Source: Xiashengella succiniciproducens | GTDB taxonomy: Bacteria; Bacteroidota; Bacteroidia; Bacteroidales; Marinilabiliaceae | Reading direction: 5' to 3' | DNA: 64,000 bases | Assembly: GCF_023674465.1 (NCBI RefSeq) | Contig: NZ_CP098400.1 | Coordinates: forward strand, 1,888,801 to 1,952,800 | In this document: piece after piece, positions 1 through 64,000 of the stretch | Layout: each line of letters opens with the position of its first letter | Numbering within the stretch: the stretch's first letter is position 1 | Made by a program: the position numbers and the translations under genes | The notes under the pieces: model-generated | Databases searched by the model: none | The model's input: only the letters and a program-made list of their open reading frames with translations | Told to the model about the DNA's origin: nothing

Positions 1-1069
1 GTTTTCTTCAACTTAGCATACATTTGGGGACCTTAGCTGATGGTCTGGGTTCTTTCCCTCTCGGACACGGACCTTAGCACCCATGCCCTCACTCTCGAAA
101 AACATTATCCAGCATTCGGAGTTTGTCAGGATTTGATAGGCGGTGAAGCCCTCGCGTCCTATCAGTAGCTCTACCTCTGGATAACTCTTAATCGAGGCTG
201 CACCTAAATGCATTTCGGGGAGTACGAGCTATTTCCCAGTTTGATTGGCCTTTCACCCCTACCCACAGTTCATCCGAAAACTTTTCAACGTTTACCGGTT
301 CGGTCCTCCATTTCGTGTTACCGAAACTTCAACCTGACCATGGGTAGATCACTAGGTTTCGCGTCTATCCCTGCCAACTTAGCGCCCTTTCAAGACTCGC
401 TTTCGCTTCGGCTCCGTGTCTAACAACACTTAACCTCGCTGGCAAGGTATAACTCGTAGGCTCATTATGCAAAAGGCACGCTGTCACCCCAATAAAGGGC
501 TCCAACAGTTTGTAAGCGCACGGTTTCAGGTACTATTTCACTCCCCTGTTAGGGGTGCTTTTCACCTTTCCCTCACGGTACTGGTTCACTATCGGTCTCT
601 CAGGAGTATTTAGCCTTACCGGATGGTCCCGGCAGATTCACGCAAGATTCCTCGTGTCCCGCGTTACTCAGGATACTGCTCGTAATATCATACTTACGTG
701 TACGGGACTTTAACCCTCTATGATGCAACTTTCCAGATGCTTCCACTTCGTATTAATATTATCTTTATGCAGTCCTACTACCCCAACCCTGCCTAAACAA
801 GATTGGTTTGGGCTATTCCCGCTTCGCTCGCCGCTACTGGGGGAATCACTTTTGTTTTCTTCTCCTCCGCCTACTAAGATGTTTCAGTTCAACGGGTTTG
901 CCTCCTGAATTGCTCCAGGATACCAGGCCTTCAACCTGGTGGGTTGCCCCATTCGGAGATCTGCGGATCACAGGTTATGTGCACCTCCCCGCAGCTTTTC
1001 GCAGCTTGTCGCGTCCTTCTTCGCCTCTGAGAGCCTAGGCATCCGCCGTGCGCCCTTCTTTACTTTCTT
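1..1069 (-). rRNA. 23S ribosomal RNA, 5' portion (runs off left edge)
   Basis: Read on the minus strand, this begins near 1069 with the conserved 23S 5' region: the GGATGCC block lies at 1044-1038, about 25 bases in from the E. coli 5' end. It continues to base 1, so the 3' two thirds of the gene lie outside the window. It is the third gene of an rrn operon (16S, tRNA-Ile, 23S). The exact 5' end is estimated by analogy with E. coli. Open frames over this stretch are artefacts. Confidence 0.95.
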
Positions 1070-1154
1070 TAATGCTTTAGCATTTTTTTCCTCTAGTCTT
1101 TCTCTTGTAATTCAATATGTCAATGATCGTTCTGCACTCTTACTTTGTGCTGTG

Positions 1155-1228
1155 TAGTCCTGCGCAGAGTTGAACTGCGGACCTCTACATTATCAGTGTA
1201 GCGCTCTAACCAACTGAGCTACAGGACT
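1155..1228 (-). tRNA. tRNA-Ile (anticodon GAT)
   Basis: The reverse complement folds as a complete tRNA. The acceptor stem is AGTCCTG/CAGGACT, the D-arm carries AGCTCAGTTGGTTAGAGC, the anticodon stem-loop is CTACA-CTGATAA-TGTAG with GAT, and a T-arm follows with TTCAACT. It sits in the 16S-23S spacer. No tRNA-Ala follows it, although Ile and Ala together are common in bacterial spacers. Confidence 0.95.
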
Positions 1229-1338
1229 GAGTAGTGCTCGGTAGAGCAGTGTTATGATAATGATGCAATACCATAAGAAAAGACATTCAAGCTGATTTCC
1301 TTCGCTTTTTCTCAGGAAGATCTTTACTTAAGCTCTCC

Positions 1339-2866
<1,528 letters not shown>

Positions 2867-3017
2867 ATGAAAAGTTTTTAAAAATATTATCTGGGCTCAA
2901 TTCTAATCTTCCTCAAAGGAATTACGCTTTCCTGTCTTTTCTTTTTAGGTATTGCATCAATATTTTCAAAGATCGTTATTCTATTCACTAAGCGCCTTGC
3001 CATCTGCAAAGCGGGTG

Positions 3018-3048
3018 CAAAAATACGCATTATTCTATCCCCTCCAAA
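3018..3048 (-). promoter_or_regulatory. Probable rrn operon promoter
   Basis: On the minus strand, a -33 element TTTG (3048-3045) is followed after exactly 19 bases by a -7 element TATTTTTG (3025-3018). This is the Bacteroidota sigma-70-type consensus TTTG-N19-TAnnTTTG. It lies about 150 bases upstream of the 16S 5' end, so transcription would start near 3012 and leave a leader of about 145 bases. The match is seen directly; promoter activity is inferred. Confidence 0.7.
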
Positions 3049-3086
3049 TATTTCCTGACTAAATTTTCAAGAAATTTTTGTAGGTT

Positions 3087-3509
3087 TTACTTTTCTTCCT
3101 CTTTCTTAGATAGTTCCTCTCTGTAGGCTGCTACAGTCTCAGCAGTGATAATTCCCTTTTCCTTGAGAAGCTTGTACCAAACAAACACCTTCTTGATGTC
3201 AGATGCATATACTCTGTCCTCATCAAAGTTGGCAACAGCTTCCTTGAAGGCAGCCTTCAAAGTCTTAGGATCTGACTTGGGATCAATATCCATCCCCTTG
3301 TCAAAGATCTCAGCAAATACCAAACCCAGCAGAATATCACCATCAGTGGTATACATTGAAATATCTTCAAGCGCACTGATCTTGGAAGCTCCGAATGCGG
3401 GCAATCTCTTGCCGTCTACCAGAGACTCTACAATAACGCTGTTCTTAGCCTGGGAAACAAGCTTGAAAAGTCCGGAATATCCGGAAATAGCCAAAATATC
3501 CTTCAACAT
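3087..3509 (-). CDS. DUF5606 family protein
   Basis: A 140-residue soluble protein of the DUF5606 family, a Bacteroidota-specific group of unknown function. It starts MLKDILAISGYSGLFKLVSQ. The N-terminal ~60 residues resemble a small beta-rich domain and contain an SVIVESLVDGKRLP stretch. The remainder is helical and ends in a charged tail (KKEEEK). There is no signal peptide or membrane segment. It lies 37 bases downstream of coaE and is probably co-transcribed as the last gene of the nusB-yajC-ybbR-coaE run. The family call comes from recognising the sequence pattern. No biochemical role is known, and none should be inferred from the neighbours alone. Confidence 0.8.
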   Translation of the reverse strand: MLKDILAISGYSGLFKLVSQAKNSVIVESLVDGKRLPAFGASKISALEDISMYTTDGDILLGLVFAEIFDKGMDIDPKSDPKTLKAAFKEAVANFDEDRVYASDIKKVFVWYKLLKEKGIITAETVAAYREELSKKEEEK

Positions 3510-3546
3510 CTTTCTAAAAATTTTTGTGCAAAAATACTATAATACA

Positions 3547-4149
3547 TCAAACTGCAAAAGCTCCTGCTGCCTTTTGCTTAAGCTCACGATATACCTCCAG
3601 CACCTGAGGCACTACAAGCTGCCTTTCATCGGCATGTATCACATAGGTGCTGGCAGCTATCTTTAGTTCATCGTCCCATTGATTTCTCACACGCGCCAGG
3701 ATGGCCTCTTCTGTCAGCCCGTCCCTCTTCATTACTCTCGCCTTGCGTAGTTCAAGCGGAGCCGTTACTGTTATAACTTCGTTCAAGAACCTGTCTCCTC
3801 CGCTTTCAAAAAGGATGGCACTTTCCTTTATAACCAGGTCTCCCTCCTGCTTCTCACACCAGTCAAGAAAATGAAGGTACACCAGGGGGTGTACCTGACT
3901 CTCCAGTTGCTTGAGCAAGTCTTGATCGTTGAAGACGATTCCGGCTACATATTGGCGGTCTAATTTTCCATCCACATAGGCTCGTTCACCAAACAAACTC
4001 TGATATACTTCTATTACATTGGGATCAGAGTCTATAAGCTTCCTGGTCTCAATATCTGCATCATAGACGGGAACACCAAGGCTTCTGAAAACCTTTGCAA
4101 CGGTGCTCTTGCCGCTGCCTATGCCTCCTGTCAGACCAACCTTGTACAT
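3547..4149 (-). CDS. coaE: Dephospho-CoA kinase
   Basis: Catalyses the last step of coenzyme A synthesis: ATP-dependent phosphorylation of the 3'-hydroxyl of dephospho-CoA, in the cytoplasm. The 200-residue protein has the family's normal length. Its N-terminal P-loop is GLTGGIGSGKST (residues 5-16), followed by the VPVYDAD motif with the catalytic-site Asp near residue 31. The start ATG is unambiguous because the P-loop follows at once. It is separated from ybbR by 11 bases and is surely co-transcribed. The C-terminal end (KQKAAGAFAV) shows no truncation. Confidence 0.95.
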   Translation of the reverse strand: MYKVGLTGGIGSGKSTVAKVFRSLGVPVYDADIETRKLIDSDPNVIEVYQSLFGERAYVDGKLDRQYVAGIVFNDQDLLKQLESQVHPLVYLHFLDWCEKQEGDLVIKESAILFESGGDRFLNEVITVTAPLELRKARVMKRDGLTEEAILARVRNQWDDELKIAASTYVIHADERQLVVPQVLEVYRELKQKAAGAFAV

Positions 4150-4160
4150 ATATTTGGATC

Positions 4161-5162
4161 TTACCTGCGTTCTAGTACATATTCGACAAAGAGCGGGTCA
4201 TAATTATAGGTCACTATACCCTTGGGTGTCCTGCTGATTCTTACCCTGAGACGCTTGGGACGCTCAAGCTGCAATACCTCTGTGGCATCTACAATAGCTG
4301 AGAAATCACCGGATGATATCTTGTCAAACTTGCTGAGTCCGGCTCTGAAAGTTAGCTGGACGGAGGTCGGGAATGTTTTAAGTAAAAGGGAGTCGGGCAA
4401 TCCTTCGACGCTGACGGGAACTGAAATGGTTTTTTCACTGAAGCGTTCAACCTTGATGTCGACTACTACCTTACGATGGCTCATATCTATGTTGCTAAGC
4501 CTTTCAAGCTCGACTTCCTTCTCAAAGTCACCTGCAAGCTTTTCAGCAATGAGGGGTTTTATATATATAGCAGAAATAGTATCAATAGCACTCAATGGGC
4601 CACTTACTGTAACCGAATCGGGCCTAAAACCAATATCGTCGGCCAGGATAAACTGTTGCTCAAAGGCAAGTTCGCCTTTGAAGCCTACGGGCACTTTGCG
4701 TGTAGCAAACTGATCAACATGCAGAAAGATAGTATCAGGTTGGAGATCGACAAGGTCCATACCAAGCAACAAGCGGCTACGTATCTCTCCCATCTCAGTA
4801 CGGGAAAGCAAAAATGCCATACTCTTGCCTTCCTTCTGGGTAAGTCTCATATTGGATACATCCAGTTCCAGAGGAACAAAACGGCTGCTGAGCTTTTGGC
4901 GTAGTATGTTGAAACCTGTGGCCTTGACCTTAGCCTCTACCTTCTGGCTGCTTCCGTCGAGTATCACGAGGTTGTCAGGCACATTGACAAAACTGACAGG
5001 ACAACTCAGGCTGGTAACATATTCACCACGAAGGGCGTTGATAAACCAAAACAGGGTCGATAGACACAAAAAACCCAAAAATATGTAAAAGTCCCGGTTG
5101 CCTAAAAGTTTCTTTATCCGTTCTACTAAACCGCTGAATCGTATCTTATCAAAGTATTTCAT
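4161..5162 (-). CDS. YbbR-like (CdaR-type) membrane-anchored protein
   Basis: A YbbR-domain protein. A short cytoplasmic N-terminus is followed by one membrane helix (about residues 25-42, FYIFLGFLCLSTLFWF). A long extracytoplasmic part follows, made of repeated beta-rich YbbR units of about 80 residues. In Firmicutes the homologue CdaR regulates the diadenylate cyclase CdaA; in Bacteroidota the role is not settled. I chose the ATG at 5162 (MKYFDKIRF). An ATG 15 bases upstream lies inside the 3' arm and T-run of the terminator hairpin that ends yajC. It lies directly upstream of coaE, and no diadenylate cyclase gene is adjacent. The family call is firm; the function is inferred. Confidence 0.85.
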   Translation of the reverse strand: MKYFDKIRFSGLVERIKKLLGNRDFYIFLGFLCLSTLFWFINALRGEYVTSLSCPVSFVNVPDNLVILDGSSQKVEAKVKATGFNILRQKLSSRFVPLELDVSNMRLTQKEGKSMAFLLSRTEMGEIRSRLLLGMDLVDLQPDTIFLHVDQFATRKVPVGFKGELAFEQQFILADDIGFRPDSVTVSGPLSAIDTISAIYIKPLIAEKLAGDFEKEVELERLSNIDMSHRKVVVDIKVERFSEKTISVPVSVEGLPDSLLLKTFPTSVQLTFRAGLSKFDKISSGDFSAIVDATEVLQLERPKRLRVRISRTPKGIVTYNYDPLFVEYVLERR

Positions 5163-5165
5163 AAA

Positions 5166-5205
5166 CAAAAAAGCCAATGTTACACAAATGTAAGCATTGG
5201 CTTTT
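5166..5205 (-). terminator. Rho-independent terminator/attenuator between yajC and ybbR
   Basis: On the minus strand, an 11-base-pair stem AAAAGCCAATG / CATTGGCTTTT closes a 15-base loop and runs into TTTTTTGTTT. It sits 20 bases after the yajC stop and touches the ybbR start, so it could end the nusB-yajC transcript or attenuate ybbR-coaE. Confidence 0.75.
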
Positions 5206-5225
5206 AAATATTGAGCTAAAAAAGA

Positions 5226-5540
5226 TTATTTGCGAGGAGCAGCATCAGTCATATCCATGATGATGGCAGCTTTATCAATCTTTATTTCTACGCCGTTGGC
5301 AATTTCAACAATCATGTGGTTGTCCTTCACCTCCACTACTTTTCCATAGATTCCACCAGTGGTAATTACCTTATCACCCTTCTTAAGTGATTCACGATAC
5401 TTACGCAATTCCTTTTGACGCTTCATCTGTGGTCTGATCATAAAGAAGTAGAAAATCACGATGATAGCAACAAAGGGTAATAGGGTTGAAACCATGCTTG
5501 GTTGTTGGGGTGCTGCTGCTTGTAATAAGATACTATACAT
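5226..5540 (-). CDS. yajC: Preprotein translocase subunit YajC
   Basis: Accessory subunit of the Sec-DF-YajC membrane complex that assists SecYEG export. The 104-residue length is typical. A single membrane helix (about residues 18-37) is followed by the hallmark RPQMKRQKE and the KKGDKVITTGGIYGKV motif of the cytoplasmic domain. A Gln/Pro-rich N-terminus precedes the helix, as often in this phylum. It is encoded 61 bases downstream of nusB and followed at once by a strong terminator hairpin. Confidence 0.95.
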   Translation of the reverse strand: MYSILLQAAAPQQPSMVSTLLPFVAIIVIFYFFMIRPQMKRQKELRKYRESLKKGDKVITTGGIYGKVVEVKDNHMIVEIANGVEIKIDKAAIIMDMTDAAPRK

Positions 5541-5601
5541 ACTCTGTCTTAATTGAATTAATAATGTCTAAAAGTAATACTCCGAATCGGTATTCGCAAA
5601 T

Positions 5602-6552
5602 CTAAGATTTTTTTATGCTCTCAAACTCGTCCATCGGGATTTTTCCCTCCTTGGCCAGGTGCTCGACTATCTTGTCGAGTATTCCGTTGATAAAGAGCCC
5701 GCTCTTGGGAGTACTATAGTGTTTGGCAAGTTCAATATATTCATTAAGAGTAACCTTAAGCGGAATATTAAATGATTCCATGACCTCGGTAAGTGCGACC
5801 TGCATTATAACTATGTCCATAAATGCAACGCGTTCGAGGTCCCAGTTGCGTGAAAACTTGTTGATCAGTTCGGTATGCTCCTTTTGACGCTCAATAGTCT
5901 TGCGGAAAAGGTTACTGACAAAGTCCCTGTCCTCTTCATCCTTGAACTCATCCAGTAAAACCTGCTCATACCCTTTGTTTTCCTCAAAACTCTTTAGAGT
6001 TTTGATAACCATACTCACGATAAACTCAGACTCGTCATTCCAGTATATGCTCATTTCTTCAAGAGCAGAATAAAGAGGTTCATACTGGGCAATAACCTTC
6101 TCGACCAACTTAACAATAAATCTTTTCTGATAATCATAATCAAATTGATCTGATTCCATATAATCCCTGTAAAGCTCGGACTCGACTACCTTATTATACA
6201 GGGTATTGATGATAGCTTCGTTATCACCCCATGTAAGGCCCTTCTCCTTACTATAGTCCTGGAGTTGTTGGGAATGAATTAGTTGATCAAGTACTTTATT
6301 GTCTATAAAGCGAGTGTTGGGATTTAGATCTTCTGGCAAAGGCATTTTCTTTTGCTTGCCGATTTGGATCTTATTTACCGCAATGGTGTGGATATCGGTC
6401 AGAAGTAATAAGATCAGATGGTATAACTCGTAAGACTTTGATATGCTATGGAAAAGCTCCTTTTCCATTTCACGTATCGTAGTATCCCCTCTTTGGTTAA
6501 AGCCATATACCATCTGCATCACCTTAACCCTTAACAATCTTCTACTTAGCAT
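5602..6552 (-). CDS. nusB: Transcription antitermination factor NusB (long Bacteroidota form)
   Basis: Binds boxA RNA with NusE/S10 and supports antitermination on rRNA operons. The protein has about 316 residues, roughly twice the E. coli length. The N-terminus is MLSRRLLRVKVMQMVYGF, then a helical extension rich in Asp/Glu/Tyr. The canonical NusB helical domain follows over about the last 130 residues: RNWDLERVAFMDIVIMQVAL, then PLKVTLNEYIELAKHYS and FINGILDKIVEHLA. The long form is usual in Bacteroidota. I chose the ATG at 6552 rather than one 45 bases upstream because homologues begin at the MLSRR motif. It is the first gene of the nusB-yajC-ybbR-coaE cluster. Confidence 0.92.
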   Translation of the reverse strand: MLSRRLLRVKVMQMVYGFNQRGDTTIREMEKELFHSISKSYELYHLILLLLTDIHTIAVNKIQIGKQKKMPLPEDLNPNTRFIDNKVLDQLIHSQQLQDYSKEKGLTWGDNEAIINTLYNKVVESELYRDYMESDQFDYDYQKRFIVKLVEKVIAQYEPLYSALEEMSIYWNDESEFIVSMVIKTLKSFEENKGYEQVLLDEFKDEEDRDFVSNLFRKTIERQKEHTELINKFSRNWDLERVAFMDIVIMQVALTEVMESFNIPLKVTLNEYIELAKHYSTPKSGLFINGILDKIVEHLAKEGKIPMDEFESIKKS

Positions 6553-6803
6553 TACAAAAAGAACTTTTGTTTTAAATTCGCAGCAAAAATAACTCAAATT
6601 TTCTATTGAGAACTATTTTGGCACCAAAACTAACAATTGAAAGCAAATCATTTTCCAATCTAATGAGAAATGATAATATTGCGGTTAAATAATTGAAACA
6701 TTAAAAAAATTTTGTAAATAAACTTTCAGTAATTCAAAAAATAATTACCACATTTGAGTTTTGGAATTCAATAGTGCTTTTTTTTAAAACAAAACAGTTC
6801 GAG

Positions 6804-7178
6804 ATGGAAGGATTTGATAAAAATGCCGAATTTGAAAGGAATGACAGAGACGAGATCTTTTCAAAAGCTGTAAGGGCCGGTAAGAGGACTTATTTCTTTG
6901 ATGTGAAAGCAACCAGGAAGAATGACCTATACCTTACCATAACTGAAAGCAAAAAGAGATTCGAGGATGATGGCCGGTTTCTGTTCGAAAAGCACAAAAT
7001 ATTTTTGTACAAGGAAGACTTTGACAAGTTTGCAGAGGGGTTGAATGAGGCTGTCAATTTTATTAAGAATGCTCAGGCTGAGTATGCAGAAAACAGAGTT
7101 GAAGATGAAGATGAAAGCTTTGAATCTGTAGTAACCAACGAACTGAGCAACCTGGACTTTGAGGATCTTAGCGAATAA
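6804..7178 (+). CDS. PUR-domain (DUF3276) nucleic-acid-binding protein
   Basis: A small PUR-alpha-like protein of the DUF3276 family found in Bacteroidota and spirochaetes, where Borrelia homologues bind DNA/RNA. The 124 residues start MEGFDKNAEFERND. A PUR repeat follows, with the AGKRTYFFDVK strand and the YLTITESKKRF strand, then FLFEKHKIFLYKEDFDKF. An acidic tail closes it (EDEDESFESV, then DFEDLSE). The ATG at 6804 was preferred to one 30 bases upstream because the family begins there. It is a monocistronic gene with its own 250-base upstream region and ends at a shared hairpin facing the next gene. Nucleic-acid binding is from family knowledge. Confidence 0.82.
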   Translation: MEGFDKNAEFERNDRDEIFSKAVRAGKRTYFFDVKATRKNDLYLTITESKKRFEDDGRFLFEKHKIFLYKEDFDKFAEGLNEAVNFIKNAQAEYAENRVEDEDESFESVVTNELSNLDFEDLSE

Positions 7179-7205
7179 CATCCGATAGATCAAATGTGAG
7201 AGAAG

Positions 7206-7231
7206 ATGAGGCTGTCACGCGACAGCCTCAT
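7206..7231. terminator. Bidirectional terminator hairpin between convergent genes
   Basis: A perfect 11-base-pair stem ATGAGGCTGTC / GACAGCCTCAT with loop ACGC, between the convergent PUR-protein and thiamine-binding-type genes. No long T-run follows on either strand, so it is a weaker intrinsic terminator or a hairpin that stops RNA decay. Confidence 0.6.
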
Positions 7232-7237
7232 TGACAC

Positions 7238-7537
7238 TTAGGAGTCGTACTTCTCCATTTTGTCGGAAATAGTTACATTACCTTCTGCCCTACTTTGTAT
7301 TTTAATGTAACACATAAGGCTGTCTGCGCTAGCCTTATAGCATGCGTCTTGCACTTTTTCAACAAGTCTCATCACCTCTTCATAAGGACCCTCAATCACT
7401 GTCTCAAAGGGAGTTACCCTATAATTGAGTCCTGAAGCCGCAATCTCTGCGATTGCTTCATCCACTATTGCATATGGATGTTTGTCCTTGGCCGTTGGCA
7501 GTACCTGAACGGCAATGTTTACAATCTTGTCTTTCAT
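7238..7537 (-). CDS. Thiamine-binding-type protein (MTH1187/YkoF, UPF0045)
   Basis: A 99-residue ferredoxin-like-fold protein of the MTH1187/YqgV family (Thiamine_BP, formerly DUF77). Recognisable stretches are VNIAVQVLPTAK near the start, then YRVTPFETVIEGPYEEV and the helix VMRLVEKVQDACYKA. Relatives bind thiamine or related pyrimidines and form dimers or tetramers. Nothing here confirms a ligand. No thiamine genes or TPP riboswitch are nearby. It is divergent from feoB with 136 bases between, and the two may share control sequences. Confidence 0.8.
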   Translation of the reverse strand: MKDKIVNIAVQVLPTAKDKHPYAIVDEAIAEIAASGLNYRVTPFETVIEGPYEEVMRLVEKVQDACYKASADSLMCYIKIQSRAEGNVTISDKMEKYDS

Positions 7538-7564
7538 CTTACATAGATATTAGTTGGAAAAAAA

Positions 7565-7578
7565 CCCCATAAATGGGG
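7565..7578. promoter_or_regulatory. Short palindrome in the feoB/thiamine-BP divergent region (possible operator)
   Basis: CCCCAT-AA-ATGGGG, a perfect inverted repeat lying directly against the -33 element of the putative feoB promoter. It does not resemble the classical Fur box. Its position suggests an operator, but no known regulator motif matches. Confidence 0.35.
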
Positions 7579-7610
7579 ATTGACCGATATTGTTGCAAAA
7601 GATATTTTTG
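7579..7610 (+). promoter_or_regulatory. Probable feoB promoter
   Basis: ATTG (7579-7582), 20 bases, then TATTTTTG (7603-7610), a near match to the Bacteroidota consensus. It lies 63 bases upstream of the feoB ATG. Confidence 0.55.
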
Positions 7611-7673
7611 CTGCTTATAATCTGGAAAGGGGCCTGACAAATATAGCAATTGCAGGCCAAAATTGAGGTATTG

Positions 7674-10172
7674 ATGACATTAGCTGAGTTACAAAACGGT
7701 CAGGAAGCGGTTATTACAAAGGTAAAGGGCCATGGGGCCTTCCGGAGACGAATAATTGAAATGGGCTTTTTGAGAGGCAAGAAGGTCAGTGTAATCAAAA
7801 ATGCTCCGCTCAATGACCCTATAGAATATCAAATATTAAACTACCTGGTATCGCTGCGTCGTGCAGAAGCTGCCCTAGTTGAAGTTGTTCCTGTCGAGGA
7901 ATACGAGGAAATCAACGGCAGGCAGTTTTATGGCACCGAGCCCAATGGCAATGGACCTGAAAAGCCTGTTAACAACAAAGGCAAGACCATTGAAATAGCC
8001 CTGGTGGGTAACCCCAACTGCGGCAAGACCAGCATATTCAACTTTGCCAGTGGATCAAACGAGAAAGTGGGCAACTACAGCGGTGTGACCGTTGATATCA
8101 AAAAAAGTACCTTTTCGTACAAGGGCTACAGGTTTAACCTCTACGACCTGCCCGGCACTTACTCGCTTTCGGCATACAGTCCCGAGGAAATATACGTGCG
8201 TGAACATATCCGCCTGCAAATGCCGGATATCGTTATCAATGTGGTGGATGCTACCAATATGGAGCGCAACCTCTACCTGACAACCCAGCTAATGCACCTG
8301 GATGTCAAGGTTGTGATGGCTCTCAATATGTTTGACGAGTTCCAGCAACGAGGTGACCAACTTGATTACCGCCACCTGAGCAAGATGCTCGGCATTCCGA
8401 TTATCCCCACCGTAGGATCTAAAGGCAAGGGGCTTACGGCTCTGTTTGACAAGGTAATCAGTGTCTTTGAGGACAGGGCTCACGACTACCGCTCAGTTCG
8501 CGTCAACTTCGGCCAATTTCTCGAAGACAGCATCGGCAAGGTTGACGACTGCATCAAGCAGAATAATGATCTGTCTGTTGAGATACCCCCACGTTATCTA
8601 GCTATCAAACTGCTGGAGCACGACAAGGAATATATCAAGCTGCTTAAAAAGGCAGGTTTTACTGAAATACTGGATCTGGCTGAAAAAGAAAGAGACAGGA
8701 TTGAGGACGAGACACGCGAGGACGCTGAAACCGTCTTTACTGACGCGCGCTACGGCTTTATTGCCGGAGCGCTGAGGGAGACATATAAGGAGAATCCTGT
8801 CATCCGACGCAAGGTCACTGACGCCATAGACAGCGTACTGACACACAAACTTTTCGGTTTCCCCTTCTTTTTCCTGTTCATGTGGGTTATGTTCCAGACT
8901 ACCTTTAGCCTTGGAGCCTATCCCATGACCTGGATAGAAAACGGAGTGGCACTTTTGTCCGGGTATCTTGACAAGGTAATGGTTGAAGGGTCTTTTAAAG
9001 ATTTGCTGATAGACGGTGTTGTGGGAGGTGTAGGTGGTGTGATAGTGTTCCTGCCCAATATCCTGATACTGTTCTTCTTTATCTCCTTTATGGAGGATAC
9101 TGGCTATATGGCCAGAGCTGCCTTTATAATGGACAAGGTGATGCACAAGATAGGGCTACATGGCAAGTCCTTTATACCGCTGGTGATGGGCTTTGGCTGC
9201 AATGTGCCGGCAATAATGGCTACAAGGACTATAGAGGACAGGAACAACCGACTGTTGACAATATTGATCAACCCCTTTATGTCGTGTAGCGCACGACTGC
9301 CGGTATATATACTGTTTATTGCAGCATTCTTTCCGGAGTATCCGGGAACCTTGTTGTTTATCCTCTACGGCACAGGAATCCTCATGGCTGTGCTCATAGC
9401 AAAGTTGTTCAAGCGCTTTATTTTTACAAGAACTGACCAGCCCTTTGTAATGGAGTTGCCACCATACAGAATGCCAACCATGAAGGCTGTCGTGCGCAAT
9501 ATGTGGCATAAGGGACAGCAGTACCTACGCAAGATGGGGGGTGTCATAATGATCGCTTCTATTATTATCTGGTTCCTCGGTTATTACCCAAGGGAAAGCA
9601 GCAACTCTCAGGCAATGGCAACAGAGATCGAGAATATCAATAATCACTATGAATCACGGGTTGCTGACGCTTCAGAGGAGGATCATGCAGATATCCTGGC
9701 AGTTAAGTACAACGAGATAAGTAAACTTGAGGAAAAAATTCACAGAGAGCAGCAGGAAGAAAGTTATATAGGCCGATTGGGTCATGCAATTGAACCATTG
9801 ATTGAGCCTCTTGGTTTTGATTGGAAGATGGGTGTGAGTCTGCTCACCGGAGTTGCCGCCAAGGAGGTGGTTGTAAGCACCATGGCTGTGTTGTACCAGT
9901 CGCCCGATCACGGTGAGGCAGACAACAGTCTGCTGATAAATAATATAAGGAATGAAAAGACTGCTGACGGACAGCCGGTATTTACTCCATTAAAGGCCTT
10001 GTCCTTTATGATGTTTATTCTGGTGTATTTCCCGTGTATTGCAGTAATAGCAGCGATTAGGAAGGAAGCAGGAGCCTGGAAGTGGGCGCTCTTTACGATA
10101 TTTTACACAACGGCTCTGGCGTGGCTTGTGGCATTTGGCGTATATCAAGTCGGAAGCTTGTTGGGGTTTTAA
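7674..10172 (+). CDS. feoB: Ferrous iron transporter, FeoA-FeoB fusion
   Basis: Inner-membrane Fe(II) uptake protein of 832 residues. Residues 1 to about 75 are a FeoA-type SH3-like domain (MTLAELQNGQEAVITKVKG). After a linker comes the cytoplasmic G-protein domain: G1 GNPNCGKTS (about 112-120), switch region VGNYSGVTVD and G3 DLPGTYSLSAYSPEE (near 158). Two Gate regions follow, with FIPLVMGFGCNVPAIMATRT and ALSFMMFILVYFPCIAVIAA among several membrane helices. The FeoA-FeoB fusion is known in Bacteroidales. The ATG at 7674 is chosen for its upstream GAGGT; an in-frame TTG lies 24 bases earlier. It is followed 17 bases later by a small Cys-rich partner gene. A long hydrophilic insert (about residues 650-710) separates the late helices. 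Confidence 0.96.
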   Translation: MTLAELQNGQEAVITKVKGHGAFRRRIIEMGFLRGKKVSVIKNAPLNDPIEYQILNYLVSLRRAEAALVEVVPVEEYEEINGRQFYGTEPNGNGPEKPVNNKGKTIEIALVGNPNCGKTSIFNFASGSNEKVGNYSGVTVDIKKSTFSYKGYRFNLYDLPGTYSLSAYSPEEIYVREHIRLQMPDIVINVVDATNMERNLYLTTQLMHLDVKVVMALNMFDEFQQRGDQLDYRHLSKMLGIPIIPTVGSKGKGLTALFDKVISVFEDRAHDYRSVRVNFGQFLEDSIGKVDDCIKQNNDLSVEIPPRYLAIKLLEHDKEYIKLLKKAGFTEILDLAEKERDRIEDETREDAETVFTDARYGFIAGALRETYKENPVIRRKVTDAIDSVLTHKLFGFPFFFLFMWVMFQTTFSLGAYPMTWIENGVALLSGYLDKVMVEGSFKDLLIDGVVGGVGGVIVFLPNILILFFFISFMEDTGYMARAAFIMDKVMHKIGLHGKSFIPLVMGFGCNVPAIMATRTIEDRNNRLLTILINPFMSCSARLPVYILFIAAFFPEYPGTLLFILYGTGILMAVLIAKLFKRFIFTRTDQPFVMELPPYRMPTMKAVVRNMWHKGQQYLRKMGGVIMIASIIIWFLGYYPRESSNSQAMATEIENINNHYESRVADASEEDHADILAVKYNEISKLEEKIHREQQEESYIGRLGHAIEPLIEPLGFDWKMGVSLLTGVAAKEVVVSTMAVLYQSPDHGEADNSLLINNIRNEKTADGQPVFTPLKALSFMMFILVYFPCIAVIAAIRKEAGAWKWALFTIFYTTALAWLVAFGVYQVGSLLGF

Positions 10173-10189
10173 TAAAAAATGGAGGTATT

Positions 10190-10366
10190 ATGTTACAGGA
10201 CATCCTTACATATATTACAGTAGCTGCAGCAATAGCCTATGCTTTGTTCCAGCTTATACGTTCCATCCAGAGCAGCAAACCTGGATGTGGTACTGGTTGC
10301 AGCAGTTGCTGCAGTCCTTCTGATTTCAAAGCTTCAGCACTAAAGAAGAAGAAGGTCACAGTGTAA
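10190..10366 (+). CDS. FeoB-associated Cys-rich membrane protein
   Basis: A 58-residue protein: one membrane helix (LTYITVAAAIAYALFQLI), then GCGTGCSSCC with five cysteines among ten residues, then a Lys-rich tail. It belongs to the FeoB-associated Cys-rich membrane protein group, which fills the place FeoC has in enterobacteria. A GGAGG lies 5 bases before the ATG and the gene follows feoB by 17 bases, so it is co-translated or co-transcribed with it. Iron or redox sensing by the Cys cluster is inferred only. Confidence 0.85.
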   Translation: MLQDILTYITVAAAIAYALFQLIRSIQSSKPGCGTGCSSCCSPSDFKASALKKKKVTV

Positions 10367-10378
10367 AGAGAATGCAAA

Positions 10379-10417
10379 CAAAAAGCCCCTAAGTCTTATC
10401 AACCTAGGGGCTTTTTT
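10379..10417 (+). terminator. Rho-independent terminator of the feo operon
   Basis: The stem AAGCCCCTA / TAGGGGCTT is followed by TTTT and lies 13 bases after the Cys-rich gene's stop. It has an A-rich left flank, so it can also act on minus-strand transcripts leaving tRNA-Leu. Confidence 0.85.
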
Positions 10418-10418
10418 G

Positions 10419-10502
10419 TGCCCAGAACAGGACTCGAACCTGCACATCCTTACGGACACTAGTCCCTGAAACTAGCGCGTCTACCAATTCCGCCATCTGG
10501 GC
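10419..10502 (-). tRNA. tRNA-Leu (anticodon CAG)
   Basis: The minus strand gives an 84-base class II tRNA. The acceptor is GCCCAGA/TCTGGGC, the anticodon arm is CTAGT-TTCAGGG-ACTAG with anticodon CAG, a variable arm of tRNA-Leu size follows (TGTCCGTAAGGAT), and the T-loop is TTCGAGT. Confidence 0.95.
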
Positions 10503-10614
10503 GTTTCAATTTTGACGCTGCAAATATAAAAAGTTAAACTTTCCAGACAATAACAAACTCCGGAAATTTTCAACCACAGCGCCAAAATTTACACATCCTT
10601 CAGGTAATGAGGAA

Positions 10615-12801
10615 CTAATTTTTGAGGTTCCTCTCCAGGAAATCAAACTTCATTTGGTAAAGGTGTAGCCTTGTATTTCCGCCCCTTATAAAGTGATTCC
10701 TGTTGGGATAGATAAACAGGTCAAACTGCTTTCCGGCCTGTACCAGTTTGTCAACAAACTCGTAGGTATGCTGAATATGGACATTGTCATCGACAGTGCC
10801 GTGAACCAGCAACAGACGTCCATGCAGGTTTTCAGCCATCTCTATCGGAGAGAATGCATAACCTGACGGATTCTCGGCTGGCTTACGCATAAAGCGCTCG
10901 GTGTAGGCAGTGTCATAAAACTTGTGATTCAACGGAGGTGCTATTGCAATTCCTGCCTTAAACAAATTACTGCGACTTAAGCATAGGGTACTGATAAAAC
11001 CTCCATAGCTCCATCCCCAGATTGCAATATTATTGGCATCCACATAGCTTTGTTGACTCAGGTATCGGGCAGTTGAGATCTGATCATCGCTCTCCAGTCG
11101 TCCCAGTTTCATATAAGTCTGCTTTGAAAACTCCTCACCTCTGGCAGCAGTACCGCGTCCATCAACACAAACAACCAGATAGTTTTTCATTGCAAGGTAG
11201 TATTCCCAACCCATCTCCCACATGTCAAGTACCTCCTGAGAATCCGGACCACCATACTGTACCATCAGTACAGGGTATTTGCGGTTTTGATCAAAGTCAA
11301 GAGGTTTTATCATCCAACCATTCAGTTCAACACCATCCTCAGTCCTGAATGTAAAGAACTCCTTATTTGGCAGCTTGTATGATGCAAGTTTTGCCTTCAG
11401 GTAGTTGTTGTCATTAATCACATACTGCAGTTTACCTTTCTTGTCCAGGACCTGATAAACCGGCACCTGAGAAGCTGAGCTGAACTCATGAACATAGTAT
11501 GAGAAATCGCTGCTGAAAGTTGCTTTGTTGGTACCCTCCTTAGCAGCAACAGGAGTCATCTTAGTGCCATCGAAGTTTACCGAATAAACCTCACGACGCA
11601 GTGGTGACTTGGCTGCAGCCTGGAAGTAAAACAACCTGGATGCTGCATCATAGCCGTAATAATCCGTCACATCCCAGTTTCCCTTTGTAAGTTGCCTTAC
11701 CTTGCGACCGTCCAATGAGTACAGGTGCAGGTGGAAGTAACCGTCAAGTTGTGCCTTGTAAACGAAGTGTTTACCATCGGGCAGGAAGTAAATACCTTTA
11801 ATACAATCCTCACTGACATAGCGACTATTGCGGTCGGTCATTATACTGCGGGTAAGACCAGATGATGAGTTTGCCAATAGCAGGTCGAGTTGATCCTGTC
11901 TGCGATTGAGCATTACAATAGCCAGTTGGCCGGGCTCATTGGTCCACTGAATCCGAGGGATATAGATATCATCTCCCTTGATATCCATCTTCTTGGTGGT
12001 ACGATTCTGAATATTGAAAACATGCACCGAGACGACCGAATTGGCTGTCCCAGCCTTAGGATATTTATAGGTGTATTCACCGGGATACAGTTCGTATTCC
12101 TTGTACTCAGGATAAGAACCCTTGTAATATTGCAGAGTCCACTGCTTTACCTGAGACTCATCAAATTTGATATAGGCCAGTTCCTGGCTATCAGCCGACC
12201 AGTCAAAGGCACGTGTAAAAGCAAATTCCTCCTCATATACCCAGTCGGCTGCTCCGTTAATAATGGTATCCTTGGCACCATCGAAGGTAATCTGGTTCTC
12301 GGTACCAAAGCGAAGGTTCTTGATAAAGATATTGTTATCCCTCACAAAGGCCACGCTGTAGCCATTGGGTGCAAACGTTGCATCACGTTGCGGGCCATTC
12401 TTTGACAAGGGTTCAACCTCCCTCCTCTCGATGTCGATAACGTAGTAATCGGCAATAAAAGAGCGACGGTAAATTCTGTTGCTGTTGTTGTAAACAAGAG
12501 CACGGCTACCATCAGGGCTAAAAGTAAAGCCCTCAATGGACTCAATAGAAGCACCCTTTAGGCTGGAGACATCCACCAAAACCCCAACGGGTTTTGGCGA
12601 GGTAAATGAGTATTTTACGATTTTGGTTCCATCTTCCTCAAGACGGGCATAGTGTTTACCGTCATTCAGCGGCACAATCTTACCAGGAGTTTCTGCCTGG
12701 AAAACCGGCCTGGACACAAAATCCGCCAGTTCCAATCCCTGCTGGGCATTTACATTAAGCAGCAATCCGGATAGTAATATCGAAAAGACTAACTTCTTCA
12801 T
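10615..12801 (-). CDS. Dipeptidyl peptidase IV, S9 family
   Basis: A secreted or periplasmic serine peptidase that removes X-Pro dipeptides, used by amino-acid-fermenting Bacteroidales. It has 728 residues with a signal peptide (MKKLVFSILLSGLLLNVNAQ). An eight-bladed beta-propeller (about residues 30-480) carries the N-terminus-binding Glu pair in DWVYEEEF. The C-terminal alpha/beta hydrolase has the nucleophile in GWSYGG (near residue 600), Asp in VHGTVDDNVH (near 668) and His in YPNRNHF (near 701). This spacing is close to that of Porphyromonas gingivalis DPP IV. It is monocistronic with a well-matched promoter upstream. Length and catalytic residues are complete. Confidence 0.93.
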   Translation of the reverse strand: MKKLVFSILLSGLLLNVNAQQGLELADFVSRPVFQAETPGKIVPLNDGKHYARLEEDGTKIVKYSFTSPKPVGVLVDVSSLKGASIESIEGFTFSPDGSRALVYNNSNRIYRRSFIADYYVIDIERREVEPLSKNGPQRDATFAPNGYSVAFVRDNNIFIKNLRFGTENQITFDGAKDTIINGAADWVYEEEFAFTRAFDWSADSQELAYIKFDESQVKQWTLQYYKGSYPEYKEYELYPGEYTYKYPKAGTANSVVSVHVFNIQNRTTKKMDIKGDDIYIPRIQWTNEPGQLAIVMLNRRQDQLDLLLANSSSGLTRSIMTDRNSRYVSEDCIKGIYFLPDGKHFVYKAQLDGYFHLHLYSLDGRKVRQLTKGNWDVTDYYGYDAASRLFYFQAAAKSPLRREVYSVNFDGTKMTPVAAKEGTNKATFSSDFSYYVHEFSSASQVPVYQVLDKKGKLQYVINDNNYLKAKLASYKLPNKEFFTFRTEDGVELNGWMIKPLDFDQNRKYPVLMVQYGGPDSQEVLDMWEMGWEYYLAMKNYLVVCVDGRGTAARGEEFSKQTYMKLGRLESDDQISTARYLSQQSYVDANNIAIWGWSYGGFISTLCLSRSNLFKAGIAIAPPLNHKFYDTAYTERFMRKPAENPSGYAFSPIEMAENLHGRLLLVHGTVDDNVHIQHTYEFVDKLVQAGKQFDLFIYPNRNHFIRGGNTRLHLYQMKFDFLERNLKN

Positions 12802-12834
12802 TGATCAGTTATGTTTAGATTTTCAGTAAGACAA

Positions 12835-12865
12835 CAAAAATAGGCGACTTTAGCAAATTAACAAA
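12835..12865 (-). promoter_or_regulatory. Probable DPP IV promoter
   Basis: On the minus strand, TTTG (12865-12862), exactly 19 bases, then TATTTTTG (12842-12835). This is a perfect match to the Bacteroidota consensus, 34 bases upstream of the start codon. Confidence 0.7.
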
Positions 12866-12922
12866 CAAGAACAATGCCGTACAATTTTGAACTGTCAAAT
12901 TCACATCCTTCCGTAAATTATA

Positions 12923-12930
12923 TATCTTTG
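12923..12930 (+). promoter_or_regulatory. -7 element upstream of thrS
   Basis: TATCTTTG matches TAnnTTTG, 37 bases before the thrS ATG. No clear -33 TTTG stands at the expected distance, so this is a partial match. Confidence 0.4.
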
Positions 12931-12966
12931 TGTGTTTTTTGAAAATCAAGATTAGACAAGCATATC

Positions 12967-14895
12967 ATGATAAAAATCACATTTCCCGACAATTCGGTAC
13001 GTGAGTACGAATCAGGAGTAACAGGCTACGAGATAGCAAGGGCAATCAGTCCCCAGCTGGCCAAAGAAGTGTTGAGCATCACAGTTAATGACGCACTATG
13101 GGATCTGACCCGCCCCATCACTACAGATGCAACGATTAAGCTGCACAAGTGGGATGATGAGGAAGGCCGCCATGCATTCTGGCACTCTTCGGCTCACCTT
13201 ATGGCTGAGGCCTTACAAAGCCTTTATCCGGGGATCAAATTTGGTATCGGACCTGCAATAGAAAACGGTTTCTATTATGATGTGGATCCGGGAGATGCAA
13301 CAATTACCGATGCCGATCTGCCTAAGATTGAGGAGGAAATGCGTCGTCTTGCTAAGCAAAACAATCAATATGTTCGCAGTGAGGTTCCCAAGAAGGAAGC
13401 ACTTGAGTTTTTCAGCCATGACCCGTACAAGGTAGAGCTGCTCAATGATCTGCAGGACGGAACTATCAGCTTTTATAAGCAAGGTAGCTTCACCGACCTG
13501 TGTCGCGGACCTCACCTGCCTAACACAGAGCATATAAAGGCTATCAAGCTATTGAACGTAGCCGGCGCCTACTGGCGTGGAGATGAAAAGCGCAAACAGC
13601 TGACCCGTATCTACGGTATCACCTTCCCCAAGCAAAAGATGCTTGATGAGTATCTCGTTCAATTAGAGGAAGCTCAAAAGCGTGACCACCGTAAACTGGG
13701 TAAGGAACTTGAGCTTTTCACATTCAGCCAGAAAGTTGGACAGGGTCTTCCATTGTGGTTGCCACAGGGAGCTCGTTTGAGAGAGAGACTGGAAAACTTC
13801 CTTAAGAAAGTTCAGCAACAATATGGCTATGAGCCTGTTATTACACCACATATTGGTAACAAGGATCTGTATGTTACATCAGGTCACTATGCCAAATATG
13901 GTGCCGACTCATTCCAGCCAATACATACACCAGCCGAAGGCGAGGAGTTTTTGCTGAAGCCGATGAACTGCCCTCACCACTGTGAGATATATAAGACACG
14001 TCCCCGCTCCTACCGTGATTTGCCATTGCGCTTTGCGGAGTTTGGTACCGTATATCGTTACGAGCAGAGTGGTGAGTTGCACGGACTGACCAGGGTGCGC
14101 GGGTTTACTCAGGACGATGCTCACATCTTCTGCAGGCCCGACCAGCTCAAGGAAGAATTTATCAAGGTTATTGATATTATTTTCTACATATTCAAGACAC
14201 TTGACTTTAAGGAATATGTAGCACAGATATCACTGAGGGATCCCAACAACAAGGAAAAGTATATTGGTTCGGATGAAAACTGGGAAAAGGCCGAGAATGC
14301 CATTATCGAGGCATGTAAGGAAAAAGGTCTTAACACAGTTGTAGAATTGGGCGAAGCAGCCTTCTACGGACCGAAGCTTGACTTTATGATCAAGGATGCG
14401 ATTGGACGTAAGTGGCAATTGGGTACCATCCAGGTGGACTACAACCTGCCTGAGCGTTTCGAACTGGAATATATCGGTCAGGACAATGCTCCACACAGGC
14501 CAGTAATGATTCACAGGGCACCGTTCGGTAGCATGGAACGCTTCGTAGCTGTATTGATCGAGCATACCGGAGGTAAGTTCCCATTGTGGCTAACCCCAAA
14601 TCAGGCAGTCGTGTTGCCTATCAGTGAGAAATTTAACGACTATGCACAGGAAGTAGTGAACAAGTTGAAGGCTGTGGATGTTCGTGTATCAGTAGACGAC
14701 CGTAACGAGAAGATTGGAAGGAAGATTCGCGACAACGAGTTGAAGAGGATTCCTTATCTGTTGATCGTTGGAGAGAAGGAAGCTGAAGGCGGTATGGTTG
14801 CCGTTCGCCGTCAGGGAGAAGGCGACAAGGGAGTGATGACGATTGATGAATTTGCAGCACTGATAAATAAAGAAGTTGCTGATTCATTAGCATAA
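12967..14895 (+). CDS. thrS: Threonyl-tRNA synthetase
   Basis: Charges tRNA-Thr and edits mischarged Ser-tRNA. The 642 residues are full length. A TGS domain (about 1-60) precedes the editing domain with the HxxxH metal site ([11 protein letters not shown], near residue 75). A class II catalytic core follows, with the zinc-ligand Cys in [10 protein letters not shown] (Cys335) and FRYEQSGE-like motif 2 ([14 protein letters not shown]). The HGT-type anticodon-binding domain ends the protein ([13 protein letters not shown] onward). It heads a thrS, infC, rpmI, rplT run as in many bacteria, though 206 bases and a separate promoter-like site lie before infC. No T-box is seen, as expected outside Firmicutes. 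Confidence 0.97.
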
Positions 14896-14908
14896 CAACA
14901 CCTCTATT

Positions 14909-14949
14909 GGCTCAGTATTCATTAGCTTTCATCTGAGTCGGTCGAAGTG
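14909..14949. repeat. Degenerate copy of a REP-like intergenic inverted repeat
   Basis: GGCTCAG (14909-14915), 17 bases, then CTGAGTCGGTCGAAGT (14933-14949). The arms pair with one G-T wobble. The right arm is a near copy of CTGAGCCTGTCGAAGT at 28591-28606. The left CTTCG flank is missing here. Confidence 0.5.
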
Positions 14950-14999
14950 AACAAGGCCACGATGGTGCAAAGTCATGCAAGAAAAAAAATCTGTATAAA

Positions 15000-15030
15000 T
15001 TTCTTGTATCAATTGAAATCAATATCTTTG
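15000..15030 (+). promoter_or_regulatory. Probable promoter of infC-rpmI-rplT
   Basis: TTTC (15000-15003), 19 bases, then TATCTTTG (15023-15030). One mismatch to the -33 consensus and a full match to the -7 element, 71 bases before the infC start. Confidence 0.5.
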
Positions 15031-15087
15031 CACCCTCAAAAGCAACTTTTTCAACTGGGTGAATTAACAATAAGTATAATTAAACAT

Positions 15088-15104
15088 AGGAGGGCAATAC
15101 TATA
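15088..15104 (+). promoter_or_regulatory. Strong ribosome binding site and AUA start of infC
   Basis: AGGAGGG (15088-15094) is followed 7 bases later by ATA (15102-15104). No ATG, GTG or TTG lies in frame near this site, so the Shine-Dalgarno sequence fixes the start on a rare AUA codon. Confidence 0.75.
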
Positions 15105-15656
15105 GGACCAAGAAGATATCCGGTACAACCCCAAAAGGACGAGTTCAACTTCCGTATCAACGAAAAGATACGAGTACCACAGGTTCGCCTGGTTGGTGAA
15201 AACATTGAGAATCCCGGGGTTTACCCTATCAGCGAAGCTTTAAAGTTAGCAGATGAGTTAGAACTGGATTTGGTAGAAATTTCTCCAAAAGCCGATCCTC
15301 CAGTATGTAAAATACTAGACTACCAGAAGTTTCTCTATCAGCAAAAGAAGAAACAGAAGGAGATGAAGCAGAAGACCATACAGGTTACGGTCAAGGAGAT
15401 TCGTTTTGGTCCGAATACCGATGACCATGATTACAACTTTAAGTTGCGTCATGCGGAGAAGTTCCTCAATGAAGGATCAAAGGTCAAGGCCTATGTATTT
15501 TTCAAGGGACGTAGTATTCTTTTCAAAGAAAAAGGTGAGATACTATTGCTCAGATTCGCTCAGGATTTGGAAGAAATTGGAAAAGTTGAGCAAATGCCAA
15601 AGCTGGAAGGTAAGCGTATGACAATGTTCCTTACCCCAAAGCCAAAAAAGAAGTAG
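15102..15656 (+). CDS. infC: Translation initiation factor IF-3 (non-AUG start)
   Basis: Binds the 30S subunit, prevents premature 50S joining and checks the initiator tRNA-start codon pair. It has 184 residues. The N-domain contains the family signature [19 protein letters not shown], then the linker and [13 protein letters not shown]. The C-domain contains VKEIRFGP and the [14 protein letters not shown] helix. The first in-frame ATG lies far inside the protein, past the conserved N-domain, so the start must be upstream. The ATA at 15102 is the only rare initiator well placed behind a perfect AGGAGG. Non-AUG starts in infC (AUU in E. coli) allow IF-3 to repress its own translation. It is followed by rpmI after 34 bases. 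Confidence 0.9.
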
Positions 15657-15690
15657 TTGAGAAGATCAATCACTTAAATATATCTGAACA

Positions 15691-15888
15691 ATGCCTAAAA
15701 TGAAGACGAATTCCAGTGCTAAGAAGCGTTTTACTATCACTGGAAGTGGAAAGATCAAGCGTAAGCATGCTTTCAAGAATCACATCTTGACCAAGAAGGA
15801 AAAGAAGAGAAAGAGAAATCTAGCTCTACCCGGACTGGTTCACAGTTCTGATGAGAAAAGCGTGAAGCGCTTATTAGCAATGAGGTAA
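15691..15888 (+). CDS. rpmI: 50S ribosomal protein L35
   Basis: A 65-residue basic ribosomal protein. It starts [20 protein letters not shown] and carries the conserved [12 protein letters not shown]. The order infC-rpmI-rplT is the universal one. An intact length and normal basic composition support it. Confidence 0.98.
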
Positions 15889-15966
15889 TCAACAAATTAT
15901 TAACCGAGTGAATTAGCAACAAAGATTCCCTGACAGGGAACGCTAACCATTCAAAAAACAGAAATT

Positions 15967-16317
15967 ATGCCTAGATCAGTAAATTCTGTAGCTTCCAGAG
16001 CTCGTAGGAAAAAGATTTTAAAGTTGACCAGAGGCTATTTTGGCAGCAGAAAAAACGTATGGACAGTTGCCAAGAATGCATGGGAAAAAGGTCAATTGTA
16101 TGCTTACCGCGATCGTAAGCGCAAAAAGGGACATTTCAGAGCATTGTGGATACAGCGTATCAATGCTGCTGCTCGTCTGGAAGGTCTTTCATACAGCAAG
16201 TTGATGGGACTTCTTGCAAAAGAAAACATCAAGATCAACCGTAAAGTACTTGCTGACCTTGCAGTAAATCACCCGGATGCCTTCAAGGCAGTTGTGAAAC
16301 GTGCAACAGCTAAATAA
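15967..16317 (+). CDS. rplT: 50S ribosomal protein L20
   Basis: A 116-residue 23S-binding assembly protein. It starts [20 protein letters not shown] and carries [20 protein letters not shown] and the C-terminal [16 protein letters not shown]. The 78-base gap after rpmI holds a small hairpin, TTCCCT-GAC-AGGGAA (15924-15938). L20 represses its own operon through leader RNA in other bacteria; whether this hairpin takes part is open. A strong terminator follows 49 bases after the stop. Confidence 0.98.
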
Positions 16318-16365
16318 ATCCTAAGACCGAACTTGGTTATTAAATTTTAGGGTTAAATCTTACAG

Positions 16366-16396
16366 AAACGTCCCCTCGTGGGGACGTTTTTCTTTT
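16366..16396 (+). terminator. Rho-independent terminator of infC-rpmI-rplT
   Basis: The stem AAACGTCCCC / GGGGACGTTT with loop TCGT runs into TTTCTTTT. It is the only recognisable element in the 300 bases between rplT and dapB, apart from a -7-like TATCTTTG at 16585-16592. Confidence 0.92.
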
Positions 16397-16617
16397 ACCC
16401 CCTCCCACTTCTACACAGTTACGCATCAGGCAAGATTTTCTCAGGTTAGATTACCAGGCATTCCATTTTCACAGTACGTACCTGCAAAGCGTGTAGCATA
16501 CAGGGTAATTGTTGCTCACAGTCATATTTTTCCCACATATCCCGCTTTCGTGATATCTTTCAGGCAAAAATCTCCTTAAATTTTTATCTTTGTCAGGTTA
16601 AGTAAAACAAGTTCCAA

Positions 16618-17331
16618 ATGAAGATAGCACTTATTGGATATGGCAAGATGGGCAGGACCATCGAGAAGATCGCGTTGTCGCGTGGACATCAGATCGTAGC
16701 TAAAATAGACCCCGTCAATGGCGAGGATTTTACAAGTCCCAGTCTTAAGGAGGCAGATGTTGCGATTGAGTTTACCAGACCTGAAACAGCATTTATAAAC
16801 TATCTGGAATGCTTCAGGCTCAATCTGCCTGTTGTGTCGGGAACTACCGGATGGCTGGAGCGTATGGATGAGATCAAGGCTCTTTGTGAGAAGGGACATA
16901 CCTTCTTTTATGCATCCAACTTCAGTATAGGGATGAATCTGTTCTTTGAGATCAACAAGCGTCTGGCTCAGTTGATGAATTCACAGCCGCAATATGAGGT
17001 GAGCATGACAGAGGTGCACCATATCCATAAACTTGATGCTCCAAGCGGAACTGCAATAACCCTTGCCGAAGGAATATTGGAGAATCTGAGTCGCAAGAAA
17101 TACTGGGAACTTGACAAACCTTCAACAGGAGATGTGATTGGTATCAAAGCCGTACGAGAAGGAGAAGTACCTGGTACCCACATTATAAATTATATCTCTG
17201 ATGTAGATGAGATTACCATCGAACATAAGGTAACATCACGAGATGGACTTGCTTTTGGTGCGGTTCTTGCAGCCGAGTTTGCCATTAGCAGGAAGGGTTT
17301 CCTGACTATGAGCGATATGCTCAAATTCTAG
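16618..17331 (+). CDS. dapB: 4-hydroxy-tetrahydrodipicolinate reductase
   Basis: The NAD(P)H-dependent reductase of the diaminopimelate/lysine pathway, cytoplasmic. It has 237 residues, on the short side for the family. The Rossmann glycine motif is ALIGYGKMGR (residues 3-12). The central VVSGTTGW and NFSIGMN motifs are present. The substrate signature is VHHIHKLDAPSGTA, holding the catalytic His and Lys. A TATCTTTG box lies 26 bases before the ATG. The two signal peptidase genes follow 30 bases downstream, a common arrangement in Bacteroidales. Confidence 0.96.
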   Translation: MKIALIGYGKMGRTIEKIALSRGHQIVAKIDPVNGEDFTSPSLKEADVAIEFTRPETAFINYLECFRLNLPVVSGTTGWLERMDEIKALCEKGHTFFYASNFSIGMNLFFEINKRLAQLMNSQPQYEVSMTEVHHIHKLDAPSGTAITLAEGILENLSRKKYWELDKPSTGDVIGIKAVREGEVPGTHIINYISDVDEITIEHKVTSRDGLAFGAVLAAEFAISRKGFLTMSDMLKF

Positions 17332-17361
17332 GTTCAGTAATAATTAATAACAAAGCGTATA

Positions 17362-18801
17362 ATGGATTTCAAGGGTATCCCAACCTCTCGTAAGGTAAGG
17401 TTTTTTATAGCTCTCATAGCTTTTGTTCTGACTGTGATTTGGATAGGCAACTACTGGCTGTTGCTTGGTGTGCCCGTAATATTTGATATTTACATTAGTC
17501 GTATTGTGCCCTGGGGAGCCTGGAAGCAAAAGAAGGAAGGTCAGAGGCCCCCTGCCTGGGTAGAATGGGTAGATGCACTGGTCTTTGCACTTGTAGCTGT
17601 ATATATCATCAATATTTTCCTGTTTCAGAACTACAAGATCCCTACCTCTTCCCTTGAAAAGACATTGCTCGTAGGTGACCATCTGTTTGTAAGCAAGGTA
17701 AGCTATGGTCCCAGGATGCCCATCACTCCGATAGCATTTCCGCTGGTGCAAAACACCTTCCCCATCACAAATAGCAAGTCATATACAGACTGGCCCACAT
17801 GGGACTATAAGAGACTTAAGGGCTTTGGTAAGGTAGAGCGTAACCAGATAGTGGTATTCAACTTCCCGACAGGAGATACAGTGCCATTCTATCGCCCAAA
17901 TCCAGACTACTATATCACAATTAAGGAACTGGGTCAATATGCTGCTATGCGTAACCCTTCCCTTATTGAAGGCAAGACCTTTGCTTCAGAATATGAAGAA
18001 CGCCAGTTTTTTAACGAAATAGGTCGCAGGCTGGTACAAAGCAACTCACAGGAGTACGGGGATGTTCGTTACCGTCCTGTTGACAAGAGAGACAACTATG
18101 TAAAGCGTTGCATCGCCCTCCCGGGCGATGTGTTTGAGATTCGCCATAATCAGGTTTATATTAACGGACAGCCAGCAGAAAACCCGGAAAACCTACAGCA
18201 CAATTACCTTGTTGTTACAGATGGAACCATATTGCCAAAGCAATTCTTTGACAGACTTGGTATTTCGGAAGATGACAGAAGAGAAGGAGGAACAGGGCCA
18301 AACTACGTACTACCTCTCACCAAAGCTATGGTTGAGACAATAAAGAGTTACGATATTATTAAGGCTGTGGAAGTTGATGAACGCAAGCCCAACGGATCTG
18401 GATCAGAGGTATTCCCTTATAGCAAGTATTTCAACTGGAGCAGGGACAACTATGGTCCGTTGCGCATCCCTGCCAAGGGAGAGACAGTTGACCTGACCAT
18501 TGAGAATATCCTGCTTTATGAACGCATTATCTCAGCATATGAAGGTAACAAGCTTGAAGTAAAGAATGGTACCATCTATATCAATGGAGAGGTAGCCAAC
18601 AGCTATACCTTCAAGATGGACTACTACTTTATGCTGGGAGACAACCGCCACAAATCGGCTGACAGTCGTTATTGGGGTTTTGTACCCGAGGATCACATTA
18701 TTGGCCGTCCAATCCTTGTCTGGTTGTCAGTTGACAAAGACAAAGGTTTCCCGGGCGGTATTAGGTGGAACAGATTTTTCAAGTGGGTGAAGAACGATTA
18801 A
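17362..18801 (+). CDS. lepB: Signal peptidase I, long form
   Basis: Membrane serine peptidase that removes Sec signal peptides. It has 479 residues, well above the E. coli length. Two N-terminal membrane segments (about residues 14-45 and 70-90) precede the active-site motif IPTSSLEKTLLVGD with Ser97. The general base is Lys248 in NYVKRCIALPGD. Their separation of about 150 residues, against about 55 in E. coli LepB, reflects a large insertion that is common in Bacteroidota LepB. The C-terminal box E is GDNRHKSADSRYWGFVP. It is followed after 7 bases by a second signal peptidase gene, so the pair is co-transcribed with dapB. Confidence 0.95.
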   Translation: MDFKGIPTSRKVRFFIALIAFVLTVIWIGNYWLLLGVPVIFDIYISRIVPWGAWKQKKEGQRPPAWVEWVDALVFALVAVYIINIFLFQNYKIPTSSLEKTLLVGDHLFVSKVSYGPRMPITPIAFPLVQNTFPITNSKSYTDWPTWDYKRLKGFGKVERNQIVVFNFPTGDTVPFYRPNPDYYITIKELGQYAAMRNPSLIEGKTFASEYEERQFFNEIGRRLVQSNSQEYGDVRYRPVDKRDNYVKRCIALPGDVFEIRHNQVYINGQPAENPENLQHNYLVVTDGTILPKQFFDRLGISEDDRREGGTGPNYVLPLTKAMVETIKSYDIIKAVEVDERKPNGSGSEVFPYSKYFNWSRDNYGPLRIPAKGETVDLTIENILLYERIISAYEGNKLEVKNGTIYINGEVANSYTFKMDYYFMLGDNRHKSADSRYWGFVPEDHIIGRPILVWLSVDKDKGFPGGIRWNRFFKWVKND

Positions 18802-18808
18802 GTACCAG

Positions 18809-19654
18809 ATGAAGAAGGCAGTCAGGGTATTAGTATGGCTTGCAATTGGTTTTGGAATATCAGAGTTGATATACCATTATGGACTGGAGCTGCTGAAAGT
18901 ACCCACTTCTTCAATGTCGCCCGGCATAGAGGCCGGCGACTATGTTCTGGTAAATAAGTTTATTCCTGGTCCACGATACAAAGCCAATGATCCCAACCGC
19001 TATGGAAGGTTTGCACTTTCCAGATCATTGAATTATGGAGATATAGTTGTATTCAACTTCCCAGAAGCAGACACGATAGTACCCAACAAGCCCGGAGAGA
19101 GTTATTATCTGCTTCGCAGGAGAGATGCTGGGATAGATACATTGCTTACTGAGGAGTATTGGGGAGAGCTGGAAGCTTTAAAGGTCACGCAACGTCCCAG
19201 GATGATAAAGAGAGTCGCTGCATTGCCGGGTGATAATATTCAGATTATCAGAGGTGTCTTAAATGTAAACGGAGCTGAGAAGGACTTTCGCATCAGCAGT
19301 GGCGATAGCGTTATAATACTTCCTCCCGGGGTATATGATCCCTATGTCTTTCCGGGCAATTACCGGCATGGCTGGAATGTTGATAATCTGGGTCCGTTTT
19401 ACCTTCCAAGGAAGGGAGATGTGTTGGTATTAGACCCAAAGACTTTCCCGTTGTATGAGCGGATTCTCAAGGTTTTTGAGGCTTCGGCTATAGAGCAACG
19501 AGGAAATAGTTTTTATCTGGACGGCAAGCCTGTACAGCAGTATGTTTTCAAGATGAATTATTATTGGGTTCATGGCGACAACCGGAATCGCTCCTTTGAC
19601 AGCCGCTACTGGGGTCCCGTCCCCGAAAACCATATTGTAGGTATTGTGAGGTAA
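18809..19654 (+). CDS. Signal peptidase I, second copy
   Basis: A 281-residue paralogue of the preceding gene. One N-terminal hydrophobic segment is followed by VPTSSMSPGIEAGDYV with Ser35, and Lys134 in MIKRVAALPGD. Box E is HGDNRNRSFDSRYWGPVP, which is intact, so the enzyme is predicted to be active. It has a smaller insertion than the upstream copy and only one clear membrane segment. Two LepB-type enzymes may divide substrates, for example Sec cargo and T9SS cargo, but nothing in the sequence shows which. No plus-strand terminator with a T-run follows; the hairpin downstream points the other way. Confidence 0.93.
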   Translation: MKKAVRVLVWLAIGFGISELIYHYGLELLKVPTSSMSPGIEAGDYVLVNKFIPGPRYKANDPNRYGRFALSRSLNYGDIVVFNFPEADTIVPNKPGESYYLLRRRDAGIDTLLTEEYWGELEALKVTQRPRMIKRVAALPGDNIQIIRGVLNVNGAEKDFRISSGDSVIILPPGVYDPYVFPGNYRHGWNVDNLGPFYLPRKGDVLVLDPKTFPLYERILKVFEASAIEQRGNSFYLDGKPVQQYVFKMNYYWVHGDNRNRSFDSRYWGPVPENHIVGIVR

Positions 19655-19697
19655 ATACCTCTCTCAAAAAGTATCAATCCTTTACCATATTGCAACA

Positions 19698-19731
19698 ATA
19701 AAAAATTGCAGGAACCGTAGGTCCCTGCAAC
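19698..19731 (-). terminator. Rho-independent terminator for the minus-strand T9SS cargo operon
   Basis: Read on the minus strand, TTGCAGG...CCTGCAA closes a short loop and runs into TTTTTTATTG. It lies 33 bases past the stop of the small 65-residue gene and marks the end of that transcript. Confidence 0.8.
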
Positions 19732-19763
19732 TAAGAACTTTATTAGCAAGAGACTATCTCTTA

Positions 19764-19961
19764 CTATTCAAATGGATTGTTTTCAAAACTTCTGCTTTTA
19801 TTGCTCTGATCTAACCCTTCTCCACTTTCATCTGCTGGCTCTGGACCACCTGTACCACCTGGGTTGTCTGGATTATTCTCACTAGACATCACCAAGGAAA
19901 GCTCTGAGTCTAGTAGAAATTCTGCAATAAGTGGTCGGGCATATATCTTTCGTTTCACCAT
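19764..19961 (-). CDS. Small hypothetical protein downstream of a T9SS cargo gene
   Basis: A 65-residue ORF starting MVKRKIYARPLIAEFLL, then a Ser/Asn/Gly/Pro-rich acidic tail with NPDNPGGTGGPEP. It has no membrane helix or clear signal peptide. It starts 38 bases after the stop of the 1255-residue T9SS protein and ends just before a terminator, so it belongs to the same transcript. Its pattern (Lys-rich start, Tyr and Pro near position 7-10, a Leu/Glu stretch, then a disordered Gly-rich tail) recalls many small unannotated Bacteroidales ORFs. I do not know a function. Another ATG lies 24 bases upstream and overlaps the intergenic space. Confidence 0.6.
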   Translation of the reverse strand: MVKRKIYARPLIAEFLLDSELSLVMSSENNPDNPGGTGGPEPADESGEGLDQSNKSRSFENNPFE

Positions 19962-19999
19962 TAACTTAGTATTACATCGGAGCAAATTTAAGCAAAAAC

Positions 20000-22900
20000 T
20001 TATTTAACAACAATCTTTTTACTTATAGTGTTTTCACCCTTGTTAGAGTATAAAGTCAAGATATATACACCATCCGGGTAACGTCCGATATTAACCATTC
20101 CTGCAGTATCTAATACATCACTTTTTACTACTCGACCTGAGATATCAAAGAGTGAATATTTTTCACCAATCATTGAATCAACAACACTAACATACAAGTT
20201 ACCATTATCAACTAAGTATGAAAGATTAAGTTCATCATCAGATAATTCAACAGGTTTGGCTGATGTAATTACAGAATCAGTAAACTTCAACACAAATCTG
20301 CTATTATTGGTCCCTGTAGTATTTACCGAGAAAGTATATGGACCGTCTTTAAGTAGGTTAATCTCATTTGAAGCCAAATTATCTTTTAGGATAACATCAA
20401 CTCCACTTAGATTCAGCTCACTCAGGTCAATCGTATATGTTCCAGATTTCCTTGCTACAAATCCTAAACCAACCTCTTTATTTTTAACATAGGGAACAGT
20501 GTTGATAGATAAACTTGTGCTACTATTAATCGTGTAAATTTCAAATGGATTTTTTCCGTCTCCAAAACGCTTTTCCGTATCAAACTTGTCTATTCCATCA
20601 TTCGCTTCATCGATAAAGACTACAGCAAGTTCATCAGCATACTCACCATTACCTACTCTTAACTTAAGATGATTAGGTTTAACAGATGTTGATTTTAAAA
20701 AATTTGATTTATTCTCTACCTGTGCACTGCGTGGTATAGTCAGATCAGCGCCAGGCTTTCCAATTTTTACCTTTACAAGAAATCCATGATTTGAAGGAAT
20801 TGTACCATCTGCACCACCAATACCAACACCAGACTCTTGATTAAATGCATTGTAAATTGCATCTTTTGGATCCCACAACCAGTAGTTGTTCTCAATATAA
20901 TCTTCAATTCCAGAGTTTGCATCAATCAATTTTTTCCAGCTTAATGCAGAAGTAAATGGATTGCCAAGGAAATTCCAACCATAGCCTTTGCCTTCTGTTC
21001 TATAAAGTTTAACAAGTATTGATTCTGTATTGATAGCACCACATAATAATAGATTATTTAAAGTATAAACAGCATAACCAACACCAGGAGTCATGTTGTT
21101 TATTCCATTATTATGCCACATATCTGTCTGATTTTCAAACCACCTCATCTGATAACCTGACCCAGAGTTAATTGGATTAGCACCAAGAGTTGGGGAACCC
21201 ATAAAATACACCCTTGACAAATCTTTAACAGGAATATACTGATGTACAAATACTTTATCTGCATCAACCTTAAGTGTACCTCCAGTAAATATGTATGAAG
21301 CATTTACTTTATCGGCAGCTGATTCAAGATGGAATTCACCTGTCAGATTTAGCATGCCTCCTTTTTGAGTTAACAATCCACCAGCCTCAACCGTTAAATT
21401 ATGTAACCTAACATTGCCTCCGTCTTGAATAATTGGATATTTAGATAATCCATCAGGAATTCTTACACTCTTTCCTGCTATGTATGTACCACCCCAGTTA
21501 TCGGGATCTTCCCAAACAGTGACATCTCCCATACCAGTCCAAGTAAATTCACCGTCAGTTTCAAAACTGACTGTTGTACTATCAGATTCAGAAGTATTAC
21601 CACTCAAGTCTTTTACCTTACGAATTATCAACTCATATGAATTTAGTGGAGTCAATTCCTCATTTGGTGTAATAGTAATTCTTGTACGTTCACTTATAAC
21701 AGTATTATCTATTGTAAACGGTATACTCTCCTTTAGATCTTCCTCTCCTACCATGTAAAGAGCGAAATCCTCAGTGCTAAGCGCATTTCCTTGAAGATCA
21801 ACTACTCTTTCAGAAAATGTTACTAATAGTTTTCCATCACTAGGAAATGCAAGAAACTCATTTATAGGATAAGTACTGTAAATCTTGGGTGCTGTCTTAT
21901 CAATAACCAGTGTTCTTACCTCGCCAAATTTAGATAGTTCATCAGTAACCTCTCTTTTATATACAACATGTAGATAATACACACCCTCTGTCGCAGTAAA
22001 TCCATTGACGTCAATTGAAGTAGGATTATCATTATCCTTAATATCTTCATTGATAAACATAATAGCAGGATCACCATAATGATTCTTGCTAGCTGCAATG
22101 CTATCAGGCGCAGGAGCTATTGGGCTCATGGTAATTACACCATAAACCATTCCAGGAAAATCTGCATGTACTTCAAGTGTAAATCCAGAAGCACTCATAT
22201 TACTAAGTTTTGGATATCCTTCCTGCCAAAGAGGAGGACGACTTTCCGTTCTGAAGTACCAAACTTGTGAAGAAATGCTGCCACTAACTGTATCAACACC
22301 AGCAAAGGGAGCATCAGTAATTTCAGACCTTACATATCCCTCTTCAATAACAACATAATACTCTGTTTCATAACTCAAAGGAGAGCTACTCAAATCCACA
22401 ATCAGCTCATATCCATCTTCCGAAATACTAACATTTTGAACCCCAACGGCAAAGGTCTTTATTAAACCTACTTCATTATAAATAAGAAATAACTCATTAT
22501 TGTCACCAAACTCAATTTTTTCGTTAAAAGTTAAACGCAATTTAGTATCCCTTGAAACCTCAGGGGTGCCAGGAGCCGGAAAATATCCATCCATGACAAC
22601 ATAAGGAGGATCAGCAGGAATTGGCTCTACCTCCGTGGTAAAAGACCACTCGCCAGCATCAAAACCAGTAAAATACACCTCACTACCAACACGCTTAATC
22701 AGGGTTGAAGCAATCCTAACATCGTAAACAGTTTCATACTCTGGCAAAGGATTACTGGACAAGTCTATTTGCAGCGTGTTGTTGTTGACGATGCTGACAG
22801 AAGAAGAATTTTTTGTAAGAACCCTCACCTCAACACCGTCAGAATATATTTCTATATTCCCTGAACCCAATTCAATATCCTTATCAAACTCCAAGGATAA

Positions 22901-23767
22901 AACAACATCTTTCAAAACCCCATCATCATTGTGAGCTGGAGAGAGAACTGGATTCTCTAGTGGAAGATAAACGGTGGTAAAGTCCCAGGCATCTTTATCT
23001 GAAAGACCAGCAAATGGCGCTCCAGAGGTAGTTTCAACAGCACCATTAGGAATTACCACATAGTAATGAGTCCCTTCTGCCAAATCGGTTGTGGGATTAA
23101 TAATTAAATCACTACCACTAACCGAAAGTCCAGTGGTTATTGTCTCCACTACCGATTCGGATTGATAGTCATAGATATGAACTTCGGCACTAGTCCCTAG
23201 TTGAATATTCTGATTAAAGGTTGCAACCAGACTGGCATTAAGAGCAACATCACTTGCACCATCCTCAGGCACCTGAAGGTCAAGGGTGAAAGGGGCTGCC
23301 TCCGTGGTAAAAGGAACCGCTGTCGGTTCGGTCGCACCAATTACGGAAGTTTCAAAATCTTCTGTCGTAACAAAATAAGCGACATAAGATGTCTCCGAAC
23401 TCAAGTTATATGCCTCAATACTAAACTCAGTACCGGGAGCAGACAAACCAATCTCGCCATAACGCCCTTCAGGAATCAGCTCTCCATTTCCATCTAAAGA
23501 CCAAGAAATTACTTCTGCGATATTAGGCTCATCTTCATTAGCGTCTAAAACTATGAATAATGTATAGTGGGATGGGGCATACACCGGTCTCGGCGTAAGT
23601 TGTATCATCCCCCCCACCGAAGCACTGACATTAAGCTTAGCTGATTCGTGGGTAATATCACTCACATTTGGGTATCCTGGGGTATAGGACTCCTGTCCCC
23701 ACACGCCACCTACTACCAGAAGGCTGAGGGCGGCTGTCATCCACACTTTGAGTAAATATTGTTTCAT
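20000..23767 (-). CDS. T9SS type A cargo protein with repeated Ig-like (SbsA-type) domains
   Basis: A large secreted protein of 1255 residues. The signal peptide is MKQYLLKVWMTAALSLLVVG, ending ...GVWGQ. At least four Big_5/SbsA Ig-like repeats follow, each with the pattern LVATFNQNIQLG..., LSLEFDKDIELG..., LRLTFNEKIEFG... or LLVTFSERVVDL... and a closing WSFTTE- or WYFRTE-type strand. A beta-rich middle region of the kind found in Bacteroidota surface proteins comes next (GDVTVWEDPDNWGG). The C-terminal domain ends YPDGVYILTLYSNKGE...ISKKIVVK, the type A T9SS sorting signal. It would cross the outer membrane by T9SS and be anchored or released. No enzymatic domain is visible. A small ORF follows in the same direction. 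Confidence 0.88.
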   Translation of the reverse strand: MKQYLLKVWMTAALSLLVVGGVWGQESYTPGYPNVSDITHESAKLNVSASVGGMIQLTPRPVYAPSHYTLFIVLDANEDEPNIAEVISWSLDGNGELIPEGRYGEIGLSAPGTEFSIEAYNLSSETSYVAYFVTTEDFETSVIGATEPTAVPFTTEAAPFTLDLQVPEDGASDVALNASLVATFNQNIQLGTSAEVHIYDYQSESVVETITTGLSVSGSDLIINPTTDLAEGTHYYVVIPNGAVETTSGAPFAGLSDKDAWDFTTVYLPLENPVLSPAHNDDGVLKDVVLSLEFDKDIELGSGNIEIYSDGVEVRVLTKNSSSVSIVNNNTLQIDLSSNPLPEYETVYDVRIASTLIKRVGSEVYFTGFDAGEWSFTTEVEPIPADPPYVVMDGYFPAPGTPEVSRDTKLRLTFNEKIEFGDNNELFLIYNEVGLIKTFAVGVQNVSISEDGYELIVDLSSSPLSYETEYYVVIEEGYVRSEITDAPFAGVDTVSGSISSQVWYFRTESRPPLWQEGYPKLSNMSASGFTLEVHADFPGMVYGVITMSPIAPAPDSIAASKNHYGDPAIMFINEDIKDNDNPTSIDVNGFTATEGVYYLHVVYKREVTDELSKFGEVRTLVIDKTAPKIYSTYPINEFLAFPSDGKLLVTFSERVVDLQGNALSTEDFALYMVGEEDLKESIPFTIDNTVISERTRITITPNEELTPLNSYELIIRKVKDLSGNTSESDSTTVSFETDGEFTWTGMGDVTVWEDPDNWGGTYIAGKSVRIPDGLSKYPIIQDGGNVRLHNLTVEAGGLLTQKGGMLNLTGEFHLESAADKVNASYIFTGGTLKVDADKVFVHQYIPVKDLSRVYFMGSPTLGANPINSGSGYQMRWFENQTDMWHNNGINNMTPGVGYAVYTLNNLLLCGAINTESILVKLYRTEGKGYGWNFLGNPFTSALSWKKLIDANSGIEDYIENNYWLWDPKDAIYNAFNQESGVGIGGADGTIPSNHGFLVKVKIGKPGADLTIPRSAQVENKSNFLKSTSVKPNHLKLRVGNGEYADELAVVFIDEANDGIDKFDTEKRFGDGKNPFEIYTINSSTSLSINTVPYVKNKEVGLGFVARKSGTYTIDLSELNLSGVDVILKDNLASNEINLLKDGPYTFSVNTTGTNNSRFVLKFTDSVITSAKPVELSDDELNLSYLVDNGNLYVSVVDSMIGEKYSLFDISGRVVKSDVLDTAGMVNIGRYPDGVYILTLYSNKGENTISKKIVVK

Positions 23768-24033
23768 ACTTTTGGATCTATGATTTAAAGACTTTTAATT
23801 AACAAAGAAATTTTACTGCTCAGCACCCGCTTAAATATAAAGGGGTTTCCCGGTTTCTCCACTTAGCCTGACTGTTTGTAAGGGCTTGTTGCGCAAGCAA
23901 AAAAGCAGGCATTGATGTAAATACTACAAATTGGATGTAATATTAGCAATTTGTACGCAAAACAGGGTCAAATAGTTGCCGTAAGTGGTCGAATTATTGA
24001 TAAAGGAAACAAACAGGGTGCGCAATGGTTCAA

Positions 24034-24756
24034 CTAGAGTTTCACCAGGCGGGCCAGGTAGTCAAAGTGGGTACCGTCAGCAATTTTTTCACATCTGAAT
24101 CCATGCTGCTCTGCGTAGTATGACAAAAGCTCTGAATCAATAAAGAGCCACTTAAAAGACTTACCTTTTATATTACCATAACTCATTCGGTAAACCACTT
24201 CGCCATAATATTTGTCATTCAGATTTATTAGCATACTGCCGTCATCCTCCAGAAAGAGGTAACGTAAATCCGAACTGTCAAGCAAAACCTGCCCCTCTGG
24301 ACTCAGCAGCTCATCAATCTTCCTGAATAACCGCGGAAATCCATCCGTAGTGCCAACCAAACCTATGCCGTTCATCATAAACAGCATCGTGTCATATGTC
24401 TCACCAACCGGACAACTAAAAAAATCTGAGTTTATTACATTTCTGACCCCTCTCTTCGAAATTACCTCACAACATTTTGCGGAAATCTCCAATGCAGTTA
24501 CATCCAGGCCCATACTCTGAAGGTGTAGCGTATGACTACCCATGCCCGCTCCAACATCCAGAACCCTGCCCCGTGCATGGTTCATGGCTATCTGCTCCAA
24601 TACCGGCATCTCAGCAAAACTGCGGAACAAGTGCTTTACGGGCAATATATCATTCTCCGCAATATCACACCACACTTTTATATCCTTCCCCTGGGACCCA
24701 TTAACCAAGTAATCTAGCCCGGCCTCACCCATCACATCGTACTGCGGCTGAATCAT
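24034..24756 (-). CDS. Class I SAM-dependent methyltransferase
   Basis: A 240-residue soluble protein. Motif I is VLDVGAGMGSHTLHL (near residues 65-79), followed by VTALEIS (motif II acidic residue) and MLFMMNGIGLVG (post-II). The rest is a small-molecule-type methyltransferase fold of unknown substrate. It lies 37 bases downstream of the DeoR-type regulator on the same strand and may be transcribed with it. The substrate cannot be told from sequence. A link to the chemoreceptor, as for CheR, is not supported because CheR domains are absent. Confidence 0.82.
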   Translation of the reverse strand: MIQPQYDVMGEAGLDYLVNGSQGKDIKVWCDIAENDILPVKHLFRSFAEMPVLEQIAMNHARGRVLDVGAGMGSHTLHLQSMGLDVTALEISAKCCEVISKRGVRNVINSDFFSCPVGETYDTMLFMMNGIGLVGTTDGFPRLFRKIDELLSPEGQVLLDSSDLRYLFLEDDGSMLINLNDKYYGEVVYRMSYGNIKGKSFKWLFIDSELLSYYAEQHGFRCEKIADGTHFDYLARLVKL

Positions 24757-24793
24757 AAAATCACGCTAACAATTTGACCGAAAGATAATAAAA

Positions 24794-25573
24794 TTATACA
24801 ACAACTACCTCTACTCCCATCTTTTCCATCGCTTCTTTGTACATCGGACTGATGCCGCTGTCGGTAATTAATACGTCAATCTGACTAATATTACAGATCA
24901 CCGCGAGGTGACGTTTACCCAACTTGGACGAGTCTGCTACAACGATAATTTTTCGTGCCATCTTAAGCATCGTCCTCTTAAGGGCAGCTTCTTCAAGGTC
25001 GGGCGACGAAAGCCCAAGATTCAGGTCAATACCGTCGGTTGCCAGAAACAGCTTGTCGCCAAAAAACATTTTGAAGTTGTCAATGGCCGTGGCTCCAACC
25101 AAAGTCAATATGCTATGCCTCATAATGCCTCCCGGCATTATGATTGTTATGTTCTCCATGTCGGCCAGCGAACTGGCAATGTTCAAGGCATTTGTTACTA
25201 CCGTCAAACGGCTGAAACGTCCCAGGTGATTGGTTATTTCACGAGTGGTTGTTCCGCTGTCTATTACTATGGTATCCCCGTCTTCTATAAAACGGGCTGC
25301 CCTACGACCGATGGCTTCTTTCTCCTTTACATTCTTGCTCTTCTTCTCCAGAAAACGAAGATCCAGGGAGGCCTTCTCAGTCTTGATGGCGCCTCCCCGG
25401 GCTCTTATTAATAGATTTTTGCGTTCCAGATAAGCAAGATCGTTGCGAATGGTTACTTCACTTACGTTGAAGTAACGACTCAGATCATTGACATTGACCT
25501 GGCCGTACTCATCCAGCATTTTAATTATTAAACCCCTTCTACCTGCTGTTGTTTCAGGGTTATACCTGCTCAT
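24794..25573 (-). CDS. DeoR/GlpR-family transcriptional regulator
   Basis: A 259-residue cytoplasmic repressor. The N-terminal winged helix-turn-helix (about residues 5-60) carries [19 protein letters not shown]. The DeoRC sensor domain (about 75-235) carries DSGTTTREI, the PGGIMRHS motif and [13 protein letters not shown], which bind phosphorylated sugars in relatives. Its ATG overlaps the 3' end of the chemoreceptor gene by 14 bases, so the two are translationally coupled. A sugar-binding lipoprotein gene is divergent from that pair. A role in sugar-responsive control is inferred from family and neighbours. Confidence 0.92.
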
Positions 25574-27344
25574 TTTCGAGTTTGAATTTTACAAGGGTCT
25601 TGTTCAATTTGTCAGAGAGCTCTTCAAGTCTGTGTGCTGCATTATTTATATCGTCTGAGGTTGAAGCGTTACGCTGGGTAACTGCATTCAACTGCTGCAG
25701 TGCATTGTTGATCTGCTCTACTCCTGTCTCCTGCTCCATAGATGCTACTGTGATCTCCTGAATCAGTGAAGCTGTCTTTTCTATCTCAGGAGTCAACTGC
25801 TCAAGCTGCTCCAGCGCATTCACAGATGACGCGTAAGTAGTCCCGGCCATGGCATTGATCTCGGCAGCGGCCGCCTGACTTCTCTCAGCAAGCTTGCGAA
25901 CTTCGGCAGCTACTACTGCAAAACCCCTGCCCTCTACTCCTGCACGAGCTGCTTCAACAGCAGCATTCAATGCAAGGATATTGGTTTGAAAGGCTATGTC
26001 GCTGATCACGGATACCTTTTGAGTGATCTCTTCCATACTCGCGGTTGCCAATCTTGATGTATTGTTGCTGCTTTTCATGCTAACAGAAGCCAACTTGGCA
26101 ATAGACTCTGTGGTCCTGGCATTATCTGCAGTCTGTTGAATATTGGCGTACATCTCTTCCATTGAAGATGAAACTTCTTCGGCTGCAGATGCCTGTTCTG
26201 CTGCACCGGAGGCCATCTCCTCAGAACGCTCTACAAGTACGTCACCGGCTTCATCCAGTGCTCTTGCGCTTATTGCTATATCGTTGATCAGTTCCCTGAG
26301 GTTGACAACCATGTTGTTCAAGGCTGCTGCCAGGCGTCCAACTTCATCCTTGCGGGTAGTGTCAAAACTTACTGTCAGGTCGCCTTCTGCTATTTGTTCG
26401 GCTCCTCTTACACCCTCAAGTATAGGTTTTGTGATAGATGGCGGCAGGAAGATAAAGGCTATCAGGCCTATTATAACCATAAAGATTACTCCAACAATAA
26501 TCAGATTCCTGACATTGGTGACCACGGTAATGGAATTGCTTCCTACTACTTTCATCTGTTCCTGACCAAGGTCAGAAACAGTGCGGATATCCCACATGAT
26601 CTCTTTTGCCATTTCAAAGGCAATAATCTCTGACTTGCGGGCTACTGTATAGTCGTCAATATAGGTCTCAGCAGCATTTACGAAATCCCTCAGCAAACCG
26701 GATACATTGCCGGGATATGAGTTATTTCTTATCATATTGCGAAGGGTCGCCAGATCATCCAGCTTGGACTGCATGTTGATAGAGTATCTGTTGATCTCGT
26801 CTGCCTGTAGTGAACCCCAGATACCCATGGCCAGTGCTCCTGCAGTTTGTACCGAACCGTTGTAGCGGTTGGCATTGATTGCTGTGTATAACTTGCCACC
26901 TATTTCTTCAAGGGCCTTGCGACTTTCGCTCACCTGGCCCTGGAGGGCAAAGTGAGTGTTTAGGTGCGACCTGTATCTCTGGATGCTTTCCTTCAATGGC
27001 ACAAGAGCCTCGCTATTGGATTCTTCTCCAAGATTCCCGTCCATCTCTATCAAGCCTTCAAGGGCTCCGTTGAAAACTTCAAATTCGTTTTCACTTCTGT
27101 ACAGGAAATAATCATTGGCAGTAAAATCATAGGATCTTATGTACTCAGACAACTTCCACCATGATTGAGAAGTCTTGATAGCTCCGTCAACATAAGGAAT
27201 GTACTGATCTGTCAGTTTACTGATATCCCTGTTTACCCTAATCAAGTTAAACATTGTATATGCACCCATCAGGAATGCAAGTACCAGCACGAAACCCAAA
27301 GCACTTCTGATCTTTGCGTTTATGTTCAAATCTCTCCACTTCAT
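25560..27344 (-). CDS. Methyl-accepting chemotaxis protein
   Basis: A 594-residue membrane chemoreceptor. Helix TM1 (about residues 14-34, [18 protein letters not shown]) is followed by a helical periplasmic sensor of the four-helix-bundle type. TM2 (near 283-303, [19 protein letters not shown]) and a HAMP domain ([12 protein letters not shown]...[11 protein letters not shown]) come next. The long cytoplasmic coiled coil has the conserved tip [20 protein letters not shown], which docks CheA and CheW. There is no C-terminal pentapeptide for CheR. The ATG at 27344 is preferred to an in-frame TTG 6 bases upstream. It is coupled to the DeoR gene and divergent from a sugar-binding protein. No other che gene is in the window. 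Confidence 0.93.
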
Positions 27345-27522
27345 TTTCAATTCCAGTTAATGTTGCTATTCTATGTTATTATCATTTTTTTAGAAACCTT
27401 TTTTACAAAAAAGGACTATAAAAGTAGTGGTTTTATCCTTACTATGACATTTACAGTGTTATTTTTGCAATTTGGCCTTAATGTACTTTATTAATACTTT
27501 ATAATATTTATACCTTAATAAA

Positions 27523-28536
27523 ATGAAAAAAGATTCAAAAATATTCGGGTTTATTTTACTCTTTTTCATGGCGTTTGCTATATCGGGATGTAAGAAGAGT
27601 GAAAGTATAAAGATCGGCTTCCTTTTCAATTCTGATATAACCTACCGCTTTGTTATTGAGAGTAATTATTTCGCAGAACGTGCCAGGCAACTGGGAGCCG
27701 AAGTAATAGTAAAACATGCCAACGACAACGCCAGCCTTCAATACGAGATGGCTATGCAAATGAAGGAGGAAGGAATAGACCTGCTGACTCTGGTCTATAT
27801 CAATGAGATTACTGCCGATGCTATTGTCCGCGATATGAAGGCCGATGGTATTCCTGTGATAGCATACAACAGACTAATACCCAACAGTGACCTGGATATG
27901 TTTATCGCCGGAAACAACGTAACTCTTGGTGAGGCCATGACTGGCTTTGTCACAAAGTTGGTACCTCGCGGTAACTATATGCTATTCGGTGGGGATAAGT
28001 TTGACCGTAATGCTATCGAACTCCAGGCTGCTATTGATTCAGTGCTTGAACCAATGATTGCAAGGGGTGATATCAAGGTGCTTTACAAGACTTTTACTGA
28101 AAACTGGGACGGTCGCAATGCAGCTTTTGAACTGAGACAGTTTATGCAAAACTCAGAGGAACGTCCAGATGTGATTATCTCATGCTTTGACGGTATGAGT
28201 CACAGCATGATAGAGGTGCTCAAAGACTGGGACCTTGACGGTAAGGTATTATTCACCGGACAGGATGCCCAGATTGAATCTGTTCGTGACATTGTTGCCG
28301 GTAAGCAACATATGACTATGTACCACCCCTTCAAGGAAATTGGCTACACTGCTGCTGAAGTGGCTGTGGCAATGGCTAAGGGCGAAAAGCTGGATAAGTT
28401 TAACATAGTCTATACTGACAACGGCCTTAAGAAAGTGCCTACTATCCAAATCAACTCTATTCCTGTTACCCAAAATGACATTGACAGGATTCTGATTGAT
28501 GGCGGTGTTTATACAAGAAACGAAGTGTATCAATAA
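27523..28536 (+). CDS. Periplasmic sugar-binding lipoprotein (xylose/ribose type)
   Basis: A type I periplasmic binding protein of 337 residues. The signal peptide ends in the lipobox ISGC (Cys near residue 22). The two-lobe fold starts SIKIGFLFNSDITYRFVIE. The ligand-site-like strand VIAYNRLIPNSDLDMF and the DAQIESVRDI hinge-region motif resemble D-xylose-binding protein XylF. It is encoded alone, 178 bases from the divergent chemoreceptor gene. No ABC ATPase or permease gene is near, so it is likelier to feed a receptor than a transporter in this locus; that is inference. The sugar is unknown. Confidence 0.85.
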   Translation: MKKDSKIFGFILLFFMAFAISGCKKSESIKIGFLFNSDITYRFVIESNYFAERARQLGAEVIVKHANDNASLQYEMAMQMKEEGIDLLTLVYINEITADAIVRDMKADGIPVIAYNRLIPNSDLDMFIAGNNVTLGEAMTGFVTKLVPRGNYMLFGGDKFDRNAIELQAAIDSVLEPMIARGDIKVLYKTFTENWDGRNAAFELRQFMQNSEERPDVIISCFDGMSHSMIEVLKDWDLDGKVLFTGQDAQIESVRDIVAGKQHMTMYHPFKEIGYTAAEVAVAMAKGEKLDKFNIVYTDNGLKKVPTIQINSIPVTQNDIDRILIDGGVYTRNEVYQ

Positions 28537-28555
28537 GTCTCTGATAGAAGAGGTG

Positions 28556-28606
28556 ACTTCGCCAGGCTCAGCTACCGGATAACTCAGTCTCTGAGCCTGT
28601 CGAAGT
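28556..28606. repeat. REP-like intergenic inverted repeat (possible bidirectional terminator)
   Basis: ACTTCG-cc-AGGCTCAG, 19 bases, CTGAGCCT-gt-CGAAGT: a 14-base interrupted inverted repeat between the convergent sugar-binding-protein gene and rlmD. It resembles the dispersed CTTCGACAGGCTCAG-type repeats known from many Bacteroidota genomes. A degenerate copy lies at 14909-14949. No T-run follows, so it is not a standard terminator. Confidence 0.65.
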
Positions 28607-28609
28607 ATA

Positions 28610-30019
28610 TCATCTTCTCTCAAGCAATACTATGTTCTCGATGTGGTGGGTATGCGGAAACATATCTACAGGCCTTACACGTGTTACGCGATACCTGATG
28701 TCTAGCATGTTGAGGTCTCGTGCCTGGGTGGCTGAGTTGCAGCTTACATAGACAATCTTGTCGGGTGCTGCATTCATGATGGTCTCAACTACATCAGCAT
28801 GCATTCCGGCTCGTGGCGGGTCTGTTATAATCAGATCTGGGTGGCCGAACTCAGTAAAGAGTTCGGGCTTCAGCAGATCCTTCATGTCACCGGCTAGGAA
28901 TACTGTGTTGTCAATACCGTTGATCCTTGAGTTTTCTCTTGCATCTTCAATTGCCTCGGGTACATATTCTATTCCTATTACCCTCTTTGCACTGTGGGCA
29001 ACGAAGTTGGCTATTGTTCCAGTACCTGTATAGAGGTCATATACTGTCTCATTACCAGTAAGCCCAGCAAATTCACGTACCAGCTTGTACAGATTCAATG
29101 CTTGCTTTGTATTGGTCTGGAAGAAGGACTTGGGACCTATCTTAAACTTAAGGTCCTCCATCTGCTCAAAAATAAAATCACGGCCGGCATAGCAGTGTGC
29201 CTCAAGGTCATTAAAGCTATCGTTGGCCTTGGTGTTGATTACATACATCCAGGATGTAACCCGGGGAAACAGCTCTATTAGTCTGTCGAAAATCTTTTTT
29301 CTCAGTTCGGCATCATCTTCGGCAAAGACAATAACTACCATGGTCTCACCTGAAACTGCAGTGCGTATCATCATAGTACGCAGAACTCCTGTCCTGTTTC
29401 TCAGATCGTAAAAGGGGATGTTGTTAGCAAGAGCAAACTCACGCAGGGCAAGCCTGATTGCATTTGACGGTTCTGGCTGAAGGTGGCATTCTTTGATATC
29501 CACTACCTTGTCAAAACGTGTAGGTATGTGAAAACCTAGTCCGCTTCGTTCGGTAATCTCCTCACCTGAAGCCATTTCCTCTGGACTTAACCACCTGCTG
29601 GATGAAAAGGTAAATTCAAGTTTGTTGCGGTAATGCCTTTCATCGGGAGAGGCCAACACAGGCTCAAGTTCAGGAAGTTCCACCTTGCCAATGCGCTTAA
29701 GGTTGTTGTAAACCTCACGCTGCTTGTATTTAAGCTGCTCGCTATAGGGTATGGATTGCCATTTGCAACCGCCGCATACTCCAAAATGCTCACAGAATGG
29801 CTTTACCCGTATATCTGAATAGTGGTGAAATCTCAGCGGTATCCCCTCCATGAAGCTGTGGCGCTTGCGGGTTACCCGAACGTCAACGATGTCACCAGGT
29901 ACTGTATTTGTAACGAAAACAACTTTGTCATTAAAACGGCCGAGCGATTTTCCTTCTGCAGCCATGTCGGTCACCTCAAAACGCTCAAGTATAGGTTTGC
30001 TTTTAGCAGATCTTCCCAC
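28610..30019 (-). CDS. rlmD: 23S rRNA (uracil-C5)-methyltransferase, RlmD/RumA type
   Basis: SAM-dependent m5U methyltransferase acting on 23S rRNA. It has about 469 residues. An N-terminal TRAM domain (EVTDMAAEGKSLGRFND...) is followed by the [4Fe-4S] cysteine motif FCEHFGVCGGCKWQ. The methyltransferase core has the VYDLYTGTGTIANF SAM motif, IITDPPRAGMH and the catalytic Cys in VYVSCNSATQ. The start is uncertain: the GTG at 30019 has AAAGGA 7 bases upstream and is preferred, while an in-frame TTG at 30046 is possible. It lies downstream of a DUF5723 protein gene and probably shares its transcript. Related RlmC/TrmA enzymes cannot be fully excluded. Confidence 0.88.
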   Translation of the reverse strand: MGRSAKSKPILERFEVTDMAAEGKSLGRFNDKVVFVTNTVPGDIVDVRVTRKRHSFMEGIPLRFHHYSDIRVKPFCEHFGVCGGCKWQSIPYSEQLKYKQREVYNNLKRIGKVELPELEPVLASPDERHYRNKLEFTFSSSRWLSPEEMASGEEITERSGLGFHIPTRFDKVVDIKECHLQPEPSNAIRLALREFALANNIPFYDLRNRTGVLRTMMIRTAVSGETMVVIVFAEDDAELRKKIFDRLIELFPRVTSWMYVINTKANDSFNDLEAHCYAGRDFIFEQMEDLKFKIGPKSFFQTNTKQALNLYKLVREFAGLTGNETVYDLYTGTGTIANFVAHSAKRVIGIEYVPEAIEDARENSRINGIDNTVFLAGDMKDLLKPELFTEFGHPDLIITDPPRAGMHADVVETIMNAAPDKIVYVSCNSATQARDLNMLDIRYRVTRVRPVDMFPHTHHIENIVLLERR

Positions 30020-30059
30020 TTTTTGTTCCTTTAAATTTCGCCGCAAAGGTAGGAATTTA

Positions 30060-31502
30060 TTATCTGAAATCTATACTGGGATTATTCCTGTTACCATGTC
30101 TTCCAAAGATTAAATTGAGACCGGCTCTGACATTCAATTGCTTCTGATATGGAAACATTACAAATTCACTGTCATCCATTATCACATTTGAGTAACGTAC
30201 AGGGGCATAATCAGCAACAGCGTATATCTGCAAAGGGCCCAATAGCACAGACAGTGCGGTTCCCAGCCCATTGGCTCCATTGAAACAGTAGCTGTAGTTT
30301 ACATTTACCGAGACAAAGGAATATGGCTTGTAGTTGGCCGAAATATTCAGGTCTTCCCTGAAATTGTTCTTCTGCAACATGCTCCTCGAAATAAATCCAA
30401 AAGACATGTAGTGGTTGAGATGATACTCAGCCCCCAACCAGATACCAGGAACAAGTGAGGTACTGAACTTCCCGTGTCCTGTGCTGTAATTAATAATAGA
30501 TTTAAGAGAATCACCTATTGCTTCAAGTGCATCATCAAGATCGTCTTTGTTGGATCCGTCAAGCTCCAGTCCTTCAAAACTGTAGTTACCCTTAAAGCTT
30601 AGCGAATTTAGATCGCTCTTCCAACTTATAAATCCAAGGTTGTTGACTGCAGCCGAGAAGTGCCATTTGTCATTGAACTTGTACACGGCACCAAGGTCTA
30701 TTGCGAAACCTGGATTTCTGAAACCAGTCAGGTAAGCTCTCATCTCACTATCTTCAAGTTCACGCCCTTCAATATCTTCAGGAAACTCACCTGGCACTCC
30801 TTCTGTAATCTCAACAGGTGCTGACACACGAATGCTTCCGTCAACCAGCACTTCATACTTCTCTCTTGAGGTGCGCAATTCCAGTCTGTTGATATCGGTC
30901 ATGCCGGCGACCATACCAAACAAAGGTTTGACATTAATACCAACGTTGAGCTTGTCATTCCACTCGCGGGCATAGCCAATATTAATCTCCTTATACAACT
31001 GGGTCTTCATCCGGAGGGTGGAAAAGTCAAAAACAGAGCCGTCGGCAAAGCCTTTCTCGGTTACCTTGAAAAGGTCACGAGGCAATCCGGCATTCAGATC
31101 TCCCTTTATTGAATACGATATTGAAAAATAGTCACGACCCCTCCTGAATCCAAAGCCCAATATATCAACAGTGGTCTGTTCATTTACATTAAAAACCTTA
31201 CCGGTAGCACGATACAGCTTATCGTAATCAAAGCGCCTGCTCAAAGGTGATACCCACTCACCGCCCTTGTCCTGGAAAATATTTGAAAATGACAAATCAC
31301 TACCCACCATCAGTTCGATACCCGGCAAGGTATAGAAACCGTTGGCCCTTGGCATCATTGCAGGGTTAATCTGCCTTACCTGTGGTATGGTCTCCATAAA
31401 ATAGGTACTCATAGGCGACTGCCCGGTTAGGGCCGGGCAGACCATCAACATCAATAGTGCTACGCTCCTGAGCACTGTATATCTTCTTTTTCCTGACATC
31501 AT
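30060..31502 (-). CDS. DUF5723 family outer-membrane protein
   Basis: A 480-residue predicted beta-barrel of the Bacteroidota DUF5723 family. A signal peptide (VALLMLMVCPALTGQ) is followed by the family opening YFMETIPQVRQINPAMMPRA. Long runs of alternating polar and hydrophobic residues then end in aromatic barrel strands such as YKPYSFVSVNVNYSYCF and LQIYAVADYAPVRYS. It resembles PorV/FadL-like barrels in layout but carries no type IX signal. The ATG at 31502 was chosen over an upstream TTG; an ATG at 31499 is equally possible. It lies 16 bases downstream of a large lipoprotein gene, which suggests a shared envelope function. The role is unknown. Confidence 0.8.
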   Translation of the reverse strand: MMSGKRRYTVLRSVALLMLMVCPALTGQSPMSTYFMETIPQVRQINPAMMPRANGFYTLPGIELMVGSDLSFSNIFQDKGGEWVSPLSRRFDYDKLYRATGKVFNVNEQTTVDILGFGFRRGRDYFSISYSIKGDLNAGLPRDLFKVTEKGFADGSVFDFSTLRMKTQLYKEINIGYAREWNDKLNVGINVKPLFGMVAGMTDINRLELRTSREKYEVLVDGSIRVSAPVEITEGVPGEFPEDIEGRELEDSEMRAYLTGFRNPGFAIDLGAVYKFNDKWHFSAAVNNLGFISWKSDLNSLSFKGNYSFEGLELDGSNKDDLDDALEAIGDSLKSIINYSTGHGKFSTSLVPGIWLGAEYHLNHYMSFGFISRSMLQKNNFREDLNISANYKPYSFVSVNVNYSYCFNGANGLGTALSVLLGPLQIYAVADYAPVRYSNVIMDDSEFVMFPYQKQLNVRAGLNLIFGRHGNRNNPSIDFR

Positions 31503-31518
31503 TACCAATTTTTACCGA

Positions 31519-33153
31519 TTAGTTGGGTATAGTACCCTTAGCACTGAGTGAGATCTTAGCCCTCAGACTGCCCTTATTTGTGATCTCAACACTCTCACCA
31601 TTCTTGCCTGTCATCACCTCGTAGTGCAATATCAATTGCTTTGCCTCACGTTGCCTGAATGCCTCTATCTGGTCCTCTGTAAGGTCCACCTTAAATGATG
31701 AAGCCTCAGGTCTTGCAGCTGTTCCTGCTATAATAATGGAAGTTCCCTCATCCAACACGTAATCAATTAAGTCACCGTTTCCGTCAATCACATAGGCACT
31801 TGCCGAAATGCTGAGCGGAAGTCCGTTTTCAAAATCAAAGTAGACTGAGGCCAGTTCAATGCTTTCTACTTCATTTTCTGAACCTTCTATCATATCGTTG
31901 AAGTCGAACTCTATCGTGTCTCTCCTTTCATAGCCTGCAGCCGAAAGGGTAAATGGAATCTTTGCAACCAAAGCTGCTACAAGATCCTGGCCAGCCAACT
32001 TGTAGTTGAGAGGCTCAGACTCAGGGTCTGAGCCGGCATCAGGATTGCTTCTTGAGAAGATGTCAAGCTTCATCGAACGAGGGAAGCCGTTTGCTATATC
32101 CAGCACGTTGGAATCAGATTTATCATCTATTACCACTTCAGCAAAGCCGGGTTCACCACCCACTGATGCGGGCACATTGTCAATAACCAGTGTACTGCTG
32201 CCATCCACGGTCAGGTATTCATATGGATCTTCGTCGTCATCTTTATAAAACCTCATGTTTCTGGTCTCTACATAAAATGGTGTTCCAATGCTGTTGTGAA
32301 GCTGGATGCTGATTGAAATCCTATCTACCCTGACCCTGTCCTTGAGGTCGTCTATCTCGTCGAAGAGTTCGAAATCGAGTTCAACATCTGTCTTGGTGGT
32401 CTCCTGAGTACCGAAGTATCCGTATGCGGCTTCAGCCTCCATATCAGACAGGCTAAAGTAAACAGTGAGATCACCACCGTAGGATAATCCTTCCAATGCA
32501 ACCCGGGTATTAACCCTGAGACTACTTAGGTATGGTGCCTCATCATTGCTTTCCAAATTGAGGTGCATTCCTTCGAGTGGCAGGCTGAACTCTTCGGGAC
32601 TTACCATTCCGTTGCCATACACTGTAAAGGTTATGCTTACAGGTTCTCCTCCGCTTGCCATGCCCGGACAATCTACTGTCACCGTGCCGCTTAGCCCATA
32701 GGGTGACGCTATTGCAATTCTCAGCACTCCGGCAGTCAGATCCAGACTGTCGTACCGTACATCATTCCTGTGACTTAGAATTGCCCTGTCGGAAAACTCA
32801 AAGCTTCCATCGTCGCCTGAACCTGTATTGAATGGAGGAATGTAATGATTCCATGTACTGTTTACGTCATTGAGGGTAACCAGATCATCCCATTCTATCT
32901 CAACATCCTGACGAGTCTGGTAGTAAAGCAGTCCATCCTCGTCTGAAAAGATACCGTCTCCCTCCAGATCTTCGAGGAAATCCTGTAATGTATAACTGGC
33001 TGAGATAAACGGTCCGGTAATTGAAATGGAACGCATATCATCGTCCGGATCGTTGACTATTATATCATCTCCCTTGCAGGAATACAGCACTGTCATCGCG
33101 ATTAATGATAGCCCTATAAAATCCCTGAATCTTATATTTCTTTTATTGCTCAT
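31519..33153 (-). CDS. Hypothetical beta-rich lipoprotein
   Basis: A 544-residue protein that I do not recognise. It has a lipoprotein signal (FIGLSLIAMTVLYSC, lipobox Cys near residue 26) followed by an acidic linker (DPDDD). Asp/Ser-rich beta sandwich-like segments come next, with repeated motifs of the form LRVNTRVALEG, VELDFELFDEIDDLKDRV and SIQLHNSIGTPFYVETRNM. No catalytic motif or T9SS signal is seen. It is encoded 16 bases upstream of the DUF5723 barrel, and the two are probably co-expressed, perhaps as a surface lipoprotein with its barrel partner. That pairing is inference. Confidence 0.7.
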   Translation of the reverse strand: MSNKRNIRFRDFIGLSLIAMTVLYSCKGDDIIVNDPDDDMRSISITGPFISASYTLQDFLEDLEGDGIFSDEDGLLYYQTRQDVEIEWDDLVTLNDVNSTWNHYIPPFNTGSGDDGSFEFSDRAILSHRNDVRYDSLDLTAGVLRIAIASPYGLSGTVTVDCPGMASGGEPVSITFTVYGNGMVSPEEFSLPLEGMHLNLESNDEAPYLSSLRVNTRVALEGLSYGGDLTVYFSLSDMEAEAAYGYFGTQETTKTDVELDFELFDEIDDLKDRVRVDRISISIQLHNSIGTPFYVETRNMRFYKDDDEDPYEYLTVDGSSTLVIDNVPASVGGEPGFAEVVIDDKSDSNVLDIANGFPRSMKLDIFSRSNPDAGSDPESEPLNYKLAGQDLVAALVAKIPFTLSAAGYERRDTIEFDFNDMIEGSENEVESIELASVYFDFENGLPLSISASAYVIDGNGDLIDYVLDEGTSIIIAGTAARPEASSFKVDLTEDQIEAFRQREAKQLILHYEVMTGKNGESVEITNKGSLRAKISLSAKGTIPN

Positions 33154-33170
33154 ACCTGTCTCTTTAATCT

Positions 33171-33190
33171 CACCTGCCGGAAGGCAGGTG
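33171..33190. repeat. Perfect palindromic hairpin in the intergenic space
   Basis: CACCTGCC-GGAA-GGCAGGTG, an 8-base-pair stem with a 4-base loop, between the PD40 gene and the lipoprotein gene, both on the minus strand. A T-rich run follows on the plus strand only, where no gene needs terminating. It looks like a dispersed palindrome or an RNA-stability element. Confidence 0.5.
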
Positions 33191-33263
33191 ATTGCTTTTT
33201 ATTTTGATATAGAACTAAGACTTAGATTCAACTCACCACTTTCTTATCTGCTTAGATGTCCTG

Positions 33264-34205
33264 TCAATCAGGCACTGCCAGTTCGGTTATGACCCTGTAG
33301 ATATCCATTCCCCCAAAACCTTCTGGACGGTTGCTTGACATCAGGAATGAAAGGGTGTCAGATGAAGGATAGTAAAACACATCGTGATATTCGGAATTAA
33401 TTGGTTCACCCAGGTTTTCCGGGCGACTCCATTGTCCGTTAGCATCCTTTATGCTTTTGAATAGATCATAGCCTCCCATACCGATATGACCATCTGAAGC
33501 AAAATACAGGGTATTACCATCAGGGGTGACATAGACTGAGACTTCATCATTTGCTGTATTGACTACCGGACCAAGATTAATGGCCTTACCAAAGCGGGAT
33601 TTGCCCTTGCGTGGTGCATACCATATATCAAAACCGCCCTGTCCGGCATGATGATTACTGATAAAATAAGCATCTCCGTTGGCTGTTAATGAAATCTGTG
33701 TTTCCCTGTATATCTTCTTGTCAACTCCTCCTGAAGGGGTATAGACATGACGTAATCCCTTCTTAGCATGATTTTCATATGCTACTAACCGACCACCACG
33801 TTTCTTTCCTACATACAAGAATAGTTGTCCCTTACCAGGGTCATAGCCGGCCACGGCTGTATGTTTCTTTGCTGATCCAAGTCCTTTGACAGGAGCTGCT
33901 ACTGATGCAATACTATCAGTCAGCTCAGCTTTGAGTACCTGTTCTTTAAGCTTTTCAGCTTGCTTGGTACTACCTGCCTTGCCAGGTTGTCTGGAAGTAA
34001 AGTACAATGCTCCTGCCTGAGTTACTTCTACCGCTGAATAATCGTCATACATACTGTTGATTTCTGAGCCGAGGTTTACAACCCTAAAGGATTGAGATGT
34101 ATTGGAAGTGTAGTCTGTTCCAATGGCGTCGTCAGGCTCCTGAGCATAAATGGTACCTGCTGTCAAAAACAACGCAAATACTATGGGATGTCCTATCTTT
34201 TTCAT
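33264..34205 (-). CDS. PD40 (WD40-like beta-propeller) exported protein
   Basis: A 313-residue exported protein. The signal peptide is MKKIGHPIVFALFLTAGTIYAQ. PD40-type propeller blades follow, with the hallmark GGFDIWYAPRKGKSRFG, TPDGNTLYFASDGHIGMGGYDLF and FLMSSNRPEGFGGMDIYR. Blades like these occur in PorE/SprE-like T9SS-linked proteins, which usually add TPR and OmpA domains; both are absent here, so this is a stand-alone propeller. It is monocistronic or leads the transcript into the lipoprotein, DUF5723 and rlmD genes. The exact role is unknown. Confidence 0.82.
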   Translation of the reverse strand: MKKIGHPIVFALFLTAGTIYAQEPDDAIGTDYTSNTSQSFRVVNLGSEINSMYDDYSAVEVTQAGALYFTSRQPGKAGSTKQAEKLKEQVLKAELTDSIASVAAPVKGLGSAKKHTAVAGYDPGKGQLFLYVGKKRGGRLVAYENHAKKGLRHVYTPSGGVDKKIYRETQISLTANGDAYFISNHHAGQGGFDIWYAPRKGKSRFGKAINLGPVVNTANDEVSVYVTPDGNTLYFASDGHIGMGGYDLFKSIKDANGQWSRPENLGEPINSEYHDVFYYPSSDTLSFLMSSNRPEGFGGMDIYRVITELAVPD

Positions 34206-34578
34206 CTAAATTATGTAACTGATTACCTGTTACAACGCATCTCAATGCTTATTGTTACTCTACACACAAAAAAAAAATGGGGATTTTGACAAACGTATAT
34301 TCCCATACCTTAAACAGCTCTATAGTTTACACTTTTTGACTTCGTGATCAGATGTAAATAAAATGTTATAAATAGTTAACAGACCCTACTGCATTGATTT
34401 TCAATGGGTATCTAAAAAATAAAACTTTCCGACTTTAAGGGTAGATTCTTCGGTCCGGAACAAAGTGATGGATTTTTTTATACTTTTGGATTTGTCATGG
34501 TAGGAAGTGAGAACGGGAAATGTTGTTTGACCCTGTACCATTGGTACTCTATAGTTCTGACAGCCCAATATCCCCTTA
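34206..34578. other. Intergenic region, 373 bases, divergent promoters expected
   Basis: A divergent region between the PD40 gene (minus) and the next gene (plus). It is AT-rich with no open frame of note. TACTTTTG at 34481-34488 fits the -7 consensus for the plus-strand gene, but no good -33 element stands at the right distance. No RNA gene or repeat was recognised. Confidence 0.5.
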
Positions 34579-35172
34579 ATGAATCAATTAAAATTAGTCA
34601 GCCCAGACAGAATGCTAGATGTCGATAATCGATTGCACATCACAAATGATGTGAACCATGCGATGGTCGAGTTTGGCTTTATAGTAAAAGGAAATTTCTT
34701 AAAGTGGCTTATTCTGGGAAGTGATGGTACCGAAAAAGGTATCAATCGACTATTTATTGAGATCTGTGCTGCTCTGGCGCGCCATGGAAAGATGCCTGAT
34801 GATCTCAGACTTCAGCTTAACAAGAATATTGAAAAATATCTGTACGACCTGCCAATCAGACGTCGTCTTGCTCTGGCATTCATACTCTTCAACAGTGAAG
34901 ATTTCAGACGTTCCATCGCAGAGATCAACGAACACCTGGATCTAAGTCCGGGTGAATTAAAGACCCTGCTCGGCAAACATATCGAGCGTGAAATTTATGT
35001 CGGTGGAAGCTATGATCTTGAAATCAAAATAAGGGACTACCTGGCAAGTGAGATTGTCAAGTTTGCTTCAGAGTTCAGCTTTATCTCAGGCTGCATTAAA
35101 AGGGAGCGGGTAATGGAATTGCTCGACATTTACAGCCGTTCCAGCCTTGCTATGCTTGGTTTTGACGAATAA
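34579..35172 (+). CDS. Hypothetical soluble protein, helical
   Basis: A 197-residue protein that I do not recognise. It has no signal peptide or membrane helix and is mostly predicted helix, for example INRLFIEICAALARHGKMPD and RRRLALAFILFNSEDFRRS, with a final IYSRSSLAMLGFDE. A LSPGELKTLLGKHIE segment could be read as a helix-turn-helix-like stretch, but this is weak. It stands alone, divergent from the PD40 gene and convergent with the PKD protein gene, 6 bases from the latter's stop. It is a real gene by codon use and length. Confidence 0.65.
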   Translation: MNQLKLVSPDRMLDVDNRLHITNDVNHAMVEFGFIVKGNFLKWLILGSDGTEKGINRLFIEICAALARHGKMPDDLRLQLNKNIEKYLYDLPIRRRLALAFILFNSEDFRRSIAEINEHLDLSPGELKTLLGKHIEREIYVGGSYDLEIKIRDYLASEIVKFASEFSFISGCIKRERVMELLDIYSRSSLAMLGFDE

Positions 35173-35178
35173 AAGCTT

Positions 35179-38100
35179 CTATCTTATCAACCTTAGAGTA
35201 CCACTCTTTTCAAGTACTTCATCAGCCTCAGTTCTAACCCTTACTATAAAAGTATAGGTCTCAACAGGCTGGGGTACTCCATCATATACTCCGTCCCATC
35301 CCTCTTTAATGTCAGTAGACTCATATACCACCTGTCCAAATCGGTTGAATATCCTGAACATTACCAGTTCCCTGAGTCCCCATCCCTTCACAAAGACCTT
35401 GTCATTGATTCCGTCGCCATTAGGTGTAAAGGCCAGCGGAACATCAACAGAGTACTTCTTCTCAACTGTCAGATTGAAAGGATAACTTAGTGTGAAGCAT
35501 TCATTGACATCGGTCACCGCTACAGAATAAGCTGTAGTTTCCATTGCCTTAAATACAGGATCGGGACATGTACTACAGGAGATATTATCTGTCGGACTCC
35601 ACTGGTACTTTCCAATTTCAGGGTCACTCAGATCCATATACAACTCCTCTCCTATTATCAAGGTGGTATCACTTAACCAGACAACAGGATGTTGCTGAAC
35701 GAGGACTACGACCTTGGCGGAATCGACACAACTGTTGTGATCGGTTACTGTGACAGTATAGTCAGTGTCGAAAACAGGCCTTGCAACAGTCGTGGCAGCT
35801 GCCGCATTATCCAGAGATAAGGCGGGGCTCCACAGGTATTCTATTCCACCGTCAGCTCTCAGTACCAACTGATCACCAAGGCAGATTAAGGTGTCGGGAC
35901 TTGTATCTATTTCCGGTAAGGGGAATACCGTGACTGCGGCCTTTGCACTGTCAACACAACCCAGTGGTGTATAATGCGCAAACAAAGTGAGTGTGTATGA
36001 GCCGGCCTGATTGTATGTCAACTGCGGCAGTGCTTCCAGGGAACTGCCTCCATTACCTTGCAGCCAGGTATAGCTGTCTGCATTCAGGGTGTTGTTGATT
36101 AAGGGCGGGGTGAAAGGTACGCAACCACTGTCAATACCTCCATCAAAGGCAAAGGTTGCCTGAAGATCGTGAACTACAACATTTCCGACGATGGCCTTAT
36201 TACATGTATTCTTATCGTCTGACCGCAGGAATAACACCGGTTTGTATACATCTGAACGGGTGTAGGTATGTGCGGTCTCTGTGGTACCCGCATCAGAGTA
36301 ACCATCACCAAAGCTCCAGCTTATATCATGCACGTTTTGCAGTTTGATTGCCCTAAACACCACCTCTTGTCCGCGACACACTGCATCGGCAACGTCTATC
36401 TCAGCATAGGGTCCGCCCACATGGACATACTCCTTTTTGACTATGGTATCGGCACAGCCATTGCTAGTCCTGCTAATTAGTGTCACATCATGTAAACCGG
36501 GTCTGTTGTATATAAAGAAAGGATTCTGCACTTCTGATCTATTTTCATTCTCACCAAAGACCCAGGTCCATGAACCGGGATTGGGAGTTTGGGACAGATC
36601 CTGAAACTGCACCACCAACGGGTAACAGTTGGACTCTGTTATATCGGCCGTAAAGTCGGCTACCGGAGGTTCCTGTACGCTGAAGAAGTTTTCTACAAAA
36701 GCTGTTTCCTCACAACCGTGGTCATCTTTAATAAACAGGCTGAGCGAATACAAACCGGCATTTGCAAAATTTATTGTTGGAACAGAATCCGTAAAGCTGC
36801 GACCATCACTTAATTCCCATAGATATTGAACTATCCTGCTTTCAGAATTATCGCGAACACTTATTGTATCCCCAATGCAAAGTCCGGTTTTTGACGCTAC
36901 AAATGACGCATCAGGTCTGATAACTCTTACTGCATTCTTTTTTAATACAGTATTACTACAGCCATAGCTGTCGGTAACCTTGAGAGATACGTCGAAGGTC
37001 TGGTAAGTAGTGTAGTCGTGTGATGGGTTCTGGGTTGTAGCAGTAGCTCCGTCGCCAAAGTTCCACGACCATGAAGTCAGAGGGGCTTCAGATTTGCTCT
37101 GATCAGTAAAACTGAAGGTAACAGGCATACAGCCAAGTTCGTAATTGACTGAGAAGTCCGGTTCAGGTTGGAACACATTAATTGTTCTGCTCAGAGTATC
37201 ACGGCATCCGTTGGCATCCTGTACAACAAGTGATACCTTATTGAGTCCGGGGGTTTCAAATCTGTGAACGAGGTCACCCATTGTTCCCTCTGTCTTTCCT
37301 TCGGTTTCAAACAACCACAAATACCTCACGGTCTGATTGTCAACAGAGAAAGGTGAATTGTCAACCGATGATGCACCACTCAGGGTCAGTGTCTCTCCAT
37401 GACACAGGTAGGCTGCATTTAGGCTGAAGTCAGCATTAAGTTGTCGGGCATAGACTTCCTTTACGACGGAAAACTGACAGCCTGTATTATTATTGAATGC
37501 AGTAAAGCGCACTACATAGGTACCGGAACTAGTATAGCGATGCGAAGGGGTAAGAGTATTTGTCACCAGCGGACTACCATCGCCAAAGTCCCACTGGTAT
37601 GAGCTTGCTTCTTCTACTGTTGCTGTGAAGTTATAAAGCATCGGGTCGTTACAGTCGGACTTACCCTCCATGGTAGCAAGGGGTCCAAGTATCCTGAGAA
37701 GGTTGTTCTTGGTCACCTTGGTTGGACAGCCATTATTAAAAATGGTTAGTGATACGTTCATCACCCCTGTCTTCGCGTAGTTGTGGAAAGGCACAGGAAA
37801 CGGAGGCTTAGTTTCGTCACCATAGTCCCAAACCTCACTTGTTCTCAAGGCCGGCTCAGGTGAGGTAATCTCAAACATAACGGTCTCAGAGGCACAACGC
37901 TCATAGTTGCCAACCCTGTTGAAGTCCACATTGACCTTATCCCCAGCATTTATATACTCCACATTAGTATGTTCGCAACCCTTCTCGGTAATAACTCTCA
38001 GCACCACCGGAACCTTTGCGGCTTCAACCACATTGACATTAATGCTGCTACCCTCCTGCCATGGGCCACCGTTAACACTCCACATTCTTGAGACTATTGC

Positions 38101-38817
38101 ATCCTCAGTAGTATTATAAGTCGATTTGTCACTGAAGGTGATATTCATTGGGACGCATCCTGACAACTGAGCAGCAGATCCTGCAGGAGTCATTGCCACC
38201 TTGGGCATGTTGATGGTGACAGCATTCTGCTTGACATAGGTATCCGAACAGCCACTAGAGCTGTAAACTACAAGGGTATCTGAAAAGACTACATTACCAT
38301 CACTGAATGGGAAGCCCTCACCAATGGTCTGTACCGGAGAAGCCTGAGTTGACACAGTACCGCTGCCAAAGCGCCACTCATAAAAATCAGCACCAACCGA
38401 CTGGTTGATATATTTGACAACAGCAGGCAGTTCACAATAAAAATCTTCCCCCACATCAAAAAGAGCCTCTACATGTTCGACTGTGATAACCTGTCTGACA
38501 CTGTCAGTACAGGTTCCATTGCCTGCAATAAGCCACACCTCATATTCACCCGGATCCCTGAAGTTCTTTTGCGGGGATACTGCCGTTGAAGTAGTACCAT
38601 CTCCAAAGCGCCAACGATAAGTATCTGCACTTGTGCTTGTATTTGTAAAGCGGATATTCTCCCCTGGACATATTACTGTTTTGGGTGTAGTGAAAGAGGC
38701 CCTGGTCTTGGTGACCTGAATTAGGTTTGCCCTTGTAACCGAAGCCTGGCAGCCAATATCATCGGTTACTGTGAGGGTTACCGAATAATTACCTACGGCC
38801 TCATACAGATGGCTTGA
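35179..38817 (-). pseudogene. 3' part of an IS-split PKD-repeat T9SS type B cargo gene
   Basis: Carries on the reading frame of the 5' fragment at 40613-41323, from which an IS1182-family element separates it. The frame is open from the IS junction (SSHLYEAVGNYSVTLTVTD), but no start codon is available before the ATG at 38538. As a result the first ~90 residues and the signal peptide are cut off. About 1,200 residues hold a long array of PKD domains (WNFGDGATATTQNPSHDY and similar). The C-terminal CHU_C/type B T9SS sorting domain follows (PLAFTPNGDGINDKVFVKGW...FNRFGQVVYES). Without the signal peptide it cannot be exported, so it is a broken gene. Its reading frame is otherwise intact, which suggests a recent event. 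Confidence 0.85.
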
Positions 38818-40622
38818 GGTTGTCCAATTAAGGGCAACCTCTTTTTCAATTTAAGCAAGTTGATAAGAATAGATTTCGATTTTTAGATGAACATGTTTAC
38901 GAAAATTCCATATTCCTTTTTGGATTTTTGCATATAGGGGTTCAAACAAGAAGAAAATTGCATTTTGGAGTACTGTTTTTGAAACACACGCACCTTTGCC
39001 TATGATTTTTCTTAAGTTATGAGCAATAGCTATCAGGCCAAACTCGATTTCAACTTTCTTAAGGCCTTTCAGTGTAAATCTGGTGAACTTGTTGTTGTGT
39101 TTTATTTGTCCAAACACTGCTTCCGGTTCTATTGGGCGTCTACTTCTGTGATATAGGCCCTGTTCACTTAATAGCTGTTCCCTGGCCTTCTTTTTTAGGA
39201 TCCTTAACCTGTGATTGATCTCTATTATTCGATTACCGGTAGCTTGAAAACAAAGTCCGCGCAACGGGCATCCAGTACAGTTTTGCGCTTGATAACGTGT
39301 CACCTTTGATACATACCCATTCTCAGAAGTCACTTTTCTTTCACCTTTATTGGTCATATGCTGTCCCATCGGGCATACATAATAATCTTCATGTTCGTTG
39401 TAATATAGGTTTTGGCTTAGAAATGCATTCTTTTTAAATGCTCTTTTCTGTTCTTTGTGGAAGTAGTTGTACTTGACAAAGTACTCTATATTATTTGCTT
39501 CCAGGTATTCATAATTCTCCTCGCTTCCGTAGCCGGCGTCTGCAACGACCGTAGAGCTATGACTTCCATATTGGTTTTTAAATCCCTCCAGATGACACTT
39601 TAATGTTCTTGTATCACCTGGGGTTTGATGGATACTGTAATGGGTAATAATCTGGTTCTCTGTACTAATCTGAGGATTATAAGCTGGTTTCAGCTGCCCA
39701 TTCTTCATATGATCTTCTTTCATTCGCATGAAAGTAGCATCCTCGTCAGTCTTGCTAAAACTGTTGCGATCACCCAGAGTGTCAAGTTGCTTCTCGTATT
39801 TCTCCAACCGTGGCAGATGTTCCTCCTGTAATTGCTTTAGTTGCTTAGATGTGGACTTATTTGTATCCTTAAGCCTGGTGTTAAGCTCAGCTATTTTGCT
39901 TTTTAATAAATCTGAGTCTATTGATTGGGGCAAATCTTCTTTGTTGAGAGTTTTTGAGTCCTCTTTAATTTGACTATCAATATCTTTAAGAATACTCCTT
40001 ATCCTTTCTTCCAGTTTTGCTTTGTTTTTCTCAACTGTGCCTCGCCATACAAAGGTGTACCTGTTTGAGGTAGCTTCTATTTTTGTTCCATCAACATACT
40101 GTACCTGAAGACTCACAAACCCCATACCATGCAGTAATCTAACTACTTCTGCAAAGATGGTCTTAATTTCTCCCTGCAAACGGGTACTCCTAAAATAATT
40201 GATTGTTCTAAAGTCTGGAACACAGCCCTTTGATAACCAGATAAAATGAATATTCTCTTGTAAAGCCTTTTCAATCTTTCTGCACGAAAATATGTTGTTT
40301 AAATAACTGTAGAACAGTATTTTAACCATCATTCTTGGATGAAAACTGCTAGCACCACCACCTTTGTATTTATTTAGTATAGATGTGATATCCAGTTGAT
40401 CTACAACCTTATCAACCAGACGAACTGGATGGTCTGCTGGTATGCGATCCAAGAGGTTTTCAGGGAATAACTGAGCTTGATTGTTTGGAAGCTCTTTGAA
40501 AACAACTTTTTTCATTATGGATTGATTTATAGTATTAATATACTATATATCAATTATATAACCAACTTTTTCGAGAAAAAAATCAAATAAAAAAAGAGAC
40601 TGCCTAATCTTTTTAGACAGCC
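38818..40622 (-). mobile_element. IS1182-family insertion sequence
   Basis: About 1.8 kb. The ends are imperfect inverted repeats: reading inward, GGTTGTCCAATTAAGGGCA on the left and GGCTGTCTAAAAAGATTAGG on the right, both then running into CTCTTTTT. Each end can itself fold into a short hairpin. It encodes one transposase on the minus strand, in the same direction as the gene it interrupts. No target-site duplication is evident. Boundaries are uncertain by one or two bases. Confidence 0.85.
38851..40515 (-). CDS. IS1182-family transposase
   Basis: A 554-residue DDE transposase. The N-terminal DUF772-type domain opens [20 protein letters not shown] and contains [24 protein letters not shown]. 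The catalytic core begins at [18 protein letters not shown], has a coiled insert (about residues 180-260), and then [18 protein letters not shown] four-Cys element ([11 protein letters not shown]) and the [16 protein letters not shown] segment holding the catalytic Glu follow. It is full length with no frameshift, so it is probably active. It fills nearly the whole element. Confidence 0.95.
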
Positions 40623-41323
40623 CCATCCCCGAAATTCCATGATGATGTGAAGCCGGGACGGGCATTTGATGTATTTGTAAAACCAACCTCAAGAATTCCA
40701 TCACAAGAGTATGAAGCATCTACGCCAAAGGAGGCCTGTGGTTTTACGGCATTAACAAGACCCGGAACAGTAGCTGTTGAAACACAGCCGAATTCGTTTT
40801 CTGCAACCAGTGTAACATCAAACAGTCCCGCTATCAGGTAAGTATGGTCAGGATTGACCTCTGAGGATCTTGTTCCGTCACCAAAGCTCCATGTATAGCT
40901 GAGAGCACCTCCCTCCGGGTCGATAGTCATATTATTAAGTTGCACCGCAAAGGGTACACAACCGATTTCCGCGCCTTCAAGACCAAAGGATACTGATGGT
41001 TGCTGATGCACAGTGATAAAGGCCTCTTTGACAACAGTTTCAGAGTCTTCACCGTATGTCACGGTAAGTGACACAGCATAGACACCCTCATCGAGATAGA
41101 TAGTCTGTGGATTAACAGCGTCTGATATAGTCCCGTTGCCAAGATCCCACCTATAGGAATATCCGGGACCAGCAGACGACAGATTTGTAAAGTGTACTTC
41201 CAGCGGAGCGCATCCGGAATTCACATCGGCATTGAAATCGGCTGTAATCTGCGCTATGACAGAGGCTGAGAAGCAAAACTGGATCAAGGAGAGAACTAGG
41301 AAATATCTTAAGGCCGTCCGCAT
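40613..41323 (-). pseudogene. 5' part of the IS-split PKD-repeat T9SS cargo gene
   Basis: Starts with the signal peptide MRTALRYFLVLSLIQFCFSA (cleaved after ...SVIAQ). The first three PKD domains follow (SYRWDLGNGTISDAVNPQ, YTWSFGDGTRSSEVNP, SSWNFGDG). The frame then enters the right end of the IS and stops at TAA (40615-40613) two codons inside. The ATG at 41323 fits the signal peptide better than one 81 bases upstream. Rejoining the halves gives a protein of about 1,450 residues. It is divergent from a PorP/SprF-family gene, the usual partner of type B CTD cargo. Confidence 0.85.
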
Positions 41324-41444
41324 ACAGCTTAGTAATTTTAGGTTTTCCTTTGTAGCTGAGTAACAAAATTCACTGCAATATATGGAAGTGATTGCAAAGA
41401 ACAAACATTTTCGCTATTTTGAATCCGTTATAATCCTCTCTGTT

Positions 41445-42467
41445 ATGAACCTGGGACGTAATTTGTTGTCCGCTATCGTGCTTCTTTCAGCTGTTACCGG
41501 AACCCTTAATGCACAGGGTATTCATTTCTCGCAGGCATATTCGGCACACCTTACTCTAAGTCCGGCTAATACCGGACGTTTTGACGGCGACTTGAGAGCC
41601 GTGGGAATCTTCCGTAACCAGGGATATAATATGAGCGGTGATTATCAGACCGCTTATTTTAGTTTTGAAATGCCCTTTTATGTCATGGAAGAAAGGCTGG
41701 ATGGAGGTTTGTACTACAGTCATGACAATACTGCCGGGAAAGCAATGCCAACAGAGAGGATCAACCTCTCTCTGGCTCACGGCTTGAATATATCTCACAG
41801 AGCCCGCCTGCATGCGGGCTTGCAGGTGGCCTGGGTTCACAGGCAGATAGACCTTAACAAACTGAGTTTTCCAGATCAATACAACCGTGACACAGGGGGC
41901 TTTGACCCCCGTCTGGTCACTGGCGAAAATCTTGAGAAGAGCAGCACCAACTACCTGGATGCAGGTATTGGTTTGCTATACTCCCAGACTATCCCAACCG
42001 GGGTGTTTAGTGGGGGTTATTCCATGCAACAGATCAATCGTCCCGTTGAGTCCTTTTTCGGACTTGACGAAAAACTACCGGTAAAACATGTGTTTCATGT
42101 CAAGGGTGATCTGGGTCTGACCAGTACTCTCTTTGTGGTTCCGGCAGTAGTCTATATGCAGATGGGCAGCAACAACACCTCACTTGCAGGTTTGAATCTG
42201 GGATACAACCTAAATGAATGGCTAAATCAATACAATAGTGTGATTGCAGGGGTTCACGTCAGAAATGCTACTGTCAGCAGGTCGCGCGGACTTGTATTCT
42301 CAGCAGGATGTAACTGGCAGTACTGGAATATGATGTTGGCCTATGATACTGATATTTCGAAGTCAAGAGGCAACAGTATAGCAGGATCGGGATTTGAAAT
42401 CAGTGTGACTTACAAGCTGCCCTCCACAGAGATAACTCAAAAGACTATACAATGGGAAAGATATTAA
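41445..42467 (+). CDS. PorP/SprF-family type IX secretion membrane protein
   Basis: A 340-residue outer-membrane beta-barrel. The signal peptide is LLSAIVLLSAVTGTLNAQ. The family opening is IHFSQAYSAHLTLSPANTGRFDGDLRAVGIFRNQ, of which FSQ...SPANTG...R is diagnostic. SprF in Flavobacterium is needed for secretion of the SprB adhesin, and type B CTD proteins are generally encoded next to a SprF paralogue. The same layout is seen here: the divergent neighbour is a PKD/CHU_C gene, now split by an IS. The ATG at 41445 was chosen because it directly precedes the signal peptide. The next gene overlaps its end by 16 bases. Confidence 0.9.
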   Translation: MNLGRNLLSAIVLLSAVTGTLNAQGIHFSQAYSAHLTLSPANTGRFDGDLRAVGIFRNQGYNMSGDYQTAYFSFEMPFYVMEERLDGGLYYSHDNTAGKAMPTERINLSLAHGLNISHRARLHAGLQVAWVHRQIDLNKLSFPDQYNRDTGGFDPRLVTGENLEKSSTNYLDAGIGLLYSQTIPTGVFSGGYSMQQINRPVESFFGLDEKLPVKHVFHVKGDLGLTSTLFVVPAVVYMQMGSNNTSLAGLNLGYNLNEWLNQYNSVIAGVHVRNATVSRSRGLVFSAGCNWQYWNMMLAYDTDISKSRGNSIAGSGFEISVTYKLPSTEITQKTIQWERY

Positions 42468-43846
42468 GTATTGTATTGTTGCTTGTAGTTTTGGTTCCTG
42501 CTTCAGGCCAGAAAGATAACTCCATGCGTAACATGAAAAACTGGCAGGTTAAGGGCCTTGCCAAGAGTGCGATACGACTGGGTGACCCATGGCAGGCCAG
42601 CATATATCTTGAGGAATTATATCGCAGAAAACCTTCAGACGAGGTGGGGCTTATGCTTGGAAGAAACCTGATGGCATCCAGACAATACGATAAGGCCGAG
42701 AGAGTGTACAGTGAACTGTATAAGAAGGCTCCGCGCAAGAGCTTTGAGGCTCAGTTTTACTTAGCTATGCTGCTCAAGATGGATGGCAACTATGAAGCGG
42801 CCCTTGGTCACTTCGAGATGACAAAATCAAGGCACAAAAGAATAGCAGACAGAAATATCAACCGCAGGCGCATCGAAAATGAGATAGAGGGTTGCCGTAT
42901 GGCTCTTACGTATATTGACTCAATAGGACGGGAACCGGATCTTGAGGTTAAGGCTCTGAGCGATGGTGTCAACCAGGGCAGGATGAACCATGCTCCAGTA
43001 ATTATGGGTGACACTGCCTTTGTATATGTGTCAGTGAATGACGAAGCTCCCGAGCGCATAGCTCTTGGAGAATCATATGTGGCAGCACGCAAATACTATA
43101 AGGCAACATGGCGGGATGGTCAGTGGCTCAGTGAGCCGGAGTCTGACGTAGGCTCACCCTTTGTCAATGGAGACGGCTATGACAGTGGAAAGGGCGCATT
43201 TTCACCTGATGGCAGGCGCTTTTATTTTTCCCGATGTTTTATAAACCCAGATGGTAAGCGTGTTTGTCATATTTATGTATCCAGACTGGGAGAAGATGGA
43301 TGGAATGAACCTCAGGCACTTGACAGAAATGTCAATCATCCACGCTATACATCAACCCAGCCGACGGTGGGTAAGTTATTTGACTCTAACCTTGAGGTGC
43401 TATATTTCGTATCAGACCGTCCGGGAGGTGCTGGCGGGATGGATATCTGGTTTGCTGTCTGCGATATCGCAAAGAATGAATTCCAGAAGCCCCAGAATGC
43501 GGGAGTGTTTATAAATACTGAGGGGGATGAGTTGGCGCCCTTTTATGATATAGGTACCGGGCGACTGTTTTTCAGCTCCAATAATCTACCCGGCTTTGGT
43601 GGTTATGATATTTTTAGTGCGGAAGGCAGTCTGGTAACCTGGGAGCCACCTGTCAACTTAGGTTTACCTATCAACTCTCCGTATGATGACCTGGACTATG
43701 GGCTTAGTCCCTCTGCAAAGTTGGGCTTGTTTGTATCCAATCGCCCCGAAGAGATAGCAGAGGGTATATTGCCCGACCGGATATTTGAGGTGAGAAGGAA
43801 AGCAGGGATTAGCCTACATGTGGGTAATGATCCCAGTGAGCAGTAG
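42452..43846 (+). CDS. TPR and PD40 beta-propeller protein (PorE-like, no OmpA domain)
   Basis: A 464-residue exported protein. It has a short signal peptide (MGKILSIVLLLVVLVPASGQ). TPR-like helices (about residues 45-125) include GRNLMASRQYDKAERVYSEL and FYLAMLLKMDGNYEAALGHF. PD40 propeller blades follow with GAFSPDGRRFYFSRCF, DRPGGAGGMDIWFAV and FFSSNNLPGFGGYDIFS. PorE-type T9SS proteins have the same order but end in an OmpA-like peptidoglycan-binding domain. Here the protein ends soon after the propeller (FEVRRKAGISLHV), with no sign of truncation by mutation. Its ATG overlaps the SprF-like gene, so the two are translationally coupled. Confidence 0.88.
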   Translation: MGKILSIVLLLVVLVPASGQKDNSMRNMKNWQVKGLAKSAIRLGDPWQASIYLEELYRRKPSDEVGLMLGRNLMASRQYDKAERVYSELYKKAPRKSFEAQFYLAMLLKMDGNYEAALGHFEMTKSRHKRIADRNINRRRIENEIEGCRMALTYIDSIGREPDLEVKALSDGVNQGRMNHAPVIMGDTAFVYVSVNDEAPERIALGESYVAARKYYKATWRDGQWLSEPESDVGSPFVNGDGYDSGKGAFSPDGRRFYFSRCFINPDGKRVCHIYVSRLGEDGWNEPQALDRNVNHPRYTSTQPTVGKLFDSNLEVLYFVSDRPGGAGGMDIWFAVCDIAKNEFQKPQNAGVFINTEGDELAPFYDIGTGRLFFSSNNLPGFGGYDIFSAEGSLVTWEPPVNLGLPINSPYDDLDYGLSPSAKLGLFVSNRPEEIAEGILPDRIFEVRRKAGISLHVGNDPSEQ

Positions 43847-43895
43847 ATAATGTGATTAAGAAACTGAGGATGAAAAAGGAATTAACTCCTGCAGC

Positions 43896-46892
43896 ATGAA
43901 GGAAAAGGCACTTGATTCGATAGTTTCGTTATTTGCACTTGTTGCAGTATTCAAGCCAGGTAAGGGCTTTAGCCTCATCAGCAATATTCTTGAGGTTTAT
44001 CTTACCACTTCGTTTAGTCGCCCTACTGTTGAGCGCCAGCTCGACGTCTGTCAGACCAGGATCCGCGAATACATAGACAGGAAAAACAGTAGTGACACTG
44101 CTTCCTTTGAGAAGTTTTTCAGATCAGAACTTGAAGCCCACTGCTACATACTTAGCAGAGAGCTCCCTATTAGCCACAGGATGTATGTGCTTTTGTATCT
44201 TATTGATTACATACCCTATGTTGCAGGAGCAGGTTTTATAAGGGATTACAACAACTCTTTCAGACTTATTGAGAAGATTGCTGAGAAGCTTGAGGTATCT
44301 GAAACCGACTTCAGGGATGCCGTAGCTTTCGGAAGTGATAATTTCCAGAGTGTAAGTGATGCTAATTCAATGCTTGTCATTACAGACAATGCTGCACTCA
44401 GCATTCCTGGTGTTTCTATTCTGATAAGGCCTAACCTGGGAGGACAGCTTGTCTTTTTGAGGATACATTCCACTGATACAATATTATTCAAGGTCAGTGG
44501 GGAAGCCTCGTTTGAGATAAACGAAAGGCAGCTGTACAAGAAACGCTCATATGTTCTGCCCAAAGGCGCAGTGATACGCTGTGATGAGGAGATCAATATA
44601 TACTACAATGATATTGAAAAGGCTCTGACGCCTCATGACGACAGTCAGCCCCTTGTATTGCATGCAGATAACATCAGCTATCAGTTCAGCAACGGAACCT
44701 ATGGGATCCGTCCCATGAGCTTCAGATGCTATTCGGGTGAGATTACTGCAATAATGGGGGGAAGTGGTACGGGTAAGACAACTCTTATGGGTATGCTGAC
44801 AGGAGTACGTAAGCCATACGAAGGAGAGGTAACCCTCAACGGAGTCAACGTCTTCGATAATCCCGACAAGGTAAAAGGATATATTGGCTACGTGCCCCAG
44901 GAGGATGCTCTGATAGAGGAACTCACAGCCTTTGACAACCTGTACTACATAGTAGGTTTGTCGTATCGTAACCTGAGCAGTGAGGAGAAGACCCGGAAGG
45001 TTGAAAAGGTGCTAAAGGACCTTGACCTTATGAGTATTCGTAACCTCAGGGTGGGCAGTGCCATGTCCCGCATAATCAGCGGTGGACAAAGGAAACGACT
45101 AAATATTGCAATAGAACTTATCAGGGAACCCGGAATATTATTGCTTGATGAGCCTACTTCAGGATTGTCGTCGGCTGATTCGGAGAACATAATGCAGATT
45201 CTGAAAAGTTATGCCCGTTCGGGTCATATGGTAGTTCTCAACATCCACCAGCCTTCGAGCGATGTTTTCAAGATGTTTGACAAACTCCTCTTTCTTGACC
45301 AGGGAGGCTATGCCGTATATTATGGTCCCGCTATGCAAAGCCCCTCCTACCTCAAGAAATCGCTTAAGTTGGCTGATGCGCATGAGAATGAATGCCATAG
45401 TTGCGGCAATGTCAACCCTGATGATATTTTCCACCTGGTGCAATCTACCAGGATAAGCACCAGCGAACGCAGTGGCCATAAAAGGGCATTTACTCCGGAA
45501 AGATGGCATCGCAGGTTTCTTAGGTTCTCAATGGAAGAAGAGAGAAAGACTGTTGACAACCCACTGCCTCTCCACCCTTACCCTATTAATACACCTTCGA
45601 GTCTGAAGCAATACTTGATTTATTTCAACCGAAATGGAAAGACCAAGTTTGGAGACCGCACCTACCTCCTTATTGCCCTCTTCCTCTCACCCTTGCTGGC
45701 ACTATTGCTCAGCCTATTCTCAAGGTATACACCTCCATTCTCGGACTCTTACAGTTTCTATGGTAACGACAATATCCCGGCTTACACCTTTATGAGTGTT
45801 ATAGTGGCTCTGTTTATCGGAATCATGAATGGTTCGGGTGAGATTATCAAAGACAGAAAAATCCTCAAGCGGGAGACCTTTCTGCACCTCAGCTATCCGG
45901 CCTATATTTTTGCAAAACTGAGTTTTCTTATGTTGCTGTCTGCCATACAAATGTTTCTGTATGTGGTAGTAAGCAGATGGGTGTTGCAGGGGCCATCCGG
46001 CAATCTTCATTTCTTTTTAGTTATGTGGTCTTCTGCAGTATGTTCCTGCATTATGGGGCTTGCTCTGTCGCAATTTTTCAAAACCATAGCCTCTGTTTAT
46101 GCTGCAATACCATTTGCCCTAATACCACAGATCCTTTTTTCTGGTGCTGTAATTGACTTCAATAAGATTAACCCAATTTTTGCATCAGACAAATATGTGC
46201 CATTAATCAGTGAAGTAATGGCATCACGATGGGCATACGATGCTATCTTGGTTAGTCTATACACCAATACTGAATATGCCGATATCTTCTTTGAAGCAGA
46301 AATGGAGCTTAACAACAGCTCATACAGGAAGAATTTCCTCCTGCCTGAGATCGAGAAGGCTTTCTTTAGAGACAACTGGAGTACAACACATTTTCTAACT
46401 CGTGACTCTGCTGACTTCAAACTGATAATCAATGGTATTACCCAAATAGGAAATGCTCTTGGCAAGGACTATTCGTCATTGTATAATGACGGAATAATAG
46501 ATGGTGCTGAGTTTGACAAATGGGTGAGCGAAGTTCGTAACCAACTCAGTGAGGTGTACGACAATTGTATGATGCGCAAGGATGACCTGATAACTGGTAT
46601 GGGTAGCGACGAGTTTAACAGATTGAGAAATACAACAAATAAAAAGGTGGTTCAACTAGTCACCGACGAGCAAAATATTGAGAAGGTCAGAGTTGGCAAG
46701 ACCGAATTTATCAGAAAGATGGCCCCCATCTATTCAATACCGGATCATAGATTCGGACGCTCTCACCTCTTTTCACCTGCCAAGCGCTTTGGGCCTTACC
46801 TGGTGCCAAGTAATGTAATCAACATTATGGCAATATGGCTTATCAGTGCAGTGATGCTGTCCTATGTCCTATGGAGAAGGCCTACCTTGTAA
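43896..46892 (+). CDS. ABCG-like ABC transporter, fused ATPase and permease
   Basis: A 998-residue membrane protein. The N-terminal helical region (about 1-140, possibly TerB-like) and a small beta-rich domain (about 165-240) precede the ATPase. That domain (about 250-470) has Walker A GGSGTGKTT, the signature ISGGQRKRLNIAIELI and Walker B GILLLDEPTSGLSS. The order ATPase-then-permease is the reverse ABCG/White layout. The ABC-2-type membrane domain (about 590-990) has a large soluble insert of some 180 residues before the last helix (VINIMAIWLISAVMLSYVLW). The substrate is unknown. It lies 49 bases after the PD40 gene and is probably part of that transcript. A strong terminator follows. Confidence 0.87.
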   Translation: MKEKALDSIVSLFALVAVFKPGKGFSLISNILEVYLTTSFSRPTVERQLDVCQTRIREYIDRKNSSDTASFEKFFRSELEAHCYILSRELPISHRMYVLLYLIDYIPYVAGAGFIRDYNNSFRLIEKIAEKLEVSETDFRDAVAFGSDNFQSVSDANSMLVITDNAALSIPGVSILIRPNLGGQLVFLRIHSTDTILFKVSGEASFEINERQLYKKRSYVLPKGAVIRCDEEINIYYNDIEKALTPHDDSQPLVLHADNISYQFSNGTYGIRPMSFRCYSGEITAIMGGSGTGKTTLMGMLTGVRKPYEGEVTLNGVNVFDNPDKVKGYIGYVPQEDALIEELTAFDNLYYIVGLSYRNLSSEEKTRKVEKVLKDLDLMSIRNLRVGSAMSRIISGGQRKRLNIAIELIREPGILLLDEPTSGLSSADSENIMQILKSYARSGHMVVLNIHQPSSDVFKMFDKLLFLDQGGYAVYYGPAMQSPSYLKKSLKLADAHENECHSCGNVNPDDIFHLVQSTRISTSERSGHKRAFTPERWHRRFLRFSMEEERKTVDNPLPLHPYPINTPSSLKQYLIYFNRNGKTKFGDRTYLLIALFLSPLLALLLSLFSRYTPPFSDSYSFYGNDNIPAYTFMSVIVALFIGIMNGSGEIIKDRKILKRETFLHLSYPAYIFAKLSFLMLLSAIQMFLYVVVSRWVLQGPSGNLHFFLVMWSSAVCSCIMGLALSQFFKTIASVYAAIPFALIPQILFSGAVIDFNKINPIFASDKYVPLISEVMASRWAYDAILVSLYTNTEYADIFFEAEMELNNSSYRKNFLLPEIEKAFFRDNWSTTHFLTRDSADFKLIINGITQIGNALGKDYSSLYNDGIIDGAEFDKWVSEVRNQLSEVYDNCMMRKDDLITGMGSDEFNRLRNTTNKKVVQLVTDEQNIEKVRVGKTEFIRKMAPIYSIPDHRFGRSHLFSPAKRFGPYLVPSNVINIMAIWLISAVMLSYVLWRRPTL

Positions 46893-46918
46893 GCACTGAT
46901 CAAGATAGTGTCAATACA

Positions 46919-46949
46919 ATAAAAGGGGCTTGGCAGAGCCCCTTTTTCT
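46919..46949 (+). terminator. Rho-independent terminator after the ABC transporter gene
   Basis: The stem AAAAGGGGCT / AGCCCCTTTT with a short loop runs into TTTCTTT. It lies 28 bases past the stop. Its A-rich left side also lets it serve the minus-strand kinase gene that ends 50 bases further on. Confidence 0.9.
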
Positions 46950-47000
46950 TTATCATCGTGACCCTAACGGGCAAAGTTCTTTGTTGCATCTTGTTGCAAA

Positions 47001-49559
47001 TCAGATTGAGAATACTGGTATGCGAAGTATTCTGGCAACTGCGGAAGGGTCTATCGGTTTAACCATGTAATCCACAAAGCCTTCATTTATACATCGTATC
47101 TTCTCCTCAGGCAGGTAATATGATGTCTGAGCAATTACAGGCACTTTTGGATTGACTTTCCTTAGCGAACGCAGCAATTCAAAGGCATCTATGTCTGACA
47201 ATCTAATATCAGTTATCACCAGGCTAATATCCTTTTCTTCAAATAGTTTCTCTATTGCAGAAACTCCATCATTGGCATGTACAACCTTAATATTGTGGCT
47301 TCTAAGCTTTCTGCTAAGCTCCTTAACTGAATGGAAACCGTATTGTACCAACATTATCTTTTCAGAGCCTTCATGTACTATCTTAATATTTTCCTTACTG
47401 TCTTCACCCATTTGCAGAGGAAGAGTAACAATGAAACGGCTTCCCTTTCCAACTTCCGATTCAACTTCTATCTGACCTCCAAGCAATTCTACAAGTCCTC
47501 TGGCAATACTCAAACCTACACCAAGACCACCATATAGCACGTTTTCTGAGTCCTTGAAGGTCACAAAAGGCTGGAATATCTGGTATTTGAATGCATCGCT
47601 GATACCAACACCTGTGTCCTTTATCCATAGGTTAACTGTACCGCTGTTTTCATTTGTACTTTCAATACCAAACTCAATATAACCCCACTGGGTAAACTTT
47701 ACAGCATTATCAATCAAGAGCTTAAGAACCTGAACAAGCTTACTGCCATCAGTATATATCCTGGTTGGTACATGATCGGGAACATAATCACACCTTGATT
47801 CAACCATGGCTTTGGAACTCTCGGTAATCTTCTGTTTCATATAATCATTAACCTCTTCCACAAGGCTGCTCATGTCAGTCCACTTCTTTTCAACGGTAAC
47901 CTGTTCATTTTCAATTTTTGCCATCTCAACAAGGGCATCAAGAATAGACAACAGCTTTTCACCGCTTCGTCTGATCAGGTCTATGTGATATTTCTGAGTT
48001 TCGGTCAGTTCTTCCTGCTCCAGTAGTTCTATAAAACCTAGAATACCGTTCATTGGAGTACGCACCTCATGTGACAGGTTGGAAAGGAAACCTGTTTTGA
48101 GTCGGTTGCTGCTATCGGCAAGACTACTTGCACGATCAAGCATCTCCTCATAAGCCCTGCGCAGAGTATTATCATGAGTAATACCCATCACATGATCTAC
48201 AACCCCGTTCTCATTACGTACCGGATAAAGTACAAAACTGTACCAATGCCCGCTTCTGGCCGGGAAACGAAAGTCGGGTGATGCCACGATATCACCACTA
48301 AAGGCCTCCTCAATCAGGGTCTCGAAATCTGTTTCCAGCGGCTCTGACAAGACTTCACTTATGCTGGCCGGAAGACTAACCGGACGGCGATTGCCAAGCA
48401 TATGAAATAATGAAGGATTGCAGTAAAAACACTTGTAATTACTATCTACAAGTACTACTCCGGTATTGACTGCACCAAGCATATTATATACCCTGACATC
48501 ATCCTCAGAGGAAGTCACGGTTCTTGAAAAGAGTCTTGTAATAGTGTACATCATAAAAGATGCAGATCCTGAGCTAATATATTCAGTCCTTACAATTACT
48601 CTGACGTGCCCTTCAGGGAACGTCAGTAATCCTTCAATAATAGTTGGCCTACTTATATCCGGTCTCCTTCCGGTAAGCAGTTCTTTTTCCTCAGGTTTCT
48701 CAGGCATAAACCTGTTCCATAATCCATCGGCAGAAAACTTCTCCTTGTTGAGACCCAAAAAGCTGATTGCAGCATCATTTATATATTCAATAATCCCAGG
48801 CTTTCCAGTCGGGTCAGTTTGTCTGATTACTACACCCTCGTTTAGATTGTCTGCCAGCATCCTGAATCTAGCCTGATGAATACGAAGCATAGTGCTTTCA
48901 TTACTAAGCCTTTGCCTCAGCAATGACACCTGATTTCGCTCAGCAGCAACCTGATCTATCAACTGCTTTTTGAGGGTCAAATCCTCAACTATAAGCAAGC
49001 GCAGTCTTCCTTTACTGTTTTCTGATGGATATGAAATCAGTCTGAATCGTAAGAACTTCCCATCAACCAGCAGATCCTCCTGATATATCTTCTTGCCTGC
49101 TCCATTTTTAAGAAAGGCTTGAATTTTCTTCCTTGACTCAGGATCTTCCACCCACTCTAGTTCATTCTCACCGGCACTTTCTCTCAGCTCCTTCTTCCTT
49201 TGAATAATCCACCGCCCCAAACCTAGCAACACCTTATTGCGATTATCTAACAGAAAGATATTAAGCTCATTTTGCCGTGCAAGACCAAAACGCATTACTT
49301 TGTTGTTCTTTTTGAGAAGACGGATAAGATTGTATTGACGGCTAACCTGTCTGTGGATAAGCAGAAAAAGAAATACAGCAGTCAAAAGAACATATAGAAG
49401 TCCCTTAACGGTCTGAAAGACCTGCATATCGGCATCATTTTTGACAGAGGGAAGGCTAATGCGGTCAGATATCAATATCCAACCGGCTCCGACAACGAAA
49501 TAGATCAATGATATCCTAAGTGCGGGTTTAACGGGTGTTCTGTTTATACCGAATTTCAT
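47001..49559 (-). CDS. Hybrid sensor histidine kinase/response regulator
   Basis: A membrane signalling protein of 852 residues. Two membrane helices near the N-terminus (about 13-31 and 50-68) frame a short periplasmic loop. Two PAS-like domains follow (about 215-330 and 365-480). The HisKA domain has the phosphoacceptor in NLSHEVRTPMNGILGF. HATPase_c has N-box LKLLIDNAVKFT and G-box GLGVGLSIARGLVELLGG. A C-terminal receiver has its Asp in LVITDIRLSDIDAFELL and Lys in DYMVKPIDP. The ATG at 49559 was preferred because upstream in-frame codons form an implausible N-terminus. It is divergent from a receiver/pseudokinase gene with 125 bases between. No DNA-binding output domain is seen. Confidence 0.92.
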   Translation of the reverse strand: MKFGINRTPVKPALRISLIYFVVGAGWILISDRISLPSVKNDADMQVFQTVKGLLYVLLTAVFLFLLIHRQVSRQYNLIRLLKKNNKVMRFGLARQNELNIFLLDNRNKVLLGLGRWIIQRKKELRESAGENELEWVEDPESRKKIQAFLKNGAGKKIYQEDLLVDGKFLRFRLISYPSENSKGRLRLLIVEDLTLKKQLIDQVAAERNQVSLLRQRLSNESTMLRIHQARFRMLADNLNEGVVIRQTDPTGKPGIIEYINDAAISFLGLNKEKFSADGLWNRFMPEKPEEKELLTGRRPDISRPTIIEGLLTFPEGHVRVIVRTEYISSGSASFMMYTITRLFSRTVTSSEDDVRVYNMLGAVNTGVVLVDSNYKCFYCNPSLFHMLGNRRPVSLPASISEVLSEPLETDFETLIEEAFSGDIVASPDFRFPARSGHWYSFVLYPVRNENGVVDHVMGITHDNTLRRAYEEMLDRASSLADSSNRLKTGFLSNLSHEVRTPMNGILGFIELLEQEELTETQKYHIDLIRRSGEKLLSILDALVEMAKIENEQVTVEKKWTDMSSLVEEVNDYMKQKITESSKAMVESRCDYVPDHVPTRIYTDGSKLVQVLKLLIDNAVKFTQWGYIEFGIESTNENSGTVNLWIKDTGVGISDAFKYQIFQPFVTFKDSENVLYGGLGVGLSIARGLVELLGGQIEVESEVGKGSRFIVTLPLQMGEDSKENIKIVHEGSEKIMLVQYGFHSVKELSRKLRSHNIKVVHANDGVSAIEKLFEEKDISLVITDIRLSDIDAFELLRSLRKVNPKVPVIAQTSYYLPEEKIRCINEGFVDYMVKPIDPSAVARILRIPVFSI

Positions 49560-49684
49560 ATGTATATAAAGACAGAATATTGAACAAAATACAACTTTAG
49601 TAATAAAATTAAGTAAAAAAGAAAGGTAACAAAACAATTAACTGAGATTTGCGTAAATTGAAATATACAATAAGGGGATGATTG

Positions 49685-50819
49685 ATGAACGAAAAGCGAA
49701 TTTTGATAATTGACAACAACTCCGTAGATATAGAGGAGGCTTCTTCAATACTTTCAGGAGAAGGCTACCAAGTAATGCCGGTAATGGACTTCACGACAGC
49801 CGGAGGCCGTCTTGAAGACGGTGGTTTTGACCTGATTCTGATTGACGTTACCGATAGTAACGCAGATAGTTTCGAACTTTGCCGGGTATTAAAGGAAGAT
49901 TCCCGATTCAGGGAGATTCCTCTGATATTCACCACTTCGCGCCCTGACTGCAAGGAACTTGCCATGGGATTCGAGGTTGGGGGTGATGATATATGTTACA
50001 AAGCCTTATTCCTCAAAGGAACTACTAAAAAAGGTAAGGAATCATCTGGATCTGAAATCATATCGTACTCTACTTGGCAATACAGACAAGACGCTTGACC
50101 TGGCGAAAGTAAACAAGGAACTTGAGTTATCTGTTAATGAGCTGAAAAGGACAAACGAGGAACTTAGTCGTCTGGAAAAGTCCAAGCAACAGTTTCTCGA
50201 TATACTTGGTAGCGAGCTGTCGGGTGCTCTCAATGAGATTACTGCTATGCTTCAGGTTATCAAGTACAAGGTGGATTCCAAGAAAGTGGCCCAGCTTGTT
50301 GACCACATTGACCACTCAATGTCCAAGATTGAGATTTTTGTAAATGCTGCACTGAGAATATCAGAACTGCAAAGCCTGGGATCCGTGCTTAAGCCGGAAC
50401 GTGTTGATGCAGGCAAGCTGATTGGCTTTGCCATGTTTAGCCTTGACGATAAGATACGTCGCAAGATGATCCATATTAATAATCAGACTAGCTCGAGGTC
50501 GGTATTCATTACAGGTGAAAGCCAACTTCTCAAAGCTGCTATGGTTATAATTCTAGACTTCTTTATGGAAAGAAACCTGCCTGATGCATCAATCGATATT
50601 GACGTGAGAAGCAACACCAGAGGAATATCAATCATATTCAAGGACAATGGTGCAAGTGTTTCAGAACAAGAGATAAGTTCGTACCTGGACAACTTCTACC
50701 CCGGGCAATCACTCAACTTTGCTGCAATGATAGCCGAGTCCCATCTTGGAAAACTGTCAGTTGCCAACAGAGATGATTCTCAGGGAATAGTAATAGATTT
50801 TTCATTATATATTGAATAA
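49685..50819 (+). pseudogene. Receiver + histidine-kinase-like protein, single-base frameshift
   Basis: A response-regulator receiver domain (about residues 1-120) has its Asp in LILIDVTDSNAD. It is followed by a coiled-coil linker and a histidine-kinase-like region. The frame changes near 49990: frame one gives ...LAMGFEVGGDD and stops at 50098, while frame two resumes as YVTKPYSSKELLKKVRNHLDL, exactly the end of the receiver. One extra base in GATGATATATG accounts for it. Corrected, the protein has about 377 residues. The kinase-like part lacks the phosphoacceptor His: FLDILGSELSGALNEI aligns with the FLxxxSHELRTPLNxI box and has Ser there. The N-box is also degenerate (VIILDFFMER). It is likely a signalling partner of the divergent hybrid kinase, if expressed at all. 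Confidence 0.8.
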
Positions 50820-50860
50820 GAGGCTGATTGCCCAAATAGGTAAAACAAACACCTTAGGTT

Positions 50861-51706
50861 ATGAGAGAGATTTTAAAAGTATGTCTGCTGGCTGTAATAA
50901 TTTTTGCAGGATTGGCTGTAGCAACAAATGCTGCCGCACAGCAAAGCGGCCAGACAGAGGTAATTGAGTATTATGCAATTCCATCTCCGGATGAAATACT
51001 TAGTTACATACACAACAACGAAATAAGTTATACCCCATCATTGCTAACCAACCCTGACAATAGCAGTCATTATCAGACCTCTACAGATCAGATGCTTGCT
51101 TTTGGTATCTACCTGGCTGATATGGCATATGCTGTAAGTTTTGAACAGAGTGGTACAGCCCTACGCTTCTTCGAGGTAACTGAGTCCATGGGTAAAAGCA
51201 TGAATATCTTTCCTCCCGAGATTCTGAATATAGGTGAAAGATTATTACGTAGTCTGGATAATCTGGACTCAATTAATGCCCTTTACGATGAGATGTATCT
51301 CGTAGTAATCTCAAGCCTGCATGATGCAGGTCGTTTTGGAGAATATGCAACGATTTCAGCAGGTGGTGTTGTTGAAGCCCTATACCTGGCCCTTAATTCA
51401 AGGGATTCTAAGATTAAGGAAGACGCTTTCAGGATGAGAGTATGGGAACAAAAGATGATTCTTGAGCAGCTTGAAACAATGAGCAACAAATACCTCAATG
51501 AATCCCAAAAGAAGAAAATATTGGGAGATATGAAGGACCTCTATGCTGCTTTTGACGAAATACCCACTCAGGATGCAACTACTAGTGCTGATAAAAGGAA
51601 TGATGGCGCAGTAGTGCTTGGAAGTACAAAACCTACTCTGAAGCCGGCATCAATTGACATAATACACAAGGCTGTCAATGACCTTAGAGCCAAATGGGTT
51701 AAATAG
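50861..51706 (+). CDS. Hypothetical secreted protein
   Basis: A 281-residue exported protein that I do not recognise. The signal peptide is VCLLAVIIFAGLAVATNAAA. The mature part begins QQSGQTEVIEYYAIPSPDEILS and is mostly helical (QMLAFGIYLADMAYAVSF, EVTESMGKSMNIFPPEIL). It has no cysteine motif, lipobox, catalytic signature or T9SS tail. It starts 41 bases after the receiver/pseudokinase gene and is followed 24 bases later by another small exported protein, so the three are probably one transcript. A job in the envelope, perhaps linked to the signalling genes, is a guess from location. Confidence 0.7.
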   Translation: MREILKVCLLAVIIFAGLAVATNAAAQQSGQTEVIEYYAIPSPDEILSYIHNNEISYTPSLLTNPDNSSHYQTSTDQMLAFGIYLADMAYAVSFEQSGTALRFFEVTESMGKSMNIFPPEILNIGERLLRSLDNLDSINALYDEMYLVVISSLHDAGRFGEYATISAGGVVEALYLALNSRDSKIKEDAFRMRVWEQKMILEQLETMSNKYLNESQKKKILGDMKDLYAAFDEIPTQDATTSADKRNDGAVVLGSTKPTLKPASIDIIHKAVNDLRAKWVK

Positions 51707-51730
51707 CCATAAAGAAAAAGACTTAATAAG

Positions 51731-52174
51731 ATGAAAGCACCAGTTATCAAATTACTACTAATATTCACCTTAACAGCCTTTTTTGTGCCTGTCCATGGTC
51801 AACGATGCACAGGCTTTGACAAGCGCTGTGCATCTGCCCCTGCACAGTTTGAAGCCAGTTCATTGTCGCGCTCCGTATCCATGCGAAAAGGCAGAAAGGT
51901 TGTAATCACACAGACCTTTTATGGCAACTCCGAATACTTTATCTCAGTATGCGGCAAAAACCGTCTAGGTAACATCCATTTCCGACTTATATCTGTAGAT
52001 AACAATAATACTGTCCTTTACGACAACGCAAGCGACTCTTTCAAGGATTCTCAGTTGTTTGTAATCAATAACACGATGAACGTACGTATTGAGTTGTCTG
52101 CTCCTCATTATTTCGATGATAGCAATTCTGAGTGCGCGGGAATAAAAATATTTCGCAGCAAAAAAGAGATTTGA
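51731..52174 (+). CDS. Hypothetical small exported protein
   Basis: A 147-residue protein with a signal peptide (LLLIFTLTAFFVPVHGQ) and a beta-rich mature part. Motifs include FYGNSEYFISVCGKN, IHFRLISVDNNNTVLYDNA and FVINNTMNVRIELSAP. It has four cysteines in the mature part (CTGFDKRC, VCG and ECAG), which could form two disulfides. The family is not recognised by name. It lies 24 bases after the previous secreted protein gene and ends 59 bases before tRNA-Arg. Confidence 0.7.
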   Translation: MKAPVIKLLLIFTLTAFFVPVHGQRCTGFDKRCASAPAQFEASSLSRSVSMRKGRKVVITQTFYGNSEYFISVCGKNRLGNIHFRLISVDNNNTVLYDNASDSFKDSQLFVINNTMNVRIELSAPHYFDDSNSECAGIKIFRSKKEI

Positions 52175-52233
52175 TTTATCAATATTTGGCGCTCACTCAA
52201 ATTTTCCTATATTTGCACACCGAAAAAATAAGG

Positions 52234-52307
52234 GGTCCGGTAGCTCAGCTGGATAGAGCAACAGCCTTCTAAGCTGTGGGTCGTGGGTTCGAATCCCGCC
52301 CGGATCA
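52234..52307 (+). tRNA. tRNA-Arg (anticodon TCT)
   Basis: 74 bases with acceptor GGTCCGG/CCGGATC (one G-T pair), D-arm TAGCTCAGCTGGATAGAGCA, anticodon arm ACAGC-CTTCTAA-GCTGT with TCT, and T-arm GTGGG-TTCGAAT-CCCGC. No CCA is encoded. Confidence 0.95.
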
Positions 52308-52313
52308 CAAAGA

Positions 52314-52362
52314 AAAGCCGCAAAATTTCTGATCAACAGAATTTTGCGGCTTTCTCTTTTTA
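52314..52362 (+). terminator. Rho-independent terminator after tRNA-Arg
   Basis: A long stem, AAAGCCGCAAAATT / AATTTTGCGGCTTT with a 12-base loop, runs into CTCTTTTT. It ends the tRNA transcript and faces the convergent malic enzyme gene. Confidence 0.92.
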
Positions 52363-52399
52363 ACTATTGGCTATATTTGCAACCTTATATACTACCTTA

Positions 52400-54682
52400 T
52401 TACTCAATCTTACCCTCTTCCTCAAAGATTGCATCAACTGCGGCAATAATTACCATGTTGAGGATGTCGCGTACTGAACTTTCAATATTAAGAATGTGTA
52501 TCGGCTTCTTAAGTCCCATCTGGATCGGACCTATAGTTTCACTCATCCCGATTTCGAGCATCATCTTGTAGGAGATATTTGCCGAACTCAGGTTTGGAAA
52601 TATCAGGGTGTTGACATCCATATTGTCGATCTTGGAGAAGGGGAACATCTCATGTCTCAACTTCTTGTCGAGGGCATAGTTGACCTGCATCTCTCCGTCG
52701 ATAAGTATATCAGGGCGCTCGTTGTGGATGTCGGCAACTACTCCACGTACCATTGCAGGACTACCTGAATTTCTTTCACCGAAATTGGAGTAGGACAACA
52801 TAGCCATTACAGGAGTAATATTGAATAGTTGTACTGTCTTATGTGTCAGCAATGCAATATCCTTCAGTGTTTGAGCATTGGGGTGGTTATTTATAAGCGT
52901 GTCTGAAAAGAAGAAGGTTCCCAGCTTATTGTGAACTATGTTAAGGCCGGCAATATGGCTAAGGCCTTCACGAATACCCACGATTTCAATAGCTGGCTTG
53001 ATGGCATCGTCATACTTGGTATAGGTACCTGTCAAACATGCATCTGCTTCACCTGCCTCAACCATTGCAATACCAAAGTAATTGCGGTCATACATCTTTT
53101 CATAGGCCTCGGCATAGGTCATTCCATCGCGCTGTCTCTTATTGGCAAGAGCTTGTGCATAACGTCTGCGTCTTGCCTCTTCGCGATCGTGGCGCATATT
53201 GATGATCTCTACACCAGTCATATCAAGTTCCAGTTCATCAATAAGCTTTTGAAGCCTTTCCTCATTACCCAGCAGTATTGGGATACAAAGACCTTCATTC
53301 TTTGCAATCTGAGCAGCCTTTAGCATATTGGCATGATTTGCCTCTGCAAAGACAATTCGCTTGGACTTCTTCTTGGCCATCTCAGTCAGGCTTCGCATCA
53401 GCCTGTTGTCAATACCCATTCTGCCACGAAGCTCATCCTTATACTCTTCCCAGTCAGTTATTGTCTTGCGTGCCACACCACTTTCAATTGCAGCCTTTGC
53501 AACCGCAGGTGCAACTGTTACCAGCAGTCTTGGATCCAGCGGTTTGGGGATAATATAGTTGCGTCCATAGCTCAGCTTTGCATCATCATAGGCCAGTGCA
53601 ACAACATCGGGAACTGGTTCCTTGGTTAGCTGTGCGATCGAAATTGCAGCAGCCACCTTCATCTCTTCGTTGATACCGGTAGCACGGACATCAAGTGCAC
53701 CACGGAAGATATAGGGGAATCCAAGCACATTGTTAACCTGGTTGGGATAGTCACTTCGTCCTGTAGCGAATATTATATCAGGACGCGAAGCCATTGCATC
53801 ATCATAGGATATCTCAGGTTCCGGATTTGCCAGTGCAAACACAATAGGATTGTCGGCCATGCTTCTCACCATCTCCTTAGTAAGGACATTGGCAACTGAG
53901 AGGCCCAGGAATACGTCACATCCCTTCACGGCTTCTTCAAGCGTATCTACATTAAGGGCTGTTGCAAAGGGTTTCTTGCGATCATTAAGATCCTTTCTGC
54001 GAACCGAAATAACCCCCTTGCTGTCAACCATTACTATATTTTCCTTTTTTGCACCAAGATGAATATAGAGGGAGGCACAGGAAGAAGCTGCTGCTCCGGC
54101 ACCATTGACAACTATCTTAACATCCTCTATCTTCTTGCCTGCCAGTTCAAGCGCATTTATAAGTGCAGCTCCTGATATAATTGCAGTTCCGTGCTGGTCA
54201 TCATGCATCAGAGGAATGTCAAGCTGAGCTTTCAGCTTTTCTTCTATGTCAAAGCACTCTGGAGCCTTAATATCTTCAAGATTGATCCCGCCAAAGGTTG
54301 GAGAGATAGCTTTAACAACCTGAACAAACTTGTCGGGATCCTTCTCATCGATTTCTATATCAAAGACATCAATATCTGCGAATATTTTAAAAAGCAATCC
54401 CTTTCCTTCCATCACTGGCTTTCCGGCAATTGCGCCAATATCACCCAAACCAAGGACGGCCGTTCCATTTGAAATTACGGCAACCAGATTTCCCTTTGTA
54501 GTGTAGTCATACGCATGCTGAGGGTCTTTCTCAATCTCAAGACAAGGCTCGGCTACGCCAGGCGAATAAGCAAGCGCTAAGTCGCGCTGTGTGGTATAGG
54601 GTTTTGTAGGTATAACCTGGATCTTACCCGGACGGCCCTCAGCATGATACTGCAGAGCCTCCCCTTTCCTGTTAGAACTCAT
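52400..54682 (-). CDS. maeB: NADP-dependent malic enzyme with C-terminal phosphotransacetylase-like domain
   Basis: Oxidative decarboxylation of malate to pyruvate, cytoplasmic. It has 760 residues. The malic enzyme part (about 1-430) carries [20 protein letters not shown], the metal-site [12 protein letters not shown] and the NADP-fold [19 protein letters not shown]-like domain (about 440-755) begins [18 protein letters not shown] and has ESGVARKTI just before it. The latter usually serves as a regulatory, acetyl-CoA-sensing domain in MaeB rather than as an active phosphotransacetylase. Length and both domains are complete. It is transcribed alone, convergent with the tRNA-Arg terminator. 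Confidence 0.95.
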
Positions 54683-54781
54683 ATTTAAATCAATTTCAGG
54701 TAGTGAAATAATTAATTGGAAATATCAATTTTAAGGAGTAACAGTAAAGCCGCAGCTTTGTTGCTTATTATAAAGGAACTG

Positions 54782-56014
54782 TTATTTCTTTTTCTTTTTG
54801 GGTTTTTCCTCGAAGTCAATAAGTTCGTTAACAACAGATTTCCAGTCGTACTTAGCATCCTTTGAAAAGTCTATGGTTGCCTCATAATCTGTCGGATCCA
54901 GCTCCAGTACCTTTATTGGATTGTCAAGATATGATTCTATCTCTTCAAGTTTTTCCTTTTCCTCCCTGCCACAGAATGAGACAGCAATACCTCGGTTAGT
55001 ACCGCGACCTGTTCGTCCCACACGGTGAACATAGTTCTCAGGATCATCCGGAAGGTCATAGTTGACTACATATTCAACATTTGGAATATCAATGCCCCTG
55101 GCACTAACGTCAGTGGCAATGAGAACCTTGTTTTCGCCCGAGCGAAAACGATCCATTACCTTGGCCCGGTCTTTCTGAGCCAGATCACCATGTATAGACT
55201 CTGCCTTTAGGCCTACCCTTTCCATTGCCTTCACAACCCTTTCGGCACGAACCTTGGTCCGCACAAATACAAGTATCTTACTCTCAGGGTGCTCTCTTAT
55301 GATACGTTCAAGAAAAAAGCGTTTGTCGTCCATCTCAACATACATCAGGGAGTGATCGACATTTTTGGAAACCGGGTCTTTGGGAGATATCTGAATGCGG
55401 ACGGGTTTATTTACAAGGCTGTATGCAAGATCCTTGATGGTCTTGTCGATTGTGGCAGAGAAAAACAAAGTCTGGCGCCTCCTTGGAATGCGCCTGACAA
55501 GATCCTGCATATCGTTATAAAAACCCTTCTCAAGCATATGGTCAGCTTCATCCAGGATAAGGATCTGAACTGACTTAAAGTTGAGGTGCTTCTGTGCAGC
55601 AAGGTCAAACATACGACCGGGTGTTGCTACAAGTACATCAACCCCATTTTTGAGGTGTGCAATCTGCGGATCCTGTTCCACACCCCCGTACAAACCGATA
55701 ACCTTAAGTCCGGTTCCTGTTGCCAGCTCTTTGAAGACATTGGCAATCTGAATTGCTAATTCGTGAGTCGGCACCATTACCAGGCAGCGCATACTGCCTG
55801 GTTCAGGCAAATGAGGCCTGGTTGACATTATCTGGATAACCGGTATAGCAAATGCTGCAGTCTTTCCGGTGCCCGTCTGGGCGATGGCAAGCACATCCTC
55901 TCCTTTCAAAATCGGAGATATTGCTTTGTATTGAATATCTGTGGGGCGTTTGAATCCTAACCTCTCAAGATTATCCCGTAATGCGGGAATAAGTCCGTAC
56001 TTATCAAACTTCAT
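54782..56014 (-). CDS. DEAD-box RNA helicase (RhlE-like)
   Basis: ATP-dependent RNA helicase of 410 residues. The Q-motif is GFKRPTDIQYKAI, motif I AQTGTGKTAAF, motif II DEAD in ILILDEADHML, motif III SAT in FFSATID and motif VI HRVGRTGRGT. It has a short basic tail (EKPKKKKK). It probably acts in ribosome assembly or RNA turnover; which of RhlE, DbpA or CsdA fits best cannot be settled. A TATCTTTG element (56067-56060, minus strand) lies 46 bases upstream of the ATG. It stands alone, divergent from speA. Confidence 0.93.
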   Translation of the reverse strand: MKFDKYGLIPALRDNLERLGFKRPTDIQYKAISPILKGEDVLAIAQTGTGKTAAFAIPVIQIMSTRPHLPEPGSMRCLVMVPTHELAIQIANVFKELATGTGLKVIGLYGGVEQDPQIAHLKNGVDVLVATPGRMFDLAAQKHLNFKSVQILILDEADHMLEKGFYNDMQDLVRRIPRRRQTLFFSATIDKTIKDLAYSLVNKPVRIQISPKDPVSKNVDHSLMYVEMDDKRFFLERIIREHPESKILVFVRTKVRAERVVKAMERVGLKAESIHGDLAQKDRAKVMDRFRSGENKVLIATDVSARGIDIPNVEYVVNYDLPDDPENYVHRVGRTGRGTNRGIAVSFCGREEKEKLEEIESYLDNPIKVLELDPTDYEATIDFSKDAKYDWKSVVNELIDFEEKPKKKKK

Positions 56015-56167
56015 ATCTGGTAATCAAATCTGGAATGCGAATACTTTAGAAAACAGTCACAAAGATACAGGATTAAAATGAGCATTTTGGGAGTTTCATT
56101 TGGGTATATTCATAAAAAAGTGGTTATTTCGCATTTTATTTTTAATCATTAAATATTAGATGCGAAA

Positions 56168-58060
56168 GTGAGAAAATGGCGTATTGAAGATTCTGCTGAG
56201 CTTTACAACATCAATGGTTGGGGCGTAGATTATTTCTCCATAAATGAGAAAGGCAACGTCATAGTAACTCCTAAGAAGGGAGGAGCTGCAGTTGAACTTA
56301 AGGAGCTTATGGATGAGCTTATGGTTAGGGATGTATCCAATCCTGTACTTCTCCGTTTTCCTGATATATTGGATGATAGGATTGAGTCCATATCACATTG
56401 CTTTAAGAAAGCTGCCGAAGAGTACAACTACAAGGGTCAGAACTTCCTGATCTATCCAATCAAGGTTAACCAAATGCGTCAGGTCGTGGAGGAAATAGTG
56501 AGCCACGGCAAAAAGTTTAATATCGGTCTGGAGGCAGGCTCCAAACCGGAACTGCATGCTGTGTTGGCCATCAATACTGAGACCAACTCGGTTATTATAT
56601 GCAACGGATATAAGGACGAAGATTATATCGAATTGGCACTGCTAGCTCAGAAGATGGGTAAGCGCATTTTCATAGTAGTTGAAAAACTTAATGAGCTGCG
56701 CCTTATTGCCAAAATAGCAAAACGACTGCAGATCAGACCAAATATTGGCATTCGTATCAAACTTGCAAGTAGTGGTAGTGGTAAATGGGAAGACTCAGGT
56801 GGAGACAGCTCCAAGTTTGGTCTTACTTCCAGCGAACTGCTTGAAGCACTTGATTTTCTAAAGCGTCAGAAGATGGAGGATTGCCTGGCCTTGATTCACT
56901 TTCATATCGGCAGTCAGGTAACCAAGATTCGCAGGATTAAAACAGCACTAAGAGAAGCTGCGCAGTTTTATGTTCAACTCCATAAGTTGGGCTTCAACAT
57001 CAGCTTTGTTGATATTGGTGGCGGACTTGGTGTTGACTATGACGGTACTCGTTCATCCAACAGTGAGAGCAGTGTCAACTATACAATACAAGAGTATGTC
57101 AATGACTCAATTTCTCACTTTGTAGATGCGGCAGACAAGAACGATATCCCTCACCCCAATGTGATTACTGAGTCTGGACGCTCACTTACAGCGCACCACG
57201 CAGTTTTGGTATTCGAAGTTTTGGAAGCTACCTCTCCTCCGATGTGGAATGAAGAGGAAGAAATCACTGATAGTGACCATGAACTGGTAAAAGAGATGTA
57301 TACCCTGTGGGAAAACATCAACCAGCCCCGAATGATGGAGACCTGGCACGATGCTCTGCAGATCAGGGAGGAAGCACTGGACCGTTATAGTCTGGGTGTT
57401 CTTGACCTTATTACAAGGGCCAAGGTGGAACGTCTGTTCTGGTCTATAGCAAACGAGATCAACCTAATAACTACCGAGCTAAAGCATGTTCCTGATGAGT
57501 TCAGAAACTTGTCAAAGCTACTTGCTGACAAGTATTTCTGTAATTTCTCACTGTTTCAGTCATTACCGGATTCATGGGCTATCGACCAGATATTTCCAAT
57601 TATGCCGATACACAGACTGGAGGAGAAGCCGTCAAGGAATGCAACACTTCAGGATATCACCTGTGACTCGGACGGTAAGATAGACAACTTTATTGCTACC
57701 CGTAATATCAGCCACTTCCTGCCGGTTCACCCGCTCAAGGCCAAGGACCCTTATTATGTAGGTGTGTTCCTTGTAGGTGCATATCAGGAAATCCTGGGTG
57801 ACCTTCACAACCTCTTTGGTGACACCAATGCTGTTCACGTATCTGTTGATGAGGATGGATATAGCATTGAGCAGGTTATCGACGGTGAAACCGTTGCCGA
57901 AGTTCTCGAATACGTACAATACAGTCCCAAAAAGCTCGTTAGGACAGTAGAGACATGGGTTACCTCATCAGTTAAGGCTGGTAAGATCTCTGCTGAAGAA
58001 GGAAAGGAATTCCTTTCAAACTACCGTTCAGGTCTGTATGGTTATACCTATCTTGAATAG
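56168..58060 (+). CDS. speA: Biosynthetic arginine decarboxylase
   Basis: A PLP enzyme making agmatine from arginine, the first step of one polyamine route. It has 630 residues, similar to E. coli SpeA (658). The PLP lysine is Lys99 in YPIKVNQ. The glycine-rich site is VDIGGGLGVDYDG, and the HFHIGSQ motif is also present, as is the C-terminal barrel ending in GLYGYTYLE. The start is a GTG at 56168: the ATG 8 bases upstream runs straight into TGA, and no other in-frame ATG lies before conserved sequence. No agmatine deiminase gene is adjacent. The next genes are unrelated envelope proteins. Confidence 0.95.
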   Translation: MRKWRIEDSAELYNINGWGVDYFSINEKGNVIVTPKKGGAAVELKELMDELMVRDVSNPVLLRFPDILDDRIESISHCFKKAAEEYNYKGQNFLIYPIKVNQMRQVVEEIVSHGKKFNIGLEAGSKPELHAVLAINTETNSVIICNGYKDEDYIELALLAQKMGKRIFIVVEKLNELRLIAKIAKRLQIRPNIGIRIKLASSGSGKWEDSGGDSSKFGLTSSELLEALDFLKRQKMEDCLALIHFHIGSQVTKIRRIKTALREAAQFYVQLHKLGFNISFVDIGGGLGVDYDGTRSSNSESSVNYTIQEYVNDSISHFVDAADKNDIPHPNVITESGRSLTAHHAVLVFEVLEATSPPMWNEEEEITDSDHELVKEMYTLWENINQPRMMETWHDALQIREEALDRYSLGVLDLITRAKVERLFWSIANEINLITTELKHVPDEFRNLSKLLADKYFCNFSLFQSLPDSWAIDQIFPIMPIHRLEEKPSRNATLQDITCDSDGKIDNFIATRNISHFLPVHPLKAKDPYYVGVFLVGAYQEILGDLHNLFGDTNAVHVSVDEDGYSIEQVIDGETVAEVLEYVQYSPKKLVRTVETWVTSSVKAGKISAEEGKEFLSNYRSGLYGYTYLE

Positions 58061-58072
58061 AAGTAACTATAA

Positions 58073-59221
58073 TTGTCAGTTGTGATTTTTATAAACAGAA
58101 ATTACAGACATAGATATCTGATAATACTGGCGGCACTGTATTCTGTGTCCGCCAGTATTTTTGCTGAAACAAAAGAAGACAGTACCCGCATTGCTTTTGA
58201 GGTAAAATACCATCATGGTATAGTCATTCCCCACCACACAAGTATGACCTACCTTATCGATGATTATGCTCGGGGTACTGAGATTAATATTATACGTCAG
58301 CGTCATAAAGAGCAACTTTGGGAAACCTATCTCAACCGGCCGGAAACAGGTGTTGGGTTCTGGTATAGCACTTTTGGCCGTTCCGACATTTACGGTGAAG
58401 GGTTTGCCATCTATCCCTACATCAATTATAGGTTGTTCCAGATTGGACGCTTGCAGGCCAGGTACAAGGTTGCCCTAGGTCTTGGCTATGCCACTAAACC
58501 ATTCAAAGTGGGGGAAAACACATACAACACTGTTTTCGGATCACACCTGAATGCCTATGTGGGTCTGGGACTACGTCTGCATTACCCCATCACCGACAGG
58601 TTTTCACTTTCCACATCGTTTGCGCTTAATCATATGAGCAACGGTTCGTCACGCAAGCCCAACAACGGGATTAATACTGCGGCGATTGACTTTGGACTGA
58701 TCTATGAGCTGGTGCCCTTTCAGGAGCCCGAATATGTGGACAGGAAGGTGCCTGCTGACGATTCTCGCGAATGGCTGTTTACCCTTGGTGTTGGCCGTAA
58801 CCAGGCTGCTGCCTATAACCCTACGATTTATTGGTCAGGTAGTATTACAGCAACTCACCTGTGGTACAAGACCCGCTCCAAAGCCTATGGTATAGGACTA
58901 GACCTTATCAAGTTTGGTGGTGCTCCCTATGCTTACAATATGTTTCAAGATCTTGACGAGAGTCGGGATTATTCGCTGTATGAAGAATTATATGCCGGAG
59001 TTTTTGGAACTATGGAGTCACATTTGGGTAGCAGTTCATTGTTTATGTCCCTGGGGGCTTATATCTTTTACAAAACAGAACCACGTCAGCCTTTATACGC
59101 AAGGCTTGGAATAAGAAAGAAGATAACAGACCAGTGGCTGGCGCACTTTGGGATAAAAGCCAACTTCTTCACGGCCGAATTTATAGAATTCGGACTTGGT
59201 TACAGACTTAGATACAGATAA
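58073..59221 (+). CDS. Acyloxyacyl hydrolase (PagL-like lipid A 3-O-deacylase)
   Basis: An outer-membrane beta-barrel of 382 residues that trims an acyl chain from lipid A. A signal peptide (LIILAALYSVSASIFA) is followed by the family barrel. The conserved His-Ser site of PagL is seen in FALNHMSNGSSRKPNNG, and a GVGFWYSTFGRSDIYGEG strand precedes it. PagL itself is about 150 residues; this Bacteroidota form is longer, with a second barrel-like half. The start is not fixed: TTG at 58073 or GTG at 58082; neither has a clear ribosome site. It lies 12 bases after speA, so it may be in that transcript. Lipid A substrate is inferred from the family. Confidence 0.82.
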   Translation: MSVVIFINRNYRHRYLIILAALYSVSASIFAETKEDSTRIAFEVKYHHGIVIPHHTSMTYLIDDYARGTEINIIRQRHKEQLWETYLNRPETGVGFWYSTFGRSDIYGEGFAIYPYINYRLFQIGRLQARYKVALGLGYATKPFKVGENTYNTVFGSHLNAYVGLGLRLHYPITDRFSLSTSFALNHMSNGSSRKPNNGINTAAIDFGLIYELVPFQEPEYVDRKVPADDSREWLFTLGVGRNQAAAYNPTIYWSGSITATHLWYKTRSKAYGIGLDLIKFGGAPYAYNMFQDLDESRDYSLYEELYAGVFGTMESHLGSSSLFMSLGAYIFYKTEPRQPLYARLGIRKKITDQWLAHFGIKANFFTAEFIEFGLGYRLRYR

Positions 59222-59236
59222 TAACAAGAATCTGAA

Positions 59237-59989
59237 ATGATCAAAAGACTGGCCTACATATTTGCGATACTAATAGGATTAGCTTCATGTGAATATATTA
59301 CCGAGATGAACAAAACCGGTGATATAGTAAGCAAGGATATTGCCTGGGAAGGAGCTGAAGAAATTGAGATCTGGGCTCCGATCAGGTTGATTCTTGTAAA
59401 CAGTGACAGCAGCTATATGCACCTTAGTGGTATGGATTTCATCGTTGAGGGCTACAGACTTTACAACCAGGACGGCAGACTCTTTATCAAGCACAACAAA
59501 ACCGAGATTCTCCAGGAAAGTAAGATAGCCAACCTATATGTATATTCACCTTCGTTCAAAAGGATAGATACAAACTCACCCTGCAAAATAACTACCAATG
59601 GTGATACCCTTGACATTACATCGCTTAGCATAGTGGTCAATGGGAAGGGGCTTTATACAACTGGGGACTTTATTCTGAAAGGTGATGAGTTCCATCTCTC
59701 GGTCTATGGTGGTGTCAACAAGACACACCACAATATCGGAGGTCAGGTCAACAATGCCTACTACCATCTTGAGGGAGGTTGTGATATTATAGCGGATAAA
59801 CTGCAATCAAAGTCCTGCGAGGTAACACAAAAAGCTTATGGGGACATTTACCTGTGTGCTGAGGAGAAGCTGCTGGTAAGAGTGTACTCTACCGGCAACG
59901 TGTATTTCAAAGGCGATCCCGAGATCGACTTTGAACAGGTCAAAAACAACATGATGAAGGCTTCTGGTAAACTGATAAAGCTTAATTAA
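59237..59989 (+). CDS. DUF2807-like lipoprotein (GIN domain)
   Basis: A 250-residue lipoprotein. The lipobox is LASC (Cys near residue 18) after a hydrophobic signal (YIFAILIGLASC). The mature part has the beta-helix-like repeats of the DUF2807/GIN domain group: FIVEGYRLYNQDGRLFIKHN, LYVYSPSFKRIDTNSPC and a long run of short beta strands. These are common in Bacteroidota and of unknown function. It lies 15 bases after the PagL-like gene, so the two envelope genes are co-expressed. The assignment to the family is by pattern. Confidence 0.75.
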   Translation: MIKRLAYIFAILIGLASCEYITEMNKTGDIVSKDIAWEGAEEIEIWAPIRLILVNSDSSYMHLSGMDFIVEGYRLYNQDGRLFIKHNKTEILQESKIANLYVYSPSFKRIDTNSPCKITTNGDTLDITSLSIVVNGKGLYTTGDFILKGDEFHLSVYGGVNKTHHNIGGQVNNAYYHLEGGCDIIADKLQSKSCEVTQKAYGDIYLCAEEKLLVRVYSTGNVYFKGDPEIDFEQVKNNMMKASGKLIKLN

Positions 59990-60080
59990 CAGACAGTTAT
60001 CACATTTATCCTTTTTTCATCAAAAAGCCATACCTAATATCATGGCCATGTGATATATTTGCGGCTTTAAAACTGCAAAT

Positions 60081-60455
60081 ATGTTAGCAAAGGGGTTCTT
60101 TACAGTACTTTTTCTGATTATCTCAAATGCCTTTATGACCTTTGCCTGGTACGGCCATTTGAAGTTTCATGAAATGAAATGGTCGCAAAACCTGGGCCTG
60201 GTGGCAATAATCCTGATTAGCTGGGGAATAGCCCTGTTCGAGTATATGTTCCAGGTCCCGGCCAATCGTATTGGCTTTCGTGAAAACGGAGGGCCTTTTA
60301 ATCTTCTTGAACTAAAGGTTATTCAGGAGGTGATATCTCTTACAGTCTTTGCTATAATTTCAATTCTTGTATTCAAGTCAGAACCACTAAGGTGGAACCA
60401 CTTTGTGGGCTTATTCTTCCTTGTTTTGGCAGTGTACTTTATTTTCAAAAAGTAA
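60081..60455 (+). CDS. DMT-superfamily small membrane protein (DUF486)
   Basis: A 124-residue membrane protein with four helices. It has FTVLFLIISNAFMTFAWYGH, LVAIILISWGIALFEYMFQV, VISLTVFAIISILVFKSE and FVGLFFLVLAVYFIFKK, plus the PANRIGFRENGGPFNLLELK loop typical of the DUF486 group. Related to the drug/metabolite transporter superfamily by fold, with unknown substrate. It stands 91 bases after the DUF2807-like gene. A strong terminator follows it. Confidence 0.9.
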   Translation: MLAKGFFTVLFLIISNAFMTFAWYGHLKFHEMKWSQNLGLVAIILISWGIALFEYMFQVPANRIGFRENGGPFNLLELKVIQEVISLTVFAIISILVFKSEPLRWNHFVGLFFLVLAVYFIFKK

Positions 60456-60496
60456 ATCTCCTGATAGCTACCAACTTTTACAGAGCATGTCATCAT

Positions 60497-60526
60497 AAAA
60501 AAAGCGGCCTTGCAGCCGCTTTTTTC
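60497..60526. terminator. Bidirectional Rho-independent terminator
   Basis: AAAAAAAGCGGC-CTTGCA-GCCGCTTTTTT, a perfect stem with A- and T-runs on both sides. It separates the DUF486 gene (plus) and thrA (minus), whose stop codon is right next to it. Confidence 0.95.
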
Positions 60527-62956
60527 TTACACATTAGCTACCTTGATGATGTCGGCAAAGACTCCCGAAGCCGTCACATCGGCTCCGGCTCCGTAGCCCT
60601 TGATCTGCATGGGATGCAGGTTGTAATTTTCCGACCATATCAGGATTATATTATTACTGCCTTCAAGTTCGTAGAAAGGATGTGTTTTGTCAACTTCCAC
60701 CATTCCAACCTTGGCCTTTCCATCTTCAAGACTGGCGGCATAGCGTAATCGCTTGCCTTCCAAATACAGTCTCTGTCTTCTGTCTTCAAACAGCTCGTCG
60801 AGCTCCTTTACCTTTTCCATAAAATCTTCAAGGCTTGGTTGGCTAAGGTATTCAACAGGGACAAAGGGTTCTACTTCCACATCTTCCTGCTCCAGCTTGT
60901 AACCTGACTCACGGGCAAGAATTAAGAGCTTTCGCACTACATCAGTACCGCTCAGGTCTATCCTTGGATCCGGTTCGCTATAGCCCTTTTGCTTGGCCTC
61001 AAGTATAACCTCTGACAGCGGCTTGATTTCCGACATCTCATTTACTATGTAGTTGAGCGTACCCGAAAGTACTGCCTGCAGTCTCACTATCCTGTCACCA
61101 CTCCTTACAAGGTCATTGATTGGGGATATTACAGGTAAGCCGGCTCCTACATTAGTTTCAAAGTAAAACTTAACACCTTTCTCTGCAGCCGTACGTTTTA
61201 ACCTACTGTAATGTTGGTAGGAAGATGAACTGGCTATCTTATTGGCTGTAACCACAGAGATGTTGGCTTCCAGCAGTTGTAGGTAGATATCTGCAACCTC
61301 TTCACTTGCCGTACAATCCACAAATACACTGTTGGCCACGTTCATCTCAATAATCTTGTTCTTGAAGTCATTTATGCATCCAGGCACACCTTCCTTTTCC
61401 AGTTGTTGAATAACGGTATCGGGATACAGTCCTTCACGATTCAGAATCATAGACCTGCTGCCTGCAATTCCCACTAGCCTTATCCTTAGGCGATTGTCAG
61501 CCATAAGCTTTTGAGCCTGGGTACTGATCTTGTCCAACACCTTACTTCCCACTGTTCCTTTTCCTGCAAGGAATAGATTCAGTCTCTGATATTGAGACAG
61601 GAAGAACGCCTCGTGAATTGCATTTAAGGCCTTACGAAGATCCTTTTCCTTTATTACAAAGGATATGTTGATTTCAGATCCTCCCTGGGCTATAGCATAG
61701 ATGTTAACACCATTCTTACCAACACTATTGAACAGTTGTCCGGCAATACCGGTAGTTTGCTTCATCTTCTCGCCTACTATTGCTATTACAGCCATCTCAT
61801 CCTCCTGCATGATACGACTGATCTGCTTCTTGTCAAGTTCTGGCTTGAATTCCTCCCTGATGGCTCTGACCGCAACATCCGAACGACTTGAGTCAATCAC
61901 CATACTTATACTGTTTTCAGACGATGCCTGAGAAATCAGGACAACGTTGACCTCAACCCTGGCAAGGCAGGAAAACAGACGCATAGAAATGCCTGGAACA
62001 CCGACCATGCCAATGCCCTGAACTGTAATAAGGGTGACATCCTTAATTGAAGAGATACCCTTGATTTGTCTTGCTCCACTCTCTGACTGCTCGCTTATCA
62101 GTGTACCTTTTGCTGAAGGATTGAATGTATTCTTTATCCTGATAGGTATCTTATTTCTATAGGCAGGAATAATAGTTGGCGGATAGATAACTTTAGCACC
62201 GAAATGAGATAACTCCATTGCTTCGGAATAACTCAGGTGATCAATGCAATAGGCACGGCTTATAACCTTGGGATCTGCTGTCATAAAACCATCAACATCT
62301 GTCCATATCTCAAGTACATCCGCATCAAAAGCGGCAGCTAACAGCGATGCTGTATAATCCGAACCACCCCTGCCGAGAGTTGTGCTCTCCCCCTTTCCAT
62401 TGCTGCTGATAAAACCGGGAAACAGAGACAGACGACCCAGCGAACCCTTCAGTTTGCTAAGCAGCTGCTCTGATTTTTCGTAAACAACCTGGTTTCTACC
62501 AAACTCGAAAGAGGTCTTGATATAATTCCTGCTGTCATACCAGTTGGCACCAAGGTAGCTGGCAATAATCCTGGAAGACAGCCTCTCTCCCATGCCTGAA
62601 ATCCTGTCAAGGCTCTTCCTGCTGAGCTCACGAATCAAAAAGACCCCTTTTACCAGGGTATCCAACTCCTCTATTTCGGAACTAACCAATGCTCGTACCT
62701 CGGCAGCATTTTCACTTTCAAACAAATTATTAATAAGTTCCTCATGAGTATTAATTATCAATTGCAACTCACTAATGCAGGCTTCGTCCCCCTCGCATGC
62801 CATATTTGCCATTCGTATAAGACGATCCGTTACTCCGCCAAGGGCAGAAACTACTATTACAACGGCTTCATCCTTCAACGAAGCGACAATATCTTTCACT
62901 CTGGCAATGGCTTCCGCAGAGCCTACTGAAGTGCCTCCGAATTTTAATACTCTCAT
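60527..62956 (-). CDS. thrA: Bifunctional aspartate kinase / homoserine dehydrogenase I
   Basis: Catalyses the first and third steps of the aspartate pathway toward threonine and methionine. It has 809 residues. The kinase domain opens MRVLKFGGTSVGSAEAIARV and has TLGRGGSDYTA. Two ACT regulatory domains (about 310-460) carry VTLITVQGIGMVGVPGIS and AVIAIVGEKMKQTTGIAGQL. The homoserine dehydrogenase (about 465-809) has LFLAGKGTVGSKVLD, VTANKIASS and KGYSEPDPRIDLSGTDVVRK. Length equals the E. coli ThrA form (820). Threonine feedback through the ACT domains is known for the family. No thrB or thrC is next to it on the visible side. No attenuator peptide was found upstream. Confidence 0.96.
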   Translation of the reverse strand: MRVLKFGGTSVGSAEAIARVKDIVASLKDEAVVIVVSALGGVTDRLIRMANMACEGDEACISELQLIINTHEELINNLFESENAAEVRALVSSEIEELDTLVKGVFLIRELSRKSLDRISGMGERLSSRIIASYLGANWYDSRNYIKTSFEFGRNQVVYEKSEQLLSKLKGSLGRLSLFPGFISSNGKGESTTLGRGGSDYTASLLAAAFDADVLEIWTDVDGFMTADPKVISRAYCIDHLSYSEAMELSHFGAKVIYPPTIIPAYRNKIPIRIKNTFNPSAKGTLISEQSESGARQIKGISSIKDVTLITVQGIGMVGVPGISMRLFSCLARVEVNVVLISQASSENSISMVIDSSRSDVAVRAIREEFKPELDKKQISRIMQEDEMAVIAIVGEKMKQTTGIAGQLFNSVGKNGVNIYAIAQGGSEINISFVIKEKDLRKALNAIHEAFFLSQYQRLNLFLAGKGTVGSKVLDKISTQAQKLMADNRLRIRLVGIAGSRSMILNREGLYPDTVIQQLEKEGVPGCINDFKNKIIEMNVANSVFVDCTASEEVADIYLQLLEANISVVTANKIASSSSYQHYSRLKRTAAEKGVKFYFETNVGAGLPVISPINDLVRSGDRIVRLQAVLSGTLNYIVNEMSEIKPLSEVILEAKQKGYSEPDPRIDLSGTDVVRKLLILARESGYKLEQEDVEVEPFVPVEYLSQPSLEDFMEKVKELDELFEDRRQRLYLEGKRLRYAASLEDGKAKVGMVEVDKTHPFYELEGSNNIILIWSENYNLHPMQIKGYGAGADVTASGVFADIIKVANV

Positions 62957-63403
62957 TTTGATAATTTGATAACTTGAAGAATAGGGTTGGCTTTAATTTA
63001 TATGCCGAATAGCACAAAAATATACATTTTTACCATCCTTGTACCATCCGACTACTAATTATACGCCTTTCCCCCTAAATAAATGCGTAAAAACGGGGCC
63101 TGTAATGTAACTATATGGGCAGAAAAATAGTACAAACATTAACAGACGTGTTACTAAGGATTTTTTGTATGTTTGCCTGTAAAAATTTTAAGAAAAGTCT
63201 TAAAATTAAGCACAATTCAGGAGTAAAAACTCCTGAAACACTGGGGGGCGAATGGATATTACGAAAGAGGGTCTTGAAAAAATAAAGGCCTGATTTTGTT
63301 GTATCCTGTTGATATTTAGCAGAGTGTCGCCTAAACATCAGTAAACCAACGGGTTGAATTATATAGGGCGATGGTGTTTTGCCTAATCAAACCTACTACC
63401 GTC
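62957..63403. other. Intergenic region, 447 bases, divergent promoters and two tandem hairpins
   Basis: The region serves thrA (minus) and the exported-protein gene at 63404 (plus). On the minus strand TATTTTTG (63021-63014) fits the -7 consensus for thrA, but no good -33 element is found. Two adjacent perfect hairpins lie at 63185-63237. No convincing reading frame is present. Confidence 0.5.
63185..63237. repeat. Two adjacent perfect inverted repeats
   Basis: ATTTTAAGA-AAAG-TCTTAAAAT (63185-63206) and TTCAGGAGT-AAAA-ACTCCTGAA (63216-63237), each a 9-base-pair stem with a 4-base loop, separated by nine bases. They lie about 170 bases upstream of an exported-protein gene. Possible structured leader, operator pair or small-RNA region. 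Confidence 0.55.
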
Positions 63404-64000
63404 ATGAAAAAACTTGTACGACTTTTTTTGGTTTTTTGCGGCATGCTAATGTTGCCGGGTGTTGTTGATGCACAAGTTGACCAAACCTTTTGGTTTGTTG
63501 TTCCTGAAACAACCAGGGATCATAATAAGCAACCCGGGGTGCTTAGAATAACAACCTTCGATGAACCGGCTGTTGTGAGTATCTCACAACCGGCTAACCC
63601 TGCTTTTGATCCCATTATCCTTAATATTCCGGCCAATACCCAGGTCATGCATGAGTTCTGGGATAGAACAGGTATCCCTTATAACACGATGCTATGGGCT
63701 GTTGAAAACGGAACCATGGATGCCCTGACAGGCTATCCACGCGACTGGCCCAATGTTACTGGGAATGACCCTGTTGCAAGTGGACCTGAACAAATCCCGA
63801 TACTTAAAAAGGGTTTGCTGATAGAGTCCACCAACGGGGCCAATATCTCTGTCTACTATGAGGTAGCCAATGATCAAAACCCTGAACGTTTTAACCTGAA
63901 GGGACGTAATGCTCTTGGTACGCACTTTATTATCCCATCACAGAACCGCTTTAAAAACTATTTTGATACTCCCAAAGCAAGAGAAAAGGTTGATATAGTT
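63404..64000 (+). CDS. Exported IgGFc-binding-type protein, N-terminal part (runs off right edge)
   Basis: 199 codons are visible. The signal peptide is MKKLVRLFLVFCGMLMLPGV (cleaved near VVDAQ). The mature part begins VDQTFWFVVPETTRDHNKQ and continues LRITTFDEPAVVSISQPANP, the typical opening of the IgGFc-binding domain that leads many large Bacteroidota surface proteins, often followed by PKD repeats and a T9SS tail. The later domains lie outside the window, so secretion by T9SS is only an expectation. The 5' region holds two tandem hairpins. Confidence 0.75.
   Translation, partial: MKKLVRLFLVFCGMLMLPGVVDAQVDQTFWFVVPETTRDHNKQPGVLRITTFDEPAVVSISQPANPAFDPIILNIPANTQVMHEFWDRTGIPYNTMLWAVENGTMDALTGYPRDWPNVTGNDPVASGPEQIPILKKGLLIESTNGANISVYYEVANDQNPERFNLKGRNALGTHFIIPSQNRFKNYFDTPKAREKVDIV

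Follow-up and report, generated by a model that had tools for sequence, protein, structure and literature searches.

Rec-controlled histidine kinases are described as frequent, with a regulation that is largely unknown (PMC13269768). Their prototype, LvrB of Leptospira, is reported to be activated by the upstream kinase LvrA, and the same account describes linker lengths that favour multiples of seven and a helix that receiver phosphorylation zips into a coiled coil (PMC13269768). Dead kinases have been described separately. DivL of Caulobacter, a dead histidine kinase with Tyr550 in place of the His, is reported to be dimeric and to signal by binding (PMC4211667), and a ChrS variant of Corynebacterium glutamicum, killed catalytically by a frame change, is reported to act still, apparently via the paralogous kinase HrrS (PMC9491836). 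Among T9SS-tied regulators, the response regulator PorX of Porphyromonas gingivalis is described as binding the PorL subunit (PMC5005315). For T9SS cargo of type B, PorP-like and PorE-like partners have been described (PMC9143113).

Here, we analysed a window of 64,000 nucleotides, one stretch of the 3.10-Mb single-contig genome of Xiashengella succiniciproducens (family Marinilabiliaceae). A preliminary description of the window had reported a receiver (REC) fused to a histidine-kinase-like domain whose H-box reads GSE and which has lost both the phosphoacceptor His and the N-box Asn. This description proved correct for the window's gene, which we call REC-pHK (Table 1), and it largely extends to a clade of relatives.

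The REC-pHK gene, its clade and its cluster

The protein, P0001, spans two ORFs that sit in different frames (49682-50098 and 49959-50819), with a frame break near 49985-49997, and was obtained by letting a single codon, at 49994-49997, span four letters. Frame 1 by itself stops at 50098, and the receiver's Lys106 is encoded only past the break. This broken frame could be a sequencing error. As a control for assembly quality, we compared a 20-kb stretch elsewhere in the genome with two genomes of the same genus: partners were found for 16 and 18 of its ORFs, all of them unsplit, with one short match clipped at the stretch's edge. Thus, frequent indel errors are unlikely, although a single error is possible.

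Table 1. Features of the REC-pHK locus, in window coordinates
Feature	Coordinates	Strand	Basis
REC-pseudo-histidine-kinase gene (REC-pHK; protein P0001, 377 aa)	49685..50819	+	ORFs joined over one frame break; intact orthologues
Receiver domain (REC), residues 1-122	49685..50051	+	Pfam and orthologue alignment
Linker (signalling helix)	50052..50165	+	Orthologue alignment
DHp-like helical hairpin	50166..50381	+	Alignment and predicted fold; H-box LGSEL
CA (HATPase-like) domain, N-box position Phe292, degenerate G1/G2 region	50382..50819	+	Pfam, alignment
Downstream open frame from internal ATG, 277 codons: REC end, coiled-coil linker, whole kinase-like body	49986..50819	+	ORF list
Hybrid histidine kinase HK1 (PAS-HisKA-HATPase-REC), counterpart of the relatives' divergent hybrid kinase; ATG at 49559	47001..49637	-	ORFs, Pfam, synteny
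secr1, apparent signal-peptide protein	50861..51706	+	ORF, synteny, model
secr2, small apparent signal-peptide protein	51731..52174	+	ORF, synteny
ABC transporter of the cluster, 998 aa	43896..46892	+	Pfam, synteny
TPR/PD40 protein (putatively PorE-like), without the OmpA domain found in the G003 orthologue	42452..43846	+	Domain matches
PorP/SprF-like protein	41382..42467	+	Domain match
PKD-repeat, CHU_C (T9SS cargo) adhesin-like gene, split by transposase element	35179..41404	-	Domain matches, alignment
Insertion sequence, DDE transposase 38851-40515, imperfect 20-nt terminal inverted repeats (80% complementary)	38833..40604	.	Domain match, repeats

Pfam identified REC in P0001 at E 4.9e-13 and HATPase_c at 14.5 bits, under its cut-off of 26.4. 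HisKA was absent from the Pfam matches at E up to 1, and there was no Pfam match to PAS, a receiver being present instead. At the H-box, Ser176 (50211-50213) replaces the phosphoacceptor His, and Phe292 stands at the N-box without an Asn. The predicted fold consists of REC, a long helix, the DHp hairpin and CA (mean pLDDT 75.5, pTM 0.47; 6 sequences), with pLDDT of about 50-69 in the linker and DHp helices. When this model was searched against the PDB with Foldseek, the leading distinct matches were LvrB (8vc9, E 6.6e-17), then HK853, then DivL (4q20; E 2.9e-13, TM 0.73 by target length), with RetS lower. The LvrB match, at TM 0.33 and rmsd 25 A, is not superposed as a whole, and the arrangement of the domains is a prediction. 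Pfam, the moderate-confidence model and Foldseek thus agree on the domain order of a Rec-controlled histidine kinase, and alignment, model and Foldseek on a kinase fold retained with its His replaced, as in pseudo-histidine kinases.

Could the loss of the motifs reflect the frame break or a misaligned H-box? Five orthologues (G002, G003, G028, G010 and G011), 53-58% identical to P0001 and each an intact single gene, read GNE at the identical site and Phe at the N-box. Neither the frame break nor misalignment therefore explains the loss.

We then placed the protein among its relatives. The profile matched 101 ORFs, of which 76 remained after filtering for coverage and duplicates; adding the window gave 77 rows, and dropping ten (69-182 bits, not full Rec-HKs) left a tree of 67 REC-HK proteins, which are the best matches from 71 family and 295 order genomes rather than a full census. 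The 18 cluster-associated REC-pHK copies, drawn from the 71 family genomes searched and likewise no full census, form one clade (support 99/94). N-box Asn occurs in 0/18 of them and H-box His in only two (G013 and G015), the other 16 having Asn, Ser, Lys, Arg, Asp or Thr at the His site; a conserved His in homologues, which would have spoken for misalignment, is thus not what the clade holds. Among the 49 rows outside it, 45 have the His and 35 the N-box Asn. The His state needs at least three changes on the tree, loss and regain being indistinguishable; if His was only ever lost and never regained, the tree would need at least four losses.

Other parts of the tree show further motif states. 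A separate clade of 13 REC-HK rows keeps SHE and has lost the N-box Asn (L026-L028, L030, L031, L033-L035, L038-L040, L042 and L054:15109-16284), a pattern that would suit phosphotransfer-only modules. Four REC-HKs outside the family (L204, L205, L206:1495-2661 and L221) have Asn, Asn, Glu and Tyr, respectively, at the His position with the N-box Asn intact, so that by alignment His loss has also happened outside the family. We tried DHp versus CA conservation as a marker of dead and live kinases, but the ratios (1.42 and 1.28 versus 1.54 and 1.36; 1.68 for the clade that has His and lacks Asn) fail to separate dead from live clades and were left out of the evidence.

In relatives, the surrounding cluster encodes a PKD-repeat CHU_C cargo of ~1450 aa, which we take to be a T9SS type B cargo, together with PorP/SprF-like and TPR-PD40 proteins (the latter with OmpA in G003). 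It also includes an ABC transporter, sensor kinases, REC-pHK, secr1 and secr2. The window has the CHU_C cargo with its adjoining PorP-like protein, but the cargo gene is interrupted by the insertion sequence, at a point equivalent to about residue 235-260 in intact relatives. At 33264-34205, a homologue of the 825-aa PD40-OmpA protein of G003 has only its middle part left (residues 168-441), an apparent truncation that is another sign of cluster decay. The short TPR gene (464 aa) was dropped as such a sign, the counterparts in G028 and G010 being 489-490 aa. The G002 cluster is also broken (L113:8092-15736), where the TPR gene is spread over three ORFs, the PorP-like ORF is short and the cargo gene is divided between two overlapping ORFs, by decay or by assembly error.

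The two uncharacterised secreted proteins said to follow REC-pHK are indeed there, with apparent signal peptides and no Pfam match at E up to 1. A secr1 homologue lies after REC-pHK in 18/18 copies, and secr2 follows it in 15/18. The secr1 model is all-helical (pLDDT 77.2, pTM 0.77), without a significant match in the PDB (best fold E 0.49, best sequence E 0.25). Homologues of secr1 occur in 71/71 family genomes (E 1e-5); the secr1/secr2 pair is found again at L108:8179-9578, and at L109:8328-9245 a secr1 homologue neighbours an ABC transporter of 1027 aa, and the next ORF, of 148 aa, does not match secr2.

Receiver and linker in the window's copy

The receiver had been described as keeping its Asp, Thr and Lys. 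Asp54, Thr84 and Lys106 are all present, but the receiver is not intact: (i) residue 11 of the acidic pocket is Asn, where 66/66 other rows have Asp; and (ii) Met57-Pro58 is replaced, with Ser at residue 58 where 66/66 other rows have Pro. Asp10, Asp11, Asp54, Pro58 and Lys106 are found in all 17 clade relatives, and the full receiver set (acidic pocket, phospho-Asp, Thr/Ser and Lys) is complete in 17/17 of them; in the window it is incomplete at residue 11.

To locate the change, we counted unique departures with five orthologues aligned. In REC, the window departs in 29/122 columns, compared to 2, 3, 2 and 3 for G002, G003, G028 and G011, respectively. The corresponding counts are 4/38 versus 0, 1, 2 and 2 in the linker, 5/72 versus 0, 3, 2 and 4 in DHp, and 8/145 versus 3, 4, 6 and 11 in CA. 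The excess in REC over the rest of the window's protein (29/122 versus 17/255 columns) gave p 6.2e-6 in a Fisher test, and the REC:rest split of the window against that of the relatives gave p 5.4e-5. Non-synonymous distances agree: the window and G002 differ by 0.505 in REC and by 0.265 in the remainder, G002 and G003 by 0.20 and 0.187. Since dS was saturated, no dN/dS is given and constraint was judged from amino-acid change only. Identity of the window to four orthologues is 0.39-0.41 in REC, 0.75-0.81 in DHp and 0.51-0.63 in CA, versus 0.71, 0.85 and 0.60 among the four.

The window's end branch is long in a REC-only tree (4.59) and short in a body-only tree (0.30), with the same nearest orthologues in both; the former length is rough because columns are few and the REC-only tree holds other long rows (3.57 and 2.39). 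A receiver swapped in from another gene was considered but is not supported, as the REC-only tree keeps the window in its orthologue group (8-row set, support 95), albeit on a very long branch and with few columns. The window's body is itself somewhat faster than those of G002 and G003 (17 versus 3 and 8 unique departures), and the ABC transporter, HK1, secr1, secr2 and the cargo gene are also mildly faster in the window, which w34579 and PorP are not. An excess like that of REC was seen in no other cluster gene compared, and loss of constraint over the whole REC-pHK gene is not the pattern. Thus, the window's receiver appears to be eroding while DHp and CA change at about the lineage's usual rate.

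The linker has changed as well. From the receiver Lys to the H-box we counted 65 or 79 residues in 17/17 intact clade members and 65, 72 or 86 in 48/49 other Rec-HKs, the remaining row having 68. All four common distances equal 2 mod 7, whereas the window's 70, with 9 residues missing at about 50099 relative to close orthologues, is out of heptad register. The regularity inside the clade rests on a single length difference of 14 residues, so it is no more than suggestive; it would fit a switch that is still used in the relatives despite their dead kinase and is lost in the window.

Kinase partners and a proposed mechanism

Which kinase could feed such a receiver? The preliminary description favoured the divergent hybrid kinase HK1, which it placed facing REC-pHK across 125 bases. 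The distance is right if HK1 starts at its ATG at 49559, but the genes are divergent, back to back. Synteny with the hybrid kinase holds in 4/5 close relatives, but in those four another kinase gene, HK2, divergent from HK1, lies between HK1 and REC-pHK; in G011, HK1 is found elsewhere in the cluster. In the nearest branch (G002, G003, G028, G010, G011, G015 and G013), HK2 is directly upstream of REC-pHK on the same strand in 7/7, ending 5-257 bases before it. Members of the other branch instead have a kinase gene after secr2 in 7/10 cases, an arrangement that the three g13 genomes lack.

HK2 of G003, G011 and G013 has clear HisKA and HATPase matches in Pfam and no receiver match; in the alignment, those of G002, G028 and G010 also lack a receiver region, and that of G015 has extra residues there. 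At its C-terminus, HK2 carries a conserved domain of ~100 residues (L047:5928-9098, L050:6498-8870 and L052:12784-14739), which looks like a histidine-phosphotransfer domain, usually without the His. In G013 (L052), this domain reads AAHKLKQSA, and the REC-HK of G013 likewise keeps its His.

Neither HK2 nor the relatives' HK3 is present at the window's locus. At E 1e-20 or better, the window's genome gave 19 matches to HK2, all kinase cores (27-45% identity) and none reaching HK2 residues 1-569, and 23 to HK3, none reaching HK3 residues 1-585; at this threshold, no orthologue of either was found relocated elsewhere in the genome. The best matches by E-value are 35% identical, compared to 51% over the full length between the HK2 proteins of G002 and G003. 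We also looked for a remnant of HK2 between HK1 and REC-pHK and detected none in 49500-49750 (best E 0.67). HK1 and REC-pHK presumably lie adjacent in the window because HK2 is gone, and the pairing with HK1 is probably secondary. Judging from gene order, the co-directional HK2 is a likelier phosphate donor for the receiver than HK1, contrary to what had been proposed.

The family's sequences are most naturally read as a putatively dimeric output without catalysis. For the family, the earlier suggestion of a receiver with a dead-kinase output holds up (17/17 canonical receivers in the relatives, Asn lost in 18/18 and His in 16/18); for the window's copy, with its decaying receiver and its linker out of register, it is not supported. 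In the relatives, we infer that HK2 would phosphorylate the receiver at Asp54; in the way described for LvrB, the phosphorylated receivers may then associate and close the linker into a coiled coil. This would reshape the dead DHp-CA dimer, which would bind a partner rather than transfer phosphate, in a DivL-like manner; candidate partners are hybrid kinases of the cluster or its T9SS adhesin machinery. In the window, this input would be broken at three points: HK2 was not found, the receiver has drifted and is cut by the frame break, and the linker no longer keeps the heptad register. The DHp-CA part seems still constrained and may be made alone from the internal ATG at 49986, possibly as a separate 277-residue product, in which case it could serve as a constitutive, phosphorylation-independent scaffold. 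That the dead-kinase half still looks preserved while REC decays and the likely partner kinase is gone suggests a role that needs no chemistry.

Several observations could also be read as plain decay. If the whole REC-pHK gene were an early pseudogene in a decaying T9SS adhesin cluster, its kinase-like half would look constrained only because the decay is recent, and this would fit the frame break, the adhesin gene split by an insertion sequence, the HK2 and HK3 that were not found and the PD40-OmpA protein cut to its middle part. We hold this main rival to be less likely than a retained body: receiver and body of one gene should decay jointly, yet the excess is concentrated in REC, the body is open over 277 codons, and secr1, secr2, ABC and HK1 are open and without comparable excess. 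The break at a single site in an otherwise open gene could instead be a sequencing error in a full-length protein, whose receiver changed fast while adapting to a new kinase, for instance the retained and now adjacent HK1; the survival of Asp54, Thr84 and Lys106 would agree with this. However, the invariant acidic-pocket Asp and Pro have gone, which looks like loss and not retuning, the linker is out of register, and the control stretch makes frequent indel errors unlikely. We regard this combination of a misread frame and a retuned receiver as quite improbable.

We give very little credence to a body that acts as a histidine-phosphotransfer module in the style of ChpT or Spo0B, not as a scaffold. 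The 13-row Rec-HK clade with SHE and without the N-box Asn provides a precedent, and G013 and G015 keep the His within the cluster clade itself, but the His is lacking in the window and in 15/17 other clade members, and Ser176 excludes the usual form for the window's copy. On balance, we lean modestly towards a phosphorylation-driven scaffold in the relatives and, in the window, the loss of both the kinase and REC control with persistence of the dead-kinase half. The broader proposal is more tentative, and we place it a little short of even: a response-regulator lineage would use its dead-kinase output as a phosphorylation-switched scaffold for the T9SS adhesin cluster, and the window's species would have discarded switch and kinase and kept an independent scaffold.

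If this is true, the window's copy is a natural domain deletion, in which the function of a pseudo-histidine kinase is separable from its receiver. In the clade, catalysis is gone while receiver and linker register are kept, which would part a conformational switch from chemistry; the window's copy would lose the switch and keep the body, so that both arms of the experiment may have been provided by nature. REC-pHK also offers a testable regulator for the T9SS adhesin cluster.

Comparison with known systems

PorX has a PglZ-like output domain, which differs from that of REC-pHK; both proteins are tied to T9SS, REC-pHK by its gene cluster. Like the type B T9SS systems already described (PMC9143113), the window's cluster combines a CHU_C cargo with PorP/SprF-like and TPR-PD40 proteins (with OmpA in G003), to which the relatives' cluster adds up to three sensor-kinase genes, the REC-pseudokinase and the two uncharacterised secreted proteins. 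P0001 has the order of REC, signalling helix, DHp and CA in common with LvrB (PDB 8vc9), its best Foldseek match in the PDB by E-value. LvrB, however, is reported to be an active kinase that passes phosphate from His161 to LvrC (PMC13269768), whereas the His is missing from P0001 and 15 further members of the clade, and the N-box Asn from all 18. With DivL (PDB 4q20), P0001 shares a dead histidine kinase fold in which the His is replaced. The input differs, DivL being described with a PAS input and as reading a separate regulator, DivK~P (PMC4211667), and P0001 having its receiver fused to the dead kinase. Unlike P0001, the ChrS variant arose in laboratory evolution by a change in its CA domain, and its description makes no mention of a receiver (PMC9491836). 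Among the top matches listed from titles and the starts of abstracts in the open-licence literature, we found no description of a receiver-linked dead kinase. The REC-DHp-CA architecture of Rec-controlled kinases such as LvrB and the pseudo-histidine kinases are thus already known, separately; what appears new, among those listed matches, is a conserved receiver-linked clade in which the N-box Asn is gone throughout and the His in most members, and which is tied to a T9SS adhesin cluster.
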